The position numbers and the translations under genes are program-made. 25,928 bases of DNA from a virus. Position 1 is the stretch's first letter. Each line of letters begins with the position of its first letter. Shown one piece after another: positions 1-25,928 of the stretch. Under the pieces are notes generated by a model. It was given only the letters and a program-made list of their open reading frames with translations, was not told where the DNA came from and did not search any database. The stretch is from positions 1 to 25,928 of IMG/VR virus record IMGVR_UViG_3300010885_047627, one strand, 5' to 3'.

Positions 1-185
1 AAGATCGCAAGGCTCAATTTGATTTCTATCAACGTGCTCACGGTCGACCACATCCAGATTCTGTAGCTGATGAAAGTCGTTCACCCCTAGCCGGTCAATA
101 CGGACATTCAGGAAAAATGAAAGCGGTAGACAAAGACACCAGCTTTCTGGATCGACTCAAAGAACTTTCTGGAATGAAGAAGTAA
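1..185 (+). CDS. 3' end of an unidentified gene
   Basis: An open frame enters from the left edge and ends at TAA 183-185, giving about 60 C-terminal residues. The tail is hydrophilic, rich in Asp, Arg, Lys and Ser, and ends in a short amphipathic stretch (SFLDRLKELSGMKK). No domain is recognisable. In T4 the genes just upstream of gene 32 are 33 and 59. A short hydrophobic C-terminus is also how the T4 late-transcription proteins bind the sliding clamp. Neither link can be shown from this fragment. The terminator-like hairpin at 235-270 follows it. Confidence 0.6.
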   Translation, partial: DRKAQFDFYQRAHGRPHPDSVADESRSPLAGQYGHSGKMKAVDKDTSFLDRLKELSGMKK

Positions 186-208
186 TTTCGCAATTAGAAC
201 AACTGCGT

Positions 209-216
209 CATAAATA
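209..216 (+). promoter_or_regulatory. Putative T4-type late promoter upstream of gp32
   Basis: CATAAATA matches the T4 late promoter (TATAAATA) at 7 of 8 positions. It sits just upstream of the sigma70 promoter, so gp32 may be transcribed in both early/middle and late phases, as gene 32 is in T4. The same core recurs before 8112, 17838, 22171 and 25382. Confidence 0.5.
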
Positions 217-219
217 CTC

Positions 220-248
220 TTGACGCTACCGAACAAAGCGTATATACT
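220..248 (+). promoter_or_regulatory. Sigma70 promoter for gp32
   Basis: The -35 TTGACG (220-225) and -10 TATACT (243-248) are separated by exactly 17 bp. The predicted start near 255 gives an approximately 87-nt leader before the ATG at 342. The -10 element lies at the foot of a terminator-like hairpin. Confidence 0.7.
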
Positions 249-270
249 ACATCAGTGCATACGCTTTTTT
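235..270 (+). terminator. Rho-independent terminator-like hairpin overlapping the gp32 promoter
   Basis: AAAGCGTAT (235-243) pairs with ATACGCTTT (259-267) around a 15-nt loop, followed by a T run (265-270). It would end transcripts of the upstream gene. Transcripts starting at about 255 lack the left arm, so the local promoter is not terminated by it. Confidence 0.6.
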
Positions 271-282
271 CTTTAGTATCAC

Positions 283-337
283 AGGCAACTAGATCTAAAT
301 TTTAGATAGGCAACAACCATAAAACTCGAAAGGCAAC
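283..337 (+). promoter_or_regulatory. gp32 leader with three AGGCAAC repeats and a palindrome (possible operator)
   Basis: AGGCAAC occurs at 283-289, 308-314 and 331-337; the last ends 4 nt before the ATG. ATCTAAA (293-299) and TTTAGAT (301-307) form a perfect inverted repeat around one base, between the first two copies. T4 gp32 represses its own translation by binding its leader. A comparable role here is inferred from position and repetition only. Confidence 0.4.
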
Positions 338-341
338 TATT

Positions 342-1325
342 ATGGCATCTTTAGCAGAAATTCGCGCACGATTGACCGCTAGCGAATCAAAACAAGGCGG
401 TAACAGCACAGGCGGTGATTCCGCAATTTACCCACACTGGAACATGGAAGAAGGAGCAAGTGCTACCTTGCGTTTCCTGCCAGACGGCAATACCAAAAAC
501 ACATTCTTCTGGCAAGAACGAGCAATGATTCGTTTGCCATTTGCCGGCGTCAAAGGCGAAATGGATAGTAAACAAGTATACGTACAAGTACCTTGTGTAG
601 AAATGTGGGGCGAAACTTGCCCGGTACTGACCGAAGTGCGCACCTGGTTCAAGGACAAGAGCCTTGAAGAAATGGGTCGCAAATACTGGAAAAAACGCAG
701 CTATATCTTCCAAGGCTTTGTACGTGAAAACCCCTTGGGCGATGACAAAACTCCGGAAAATCCCATCCGTAGATTCATCATTGGTCCTCAGATCTTTACC
801 ACCATCAAGGGTGCGTTGATGGATCCTGAACTGGAAGAATTGCCAACCGACTACCTGCGTGGTCTGGACTTCCGTATCAGCAAGGGCTCCAAAGGCGGTT
901 TTGCTGACTACAACAGTTCAAAATGGGCTCGTAAAGAATCGGCTCTGACCGAAGCTGAGCAGGCCGCAATTGAACAGTACGGCCTGTTTGACTTGAGCAC
1001 ATACATGCCCAAACGACCCGGCGAAGTTGAGTTAAAGGTCATCAAAGAAATGTTCGAAGCTTCGGTAGATGGACAACCTTACGACACCGAACGTTGGGGT
1101 CAGTACTTCCGTCCTGCTGGCGTACAGGCACCTGCTGGCGCTGCTCACAGTGATGAAGATACTCCGGCACCGGCGGCCCGTACTGCTGAAAAAGCCGCAC
1201 CTGCACCTGCTGGTGGCTTTGATGACGATGATGATGTTCCATCAGCACCAGTGGCCAAACCCGCTGGCGGCGGTGACAAGGCTCAAGACATTTTGGCAAT
1301 GATTCGGGCACGTCAAAAGCAGTAA
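342..1325 (+). CDS. 32: gp32-like single-stranded DNA-binding protein
   Basis: At 327 aa this is close to T4 gp32 (301 aa). It coats ssDNA cooperatively during replication, recombination and repair and recruits partners through an acidic tail. An N-terminal basic segment (SLAEIRARL, residues 3-11) fits the arm for cooperative binding. An OB-type core spans about 27-255. A linker rich in Ala and Pro then carries five consecutive Asp (294-298) and ends in a basic tail (DILAMIRARQKQ). The zinc region keeps Cys85 and Cys93-Pro, but Leu96 stands where T4 has the last Cys of CPxC, and no His is visible where T4 has His64, so zinc binding is doubtful. The start is preceded by AAAGG in the leader. 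Downstream uvsX, uvsY and uvsW support the identification. Confidence 0.88.
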   Translation: MASLAEIRARLTASESKQGGNSTGGDSAIYPHWNMEEGASATLRFLPDGNTKNTFFWQERAMIRLPFAGVKGEMDSKQVYVQVPCVEMWGETCPVLTEVRTWFKDKSLEEMGRKYWKKRSYIFQGFVRENPLGDDKTPENPIRRFIIGPQIFTTIKGALMDPELEELPTDYLRGLDFRISKGSKGGFADYNSSKWARKESALTEAEQAAIEQYGLFDLSTYMPKRPGEVELKVIKEMFEASVDGQPYDTERWGQYFRPAGVQAPAGAAHSDEDTPAPAARTAEKAAPAPAGGFDDDDDVPSAPVAKPAGGGDKAQDILAMIRARQKQ

Positions 1326-1331
1326 ACATCA

Positions 1332-1988
1332 ATGTTGTCGCATTTAGACCGCATTGTATTTTCAGACCGCTGTGAGGTAATAGAAGTTGTACCCTCACAG
1401 CGGTATGTGTATGCTATTTTCAAAAACGGTCGATCGAGTCTATACGAAGCGGCCAAACAAAACGGTTGGCGCATTCGATTCAATGAACAGATTCAACGCA
1501 TCAACAGCATCGATGTGATAATTAGAGAACCCAGAGAACGATTGATATCTGGCATTAATTCGTTTATAAAATCCACGGTACGTGACAATGTGGGCCTTGA
1601 TGCGCACACTGTAAAATGGTTCGCACTGAACTATCTGTACTTGGACAATCATTACGGACCACAATTTTTATGGTTGATAAATCTATCAAGATTTTGCAAT
1701 CCAGACACCAAATTAAATTTTTTACCCATGCGCAGTATCAAACTAATCACAGATATCAACAAAGATCCCGGCTTTGGGTCAGCTTCGCCTGAGTTGGCGG
1801 CCGAAATTGATCTGATCAAACACAGTGAGATGTACCAGCGCATTGATCAAGTCATATACGACACCATTGGTCAATCCATGACCTTTAGCCAACTGTGGCA
1901 ACATCTTAGACACACCGATCCTGCGGCCTACGAATACGTGATTGGGCATGCCCAACAACTTTTGAACACCACCTATGCAGTGTCCTAG
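1332..1988 (+). CDS. Sulfotransferase-family protein
   Basis: The 218-aa protein has a sulfotransferase phosphosulfate-binding loop, FKNGRSSL (residues 30-37), after a beta strand. A second PAPS-contact motif, REPRERLISGINSF (65-78), matches the 3'-phosphate-binding R-x-P-x-x-R-x-x-S pattern. The family moves sulfate from PAPS to sugars, lipids or small molecules; the acceptor is unknown. It starts 6 bp after the gp32 stop with no clear ribosome site, suggesting coupling to gp32. Its 3' end overlaps the radical SAM gene by 14 bp. It is shorter than typical carbohydrate sulfotransferases (about 250-350 aa) but keeps both cofactor motifs. Confidence 0.7.
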   Translation: MLSHLDRIVFSDRCEVIEVVPSQRYVYAIFKNGRSSLYEAAKQNGWRIRFNEQIQRINSIDVIIREPRERLISGINSFIKSTVRDNVGLDAHTVKWFALNYLYLDNHYGPQFLWLINLSRFCNPDTKLNFLPMRSIKLITDINKDPGFGSASPELAAEIDLIKHSEMYQRIDQVIYDTIGQSMTFSQLWQHLRHTDPAAYEYVIGHAQQLLNTTYAVS

Positions 1989-2859
1989 ACTAGATCACTT
2001 TGTACGATTCAACCCCAATGGGCGTGTTGGTCGTTGCGGACACATGACACAGGCCCCAGATTTTGCTTCGTTGGAAGAAATGGACTCCAGTGCGTGGTTA
2101 AAAAATATCAAATCACAGTTTGCACAACACACCTGGCCTACAGAATGTGTACGTTGCCAACAAGTAGAACAGCAAAACGTTGACAGCATAAGAACACATG
2201 CCATACGGTTGGACAAATCAGAAACTCGAGCAGACTATCTACAGGTCAGTGGAGTGTTGGACAATGTGTGCAATGCTGCCTGCATGACCTGCGGACCAAA
2301 TCACAGCACACGCATTGGCGCTCTTTCAGGCCCGGTATTTCCCATAGTGAACAACAGTGCAAGTTATTGGAAACTGCCGCAGGACCGTATACGGCATCTG
2401 GACATCAACGGTGGCGAGCCCAGCTACAGCAAAAACTATCGCCAACTGCTGAACAATTTACCGCCCAATCTACGCACACTGAGACTCAATACCAATGCCA
2501 ATGTGGTACTGGAAGAACTGACCGAAATTGCAGATCGTGGTATTGCAGTCACAGTCACAGTCAGTTGCGACGGCATTGGACCAATGCACGAGTTCATGCG
2601 CTGGCCCATCCAATGGGAAACTTTTTACCGCAACCTAATGACCTACAAAAGCATGCCGGTACAACTAAATCTCTGGACCACAGTTAGTCGATTGAATTTG
2701 CATGATCTGGCCAACATACAGGCATTTGCGCAGGAGCACGGAATTGACCACAGCTATGCGTATCTCAAGGAGCCGGCAATTTTGGATGTTGCCAACACAG
2801 ACCAAGAGTCCTTTGATGCATACATACAACAACAAAAACAATTGAGAGGCCTGTTATGA
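1975..2859 (+). CDS. Radical SAM protein with N-terminal auxiliary cluster motif
   Basis: The 294-aa protein has the radical SAM triad CNAACMTC (Cys99, Cys103, Cys106) and the GGEP motif (146-149) that helps bind SAM. Before the barrel, Cys3, Cys21, Cys58 and Cys61 form a second Cys set as in twitch or SPASM-type auxiliary Fe-S sites, here placed at the N-terminus. Such enzymes cleave SAM to a 5'-deoxyadenosyl radical to modify a peptide, sugar or small molecule. The ATG at 1975 overlaps the sulfotransferase end. Cys3 depends on this start, which supports it. The end overlaps the SDR gene by 4 bp (ATGA). The substrate is unknown. Confidence 0.8.
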   Translation: MQCPRLDHFVRFNPNGRVGRCGHMTQAPDFASLEEMDSSAWLKNIKSQFAQHTWPTECVRCQQVEQQNVDSIRTHAIRLDKSETRADYLQVSGVLDNVCNAACMTCGPNHSTRIGALSGPVFPIVNNSASYWKLPQDRIRHLDINGGEPSYSKNYRQLLNNLPPNLRTLRLNTNANVVLEELTEIADRGIAVTVTVSCDGIGPMHEFMRWPIQWETFYRNLMTYKSMPVQLNLWTTVSRLNLHDLANIQAFAQEHGIDHSYAYLKEPAILDVANTDQESFDAYIQQQKQLRGLL

Positions 2860-3395
2860 AAATTGCAATAACCGGACACACTGCAGGGATTGGTCAGGCC
2901 TTGGCTGCTGAATATGAACGGGCCGGGCATGAAGTTGTGGGCTTGAGCCGCAGACACGGTCACAACATACGCAACGTGTCCAAAATTTGTGACCTAGTGG
3001 AGCCCTGTGATGTGTTTGTCAACAATGCGCAGGCCGGATATGCACAGACTGAACTGCTGTTTGAAATGGCCCAACGCTGGCAGGGTACCAAAAAACAAAT
3101 TGTGGTGATCAGTACCATGATGACACAGCAACCGGTGTCCAGTATTGCGGGCCTAGACATGGATCACTATCGTTTGCAAAAGGTCACACTGGAACAGGCA
3201 GTACACCAACTACAGCATCGTCGATTGGGCATACGCATGACCATAGTCAGACCCGGATACATTGCCACACAGTCAGGCCAAACTGTGCCACCTGCGGCCT
3301 CAGTGGACAACTGGGCTCAAACACTGTTGTCTGTGTTGACCTTGGCCGAACAAAACAATCTCAAAATTCCCGAGATCAGTCTGGGCCCGCAATGA
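2856..3395 (+). CDS. Short-chain dehydrogenase/reductase (compact)
   Basis: The 179-aa protein has the SDR nucleotide-binding TGHTAGIG (residues 6-13), NNAQAG (56-61, the NNAG motif), a catalytic-position Ser86 (VVISTMM) and the YRLQK active-site Tyr105/Lys109 pair. The RPGY motif follows. It should oxidise or reduce a hydroxyl/carbonyl group using NAD(P)H. It is about 70 residues shorter than classical SDRs, mainly beyond the active site, so the substrate pocket is reduced. It lies between two radical SAM genes with 4-bp overlaps on both sides, which argues for a shared pathway. Confidence 0.82.
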   Translation: MKIAITGHTAGIGQALAAEYERAGHEVVGLSRRHGHNIRNVSKICDLVEPCDVFVNNAQAGYAQTELLFEMAQRWQGTKKQIVVISTMMTQQPVSSIAGLDMDHYRLQKVTLEQAVHQLQHRRLGIRMTIVRPGYIATQSGQTVPPAASVDNWAQTLLSVLTLAEQNNLKIPEISLGPQ

Positions 3396-4564
3396 CACCC
3401 AAAGATGCATTGACCAATCCGTACTTTTGTCCCATGCCCTGGACTGGACTCATGTACAACTTTGATGGTCGTGTTAAAAATTGCATACGCAGTGATCCGG
3501 CCACCGGCACACTGGGCAACATCTGCAACGAGCCAATCGAATCAATTGTGTTGGGCAATGCCAATGTGACCAAACAAAAAAATATATTAGAGCGCAAGCC
3601 GGCCGCTGGTTGCCATACCTGTTATGATCTCGAGCACGGCAAAACCGGCTTTGACATCATCAGCGATAGAATTTTTTATATCAGAGAGTTCAAAAAAACT
3701 CCGTTGGACACATACCAAACAGGTCAGCACAGTTTACAGGCCATTGATGTGCGCTGGACCAATCTTTGCAATTTTGCCTGTGTGTATTGTGGTCCAGAAT
3801 TCAGCAGTCGCTGGGCCAGCGAGTTGGCCATCAACCCAGTGACACCTTCGCCCGCACAGTTGGATCAGTTTCGAGACTACATATATCAACATGCACCTAC
3901 ACTGAAACATGTGTACCTGGCCGGTGGTGAACCCTTGTTGATGAAGGAAAATCTTGAACTGTTGAAACAGTTGAACCCCGATGTCAATTTGAGAATAAAC
4001 ACCAACCTCAGCAAAGTTGATACCGGAGTATTTGATGCTGTTTGCCAATTTCGCAATGTGCATTGGACTGTGAGTGTGGAGTCACAAGATGCGGAATTTG
4101 AATACATAAGGCACGGCGGCCGTTGGTCGGACTTTGTGGAAAATTTGGATCGCATACGCCGTTTGGATCACAAAATAAGTTTCAACATGTTGTGGTTCTT
4201 GCTAAATTACAACACAGTGTTTGACTGTGTTGACTATCTAACAAATCAGGGTTTTCACAACAACAGCTTTATCATTGGAGCCTTGTTGAGTCCAGATTAC
4301 CTAAACATTAGACATCTGCCAGATCATGTGTTAAACTTGTTGAAGTCCAAACTGGAAGCAAAAATTGCTCAGCGACCCGGTTACCTATTGGAAGACAGCT
4401 ATCGAAACATGTTGCACTATATACAGACACCGATTGAAAAAAAATTGTCAAACTCGTTTGACCGATTGGCCATGATGGATCAACGTCGCGGATTAGACAG
4501 CAGTAAAATTTTTACAGAACTATACAATTTTATCAAGGAAGAAAATCATGGGAAAACCATTTGA
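3392..4564 (+). CDS. Radical SAM protein with N-terminal twitch/SPASM-like domain
   Basis: The 390-aa protein carries the radical SAM triad CNFACVYC (Cys126, Cys130, Cys133) and GGEP (178-181). An N-terminal domain holds Cys13, Cys31, Cys45, Cys74 and Cys77 with the spacing of an auxiliary iron-sulfur site, parallel to the shorter neighbour at 1975. The N-terminal layout (CPMPW, then an FDGRV turn, then Cys) resembles SPASM/twitch folds usually found after the barrel. The gene overlaps the SDR by 4 bp and uvsX by 17 bp. It probably modifies the same substrate as its neighbours; the reaction is unknown. Confidence 0.8.
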   Translation: MTPKDALTNPYFCPMPWTGLMYNFDGRVKNCIRSDPATGTLGNICNEPIESIVLGNANVTKQKNILERKPAAGCHTCYDLEHGKTGFDIISDRIFYIREFKKTPLDTYQTGQHSLQAIDVRWTNLCNFACVYCGPEFSSRWASELAINPVTPSPAQLDQFRDYIYQHAPTLKHVYLAGGEPLLMKENLELLKQLNPDVNLRINTNLSKVDTGVFDAVCQFRNVHWTVSVESQDAEFEYIRHGGRWSDFVENLDRIRRLDHKISFNMLWFLLNYNTVFDCVDYLTNQGFHNNSFIIGALLSPDYLNIRHLPDHVLNLLKSKLEAKIAQRPGYLLEDSYRNMLHYIQTPIEKKLSNSFDRLAMMDQRRGLDSSKIFTELYNFIKEENHGKTI

Positions 4565-5606
4565 CGTAAGCAAGTTCCGCAAGGAAATCACAAAAAGCAT
4601 TGACGGATTGAGTATTGGATTTAACGATCCCACAGACTGGATCTCAACAGGCAACTATGCACTAAACTATCTGATCTCGGGCGACTTCAATCGTGGCATT
4701 CCCCTGGGCAAGGTTACTGTGTTTGCTGGCGATTCGGGCGCAGGCAAAAGTTACATCTGCTCAGGCAACATTATCAAGAACGCACAACAACAAGGCATCT
4801 TTGTGGTGCTGATTGACAGTGAAAATGCACTGGACGAAAACTGGCTCAAGGCCTTGGATGTGGACACGTCAGAATCAAAACTGTTGAAGTTGAGCATGGC
4901 CATGATTGACGATGTGGCCAAGACTATCAGTACATTCATGAGCGACTACAAGGCCTTGCCCGACGGCGAACGTCCTAAGGTCATGTTTGTGATCGACAGT
5001 CTTGGCATGTTGTTGACTCCCACAGACGTTAACCAGTTTGATGCTGGTGAAATGAAGGGCGATCTTGGTCGTAAACCCAAAGCACTCACAGCATTGGTGC
5101 GTAACTGTGTCAACATGTTTGGCAGTTACAACGTGGGCTTGGTGTGTACCAACCACACTTATGCAAGCCAGGATATGTTTGATCCAGATGACAAAATCTC
5201 CGGCGGTCAAGGTTTCATTTACGCCAGTTCAATTGTGGTGGCAATGAAGAAGATGAAGCTAAAAGAGGACGAAGACGGCAACAAAGTCAGTGACGTCAAT
5301 GGTATTCGTGCAGGCTGTAAAGTAATGAAAACACGCTATGCTAAACCTTTTGAAGGTGTGCAAGTTAAAATTCCTTACACAACAGGTATGAGTCCGTATT
5401 CAGGTTTGGTCGACTTGATTGAGAAAAAAGAAATGCTCAAGCGTGAAGGCAACAGCCTGGTGTTCACCACCAGTGATGGTGAAATCATCAAGAAGTTCCG
5501 CAAGGCCTGGGAAAAGAACGATGATGGTTGTTTGGACAAGGTCATGGCAGATTTTGTCAACTACAAAGAAACTGTGGCCACGGAAGAAACTGTCACCGAG
5601 GAATAA
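4548..5606 (+). CDS. uvsX: UvsX RecA-like recombinase
   Basis: The 352-aa protein has Walker A GDSGAGKS (residues 61-68), the glutamate-bearing strand IDSENALDENW (90-99) and Walker B VMFVIDS (145-151). The loop region ending GGQGFIYASS matches the DNA-binding part of the phage RecA family. It catalyses homologous pairing and strand exchange on gp32-coated ssDNA, loaded by UvsY, which is encoded further down. AAGGAAG (4535-4541) lies 6 nt before the ATG. The first 17 bp overlap the end of the preceding radical SAM gene. Length is near that of T4 UvsX (391 aa). Confidence 0.93.
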   Translation: MGKPFDVSKFRKEITKSIDGLSIGFNDPTDWISTGNYALNYLISGDFNRGIPLGKVTVFAGDSGAGKSYICSGNIIKNAQQQGIFVVLIDSENALDENWLKALDVDTSESKLLKLSMAMIDDVAKTISTFMSDYKALPDGERPKVMFVIDSLGMLLTPTDVNQFDAGEMKGDLGRKPKALTALVRNCVNMFGSYNVGLVCTNHTYASQDMFDPDDKISGGQGFIYASSIVVAMKKMKLKEDEDGNKVSDVNGIRAGCKVMKTRYAKPFEGVQVKIPYTTGMSPYSGLVDLIEKKEMLKREGNSLVFTTSDGEIIKKFRKAWEKNDDGCLDKVMADFVNYKETVATEETVTEE

Positions 5607-5619
5607 CAAGTTGTCGGAG

Positions 5620-6606
5620 ATGAGAAAAAATTTCCAGTTCATGGATTATACCAAATACAATGACAAAATTGCGGCAGACATTACAGATTTGCATATCAAT
5701 GATCATGCCACAGGATTTTTAGACAATGGTTCTAACAAAATACTGGATCGGCTGGATGACCGGCAACTGACTGTGTGGACACAGTACATTGTCAATGATC
5801 AAATCAAAACAAGATACCCAAATTTAACGTTCAATTTGGATATTGATTTGCCAAAAAGCACACTCATGTTGCCGACTGAGTTGGAACCAGTTGGTCAACA
5901 AAGGTTTGCTCCTAAAAAAGATTTTAAAAATTTTGTATTTTCTCTCAACGGAAACAACAACATAACTCGTCAGTTACTGATATCGGCACTATACAAATTT
6001 GGATGGTTTGACCCTGACTATGGCAGTAAACATTTTATTTTTACTCGAGCAGACGTGGATGGTAAAATAAATCATTATTGCGGCAGTGCCGAAAGATTTT
6101 ATCGTAAATTTTTCCTGTCAGACGAGCCCGAATTTGACCAATTCCTCAGCACAAGATTTGGGATACAGTATCGGTCCCATGAACATGCACACAATATGCA
6201 AGTGCTGGCCCACAGCATAGCACAGTCATTTGTGCAAATAGTGTCAGAGACCAGCGGCAGTTGTGGATATCCGTTTGTGACTGAAAAATTTGTCTATCCA
6301 ATCTTGGCAAGAACTCTTTGGGTGTCCTATGCACAACCAGGCTGGCACAATTATGTGGAAACCTACTATGGATTTAGAAAACACCAGATATTTGATTACT
6401 CATTCGATCTGATAACTAATCCAGTAGAACGAGTGATTGCTCTGTTGTCTATGCTGTCTAAATTTAAATATCTATCTCAGTTTGACTGGCACGATCTTTA
6501 TCTACTGGAGCAAGACACCATTGAATACAACTATGATTGGTACTTTAGCAGAGGCTATTTGAAAAATTTAAAAACTATATCTGAGGAGATGAATGTATGT
6601 CAGTAG
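5620..6606 (+). CDS. Glycosyltransferase-like protein
   Basis: The product is 328 aa from ATG 5620. A TTG at 5611 is an alternative, because GAGGAA (5598-5603) is 7 nt from it but 16 nt from the ATG. Residues 209-235 (SET, then VTEKFVYPILARTLWV) resemble the E-K-x-x-x-P-I-x-A-R/G segment that closes the donor site of many phage and bacterial glycosyltransferases such as fucosyltransferase-like families. A GWHNYVETYYGF stretch follows. The N-terminal half is unfamiliar. It sits directly after uvsX and overlaps the next gene by 10 bp. The sugar donor and acceptor are unknown, and the call rests mainly on one motif. Confidence 0.45.
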   Translation: MRKNFQFMDYTKYNDKIAADITDLHINDHATGFLDNGSNKILDRLDDRQLTVWTQYIVNDQIKTRYPNLTFNLDIDLPKSTLMLPTELEPVGQQRFAPKKDFKNFVFSLNGNNNITRQLLISALYKFGWFDPDYGSKHFIFTRADVDGKINHYCGSAERFYRKFFLSDEPEFDQFLSTRFGIQYRSHEHAHNMQVLAHSIAQSFVQIVSETSGSCGYPFVTEKFVYPILARTLWVSYAQPGWHNYVETYYGFRKHQIFDYSFDLITNPVERVIALLSMLSKFKYLSQFDWHDLYLLEQDTIEYNYDWYFSRGYLKNLKTISEEMNVCQ

Positions 6607-6857
6607 AACTAGCAAGTGAAATTTGGTCAGAGCTCAAACGTTACGTGAACACTGTGGACCGTGACGAGGCTGCAGAAATTTTGGTATCGGTGTTGATTGA
6701 TAACGATTTTGCTGCTGACGAAATACGAGACACATTCAAGGGCGACAGCGAAGTCAAACGTGCCTTGGCTAGTTATCTTAAAGATCATGAAGAAGAGCCG
6801 GACAATCACAATGATGAAGACGAAGATTACATTGACAACGAAGACGAGGATTATTGA
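6597..6857 (+). CDS. Small acidic protein, function unknown
   Basis: The 86-aa protein has a helical N-terminal two-thirds and a very acidic C-terminal tail (residues 65-86 mostly Asp, Glu and Asn, ending DNEDEDY). GAGGAGA at 6583-6589 gives a good ribosome site 7 nt before the ATG. It is wedged between the glycosyltransferase-like gene and uvsY, sharing the TGATG junction with uvsY. The location suggests a role near recombination, and an acidic tail could mimic DNA or contact basic partners. That is inference only. Confidence 0.7.
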   Translation: MSVELASEIWSELKRYVNTVDRDEAAEILVSVLIDNDFAADEIRDTFKGDSEVKRALASYLKDHEEEPDNHNDEDEDYIDNEDEDY

Positions 6858-7309
6858 TGTGGTACAGCAAGGTTGTTGCTGATCTTGGGAATATTCCTGA
6901 TTTTATCGATCATTACGAAAAAGAATTGCTTGATGCCAAACGGGACTGTCGTGTTGGTGGCTTGGTTGAAAAAAACATCACGGCCTTGCCCGGGTTAACC
7001 GAACACCGATTCAATCAACTGCAAGAAATTGAAGCAGTGTTGAATTATCTCAATATTCAGCTGAGAAAAATACGCCGACGACACTTTCAAAAATATTTAG
7101 AAGGTTATGCCAGGGCATTGACTTCGCGTGATGCTGAAAAATACGTGGATGGCGAAGATGAAGTAATTGATTTTGAAACGCTGATCAACGAAGTGGCCCT
7201 GTTACGAAATCGTTTTTTGGGCATACTCAAAGCCATGGAAAGTAAGAATTTTATGCTGGGACACATAGTTCGACTGCGCACAGCTGGCATGGAAGATATA
7301 CAGCTATGA
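6857..7309 (+). CDS. uvsY: UvsY-like recombination mediator
   Basis: The 150-aa protein (T4 UvsY is 137 aa) is all-helical in appearance. Its C-terminal segment AMESKNFMLGHIVRLRTAG corresponds to the T4 UvsY end (AIKSRGFAIKHIQDMRAF). The family displaces gp32 and loads UvsX on ssDNA. The start is ATG 6857, overlapping the previous TGA (TGATG), with GAGG at 6845-6848. Synteny with uvsX and uvsW supports it. A basic patch (KIRRRHFQKY) at about residues 71-80 could contact DNA. The 3' end overlaps the methyltransferase gene by 4 bp. Confidence 0.8.
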   Translation: MWYSKVVADLGNIPDFIDHYEKELLDAKRDCRVGGLVEKNITALPGLTEHRFNQLQEIEAVLNYLNIQLRKIRRRHFQKYLEGYARALTSRDAEKYVDGEDEVIDFETLINEVALLRNRFLGILKAMESKNFMLGHIVRLRTAGMEDIQL

Positions 7310-8061
7310 TGTTTACTCAACCCGGCGCAAGCCATCAACACAGCCTTGAAATATTGAATTTGTTGTACGAATACGATGACTTCATGGCCAGTATACAATC
7401 TGTAGTAGATCTTGGATGTGGCAACGGTGACGATTTGGCCTGGTGGGCCAGCCGAGCCACCCGAGACGAAGTACCCCAAGCGTTGAACATAGCCTGTACC
7501 GGTGTCGATCTGTTAGCAACCTCAACAGTGGGCCACCGTTACCCTAACATTGTGTATCAATCGGCCAATTTCGAAGGAGTTATTGCTCATCCTAAAAGGG
7601 GGTTTGACATACTGTGGTGCCACGATGCATTTCAATATGCACGTAATCCTCTGCAGACCTTGAACAATTGGTGGCACATGGCCAGTGAAGGTGCCATGCT
7701 GGTGTTGTCGGTTCCGGTTACACAGCGCATACATCATCGTCAACTGGCCTACGAATTACCGTCGGGTTGTTATTTTCATCACAGCATGGTCGGACTGATC
7801 TACATGCTGGCCAGCAACGGATGGGATTGTGGGGCCGGGTTTTTCAAACAACTGCCAACTGACCCCTGGATACATGCTGTGGTCTATAAAAGTCAGCACC
7901 CACCATTGGATCCACGCAACACCAATTGGCATCACTTGGCTGAACTGAATCTTTTACCTGACTCGGCCAATAGCAGCATATTTGCACACAATCATCTGCG
8001 GCAACAGGATCTAGTGGTGCCTTGGATGGATCGTACAAGGATCAGCATGCATGTTGGTTAA
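7306..8061 (+). CDS. SAM-dependent methyltransferase (class I)
   Basis: The 251-aa protein has class I motif I VVDLGCGNGDDL (residues 33-44), an acidic residue after the second strand (CTGVDLL) and a motif IV-like FDILWCHDAFQY. The fold resembles small-molecule or sugar methyltransferases of the Methyltransf_11/25 type. No DNA methyltransferase catalytic motif (DPPY or PCQ) is seen, so DNA is not the likely substrate. It overlaps uvsY by 4 bp (ATGA). The gene ends before the late promoter at 8084, and no terminator is visible between. Confidence 0.75.
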   Translation: MMFTQPGASHQHSLEILNLLYEYDDFMASIQSVVDLGCGNGDDLAWWASRATRDEVPQALNIACTGVDLLATSTVGHRYPNIVYQSANFEGVIAHPKRGFDILWCHDAFQYARNPLQTLNNWWHMASEGAMLVLSVPVTQRIHHRQLAYELPSGCYFHHSMVGLIYMLASNGWDCGAGFFKQLPTDPWIHAVVYKSQHPPLDPRNTNWHHLAELNLLPDSANSSIFAHNHLRQQDLVVPWMDRTRISMHVG

Positions 8062-8083
8062 ATATTTGCAATCAAATTTATCT

Positions 8084-8091
8084 GATAAATA
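8084..8091 (+). promoter_or_regulatory. Putative T4-type late promoter
   Basis: GATAAATA lies 28 bp before the ATG at 8112, with AGGGAG (8099-8104) between. A second TAAATA core, GTTAAATA at 8057-8064, lies 27 bp upstream and may be an additional or degenerate copy. Confidence 0.6.
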
Positions 8092-8111
8092 CCATACTAG
8101 GGAGATACAAA

Positions 8112-8591
8112 ATGATGACTAGAACCATTAAAGTAACAGGTTGGGCAATGGGATTTAGCCCGGCCATGATCATAGCAGACGTTGACGGTGAAACTGTGTT
8201 TTCGGGCCAGGTGGCACTCGAAGAAATGACCGATTCCAACCAGGAGCCAGATACTGCACCAGTGTTGTTCAGTTTTGAAGTTCCATTGGACTTCGACGGC
8301 ATCAAGAAAGTGTTTATTGCTGTGGATCAGGCTCCGGTGAGATTTGGATATGTTACAGCCAATCACACCGAAGTAGACATGATCACTCACATGGAAAACA
8401 CCGGACCCGACCGATTCGCTGACGTTTCATGTTTGATGTCCGGAGTGCGAGATGCTCGCGAAAATGTGTACATTGACGGAGTGTTGCAAACACCCAACCG
8501 CTTTGTTGGTGCAGGCACCTGGCATTGGGTAGTGCATCCTGGATCATCGTTTCAGCATGATCTTATTATTAACGACAACCGACCCGTCTAA
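8112..8591 (+). CDS. Late-expressed protein of unknown function (probably beta-rich)
   Basis: The 159-aa protein starts at ATG 8112 with AGGGAG 7 nt upstream; a second ATG follows at 8115. The frame is open upstream to 8022, but that part lies before the late promoter. The sequence is rich in alternating hydrophobic strands (TIKVTGWAMG, MIIADVDGETVF, VFIAVDQAPVRFGYV) and ends in a WHWVVHPGSSF segment, suggesting a beta-sandwich. A carbohydrate-binding-module-like or virion-accessory role is possible, but no signature is diagnostic. It is monocistronic, with its own late promoter and tandem terminators. Confidence 0.7.
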   Translation: MMTRTIKVTGWAMGFSPAMIIADVDGETVFSGQVALEEMTDSNQEPDTAPVLFSFEVPLDFDGIKKVFIAVDQAPVRFGYVTANHTEVDMITHMENTGPDRFADVSCLMSGVRDARENVYIDGVLQTPNRFVGAGTWHWVVHPGSSFQHDLIINDNRPV

Positions 8592-8622
8592 TTTATTGCT
8601 GGTTGGCCCAGCGCCCACCCCG

Positions 8623-8645
8623 GTAATACCAAAGTATTACTTTTT
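8623..8645 (+). terminator. Rho-independent terminator 1 after the 8112 gene
   Basis: GTAATAC (8623-8629) and GTATTAC (8634-8640) form a 7-bp stem with a 4-nt loop followed by five T. A further small hairpin, GCTGG/CCAGC (8598-8612), lies upstream. Confidence 0.75.
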
Positions 8646-8669
8646 AACCCTGCTGCCAGCAGGGTTTTT
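8646..8669 (+). terminator. Rho-independent terminator 2 after the 8112 gene
   Basis: AACCCTGCT (8646-8654) pairs with AGCAGGGTT (8658-8666) around GCC, followed by a T run (8665-8669). The next promoter's -35 starts two bases later. Confidence 0.85.
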
Positions 8670-8670
8670 G

Positions 8671-8699
8671 TTGACCAAAAAATCTCAAAATGCTATAAT
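8671..8699 (+). promoter_or_regulatory. Sigma70 extended -10 promoter P1 (leaderless)
   Basis: TTGACC (8671-8676), 17 bp, then TGC-TATAAT (-10 at 8694-8699). The expected +1 is 8706, exactly the A of the ATG, so the message should have no leader. Confidence 0.88.
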
Positions 8700-8705
8700 A
8701 CACAC

Positions 8706-8939
8706 ATGAAATTAGAAATTAACGAAACATTACAATGGGCCGGAGCAGTGTTTATCACTGCTGGACACGCTCTAAATGCTGTAGGCCCTGAAGCCTACCC
8801 TTACAACATTCTTGCATTTTTTGTAGGAACCCTGTTGTTTTTTGCCTGGACTGTGCGTGTTGCAAATAAACCACAAATGATGGTGAACATTGTGGCCATG
8901 GGCATCGGACTCAGTGGCTTGGTCAAAGCATTTGGTTGA
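8706..8939 (+). CDS. Small membrane protein, function unknown
   Basis: The 77-aa protein has three probable membrane segments (about residues 10-27, 33-50 and 58-75) separated by short loops, one with a PEAYPYN turn. There is no signal-peptide cleavage motif and no enzyme motif. It would sit in the host inner membrane. The ATG falls on the predicted transcription start of P1, so no Shine-Dalgarno is possible. The stop codon overlaps the -35 of the next promoter (TTGACC, 8936-8941). It looks like an early host-interaction protein by promoter class and size, which is inference. Confidence 0.8.
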   Translation: MKLEINETLQWAGAVFITAGHALNAVGPEAYPYNILAFFVGTLLFFAWTVRVANKPQMMVNIVAMGIGLSGLVKAFG

Positions 8940-8964
8940 CCAATAATTGCCCGAATGCTATAAT
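8936..8964 (+). promoter_or_regulatory. Sigma70 extended -10 promoter P2
   Basis: TTGACC (8936-8941), 17 bp, TGC-TATAAT (8959-8964), +1 near 8971. The -35 includes the stop codon of the membrane-protein gene. It is followed by a 24-nt leader with AGAGGG. Confidence 0.9.
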
Positions 8965-8994
8965 ACGGACATACAACGCAAAAGAGGGCAGATT

Positions 8995-9255
8995 ATGAAG
9001 GTAAAACTTTTTGTTACAGGTAATCAAAATTACATGTATTTCAAAAATAAATTGCCTACTAGGCGTTGGGATTACTGTGAGACAGCCCGTACAGTGACCA
9101 TTATCCCAGATCCAGTCAATGTGTATCAAGACGGTGAGTACGGTTTTGTAACAGTTTTTGGTCGCAAGATTTTTGTCAAATGTGACGGAAATCATTGGGA
9201 AATTGTTGGTGCTGAGAAATCAAAAAGTAATACTTTGGTAGTACTTGACCAATAA
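8995..9255 (+). CDS. Small protein of unknown function
   Basis: The 86-aa protein starts at ATG 8995, with AGAGGG (8983-8988) 6 nt upstream. The frame is open further upstream, but that part lies in the promoter. The sequence is mainly short beta strands (KVKLFVTG, TVTIIPD, YGFVTVFGRKIFVKC) with two Cys, and no known motif. It ends in VVLDQ, whose codons supply the -35 of the next promoter. Confidence 0.75.
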   Translation: MKVKLFVTGNQNYMYFKNKLPTRRWDYCETARTVTIIPDPVNVYQDGEYGFVTVFGRKIFVKCDGNHWEIVGAEKSKSNTLVVLDQ

Positions 9256-9273
9256 TTCCCAAAATGCTATAAT
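9245..9273 (+). promoter_or_regulatory. Sigma70 extended -10 promoter P3
   Basis: TTGACC (9245-9250), 17 bp, TGC-TATAAT (9268-9273), +1 near 9280. It is nearly identical to P2 from the -35 through the -10 and embedded in the end of the preceding gene. Confidence 0.9.
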
Positions 9274-9303
9274 AACCACATACAAAGCAAAAAGGAGCCA
9301 CTA

Positions 9304-9486
9304 ATGCAAATCGCAACAGCAGTCAAACAAATACAAAAAGAAGCAGAATTTCAAGGCATGGGCCTGTTGGAAACCTTGCAAGACATCAAACAACATGGTC
9401 GCATGATGTACAGTGAGCGCACAATGGAAGCGTTTGTTGTTTTTATGCAACAAGGGCAAGAACTGTTTGCTCCGGTTGACGAATAA
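9304..9486 (+). CDS. Small helical protein of unknown function
   Basis: The 60-aa protein starts at ATG 9304 with AAGGAG (9292-9297) upstream. It is predicted largely helical, rich in Gln, Met and Glu, with no motif. The last codons (VDE stop) form the -35 of promoter P4. Its reality rests on a dedicated strong promoter, a good ribosome site and gene spacing equal to its neighbours. Confidence 0.7.
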   Translation: MQIATAVKQIQKEAEFQGMGLLETLQDIKQHGRMMYSERTMEAFVVFMQQGQELFAPVDE

Positions 9487-9504
9487 TTCACGATTTGCTA
9501 TAAT
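9476..9504 (+). promoter_or_regulatory. Sigma70 extended -10 promoter P4
   Basis: TTGACG (9476-9481), 17 bp, TGC-TATAAT (9499-9504), +1 near 9511. It drives the AAA ATPase through a 37-nt leader with AAAGGAG (9535-9541). Confidence 0.88.
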
Positions 9505-9547
9505 AGACACATAAACAGTAAACAACCGCATTTCAAAGGAGCCAACC

Positions 9548-10582
9548 ATGAGTGCAATTCGAGTTATCAAAGGTGTGTATCGCAACCGACCCGTTCGCAA
9601 TATTGCTTTTAATCTAGTGTCAGGTTATCAAACTGGCGCCAAAGGTAATTTTGTGACAGTAGAAAACAATGGGACATTTGCAAATTGTCCCGACACCATC
9701 CGCATCAAAGTCAACAACATCAAAGACATCGAGTATGTCAATGGAGAAGCAGTGAGTAACAACAACACCGTGGCATTTGTTGCCCCCCAAACTGAAACTG
9801 AAACTGAAACCGAAGATCAAATCATGACTCGTATTCGCGAGCGTTTTGACATCTTGAATGAGATGACAAAGGCTTGTGTCAACGGTGACATCCGTGCTAT
9901 GATTGTGTCAGGTCCTCCTGGCGTGGGCAAGAGCTTTGGCGTCGAGCGTGAGATTGAGAAAGCCACCTTGTTTGACAAATTAGCAGGCAAGCGCCTCCGT
10001 GCCGAAGTTGTCAAAGGTAGTGCAACACCCATTGGTTTGTATCAAACACTGTACAAATTCTCAGATGCCAATTGTGTATTGGTGTTTGATGACTGTGACT
10101 CAATCTTGCTTGATGACGTAGCCTTGAACTTGTTGAAGGGTGCTCTTGACTCGGGCAAGAAACGCACAATTTCATGGTTGAGTGAGTCTAGTGCTCTGCG
10201 CCGTGAAGGCATCCCTGATCGTTTCGAGTTCAAGGGTTCGGTAATCTTTATCACCAACTTGAAGTTCGACACAATGAAATCGCAAAAGTTGCGTGATCAC
10301 TTGGATGCATTGCAATCACGCTGTCACTATCTTGACTTGACACTGGACACCATGCGTGACAAAGTGTTGCGTATCAAACAGATTGCCCGAGACGGCGTGT
10401 TGTTTTCAGACTATGATTTTGAACCCTGTGTGCAGGACGAGATTGTGGAGTTTATGGAAGCCAATCAGAATCGTTTGCGTGAGATGAGCTTGCGTATGGC
10501 GTTAAAGATTGCAGACTTGCGCAAGAGCTTCGCAGGCAACTGGAAGCGCATGGCTGAAACAACTTGTATGAAGAGTGCCTAA
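9548..10582 (+). CDS. AAA-family ATPase
   Basis: The 344-aa protein has Walker A GPPGVGKS (residues 122-129), Walker B VLVFDDCD (177-184) and a sensor-1-like FITN (234-237). The C-terminal helices (LREMSLRMALKIADL) resemble an AAA lid. An N-terminal part of about 80 residues, rich in strands, is joined by a TETETETE linker encoded by a 6-bp tandem repeat (9791-9814). Similar ATPases occur in marine T4-like phages, where their role is unclear; a DNA-remodelling or chaperone function is possible. It has no clear RuvB, Lon or clamp-loader identity. An internal ATG at 9824 could make the ATPase part alone. Confidence 0.82.
   Translation: MSAIRVIKGVYRNRPVRNIAFNLVSGYQTGAKGNFVTVENNGTFANCPDTIRIKVNNIKDIEYVNGEAVSNNNTVAFVAPQTETETETEDQIMTRIRERFDILNEMTKACVNGDIRAMIVSGPPGVGKSFGVEREIEKATLFDKLAGKRLRAEVVKGSATPIGLYQTLYKFSDANCVLVFDDCDSILLDDVALNLLKGALDSGKKRTISWLSESSALRREGIPDRFEFKGSVIFITNLKFDTMKSQKLRDHLDALQSRCHYLDLTLDTMRDKVLRIKQIARDGVLFSDYDFEPCVQDEIVEFMEANQNRLREMSLRMALKIADLRKSFAGNWKRMAETTCMKSA
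9791..9814 (+). repeat. Hexanucleotide tandem repeat (ACTGAA x3 + ACCGAA)
   Basis: Four direct 6-bp units encode the Thr-Glu repeats of the ATPase linker. Unit-number changes would keep the reading frame. Confidence 0.85.
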
Positions 10583-10583
10583 C

Positions 10584-10673
10584 ATGGCTTGGCTTGCTGT
10601 GCTACTGTTGGTCTTTGTAGGTGAGCCTTGGTTAGCATTGATGTTGGCATTTTTTATTTTGATACTTGAGTGA
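10584..10673 (+). CDS. Possible 29-aa membrane microprotein
   Basis: An ATG one base after the ATPase stop opens 29 codons ending TGA 10671-10673. The product is strongly hydrophobic (WLAVLLLVFVGEPW, then LALMLAFFILILE), fitting one or two short membrane segments around a Gly-Glu-Pro turn. It would be translated from the P4 message, with only a weak AAGAG upstream. It ends 6 nt before a terminator hairpin. The even hydrophobicity and exact fit between gene and terminator support it; no homologue is known to me. Confidence 0.5.
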   Translation: MAWLAVLLLVFVGEPWLALMLAFFILILE

Positions 10674-10678
10674 GTTTT

Positions 10679-10713
10679 ACCCTGGGGATTGGTTGGCTCC
10701 GCCCCGGGTTTTT
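10679..10713 (+). terminator. GC-rich terminator-like hairpin
   Basis: ACCC-T-GGGG (10679-10687) pairs with CCCCGGGT (10702-10709) with one bulged base, followed by a T run to 10713. Confidence 0.6.
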
Positions 10714-10715
10714 AC

Positions 10716-10741
10716 ACAGGCTCTTCGGAGCCTGTTTTTTT
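10716..10741 (+). terminator. Strong rho-independent terminator with TTCG loop
   Basis: ACAGGCTC (10716-10723), TTCG loop, GAGCCTGT (10728-10735), then seven T. The T run flows into the -35 (TTGACT, 10740-10745) of the next promoter. Confidence 0.9.
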
Positions 10742-10768
10742 GACTTTGCACCACAATAAGTATATACT
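10740..10768 (+). promoter_or_regulatory. Sigma70 promoter for the 10774 gene (leaderless)
   Basis: TTGACT (10740-10745), 17 bp, TATACT (10763-10768). The ATG begins 6 nt past the last base of the -10, at or within one base of the predicted start, so the transcript is essentially leaderless. Confidence 0.78.
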
Positions 10769-10773
10769 ATTAC

Positions 10774-11613
10774 ATGATCAAAGTCTATTTCCCGCCAGGG
10801 TGTTACGGTACGTATCTGTCTCGGTGCCTCTATAACTATACCAATTTGAGAAAGGCATCATTTGAAGAATTTGCATTCAACAATGACGGAAGCAGTCATC
10901 AGTTTTGGTCAAAGAAAGAGGCACTACTGCCAATTATTCAGTACGGTCATATCAACACCTTGGACTTGAGTATCCATGCTGAGCAAGTTGTTGTTGTTCT
11001 TCCCTGTCAGGAGCATAGACTGGACTACTACAACAATCATCTTTTTAAACATCAACAAGGTCATTTGATAGAGTATATTTCAAGTCATTTTTCACAGGAT
11101 CAAGCAGATCACAAACTCAGAACACAATGGAATTACCTTAGTGGGTTTGATCACAATGTGCCACGGTGGATCATGAGAGAATGGTGCTCGTTTTGGATCT
11201 CGGATGTGCTAAACGAATCGTACGACTCAACAAAGTATTCCAAATTAAAATTTACAGCGTCACTTGATACCCAGGACATATTTGATAACTACATAGTCAC
11301 TTTCCAGGACATTGTATCAAAACTGGGCTTGACTATCACAGTTGATATTAGTATAATACACAATCAGCATTGTGAATTTTTAAACTTGCAAAAATTCCAC
11401 AACAGTCAAGTCAGGTGCCAACAATATGTACGTGATTTGCTTGCCGAGGAAAGCGGTACAATGATTGTGCAAAGTATTTTTGATGAAGCATACCTACAAC
11501 ATCTGTTGCGACAGAACTATATTGAAATACAGTGTGATGGACTTGATGAATTTCCATCAACTGTACAACAGCTCAGAACTATAACATATGAAACAAGCAA
11601 CAATCGTAATTAA
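10774..11613 (+). CDS. P-loop/sulfotransferase-like protein, function uncertain
   Basis: The 279-aa protein opens with a strand and a loop, IKVYFPPGCYGTYLSRCL (residues 2-19), positioned like the PAPS-binding loop of sulfotransferases. It is similar in layout to the start of the 16488 product (IVCYPSYAGAKFLINCL). The rest, including VPRWIMREWCSFWI, has no firm motif, and the second PAPS motif (R-x-P-x-x-R) is not evident. It may therefore be a diverged sulfotransferase or an unrelated P-loop-like fold. It is transcribed from a leaderless promoter and overlaps uvsW by 26 bp. Confidence 0.45.
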   Translation: MIKVYFPPGCYGTYLSRCLYNYTNLRKASFEEFAFNNDGSSHQFWSKKEALLPIIQYGHINTLDLSIHAEQVVVVLPCQEHRLDYYNNHLFKHQQGHLIEYISSHFSQDQADHKLRTQWNYLSGFDHNVPRWIMREWCSFWISDVLNESYDSTKYSKLKFTASLDTQDIFDNYIVTFQDIVSKLGLTITVDISIIHNQHCEFLNLQKFHNSQVRCQQYVRDLLAEESGTMIVQSIFDEAYLQHLLRQNYIEIQCDGLDEFPSTVQQLRTITYETSNNRN

Positions 11614-13048
11614 GGACGAAGTCAACATCAAGATCGAAGGCCTAGAACTGGATGCTCGCAGAGCTTTGGTTACGGCCTTCAAATACGACGTGCCCGGTGC
11701 TAGATACCTGCCGGCAGTGAGACTTGGTCGTTGGGATGGCAAGGTCAGTTACTTCCAACTGGGCGGATCAACCTATGTGAATCTCTTGCCAGACATTATT
11801 CCTATCTTGGAACGTTTCAACTACAACATTGAACTGGATGATCAAAGAGACTATTCGGTCAACTTTGAGTTTGCACCTGTGGATGAATCCACGTTCAATC
11901 ATGTGCTGTGGCCCAAAGGGCATCCCAAGGCCGGACAACCGGTTGAACTACGTGATTATCAGGTGGAGATCATCAACAACTTTTTGTATAGTCCGCAGTG
12001 TATTCAGGAAATTGCCACCGGGGCTGGCAAGACTGTGATCACAGCAGCACTGAGCAATGCAGTTGCACACTTGGGCCGAAGCGTTGTGATTGTGCCCAAC
12101 AAGAGTCTTGTGACACAAACCGAAGCCGACTATGTCAACATGCAACAGGATGTGGGCGTGTACTTTGGTGATCGCAAAGAATACGGCCGGCAACACACAA
12201 TTTGTACCTGGCAAAGCCTCAATGTGTTGTTGAAAAATACACAGAACGGAACAGGCGACATAACTATACAAGAGTTTTTGGAAGATGTGGTGTGTGTGAT
12301 CGTGGATGAAGTACACATGGCCAAAGCGGATGCATTGAAAACCCTGTTGACTGGTGTAATGAGTCGCATTCCTCTACGCTGGGGACTGACAGGAACCATA
12401 CCCAAAGAACCGTTTGAATCTCAGGCGTTAAAATGCAGTTTGGGCCCAGTTATCAATCAACTCACAGCCAGCGAGCTACAGGATCGCGGTGTGTTGGCTC
12501 AGTGCCACGTGAACATAGTACAACTGATGGATCATGCTGAGTTTTCCAATTATCAAAGTGAACTTAAATTTTTATTGGAAGAACCTGATCGATTGGATGC
12601 CATTGCCAAGTTGGTTCAACAGGTCAATTTGACCGGCAACACCTTGGTCTTGGTGGATCGCATTGCTGCCGGTCAGGGCCTGCTGGCACGGCTGGATGGC
12701 AGTGCAGTCATGGTGTCGGGTGCTACAAAAGCAAAGGATCGACAGGATGAATATGATGAAGTGGCCATCAGCGATGGCAAGATTATTGTGGCGACTTACG
12801 GTGTGGCCGCTGTGGGTATTAATATTCCTCGCATCTTTAATCTGGTTCTTGTGGAACCCGGAAAGAGCTTTGTTAGGGTTATCCAATCTATTGGACGCGG
12901 TATTAGGAAAGCGGAAGACAAGGAACATGTACAGATCTGGGACATAACCAGTACCTGCAAATTTGCCAAACGGCACTTGACCAAACGCAAACAATTTTAT
13001 CAAGAAGCCAATTATCCTTATACACAGGAAAAATTAGAATGGAAATAA
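11588..13048 (+). CDS. uvsW: UvsW-like SF2 DNA helicase
   Basis: The 486-aa protein (T4 UvsW is 503 aa) has an N-terminal substrate domain, then RDYQ (residues 122-125), Walker A ATGAGKT (143-149), DEVH (240-243), motif III-like GLTGT (266-270) and motif VI QSIGRGIRK. The family unwinds branched DNA, regresses forks and ends origin-dependent replication through R-loop removal. It overlaps the preceding gene by 26 bp and the SGNH gene by 10 bp. No other gene in the window has this motif series. Confidence 0.92.
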   Translation: MKQATIVIKDEVNIKIEGLELDARRALVTAFKYDVPGARYLPAVRLGRWDGKVSYFQLGGSTYVNLLPDIIPILERFNYNIELDDQRDYSVNFEFAPVDESTFNHVLWPKGHPKAGQPVELRDYQVEIINNFLYSPQCIQEIATGAGKTVITAALSNAVAHLGRSVVIVPNKSLVTQTEADYVNMQQDVGVYFGDRKEYGRQHTICTWQSLNVLLKNTQNGTGDITIQEFLEDVVCVIVDEVHMAKADALKTLLTGVMSRIPLRWGLTGTIPKEPFESQALKCSLGPVINQLTASELQDRGVLAQCHVNIVQLMDHAEFSNYQSELKFLLEEPDRLDAIAKLVQQVNLTGNTLVLVDRIAAGQGLLARLDGSAVMVSGATKAKDRQDEYDEVAISDGKIIVATYGVAAVGINIPRIFNLVLVEPGKSFVRVIQSIGRGIRKAEDKEHVQIWDITSTCKFAKRHLTKRKQFYQEANYPYTQEKLEWK

Positions 13049-13725
13049 CGCCCAAAATAGTTGTGTGTGGTGACAGTTTTTGTTCGGCCGACTGGCGCGA
13101 AAAGGATCACTTCAGTCAAATTTTAGAGAATCAGTACGGTTATTCAGTCACCAACTTGGCTCGCGGCGGTGCAAGCACAGTGTTGATCTGTTTTCAGCTA
13201 CAACAGGCCATTGCCTTGGCGCCGGACATAGTGGTGCATTCTCGCACGGCCGCGGGCCGCATAGAAATCCCCATGCCCGGCAAACGATTTAGATCCGACC
13301 TGGGATTGAAAAATTTCATCTATGCTAACCATTTTGAACTGTCGGCTCGTGGGCCCTATGCGGGCGATCTTGATGCAGCAATCTACGCCAACAACGTTCA
13401 GTCCATGGTCAACAACAGAGATCCGATGGAGTTTCTCAAGCTGTCAGACGAAGTCAAAACAGCCGTACAACTGTACGTGACACACATGCATGACTATCAT
13501 TTGAAAACCGAGACCGATGGTTGGCTCTATGAATATTGGGAATCCAAACTGGCGGCCAATCACATTCGATCAATTCCGTTTGACACAGTGGGTCAAGAGG
13601 CCTACGAGTTTAACGAACGAATACCACGCTATCCTAAAATTTATCATACTGACCGTGCCACGCAAGAGCAGGTGGCCAAAAATATACACCAACAGATACA
13701 GGCAAAGGTCGCAATTACTCAGTGA
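13039..13725 (+). CDS. SGNH/GDSL-type hydrolase-like protein
   Basis: The 228-aa protein has block I VVCGDSFCS (nucleophile Ser13 in GDSF), a block II-like ARGGAST (residues 41-47), and a C-terminal KIYHTDRATQEQVAKNI that may hold the catalytic His. Block III is not clear. SGNH enzymes remove or transfer acyl groups on sugars, lipids or polymers. AGGAA lies upstream of the ATG within the end of uvsW. Another SGNH gene of similar design sits after the helicase at 21387. The substrate is unknown; surface-glycan deacylation is plausible in this context. Confidence 0.65.
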   Translation: MEITPKIVVCGDSFCSADWREKDHFSQILENQYGYSVTNLARGGASTVLICFQLQQAIALAPDIVVHSRTAAGRIEIPMPGKRFRSDLGLKNFIYANHFELSARGPYAGDLDAAIYANNVQSMVNNRDPMEFLKLSDEVKTAVQLYVTHMHDYHLKTETDGWLYEYWESKLAANHIRSIPFDTVGQEAYEFNERIPRYPKIYHTDRATQEQVAKNIHQQIQAKVAITQ

Positions 13726-13729
13726 TGTC

Positions 13730-13738
13730 TGTTATAAT
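13730..13738 (+). promoter_or_regulatory. Extended -10 promoter for the 13745 gene (leaderless)
   Basis: TGT-TATAAT has its -10 at 13733-13738. No good -35 lies 17 bp upstream, as is common with extended -10 promoters. The predicted +1 (13745) is the A of the ATG. Confidence 0.68.
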
Positions 13739-13744
13739 ACACAT

Positions 13745-14245
13745 ATGAAAATATTGACCTTAGACAACCAGCCATTTGACCTAGACCATCTTCCTGAGGA
13801 AGTGGACGACATGCGATTTGCCATATTTGACAACAGCGACCCCAAGGATCCTGACTATTATTATATTCCGTTGATCTTTTTGGAAAGTTTCACAGCGCCG
13901 GCCCTGGTGTTGCGCATAGGACCGTATCGGGTCAGAATGCCGGTGGATTGGCAAATCTTGATCGGCGAGCCTGACATTGGCGACCTTGAAGTATTGCCGT
14001 TGACATCAATCAATGATCGCGGATTCAAAGCATTTCAATTCAATCCACTCAGCAGTTTTAGGCCCAGTTTTTTAGACATCGAGATCCTGGATGTGTATCA
14101 AGAGGTAGTATGGTATGCTCCTAAATTAAAAAATGGACAGATGTTGTGTGTGCCATTGGAAGACACGGAAGAGTCGGCCTGTGTGTACTTTGTCAAAGAC
14201 ATCAGTCGCAACTGTGAAGTGGTGGATTACAACAAGGCTTGGTAA
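13745..14245 (+). CDS. Conserved T4-like phage protein, function unknown
   Basis: The 166-aa protein starts at ATG 13745, on the predicted transcription start; the longer open frame upstream overlaps the SGNH gene and is not needed. It is rich in Pro, Asp and aromatic residues (PDYYYIPLIFLESF, RIGPYRVRMPVDWQ, DLEVLPLTSINDRGF). I recall closely similar proteins in marine T4-like phages near replication genes, with no assigned role. There is no catalytic motif. It overlaps the next ATG at its stop (TAATG). Confidence 0.8.
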   Translation: MKILTLDNQPFDLDHLPEEVDDMRFAIFDNSDPKDPDYYYIPLIFLESFTAPALVLRIGPYRVRMPVDWQILIGEPDIGDLEVLPLTSINDRGFKAFQFNPLSSFRPSFLDIEILDVYQEVVWYAPKLKNGQMLCVPLEDTEESACVYFVKDISRNCEVVDYNKAW

Positions 14246-14460
14246 TGTCATCTACCGACTACGATCCAGTGAGCGGACATCAAATTGACTATGACAAACG
14301 AACTGCAGATGGTAGGCCCTTGTTTGATCACATCCAGGAAAATAAAATGTGGGGCGAAATTCGTAGAATGGCTCGAACCAATCCTGCTTTACAAGATGCT
14401 GTAGACCGTGTTATAATGATATACCGATTAAGCAAAGTAAACAAAAAAAGTGAGCGATAA
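14245..14460 (+). CDS. Small protein of unknown function
   Basis: The 71-aa protein starts at ATG 14245 within TAATG, with AAGG at 14234-14237. It is mostly helical and charged (DKRTADGRPLFDHIQENKMWGEI) with a basic C-terminus. No motif is recognised. Tight packing in the conserved-unknown / clamp-loader-like series suggests a replication-associated role, which is inference. A TATAAT-like string (14412-14417) occurs inside it but has no supporting -35. Confidence 0.7.
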   Translation: MSSTDYDPVSGHQIDYDKRTADGRPLFDHIQENKMWGEIRRMARTNPALQDAVDRVIMIYRLSKVNKKSER

Positions 14461-14899
14461 ACTTAGTATCAACAATGAAATGTCTGTGTTTGATCGCAAG
14501 GATCGAACATTTTACGACAATCTAACTCTTGAAGAACGCAAAAAGTTCAGTAACTTCCTTATGATTCGTTACGGATCTTGTGTACAAGGCAGCAGAGACT
14601 TGCAAGAGTTTTATCTGATAGCCACCAACGAGCGACTCAACAAGCATTTTTTCAACATAAATCGTCATCCCAAACTGCAATGGTTGTGTGCCACCACGGT
14701 GAGTCCAGGTCTAGGTACACAGCGACACAACTGGATTGCGCCACGCAAAAAAGAACCAGGTGCGTCGAGTATTCGTAAACAGTTGGTTGAATGGTATCCA
14801 CATCTAAGAGATGACGAACTGGATCTGATGGCTCAAATCAATACCAAAAAAGACATAGATGCACATCTAAAAGCCCGTGGCCAAGAAACCAAAAAATGA
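14450..14899 (+). CDS. 62: Probable clamp-loader small subunit (gp62-like)
   Basis: The product is 149 aa from GTG 14450; ATG 14480 is an alternative start and neither has a clear ribosome site. The segments FYDNLTLEERKKFSNFLMIRYGS, LQWLCATTVSPG and EWYPHLRDDELDLMAQIN match my recollection of the small clamp-loader subunit in marine T4-like phages. The T4 protein (187 aa) has no ATPase motifs and pairs with gp44 to open the gp45 clamp. gp44 and gp45 are not in the window. Family assignment is from memory of this pattern, so it is moderate. The 3' end overlaps the zinc-finger gene by 4 bp. Confidence 0.5.
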   Translation: MSDKLSINNEMSVFDRKDRTFYDNLTLEERKKFSNFLMIRYGSCVQGSRDLQEFYLIATNERLNKHFFNINRHPKLQWLCATTVSPGLGTQRHNWIAPRKKEPGASSIRKQLVEWYPHLRDDELDLMAQINTKKDIDAHLKARGQETKK

Positions 14900-15570
14900 A
14901 ACACACCTGTCAGTACTGCCGAAAAGATTTTGTCAAAGAAAGCAGTCTTGCGGTTCACAGTTGTGAACCACGACGTCGACGGCAAGAACAAAACGAAGCT
15001 GGTGTACGACTGGGCTTCAACGCCTATCTTAAATTTTATGAACTCACACAAGGATCAGCTCGACTAAAAACATTCGATGACTTTGCTGACTCGCCCTACT
15101 ATCGAGCGTTTGTAAAATTTGGTCGCTACTGTGTGGAGATCCGTGCTATCAATCCGGCACGTTTTATTGAATGGCTGCTGAAACAGAACAAAAAAATTGA
15201 TCACTGGGCCAGGGACAGTGTGTACACAGAATACCTAATCAGTTATCTGCGAGTGGAAAATGTAAATGATGCTTTGGCACGGGCCATGGAGTTTGGCATT
15301 GACTGGAGCGAAAAATCCGGTCACCCGTCGCAGGATTGCCTGCGTTACGGCAACGCCCATGCCATGTGCTATGCCATCACAACAGGACGCATCAGTGCCT
15401 GGACCATATACAACTCGGAATCAGGACAGAAGTTCTTGAGTGAACTCACAGCCGACCAAGTCTCAATGATATGGCCCTACATAGATTCAGACATATGGCA
15501 AAAGAAATTCTCAGACTACGCCGCAGATGCTGAATATGCAAAACTAATATTGAAACAAGCAGGATGGTAG
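14896..15570 (+). CDS. Zinc-finger protein, conserved in T4-like phages, function unknown
   Basis: The 224-aa protein starts with a C2H2/C2HC-like finger: Cys5 and Cys8 (CQYC), then His21 and Cys23 (VHSC), followed by an Arg-rich turn (EPRRRRQ). The remaining about 190 residues are helical, with FVKFGRYCVEIRAINPARFIEWLL and SDIWQKKFSDY, and resemble an uncharacterised protein I recall beside the clamp-loader gene in marine T4-like phages. The finger and basic segment suggest nucleic-acid contact. It starts in an ATGA overlap. Confidence 0.75.
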   Translation: MKHTCQYCRKDFVKESSLAVHSCEPRRRRQEQNEAGVRLGFNAYLKFYELTQGSARLKTFDDFADSPYYRAFVKFGRYCVEIRAINPARFIEWLLKQNKKIDHWARDSVYTEYLISYLRVENVNDALARAMEFGIDWSEKSGHPSQDCLRYGNAHAMCYAITTGRISAWTIYNSESGQKFLSELTADQVSMIWPYIDSDIWQKKFSDYAADAEYAKLILKQAGW

Positions 15571-15571
15571 A

Positions 15572-15931
15572 ATGATCAAATCAATAATGTCCATGGGCAA
15601 GCATATCATGGTGGGTGGTGGCAACAGTGCCAGCAACTACATCAATACCGGCGCTGGCATGATGGGTGTGGGCGACCTACGATTCAACACCAGCACTCAA
15701 CAGATTGAATTCTACAACGGTCAGACCTGGCAAATATTTATTATGGCACAGGCCACTGTGGGGCTCACCAGCACAGCCGAAACAGCCATTGACTGGGCAC
15801 ATAAAAAGATGGAAGAGGAACGAGAAGCACGTGCCATGGCCGAACAGTATCCTGCTGTGGCCGATGCATTAGGTGCTGTTCGTGAAGCCGAACAGCAATT
15901 AAAAACTGTTGTGGCATTGTGTAGAGTATGA
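15572..15931 (+). CDS. Small protein with fibre-like N-terminal motif
   Basis: The 119-aa protein begins with a glycine-rich stretch (VGGGNSASNYIN), then VGDLRFNTSTQQIEFYNGQTW (about residues 33-53). That pattern of one beta-turn unit is common in phage tail-fibre and neck proteins. The C-terminal half is a charged helix (DWAHKKMEEEREARAMAEQ) likely to form a coiled coil. This could be a small structural or chaperone protein, although it lies among replication genes. AGGA at 15561-15564 precedes the ATG. It overlaps the next gene by 4 bp. Confidence 0.7.
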   Translation: MIKSIMSMGKHIMVGGGNSASNYINTGAGMMGVGDLRFNTSTQQIEFYNGQTWQIFIMAQATVGLTSTAETAIDWAHKKMEEEREARAMAEQYPAVADALGAVREAEQQLKTVVALCRV

Positions 15932-16491
15932 GTGCAGACATTGACATCGACGTTCCGGATCGTAGTAAAATACTAGAACTGATCCAGCACACACCTGCCA
16001 AGCAAGTGGTGGACGGTCGACCACGTCGACATAACTCTGGTATCTACATCACGGATATTCCAAGAGATCCTGAGCATGGCTGTGCTGCCATTGATTACGA
16101 AGAAGCTGAACAGTTGGGCTACTTTAAAATTGACCTGTTGAACATGAGTGTGTATCAGTTGATTCGTGATCCTGAACACTATGAAGAGATGTTGGCAACC
16201 GCACCTCCATGGTCAAGACTATGGACTGATCAATCGTGGGCATCGCAGTTGGTACACGTGGGCAACTATGTGGACTTGATGGTGGCTATGAAACCTGACA
16301 CAATACCCAGGATGGCTGCTTTTATTAGCATTATTAGACCGGGCAAAGCACATTTGCAACGAAAGTCTTGGGACCAAGTGTTTGCGTCAGTATGGGACGG
16401 AGATGACTCCAAAGGATTTGTGTTCAAACAGAGTCATGCCATCAGCTATGCAGCCTTGGTAGCCTTACATATGAATTTGACAAATCAATGA
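15928..16491 (+). CDS. Compact DnaE-like (Pol III alpha palm) protein
   Basis: The 187-aa protein shares several blocks, in order, with bacterial DNA polymerase III alpha. ADIDIDV (Asp6 and Asp8) aligns with PDIDIDF, and HNSGIYITD (35-43) with HAGGVVIAP. GYFKIDLLNM (Asp69) aligns with VKFDFLGL, IIRPGK (135-140) with FRPGP, and FKQSHAISYAALVALH (166-181) with FNKSHSAAYALVSYQ. The three polymerase aspartates are thus retained while the PHP, thumb and most finger segments are absent. Full DnaE is about 1,160 aa. Similar short proteins exist in marine T4-like phages. Activity is unknown. Both ends overlap neighbours by 4 bp. Confidence 0.65.
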   Translation: MSADIDIDVPDRSKILELIQHTPAKQVVDGRPRRHNSGIYITDIPRDPEHGCAAIDYEEAEQLGYFKIDLLNMSVYQLIRDPEHYEEMLATAPPWSRLWTDQSWASQLVHVGNYVDLMVAMKPDTIPRMAAFISIIRPGKAHLQRKSWDQVFASVWDGDDSKGFVFKQSHAISYAALVALHMNLTNQ

Positions 16492-17429
16492 TCGATTATC
16501 CTAACAATTATCCTAACATGGTAATAGTCTGTTACCCTTCCTATGCTGGAGCAAAATTTTTGATCAACTGCTTGGGGCTTGGTCCCGAATCAGTATTTCA
16601 ACATCAACAGTTGGCTCAACAACAAATTGACGGCCAATTTGACTACAGTGACAAAATTCGATATTTGCACAATCAATTGGACATAACTGAACAAACTCAA
16701 GTATGGAACGATTTAGGGCTAGGTAGTCCACAACTGTTGGGCATAAACACTGAGGATTTTGTCACCCAGTATCACGAAATTTTAGCATATCAAATAACGC
16801 CGGTGGTGAATGAAATCATCCGCAACAATCTAAACATGTTTATGATTACACATTCCACTGTGTGGCTCGACGCTTATTTGAAATTTTGGCCCAGGGCCAG
16901 GGTTATCTTTTTTTCCAATTATAAATCTTTTAGAAATTCTCGCCAACAAGCATCGACTGTGCCCCAGCAGCTACAGTCCGATGGTGGGTATCGTTCTCGC
17001 GCAGGCGAATGGGTATTTTTACCAAAAATTTTGCCGATATTGACAGATTATTGGAACACTGTGCGAGGCCCGGACTGGCCCACAGAACCGCCTACTAATT
17101 TTCAAGAGTTTGAAATGTTACCAGAATTTGTACAGCACGAGCTTAGACATCAGTTTAAAAATTACATTGTGCAATTCTTTAACTATCAGGATCTGCAGGA
17201 TCAACTGTTTGATCAGGACGCAGCTCGTTATCAAGAGATCTTGGGTGCCAACAGTTATGTTTGGGATGTGCAACAGAGCTACCAAACCGGCGCTGCAGGG
17301 TTTTTAAACGAATTTGAAAAGTGCAGACAGTGGCTGGGAGTTTCAGCAACCAACAATCAAGATCTTGTTGCGTATTTTGAACGATGGTTACGTGTTATAT
17401 CAAACAACTCTACGCACCAGAGTAATTGA
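16488..17429 (+). CDS. Sulfotransferase-like P-loop protein
   Basis: The 313-aa protein has an N-terminal strand-loop MVIVCYPSYAGAKFLINCLGL (residues 11-31) in the position of a PAPS-binding loop. A later ARVIFFSNYKSFRNSRQ (about 138-154) resembles the 3'-phosphate-binding segment. The C-terminus holds WDVQQSYQ and a helical end. The match to sulfotransferases is weaker than for the 1332 product. It overlaps the DnaE-like gene by 4 bp, and its last 30 bp are antisense to the reverse-strand gene. Confidence 0.45.
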   Translation: MIDYPNNYPNMVIVCYPSYAGAKFLINCLGLGPESVFQHQQLAQQQIDGQFDYSDKIRYLHNQLDITEQTQVWNDLGLGSPQLLGINTEDFVTQYHEILAYQITPVVNEIIRNNLNMFMITHSTVWLDAYLKFWPRARVIFFSNYKSFRNSRQQASTVPQQLQSDGGYRSRAGEWVFLPKILPILTDYWNTVRGPDWPTEPPTNFQEFEMLPEFVQHELRHQFKNYIVQFFNYQDLQDQLFDQDAARYQEILGANSYVWDVQQSYQTGAAGFLNEFEKCRQWLGVSATNNQDLVAYFERWLRVISNNSTHQSN

Positions 17430-17777
17430 TTTTCTTTTGCTTTTTTTGCGACTCATTTCCAACAAACTGCACACCGGTCCGTGCAACACAGTCAAATCTT
17501 TGTTGGTAAAAGTTCGCAGATACGGTCTAAAAGGCTCCCAGTCACTTTTGAGAAATATGTTGATGGGCACACTGCGATTGCTTTCCCACCACCAGGTATT
17601 GGCCAGCTCTAAAAATTTACGTTTGGCACTGGTGTCCTGTATGGCACCAAAGTCGTAGATGGTAGTAATGGCGTCATCCTGATTTTGAATAATACCCACG
17701 TACTCGGTGTCGGCATACACGCATAAAGATATGAATGGATATTTTTCCGACAGTTTATCAAAGAAATCGTTTGTCAT
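17400..17777 (-). CDS. Reverse-strand conserved phage protein, function unknown
   Basis: This is the only convincing minus-strand gene: 125 aa from ATG 17777. A GTG at 17810 would add 11 residues, but neither start has a ribosome site. The sequence has regular amphipathic structure (YVGIIQNQDDAITTIYDFGAI, then TWWWESNRSVPINIFL) and a basic tail (SRKKSKRKS). I recall similar proteins in marine T4-like phages, so it is unlikely to be a shadow. On the minus strand GGTAAATA (17795 down to 17788) is a possible late promoter 10 nt before the ATG. It converges with the 16488 gene. Confidence 0.7.
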   Translation of the reverse strand: MTNDFFDKLSEKYPFISLCVYADTEYVGIIQNQDDAITTIYDFGAIQDTSAKRKFLELANTWWWESNRSVPINIFLKSDWEPFRPYLRTFTNKDLTVLHGPVCSLLEMSRKKSKRKSITLVRRVV

Positions 17778-17823
17778 AATGTGACAATATTTACCATACC
17801 GTTTGACCACTGGAATCAGAACT

Positions 17824-17831
17824 GCTAAATA
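17824..17831 (+). promoter_or_regulatory. Putative T4-type late promoter
   Basis: GCTAAATA lies only 6 nt before the ATG at 17838. If it follows T4 spacing the transcript starts at or next to that ATG, favouring the leaderless start or the internal ATG at 17889. Confidence 0.55.
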
Positions 17832-17837
17832 CTCTGT

Positions 17838-18983
17838 ATGTACTCTACCCAGGCCTATATCTATCAGCAGATCACACGAGTGTTACTAATGGACACAGGT
17901 GCGGGCGAAACTTTTATCTATAGGTATAATCCTGTGTACGCAAAAATCTTAACCATAAACAAAGGCGTTGACAATGTGTTGTTGTTTGAGTTTATCAACC
18001 AACAAGAAAAACCGGTCAACATCACTGGCAGCACATTCCTGTTTCGTGTGATCAACACTGCTGGCACAGAAATACTGGTAGAAAAACCCTTGGTCACGTT
18101 GAATGGTGCCACCGGCCGCGCCAAAGTCACCTTGACCAGTGCAGATCTGTTGGAGGTGTTGGCACAGCCGGCCAACTACAGCATACAACGTGCCAGTGGT
18201 GACCTGATCGAAGCAGTGTTTACCAATGCACAGAGTGGAGCTCGTGCTCCTTGCACAGTGGTAGACTCGGTGTTGCCACGCTATGTGCCCAGTGCACCAC
18301 TCACTATCCCCACAATCAAACTAGCAGCTCAAGCATCTTTTGATGGAGCTGCCTGGAGTGACTATCCGGCCAATCCCTACTGGGCCGGCAATCCCAATGG
18401 TGGCAACTACTGGAACAGCTTCATCAATACCGAATACTACAGCAGTCACTTTGAACCAGTCAACTCCATAACCACTGTGCAGATGTTTTTGGATGGCTAC
18501 ACTGGCACTATCAAGGCCCAGGCCGCACAAAACTATCAGAGCTTGTTTTACAATGTGACTGAGAGCACTACCTTTTATAATTATACTGGCACAATAATAC
18601 AGAACATCATTGGTTGGTATCCGTTGCTGAGAATGTGTTTCAACAACAGCATATTTGCCGTGCCTGATCAGCCCAGCTCGCCGGCCCTGGCCTACGCCAC
18701 TACAGAAAATGGTGTGGTCACTAGCATCACAGTGACCAACGGTGGGTCTGGTTACCTGGCACCGCCCAAAATCAGCATCATCGGTGACGGTTCTGGCGCC
18801 ACTGCTGAAGCTACCATAAGCCAAGGAGTGGTCACTGGCATCACAGTGACCAATGGTGGGTCGGGCTATTGGTACTTGCCCAATGCTGGTATGGGTGCTG
18901 GACTCTATCCCAACAGTCCGCAACAGACCGGCGCCGCAGTAATAATCAGCACCGGTTATGTGCTGGATCTACTGTACAGATAA
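17838..18983 (+). CDS. Late fibre/baseplate-like structural protein
   Basis: The product is 381 aa from ATG 17838; ATG 17889 would remove 17 residues. Residues about 30-110 (YAKILTINKGVDNVLLFEFINQQEKPVNITGSTF, shown here in two parts: INKGVDNVLLFEF and NQQEKPVNITG) resemble the N-terminal beta domain of baseplate/receptor-binding proteins. The middle is rich in Asn, Tyr and Gly. Two repeats of VTxITVTNGGSGY, 38 residues apart, lie near the C-terminus; such repeats are typical of phage fibre stalks. It is probably a virion adhesin or connector. Late promoter, length and composition agree, but the exact virion position is unknown. Confidence 0.65.
   Translation: MYSTQAYIYQQITRVLLMDTGAGETFIYRYNPVYAKILTINKGVDNVLLFEFINQQEKPVNITGSTFLFRVINTAGTEILVEKPLVTLNGATGRAKVTLTSADLLEVLAQPANYSIQRASGDLIEAVFTNAQSGARAPCTVVDSVLPRYVPSAPLTIPTIKLAAQASFDGAAWSDYPANPYWAGNPNGGNYWNSFINTEYYSSHFEPVNSITTVQMFLDGYTGTIKAQAAQNYQSLFYNVTESTTFYNYTGTIIQNIIGWYPLLRMCFNNSIFAVPDQPSSPALAYATTENGVVTSITVTNGGSGYLAPPKISIIGDGSGATAEATISQGVVTGITVTNGGSGYWYLPNAGMGAGLYPNSPQQTGAAVIISTGYVLDLLYR
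18714..18868 (+). repeat. Two 41-bp direct repeats in the fibre-like gene
   Basis: 18714-18754 and 18828-18868 are nearly identical and 114 bp (38 codons) apart. They encode the duplicated VTxITVTNGGSGY unit. A 73-bp segment lies between. Confidence 0.8.
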
Positions 18984-18993
18984 TCCAAACTAC

Positions 18994-19022
18994 TTGTGAT
19001 CCATTGAGGTCTATGTTATAAT
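18994..19022 (+). promoter_or_regulatory. Extended -10 promoter for primase (leaderless)
   Basis: TTGTGA (18994-18999), 17 bp, TGT-TATAAT (-10 at 19017-19022). The predicted +1, 19029, is the A of the primase ATG. Confidence 0.75.
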
Positions 19023-19028
19023 TGTCAC

Positions 19029-20015
19029 ATGCTTGATGTGCTTGCTTATCTACCTGCAAAAAAGAAACAGACACCTTCGGGTTGGTTGAGTTTTAATGCA
19101 GTGTGTTGTCAGCACAACGGCAGCACCAGAGACACACGTGGACGTGGCGGGCTCAAAGCCACTGCTTTGGGCTGGAGTTATCACTGCTTCAACTGTAGTT
19201 ACACTGCCAGTTTTATTCTAGGCCGTGCTGTAAGTTTCAAAGCACGCCGACTGCTGACTTGGTTGGGTGTGCCCGAAACAGAAATAGAGATGCTGAATCT
19301 GGAAAGCCTGCGGCATCGTAGCATACACGGCATCTTGGAAGATCGACAACAGATGTGGAACACATTGAGTGGTGTGTCATTTGAAGAAAAGGACTTGCCG
19401 CCATACGCTGAGTTGTTGACTGCCGAACATGGCCCGTATTGGGAATATGTGCGTGGCAGACATGTGCCTGCTGACTTTCCTGCCATGGTACAGATAGAGA
19501 ATGACGGCATTCATTGGATCAGACCACATGTGGTTATTCCATTCACCTACGACAACAAAATTGTGGGATATACCTGCAGATTCTTAGACAACCGTCAACC
19601 CAAGTTCATCAGCGACAGCCAGCCGGGCTATGTGTTTGGTATTGACCTACAAATGCCAAATTGGCAACATGTGATTGTGACCGAAGGTATATTTGATGCA
19701 CTCAGCATCGGCGGCCTAGCAGTGATGCACAACACCATAAGTGATGCACAGGCCAGACTCATACGCAGTCTAGGTCGAGAAGTCACTGTGGTGCCAGATC
19801 AGGACCTGGCCGGAATTGAATTGATTGACCGAGCAGTGGAACTGGGATGGGCAGTGAGCATACCTGAGTGGCCTGCGGGCTGTAAAGATGTCAACGATGC
19901 GGTGATAAAGTTGGGACGATTAGGCGCCTTGCTAACTATAATGCAATCAAGAGAGACCAGCCGAATCAAAATAGAACTAAGGAAGAAAGCACTTGCTAAA
20001 AGAATACGGACTTGA
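19029..20015 (+). CDS. 61: gp61-type DNA primase
   Basis: The 328-aa protein (T4 gp61 is 342 aa) has an N-terminal zinc region: Cys26/Cys27 with His29, then CFNC (Cys53, Cys56). The central Toprim core has VTEGIFDAL (Glu218) and VVPDQD (Asp256, Asp258), the metal-binding acidic residues. It makes RNA primers for lagging-strand synthesis and works with the gp41 helicase encoded next, overlapping by 23 bp. The message appears leaderless. The extra C-terminal basic segment (RIKIELRKKALAKRIRT) may contact helicase or DNA, which is inference. Confidence 0.87.
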   Translation: MLDVLAYLPAKKKQTPSGWLSFNAVCCQHNGSTRDTRGRGGLKATALGWSYHCFNCSYTASFILGRAVSFKARRLLTWLGVPETEIEMLNLESLRHRSIHGILEDRQQMWNTLSGVSFEEKDLPPYAELLTAEHGPYWEYVRGRHVPADFPAMVQIENDGIHWIRPHVVIPFTYDNKIVGYTCRFLDNRQPKFISDSQPGYVFGIDLQMPNWQHVIVTEGIFDALSIGGLAVMHNTISDAQARLIRSLGREVTVVPDQDLAGIELIDRAVELGWAVSIPEWPAGCKDVNDAVIKLGRLGALLTIMQSRETSRIKIELRKKALAKRIRT

Positions 20016-21390
20016 CGTTCAACGATTATTTTTAGAAATGATGTTGGAAGACGCACAGAGCTATGTGCGTGTGCAGAACATCTACAACCCGCAGAACTTT
20101 GACAAGAGTTTGAGACCTGCGGCCGAGTTTATCAAAGAACATTCAGACCAACACAAGACCTTGCCTGAACGCACACAGATCGCTGCCACCACAGGTATCC
20201 GACTACAAGCAGTACCTGATCTAAACGAAGGTCACTTTGATTGGTTCATGACCGAGTTTGAACAGTTTACCAAACGTCAAGAACTAGAACGTGCTATTTT
20301 AAAAGCCGCAGACATGCTGGAAAAGGGCGACTTTGAACCAGTGGAAAAGCTGATCAAAGATGCAGTACAGATTAGTTTGACCAAGGACATGGGCACAGAC
20401 TACTTTGCTGATCCCAAGGGTCGTATTGAACGGTATTTCAACTCAGGTGGACAAGTTTCAACAGGCTGGTCACAACTGGACAGATTGCTGTATGGTGGAT
20501 TCAGTCGTGGCGAACTCAACATCTTTGCCGGAGGATCTGGTTCAGGCAAATCATTGGTCATGATGAACATTGCGCTGAACTGGTTGCAACAAGGACTCAG
20601 TGGCGTGTACATTACCCTGGAACTGAGTGAAGAACTCACCAGTTTGCGAACCGATGCCATGCTGACCAACATGAGCACCAAGGACATTCGCAAGGACATT
20701 GACACCACAGAACTCAAAGTCAAACTGGTGGCCAAGAAGTCGGGCAACTATCAGGTCAAAGGCTTGCCAGCACAAAGCAACATCAACGACATACGTGCGT
20801 ATTTGAAAGAGTATCAAATTCAAACAGGCCGGCGTGTGGACTTTGTGATGATTGACTACTTGGACTTGCTGATGCCTGTGAGTGCCAAAGTCAGCCCCAA
20901 TGACCTGTTTGTCAAAGACAAGTATGTGAGTGAAGAACTGCGCAACTTGGCCAAAGAACTTGGTTTCTTGATGGTAACTGCGTCACAGTTGAATCGATCA
21001 GCTGTGGAAGAAGTTGAATTTGATCACAGCCATATTTCAGGTGGTATATCTAAAATTAATACAGCAGACAACGTGTTTGGTATCTTTACTAGCCGTGCCA
21101 TGAAAGAGCGTGGCAAGTATCAGATACAGTGTATGAAGAGTCGAAGCTCGACCGGCGTTGGTCAAAAAATCGATTTGGAGTACAACATTGAAACAATGCG
21201 CATTACTGACGAAGGTGGAGAAGAAGGAGACCAGTATTCAAAGAAACCTTCAACGTCAATCATGGATTCAATCAAAGCCCGTAGCCAAATTGCTCCAACT
21301 CGTAGTGAGCCCGCGGACACAGGCAAAATCACAGCCGATGTACAAAGTGCCAAACTCAAACAACTGCTGGGACAAATCAAACAGTCATGA
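19993..21390 (+). CDS. 41: gp41-type replicative DNA helicase (DnaB-like)
   Basis: The 465-aa protein (T4 gp41 is 475 aa) has Walker A GGSGSGKS (residues 180-187) and Walker B VDFVMIDYLDLL. SQLNRS and the CMKSRSSTG segment near the C-terminus fit hexameric DnaB-type helicases. It unwinds the fork 5' to 3' and activates primase. TTG 19993 is preferred because GGAAG (19981-19985) lies 7 nt upstream and the first in-frame ATG (20038) has none. The start lies inside the primase gene. The 3' end overlaps the SGNH gene by 4 bp. Confidence 0.92.
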   Translation: MLKEYGLDVQRLFLEMMLEDAQSYVRVQNIYNPQNFDKSLRPAAEFIKEHSDQHKTLPERTQIAATTGIRLQAVPDLNEGHFDWFMTEFEQFTKRQELERAILKAADMLEKGDFEPVEKLIKDAVQISLTKDMGTDYFADPKGRIERYFNSGGQVSTGWSQLDRLLYGGFSRGELNIFAGGSGSGKSLVMMNIALNWLQQGLSGVYITLELSEELTSLRTDAMLTNMSTKDIRKDIDTTELKVKLVAKKSGNYQVKGLPAQSNINDIRAYLKEYQIQTGRRVDFVMIDYLDLLMPVSAKVSPNDLFVKDKYVSEELRNLAKELGFLMVTASQLNRSAVEEVEFDHSHISGGISKINTADNVFGIFTSRAMKERGKYQIQCMKSRSSTGVGQKIDLEYNIETMRITDEGGEEGDQYSKKPSTSIMDSIKARSQIAPTRSEPADTGKITADVQSAKLKQLLGQIKQS

Positions 21391-22145
21391 AAATATTGAC
21401 CTTGGGCGACAGCTGGACCTACGGCGCCAACGAGTACGGTCTAGATCCAGCACAGGTGTCGTGGCCGGCGCAGATGCGCAGTCGCTACGGAGTTGAAGTT
21501 GTAAATCTAGCTCATGGCGGATGCTCGATTCAACGTGCCATGCGCATCGGCATTGAGGAACTGTGTCGTGATGCCTCGTACGATCAGGTGATATTGCCGC
21601 TGGGTCCTGCTGCAAGAACAGAAGTTTTAAAAGTTGGAAAATGGCACCAAGTTTGGCCAAACTCGAAGTTACAGGATCCGTTGAATCAGTGGTTTACAAC
21701 GGCCTGGCATCCGTGGAATGATGTGCAACAGTTGATCATGAATTGTTTTTATTTCATGCACAGTGTACATGCCATGGGAATTCCTTTGTATATAACATCG
21801 TTGAGTGTGTATCTGAGCCAGTACACCAAAGAAATCAGCTGGATAACAGATTACCAAAGTGACAATGATTTTAACAGTTTGGGCATTCCACTTGACGAGT
21901 TTGATATTGGCATAAAAGATCTAGACAGAAAACTGAAATGTCTCAAGGCCATACATGATAAAAATTTGGTGTTGCAACCAGACTATTTTACCGATGCGAT
22001 CAAAACATATTATACCCTACCAGAAACAAATAAAAAATACAATTACAGACCCAATTTGTTGGAACATCCTAACGAAAACGGCTATACTGCACTGGCCGAC
22101 TATTTTGCAAACAAAATTGGATTAACAACGGCTCAAAATCGCTAA
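21387..22145 (+). CDS. SGNH/GDSL-type hydrolase-like protein
   Basis: The 252-aa protein has block I ILTLGDSWTYG (nucleophile Ser9), block II VNLAHGGCSIQR, and a block V-like LEHPNENGYTALADYFANKI that supplies a plausible catalytic His. The block III Asn is unclear (LPLGPAARTE). It shares the design of the 13039 gene but is longer. It would hydrolyse or transfer acyl esters. It starts in an ATGA overlap with the helicase gene and ends at the late promoter, whose TAA is part of GCTAAATA. Confidence 0.72.
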   Translation: MKILTLGDSWTYGANEYGLDPAQVSWPAQMRSRYGVEVVNLAHGGCSIQRAMRIGIEELCRDASYDQVILPLGPAARTEVLKVGKWHQVWPNSKLQDPLNQWFTTAWHPWNDVQQLIMNCFYFMHSVHAMGIPLYITSLSVYLSQYTKEISWITDYQSDNDFNSLGIPLDEFDIGIKDLDRKLKCLKAIHDKNLVLQPDYFTDAIKTYYTLPETNKKYNYRPNLLEHPNENGYTALADYFANKIGLTTAQNR

Positions 22146-22148
22146 ATA
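22141..22148 (+). promoter_or_regulatory. Putative T4-type late promoter
   Basis: GCTAAATA overlaps the stop codon (22143-22145) of the SGNH gene and precedes the late operon 22171-25311. AAGGTG at 22154-22159 lies before the ATG 22171. Confidence 0.55.
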
Positions 22149-22170
22149 ATAAAAAGGTGCTGGGTCTAAA

Positions 22171-22419
22171 ATGCAGAAAAAAACTCGTAGTCTACTTGAA
22201 GAATTAGATTCGCTCTATATTAAACGCGACCAACGTCATGTGATTGAAAATCGTGCCAACAATATCATTGCCAGTGCCATTCATTTGCTGGAACAAATAG
22301 ATCAAACTTACAACGCCGAAGACGCACAAAATCTACAACGCAAATTGATCAATGCCATCATGCAGCGCAATCCCAACAAGTTTACTCGAACTGTGAGAAA
22401 AACTGATGCAAATTCATGA
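22171..22419 (+). CDS. Small helical protein, conserved in T4-like phages
   Basis: The 82-aa protein has an almost wholly helical pattern: KKTRSLLEELDSLY, HVIENRANNIIASAIHLLEQI and LQRKLINAI. I recall close relatives in marine T4-like phages without function. It is the first gene of a late operon (late promoter 22141-22148) and overlaps the next gene by 14 bp. Late timing suggests a virion or assembly role, which is inference. Confidence 0.75.
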   Translation: MQKKTRSLLEELDSLYIKRDQRHVIENRANNIIASAIHLLEQIDQTYNAEDAQNLQRKLINAIMQRNPNKFTRTVRKTDANS

Positions 22420-23359
22420 AATAACAAAAATACAAGAAGGCCTGGGCTCTGTCTTTAAAAAAGCCGGCGCAATGCTGAGTACCCCAGGTTCGTTGATATC
22501 AGCATCGGGCTATGCCAGTGCCATGGACAAGTATCACCGTGCTCAAGCTGACAGTTCCATAACACAACGACAGCAACAACGCAATGCACAGTTGACACAG
22601 CAAACTCAACAACGTGCTCGACAGTTGGCACAGCAATGGACACAACAGGTCAACTCTCAACGGCCTGCTGCTGGTGCTGCCGCACCAATTCCTGAAGACT
22701 CCGGGTTACCTACACCGGCCGAACAGAACAAACTCCAACAACGCATAACTGCAGCAACTGCACCCAAAACTGGATTCAAGGCCTTGCCTGGCGCCAAACC
22801 AGCCACAGGCAATCCAGCACAGCCCGCAACACAGTCACAAAGAACTCTCATGACCGGAACTCGTGCCACACAGTTTGTGAACTGGGTAAACGCTCAACTG
22901 CGCACCACAGTCGACGGCACCAACCAAGTGTTAAGCCTAGATGATGTGCGCCTGCCAGCCAACGGAAATCCCACTGCTCAGGCCCTGGCTCAATTGTTGC
23001 CGGCCATAATACAAAAAAATGATCCAGCAGCAGTTGAACAATATCTCATGACGGCCATGACTGCCATACAAAAACGAGCTGCTGAAATTAAAAAACAAGT
23101 GGCCAATCCAATACGTGTACCGCAAATTGTTCAATCGGTCAATGGGCAGTATCAGATCGGCAACACTCGTATTGATTCCAGCACCCCCTGGGGCAATAAC
23201 ATAGCATACTTGATCTCCAGCGAGTCTGAAAATGGTCACCCACCAAGAATCACACAGGGTGCTGGCGGAACCTTTATGCTGGGTCAGTACATGTTGGATA
23301 CCAACGATCCACAAGAACGTCAGTTGATCGATGTGATTCGGAAATTAATGGGCCTATGA
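22406..23359 (+). CDS. Gln/Ala/Pro-rich late protein, function unknown
   Basis: The 317-aa protein has an N-terminal segment IHEITKIQEGLGSVFKKAG, a Gln-rich coiled-coil region (about residues 50-85, with RQQQRNAQLTQQTQQRARQ), and an Ala/Pro/Thr-rich linker (85-145). A more ordered C-terminus ends WGNNIAYLISSESENG. There is no enzyme motif and no membrane segment. The layout (helical start, disordered linker, folded end) suits a virion-associated or assembly protein. It starts inside the previous gene and overlaps the next by 4 bp (ATGA). Confidence 0.7.
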   Translation: MQIHEITKIQEGLGSVFKKAGAMLSTPGSLISASGYASAMDKYHRAQADSSITQRQQQRNAQLTQQTQQRARQLAQQWTQQVNSQRPAAGAAAPIPEDSGLPTPAEQNKLQQRITAATAPKTGFKALPGAKPATGNPAQPATQSQRTLMTGTRATQFVNWVNAQLRTTVDGTNQVLSLDDVRLPANGNPTAQALAQLLPAIIQKNDPAAVEQYLMTAMTAIQKRAAEIKKQVANPIRVPQIVQSVNGQYQIGNTRIDSSTPWGNNIAYLISSESENGHPPRITQGAGGTFMLGQYMLDTNDPQERQLIDVIRKLMGL

Positions 23360-25311
23360 AAACTTTACAAGCACTGCTGGAAGGCGGCAATGTATTTAAA
23401 AACAGTCAAGGCCAGTCTCTGACTCAACGCATCAATCAAAGCGATGTGCCGGCCACTGTGGCCTGGCTTGAACAACTGACCGGATTGGATTTTACCACAG
23501 ATATAGATCCAGACACAAAAAAGCCACGTCGTTGGCTAGGGTCAACCGGCAAAGCACCCACATCGGGCGACTTAGATCTGGCTGTGGATTTAAATGATGT
23601 TTCCAAAGATCAACTGGCTGCTATATTATCGCAGTGGGCCATCGGTCACAAATTAAAACCTGAAGAATACGTCAAAAAAGCCGGTGAAGTGCATTTTCGC
23701 ACACCCATTACCGGTCGTCCTGACCTGGGCTATGTGCAAACAGACTTCATGTTCTTCCCCAACTTGGACTGGGGCACATTCTTTTATTCAGGCGGCGAAG
23801 ATTCGGCCTACAAAGGCGCCAATCGCAACATATTAATGAGCAGCATTGCCAAACAACTGGGGCTCAAGGTAGGTGCCAATGGCATGTTCAGTCGCACCAC
23901 TAATCAACTGGTGGATGGCGGCCTGGATCCTGACCATGTGGCACAGGTGTTGTTGGGCCGTGGGCGCACAAGAAAAGATCTCAAAAATGTTGAAAGCATT
24001 TTTGCTGCCCTGGCCCGAGACAAGGACCGGGAAGCCAAGGTTCGAGACTTTCGTGATTACTTGACCAAAGAAGGGTTACCGCAGCCCGATGCAGTGCAAG
24101 AAAATACAGAGCTTTATCAACCAGTGACTGATGCGCATTTTCTGGCACGTCTCCGAGACCGAATTGTAAACCAAGGCATGCAGGTCATTATCGAAGCTGA
24201 TGTACAAGGTGGCCGAGCCAAAGGTATCGAACACCTTGAAGATTATGTATTTCGCAATGGCAGTGCCGGTATCAAGAAAGCACTGGACATTGTTGATCAT
24301 GTCAAAATGGATACTCGTTCAACCACAACAGTCAAGTGGGACGGTAGTCCTGCATTGATATTTGGTCGTGATGCCAATGGAACATTCGTATTGACTGATG
24401 TTTCTGGATTCACAGCCAAAGGCTACAACGGACTGTTTACAAGTCCGCGCCAGGTCATACAACATTTGGCTGCTAGAGATGCCGATGCCGCTGCCAAAGG
24501 AAAAAAAGCTGACCGTGTGCAAGAATTGGCACCGGTCTACGAACAACTTTGGCCCATGCTGGATGCTGCCGTGCCTAAAAACTATCATGGATATTTCCAA
24601 GGCGATTTATTGTATATGGATACTCCTGCATTGGTGGCTGGAAATTATGTTTTTCAGCCCAACGAAATAGAATACAAGATACCAGCTGCCAGTGATGTGG
24701 GGCAACGCATTGGCAACAGCAATGTTGGTATTGCCATGCACACCAAATACCCGGAACCGGGCGCCCCCAAACAACCCATTGGCAATTTTAAATTTCAACC
24801 GGTACGTGGACTGTTGTTGCTGGAACCGGTATATGCCAAGGAAAATGTAAGTCCAGATTCGGCCACAATAAAAGATTTGAAAGCAATCTATCGCAACGAA
24901 GGCAGTGCCATTGATCAACTGTTTAATCCTGCTGAATTGCGAGCACAACAAATTACTGACTTGCCCAAGCTGTGTATAGACTACATCAACAGCCGAGTAG
25001 GCACCAATTTTGACAATCTGTTGGTACAGTTTGGTCCTTGGTTGCAGACAAAAGTGAACCCCCGCAAATACAACAATATTGTAGAATATCTACAAAGCCC
25101 ACGTAGCAATTTGGAAGGCATGGCTGCGGCCTTTACAGCCTGGGAGCTGTTGCATGCGGTCAAAATGGAACTGTTGGGGCAGTTAGACCTGCAACACCCT
25201 GGACAAGAAGGTTGGGTCATGGCCACACCGGCCGGCATAGCCAAGGCTGTAAATAGATTGGCCGGTGGGTTTACTGCTGCCAATCGTCAAAAAAACAACT
25301 CCGTTGACTAA
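23356..25311 (+). CDS. Two-domain nucleotidyltransferase + KxDG ligase-like protein
   Basis: The 651-aa protein has an N-terminal Pol-beta-type nucleotidyltransferase core: GS (residues 62-63), then GDLDLAVD (Asp72, Asp74) and a third acidic residue in VQTDFMFF (Asp130). The C-terminal half has KWDGSPALIFG (Lys327, Asp329, Gly330), like motif I of covalent nucleotidyltransferases (DNA/RNA ligases, capping enzymes), then GYFQGDLLYMD and FKFQPVRGLLLLEPV as possible later motifs. A similar KFDGSPALVFG block occurs in an uncharacterised marine-phage family (DUF6267, from memory). It may transfer nucleotides to nucleic acid or protein; late operon placement suggests a packaged or assembly-linked role. 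Confidence 0.68.
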   Translation: MKTLQALLEGGNVFKNSQGQSLTQRINQSDVPATVAWLEQLTGLDFTTDIDPDTKKPRRWLGSTGKAPTSGDLDLAVDLNDVSKDQLAAILSQWAIGHKLKPEEYVKKAGEVHFRTPITGRPDLGYVQTDFMFFPNLDWGTFFYSGGEDSAYKGANRNILMSSIAKQLGLKVGANGMFSRTTNQLVDGGLDPDHVAQVLLGRGRTRKDLKNVESIFAALARDKDREAKVRDFRDYLTKEGLPQPDAVQENTELYQPVTDAHFLARLRDRIVNQGMQVIIEADVQGGRAKGIEHLEDYVFRNGSAGIKKALDIVDHVKMDTRSTTTVKWDGSPALIFGRDANGTFVLTDVSGFTAKGYNGLFTSPRQVIQHLAARDADAAAKGKKADRVQELAPVYEQLWPMLDAAVPKNYHGYFQGDLLYMDTPALVAGNYVFQPNEIEYKIPAASDVGQRIGNSNVGIAMHTKYPEPGAPKQPIGNFKFQPVRGLLLLEPVYAKENVSPDSATIKDLKAIYRNEGSAIDQLFNPAELRAQQITDLPKLCIDYINSRVGTNFDNLLVQFGPWLQTKVNPRKYNNIVEYLQSPRSNLEGMAAAFTAWELLHAVKMELLGQLDLQHPGQEGWVMATPAGIAKAVNRLAGGFTAANRQKNNSVD

Positions 25312-25332
25312 TCGCCATTTTTTGTCAATTTT

Positions 25333-25340
25333 CATAAATA
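25333..25340 (+). promoter_or_regulatory. Putative T4-type late promoter
   Basis: CATAAATA, identical to the copy at 209-216, lies 41 bp before the ATG at 25382. It is followed by AAGGAG (25368-25373). Confidence 0.65.
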
Positions 25341-25381
25341 AAAGCAGACCCAACGTGGTCATAAACTAAGGAGATTTTCAA

Positions 25382-25789
25382 ATGGCTTATATTACCCCTG
25401 TATCTGGTGGATCACAACCAGTATTTGCAACCGACGTATTGAACGGTAACATTGCGCAGACAGCTAACATTGCTGCTCAAGGTCCTTTCAATCCAGCTGG
25501 TCCCAAGTTAGACTTCTTCAGCGTTACAGCCAACGCCAGCGTAGGTAGCCAAGGTGGCGTGAATCAATACGTTGCCAACGTTATCCAATCTGTTCAACAA
25601 ACAGCCACAGTGGCTTTGTTTCAAGTTGGTCCTGTTAACACTGTAATGAACTTTGCAATTTACCCTGCTAATGCATACACAACCTCTACATTTGTTGCCG
25701 CTGTTCAAGCAGCCAACGTAGCCGGTATTGGTGTTCCAACTGCTAACGTTGCAGGCTCAGCAACATTCACAAATCTTTCTAGCATCTAA
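25382..25789 (+). CDS. Small late protein, probably virion structural
   Basis: The 135-aa protein starts at ATG 25382 with AAGGAG 8 nt upstream and its own late promoter. It is rich in Ala, Val, Asn, Thr, Gly and Gln, with few charged residues, and shows alternating strands (VQQTATVALFQVG, TVMNFAIYP). This composition suits a beta-rich virion surface or decoration protein. The signals for initiation and termination suggest high expression. No family signature is recognised. Confidence 0.72.
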   Translation: MAYITPVSGGSQPVFATDVLNGNIAQTANIAAQGPFNPAGPKLDFFSVTANASVGSQGGVNQYVANVIQSVQQTATVALFQVGPVNTVMNFAIYPANAYTTSTFVAAVQAANVAGIGVPTANVAGSATFTNLSSI

Positions 25790-25812
25790 TTAGTTGATTT
25801 GTACCAAACATC

Positions 25813-25835
25813 AAACCTGCTTCGGCAGGTTTTTT
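25813..25835 (+). terminator. Rho-independent terminator with TTCG loop
   Basis: AAACCTGC (25813-25820), TTCG, GCAGGTTT (25825-25832), with T run to 25835. It ends the 25382 transcript. Confidence 0.9.
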
Positions 25836-25836
25836 G

Positions 25837-25928
25837 TTGACTGGATTTTACAAGTATAAGTAAACATGCTCGTGTAGCAATCTTGTCCTGCATAGGGCGG
25901 GACCGGAACGACACACACATACACAGGA
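25837..25928 (+). other. Unassigned leader-like tail with a hairpin
   Basis: No gene is seen. A -35-like TTGACT (25837-25842) and TATAAG (25855-25860) are only 12 bp apart, so a promoter is doubtful. GTCCTGC (25885-25891) and GCGGGAC (25897-25903) form a 7-bp stem with one G-T pair. The last bases (CAGGA) resemble a ribosome site for a gene beyond the edge. Confidence 0.4.

Follow-up and report, generated by a model that had tools for sequence, protein, structure and literature searches.

Several phages rich in radical SAM (rSAM) genes have been described. The T4-like phage TARA_ERS488813_N000010 encodes an A-type Fe-S carrier along with 12 rSAM genes (PMC5332604), the structural cluster of Aeromonas phage 332-Vera includes eight (PMC12390700), and in pelagimyophages rSAM cassettes lie within a glycosyltransferase-rich host-recognition region (PMC7029224). 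For the phages considered below, the nearest cultured relatives of gp32 and uvsX come from jumbo phages of the T4-like kind, namely Phosso (469 kb), Vibrio phage 2.275.O (349 kb), CBB, GAP32 and PA5oct. In Phosso and Vibrio phage 2.275.O, gp32 adjoins uvsX, which is followed by uvsY in the Vibrio phage, and in Ettore two unrelated ORFs separate gp32 from uvsX; none of these three carries the cassette studied here. To our knowledge, no substrate has been established for the twitch-type enzymes of rSAM-rich phages.

The DNA that we analyzed, hereafter the window, is a virus record of 25,928 bases from IMG/VR. In it, the genes for the single-stranded DNA binding protein gp32 (342-1325; phrog_1192, E = 8e-68) and for the UvsX recombinase (4548-5606; phrog_97, E = 1e-65) border an insertion slot (1326-4547) occupied by four genes, all on the + strand. 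They are ST, for a PAPS-dependent sulfotransferase with a predicted carbohydrate-sulfotransferase-like fold (1332-1988, 218 aa); rSAM1, for a twitch-type radical SAM enzyme (1975-2859, 294 aa); SDR, for a short NAD(P)-dependent dehydrogenase/reductase (2856-3395, 179 aa); and rSAM2, for a second twitch-type radical SAM enzyme (3392-4564, 390 aa). A gap of 6 bases separates gp32 from ST, and from there on the genes overlap, by 14 bases for ST/rSAM1, 4 for rSAM1/SDR, 4 for SDR/rSAM2 and 17 for rSAM2/uvsX. Because of these overlaps, the four genes are almost certainly co-translated. Scanning for promoters and terminators revealed nothing exceeding chance. The original prediction of four overlapping genes with intact cofactor motifs held: all four ORFs were verified as complete, relatives keep their order, and the motifs are conserved in alignments of relatives for all four proteins.

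The sulfotransferase was the least obvious of the four, as the window ST matched no family in Pfam, NCBIfam or PHROGs. Indeed, only 3 of its 34 relatives matched Pfam Sulfotransfer_2, with E = 0.012 or weaker and short of the cut-off, and a profile search with the same family that covered the long relatives gave no match in the control genomes. In the alignment of the 34 relatives, K31 and R65-x-P67-x2-R70-x2-S73-G74 were invariant. K31, R65 and S73 correspond, by motif rather than by coordinates, to the 5'-phosphosulfate loop Lys and the 3'-phosphate Arg...Ser of PAPS-binding sites. An AlphaFold2 model built from the 34 relatives reached a pLDDT of 87, and its top 35 rows against the PDB were all sulfotransferases (Z 3.6-5.4), led by the heparan-sulfate 3-OST/NDST enzymes with Z up to 5.4 (4.9 A over 151 residues). 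In BFVD, the model matched the phage "Sulfotransferase family" protein A0A6J7WGY4 (E = 5e-15, TM 0.83, 32% identity). Thus, on a point where family models were silent, the predicted fold and the BFVD match confirmed the proposed sulfotransferase.

Both radical SAM enzymes keep the CX3CX2C motif of the superfamily, as C99-x3-C103-x2-C106 in rSAM1 and C126-x3-C130-x2-C133 in rSAM2, invariant among relatives in each case. Each also has four N-terminal cysteines assigned to an auxiliary Fe-S cluster, at positions 3, 21, 58 and 61 of rSAM1, invariant or nearly so, and at positions 13, 31, 74 and 77 of rSAM2, all invariant. rSAM2 passed the curated cut-off of 170 bits of the NCBIfam family NF033640 (236.9 bits, E = 4e-70) and matched Pfam Radical_SAM (E = 8e-14). 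rSAM1 scored 138.4 bits against NF033640 (E = 3e-40), under the cut-off, and is therefore related to this family without being filed as a member. We know of no NF033640 member with a proven substrate. The nearest solved structure for both enzymes was the peptide maturase SkfB, a weak and generic similarity (E = 0.002-0.006).

SDR passed the Pfam adh_short cut-off (28.0 bits for a cut-off of 26.6), and TGxTAGIG, NNAQ, S86, Y105 and K109 were invariant among its relatives. It thus has the TGxxxGxG, NNAG-like and YxxxK elements of a classical SDR, with an unusually short length of 179 aa. Searching bacteria with SDR returned three distant loci (33-37% identity), informative solely through a neighbouring gene, each having an oxygenase-like gene immediately or two genes upstream, which passed its Pfam cut-off only in L168 and was judged by eye in the other two. 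The bacterial search with rSAM2 found no relative.

Relatives were gathered by scanning IMG/VR with rSAM2, ST and SDR, and the contigs obtained are fragments of uncultured phages. The order gp32-ST-rSAM1-SDR-rSAM2-uvsX was kept in most of the 80 viral contigs that the rSAM2 scan yielded and in 98 of the 121 loci of the later scans, these sets overlapping. One contig (L001) was 100% identical to the window in protein sequence across the cassette and its flanks. In a deeper relative (L229), the order was also kept, with identities of 65% for gp32, 78% for uvsX and 44-59% for the cassette genes. dN/dS values were 0.13-0.18 for ST and 0.05-0.11 for rSAM1, SDR and rSAM2; all four genes are under purifying selection. 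In cultured phages, tblastn against INPHARED found nothing for ST, rSAM1 or SDR; two rSAM matches had 22% identity, and so cultured phages are uninformative on the cassette.

Variants of the cassette were also found. In some relatives, a 157-aa gene lies between rSAM1 and SDR; its product is probably a 2-oxoglutarate/Fe oxygenase, as suggested by a weak match to Asp/Asn beta-hydroxylase (E = 0.014) and an invariant HxD...H...R set. In loci of the L008 type, ST and rSAM1 were jointly swapped for another rSAM (~25% identity) and an unrelated protein of 185 aa, SDR and rSAM2 being retained. The model of the 185-aa protein (pLDDT 60) had sulfotransferases among its weak structural matches. In five contigs, an additional SDR (34-36%) occurred along with a diverged rSAM2 (44-45%), and in L068 rSAM2 occurred without the rest of the cassette.

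An unbiased view of inheritance came from the 80 loci nearest by uvsX alone, of which the 61 with a complete gp32-uvsX interval were counted. All four genes were present, in the same order, in 10 intervals, two genes were present in 1 (L300, with ST and rSAM1 only) and none in 50. The 50 cassette-less intervals comprised 18 empty ones, with a gap under 110 bases, and 32 containing other genes; in close relatives with an empty slot the gap was 60-80 bases. The other occupants of the slot included a hexapeptide transferase, a fatty-acid desaturase, GDSL hydrolases, and amidinotransferase-like and AMP-binding genes. In a permutation test, 0 of 100,000 trials reached 10 complete sets. The original prediction had taken the four genes for one pathway, and would have been undermined had they seldom occurred together in relatives; this all-or-none pattern is the opposite result and strongly supports it.

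Presence of the cassette was scattered on the uvsX tree: its 11 rows require 11 changes, and well-supported branches force at least 5 of these. The cassette occurs in L233 and L235, and the slot is empty in L234, L236 and L239, whose UvsX proteins are 95-97% identical to that of the window. One pair was L295, with the cassette, and L293, with three unrelated genes in its place. Their UvsX proteins are identical and their flanking DNA is ~90-93% identical, yet homology breaks off no more than a few bases from the gp32 stop and picks up again 4 bases ahead of the uvsX start, none being detected in between. Distances of the cassette genes correlated with one another at r 0.40-0.62, as against r 0.23-0.35 with uvsX. 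From the interval counts, the scattered presence, the breaks at the L295/L293 borders and these correlations, we conclude that the four genes make up one unit and move as a whole block at a gp32-uvsX hot spot, probably via recombination in the flanking genes. The predicted position between gp32 and uvsX stands, with one correction: the slot is an insertion hot spot and not a fixed part of the replication operon, being empty or occupied by other tailoring genes in close relatives.

Two candidates for further pathway members were rejected, as neither was associated with the cassette: the methyltransferase at 7306-8061 (Fisher p 0.70) and the rSAM between uvsX and uvsY (Fisher p 0.30). The gene at 5623-6603 had no Pfam match, and its family had no PDB match.

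As for the carriers, the window gp32 is ~51% identical to its nearest cultured relatives, which are from Pseudomonas jumbo phages, and its UvsX is 63-69% identical to those of cultured jumbo phages. By these two proteins, they are uncultured phages with kinship to the jumbo T4-like group, and the contig names may point to lake and other freshwater samples. Cassette-bearing long contigs of 145, 149, 183 and 340 kb had 15, 9, 14 and 13 twitch rSAM matches, respectively, several of them weak. Two A-type Fe-S carrier genes were present in each of two long relatives, and two long relatives had a six-rSAM island near tail-region genes, one island including a GDSL hydrolase and a carbamoyltransferase verified as NodU-type. 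Further rSAM genes were located at the gp47/gp46 and uvsX/uvsY junctions. The carriers, as Fe-S supply, and the 9-15 rSAM matches per long contig were counted in favor of the main reading given below.

What might such a unit make? From the enzyme classes, rSAM1 and rSAM2, with one extra Fe-S cluster each, would attack unactivated C-H positions with 5'-deoxyadenosyl radicals, leading to oxidation or rearrangement, SDR would reduce or oxidise the resulting carbonyl or alcohol, and ST would cap a hydroxyl (or an amine) with a sulfate group taken from the host's PAPS. The putative 157-aa non-haem Fe/2-oxoglutarate hydroxylase of some relatives would add a hydroxyl. The oxidation, radical chemistry and sulfation originally predicted follow from the enzyme classes; the order of these steps and the choice among a sugar, a peptide or a nucleotide as substrate are conjectural. 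With less assurance, we suggest that the substrate may be a glycan sugar, of either a host envelope polysaccharide, whose modification could block superinfection, or a virion glycan. Early-to-middle expression along with the replication genes would fit modification of the host envelope slightly better. Our main reading, to which we give a probability of about 45%, is that the cassette is one transferable biosynthetic unit tailoring a surface glycan sugar of the host envelope or the virion.

A glycan is favored because the ST fold is nearest to heparan-sulfate sulfotransferases, because the slot also hosts the hexapeptide transferase, desaturase and GDSL hydrolases, and because rSAM islands lie near tail-region genes of the same phages. 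The location of pelagimyophage rSAM cassettes in the host-recognition region argues in the same direction (PMC7029224). Joint replacement of ST and rSAM1 with retention of SDR and rSAM2 is what would be expected of an interchangeable decoration. We counted several observations against a glycan. The cassette contains neither a glycosyltransferase nor an NDP-sugar enzyme, the modest Z of ~5 leaves the ST acceptor unfixed, the nearest solved radical SAM enzyme matures a peptide, SDR is of the short classical and not of the extended NDP-sugar type, and the amidinotransferase-like and AMP-binding genes of the slot fit small-molecule pathways equally well.

The main rival is one that we consider less likely while according it a real share: the cassette would make or modify a RiPP-like peptide or a free small molecule, such as a signalling or inhibitory compound, and not a glycan. 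Peptide maturation is a frequent role of twitch/SPASM enzymes, SkfB is the closest solved relative of both rSAMs, and AMP-binding and amidinotransferase-like enzymes are among the slot occupants. Yet the overlapping genes leave no space in which a linked precursor peptide could be encoded: neither in the window nor in the other tiled loci was there a free ORF between the genes, although a precursor could be unlinked. Moreover, no leader-binding domain was seen, and the likeness to SkfB is weak and generic.

The setting among replication and recombination genes would be explained if the enzymes hypermodified phage DNA bases or nucleotides, and the slot between gp32 and uvsX, with other rSAMs at gp47/gp46 and uvsX/uvsY, is in line with this idea. 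We nevertheless find it improbable. The usual entry to hydroxymethylpyrimidines is a thymidylate-synthase-type enzyme, and a PF00303 search for such an hmU-type hydroxymethylase was positive in 9 of 14 control genomes but in none of the four long relatives, which span 145-340 kb and may be incomplete. Near-identical relatives have an empty slot, and we know of no sulfated DNA bases.

There is a similarly small chance that the four genes serve no single pathway, being accessory genes that landed in the same hot spot and hitchhike through flank recombination. The slot does take many unrelated genes, homology of the flanks alone can move any block, ST and rSAM1 are swapped in some loci, and partial sets exist in L068 (rSAM2) and L300 (ST and rSAM1). 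Against this stand the all-or-none presence, the overlapping starts, the purifying selection on each gene and an order that persists in L229, where protein identity is as low as 44-59%. Finally, auxiliary metabolic genes are common in phages and the bacterial SDR relatives have tailoring-like surroundings that include oxygenase-like genes, but supplementation of an existing host pathway during infection, for example for a sulfated host sugar or lipid, is very improbable, since the bacterial searches gave no more than three distant relatives for SDR and none for rSAM2, and no host pathway is thus visible.

We advance as a tentative proposal, somewhat short of an even chance, that the cassette is a self-contained pathway whose product is without precedent, either a sulfated and radically rearranged group attached to a surface molecule of the host or the virion, or a new sulfated small molecule, and that a large group of uncultured phages trades it as an interchangeable block at the precise hot spot within their replication-recombination operon. 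Every component falls in a described family, and accessory cassettes carried by phages have precedents. Because the four-gene unit emerges from inheritance and not from proximity alone, it is a defined minimal set open to expression and assay. Near-identical phages that differ in a whole tailoring block also constitute natural near-isogenic pairs for studying function, with questions such as superinfection exclusion, receptor change and defence evasion. More generally, a core T4-type gene junction can serve as an exchange site for biosynthetic modules.

In the open-access literature, we found no report of the four-gene unit or of the gp32-uvsX exchange site, in agreement with the original prediction, which knew of no T4-type system carrying such a set at such a position; phages rich in rSAM genes are already on record. 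These phages (PMC5332604, PMC12390700, PMC7029224) are comparable in their many rSAMs, their Fe-S carriers and their rSAM islands near tail genes, and 332-Vera is placed in a different family (Chimallinviridae); the sulfotransferase unit and its hot spot are not described in the accessible text of the three reports. Rak2-like and Phosso-type jumbo phages have the nearest cultured gp32 and uvsX and share the gp32-uvsX order. With heparan-sulfate 3-O-sulfotransferases and NDST, its best solved structural matches, ST has the PAPS-binding fold in common, at 7-14% identity and a Z of ~5, with an acceptor region that is not comparable. The fold is likewise common to ST and the phage sulfotransferases of Prochlorococcus phage P-SSM7 (E3SP23) and of an uncultured Caudovirales (A0A6J7WGY4). 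Finally, both rSAMs share the N-terminal auxiliary-cluster cysteines and the CX3CX2C motif with the NF033640 twitch radical SAM proteins, but here two diverged copies are combined in one operon with a sulfotransferase and an SDR.

The interval between gp32 and uvsX, which holds the four-gene cassette in the window, is a general hot spot. This was seen in the corresponding interval of L234, L236, L238, L242, L254, L289, L293, L301, and L307, loci of uncultured viral relatives, where it was either empty or occupied by other genes. The proteins encoded there were a GDSL hydrolase, a hexapeptide transferase, a fatty-acid desaturase, an AMP-binding protein, and another radical SAM protein, together with amidinotransferase-like proteins and unknown proteins. 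At a further locus, L068, gp32 was followed by rSAM2 alone, the twitch-type radical SAM gene that ends the cassette, and an inverted repeat (CCGCTGTGAGG/CCTCACAGCGG) lay ahead of it (L068:1780-1960). This repeat is perhaps a scar or a terminator left once the other three genes were lost.

The gene at window 5623-6603 encodes a conserved protein with no family match. It follows uvsX in the window, and its relatives in other phages lie between gp32 and uvsX, indicating that this gene also moves between slots. Two further SGNH/GDSL-like hydrolases were found amid core replication genes (window 13039-13725 and 21387-22145, the latter with a GDSL E-value of 6e-5). Several recurrent families in these phages have a glycine-rich, P-loop-like motif at the protein start, as in FPPGCYGTYL or YPSYAGAKFL; they include proteins with no family match at window 10774-11613, window 16488-17429, and L238:6097-7017.

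Radical SAM genes also lie between the apparent recombination nuclease genes gp47 and gp46 (L231:7001-8158 and G001:C1:58502-59743); thus, several core-gene junctions hold radical SAM inserts. Tail-side islands of six radical SAM genes occur in a 145-kb relative (L083:8839-15060) and a 183-kb relative (L097, G002:120167-129394). The former additionally carries a verified NodU-type carbamoyltransferase and a GDSL hydrolase; amidinotransferase-like genes were identified there by eye. Two long relative contigs each encode two A-type Fe-S carriers (PF01521; G008:C1:23708-24004 and 283765-284067, G009:C1:39486-39785 and 111575-111877), which probably supply numerous radical SAM enzymes.
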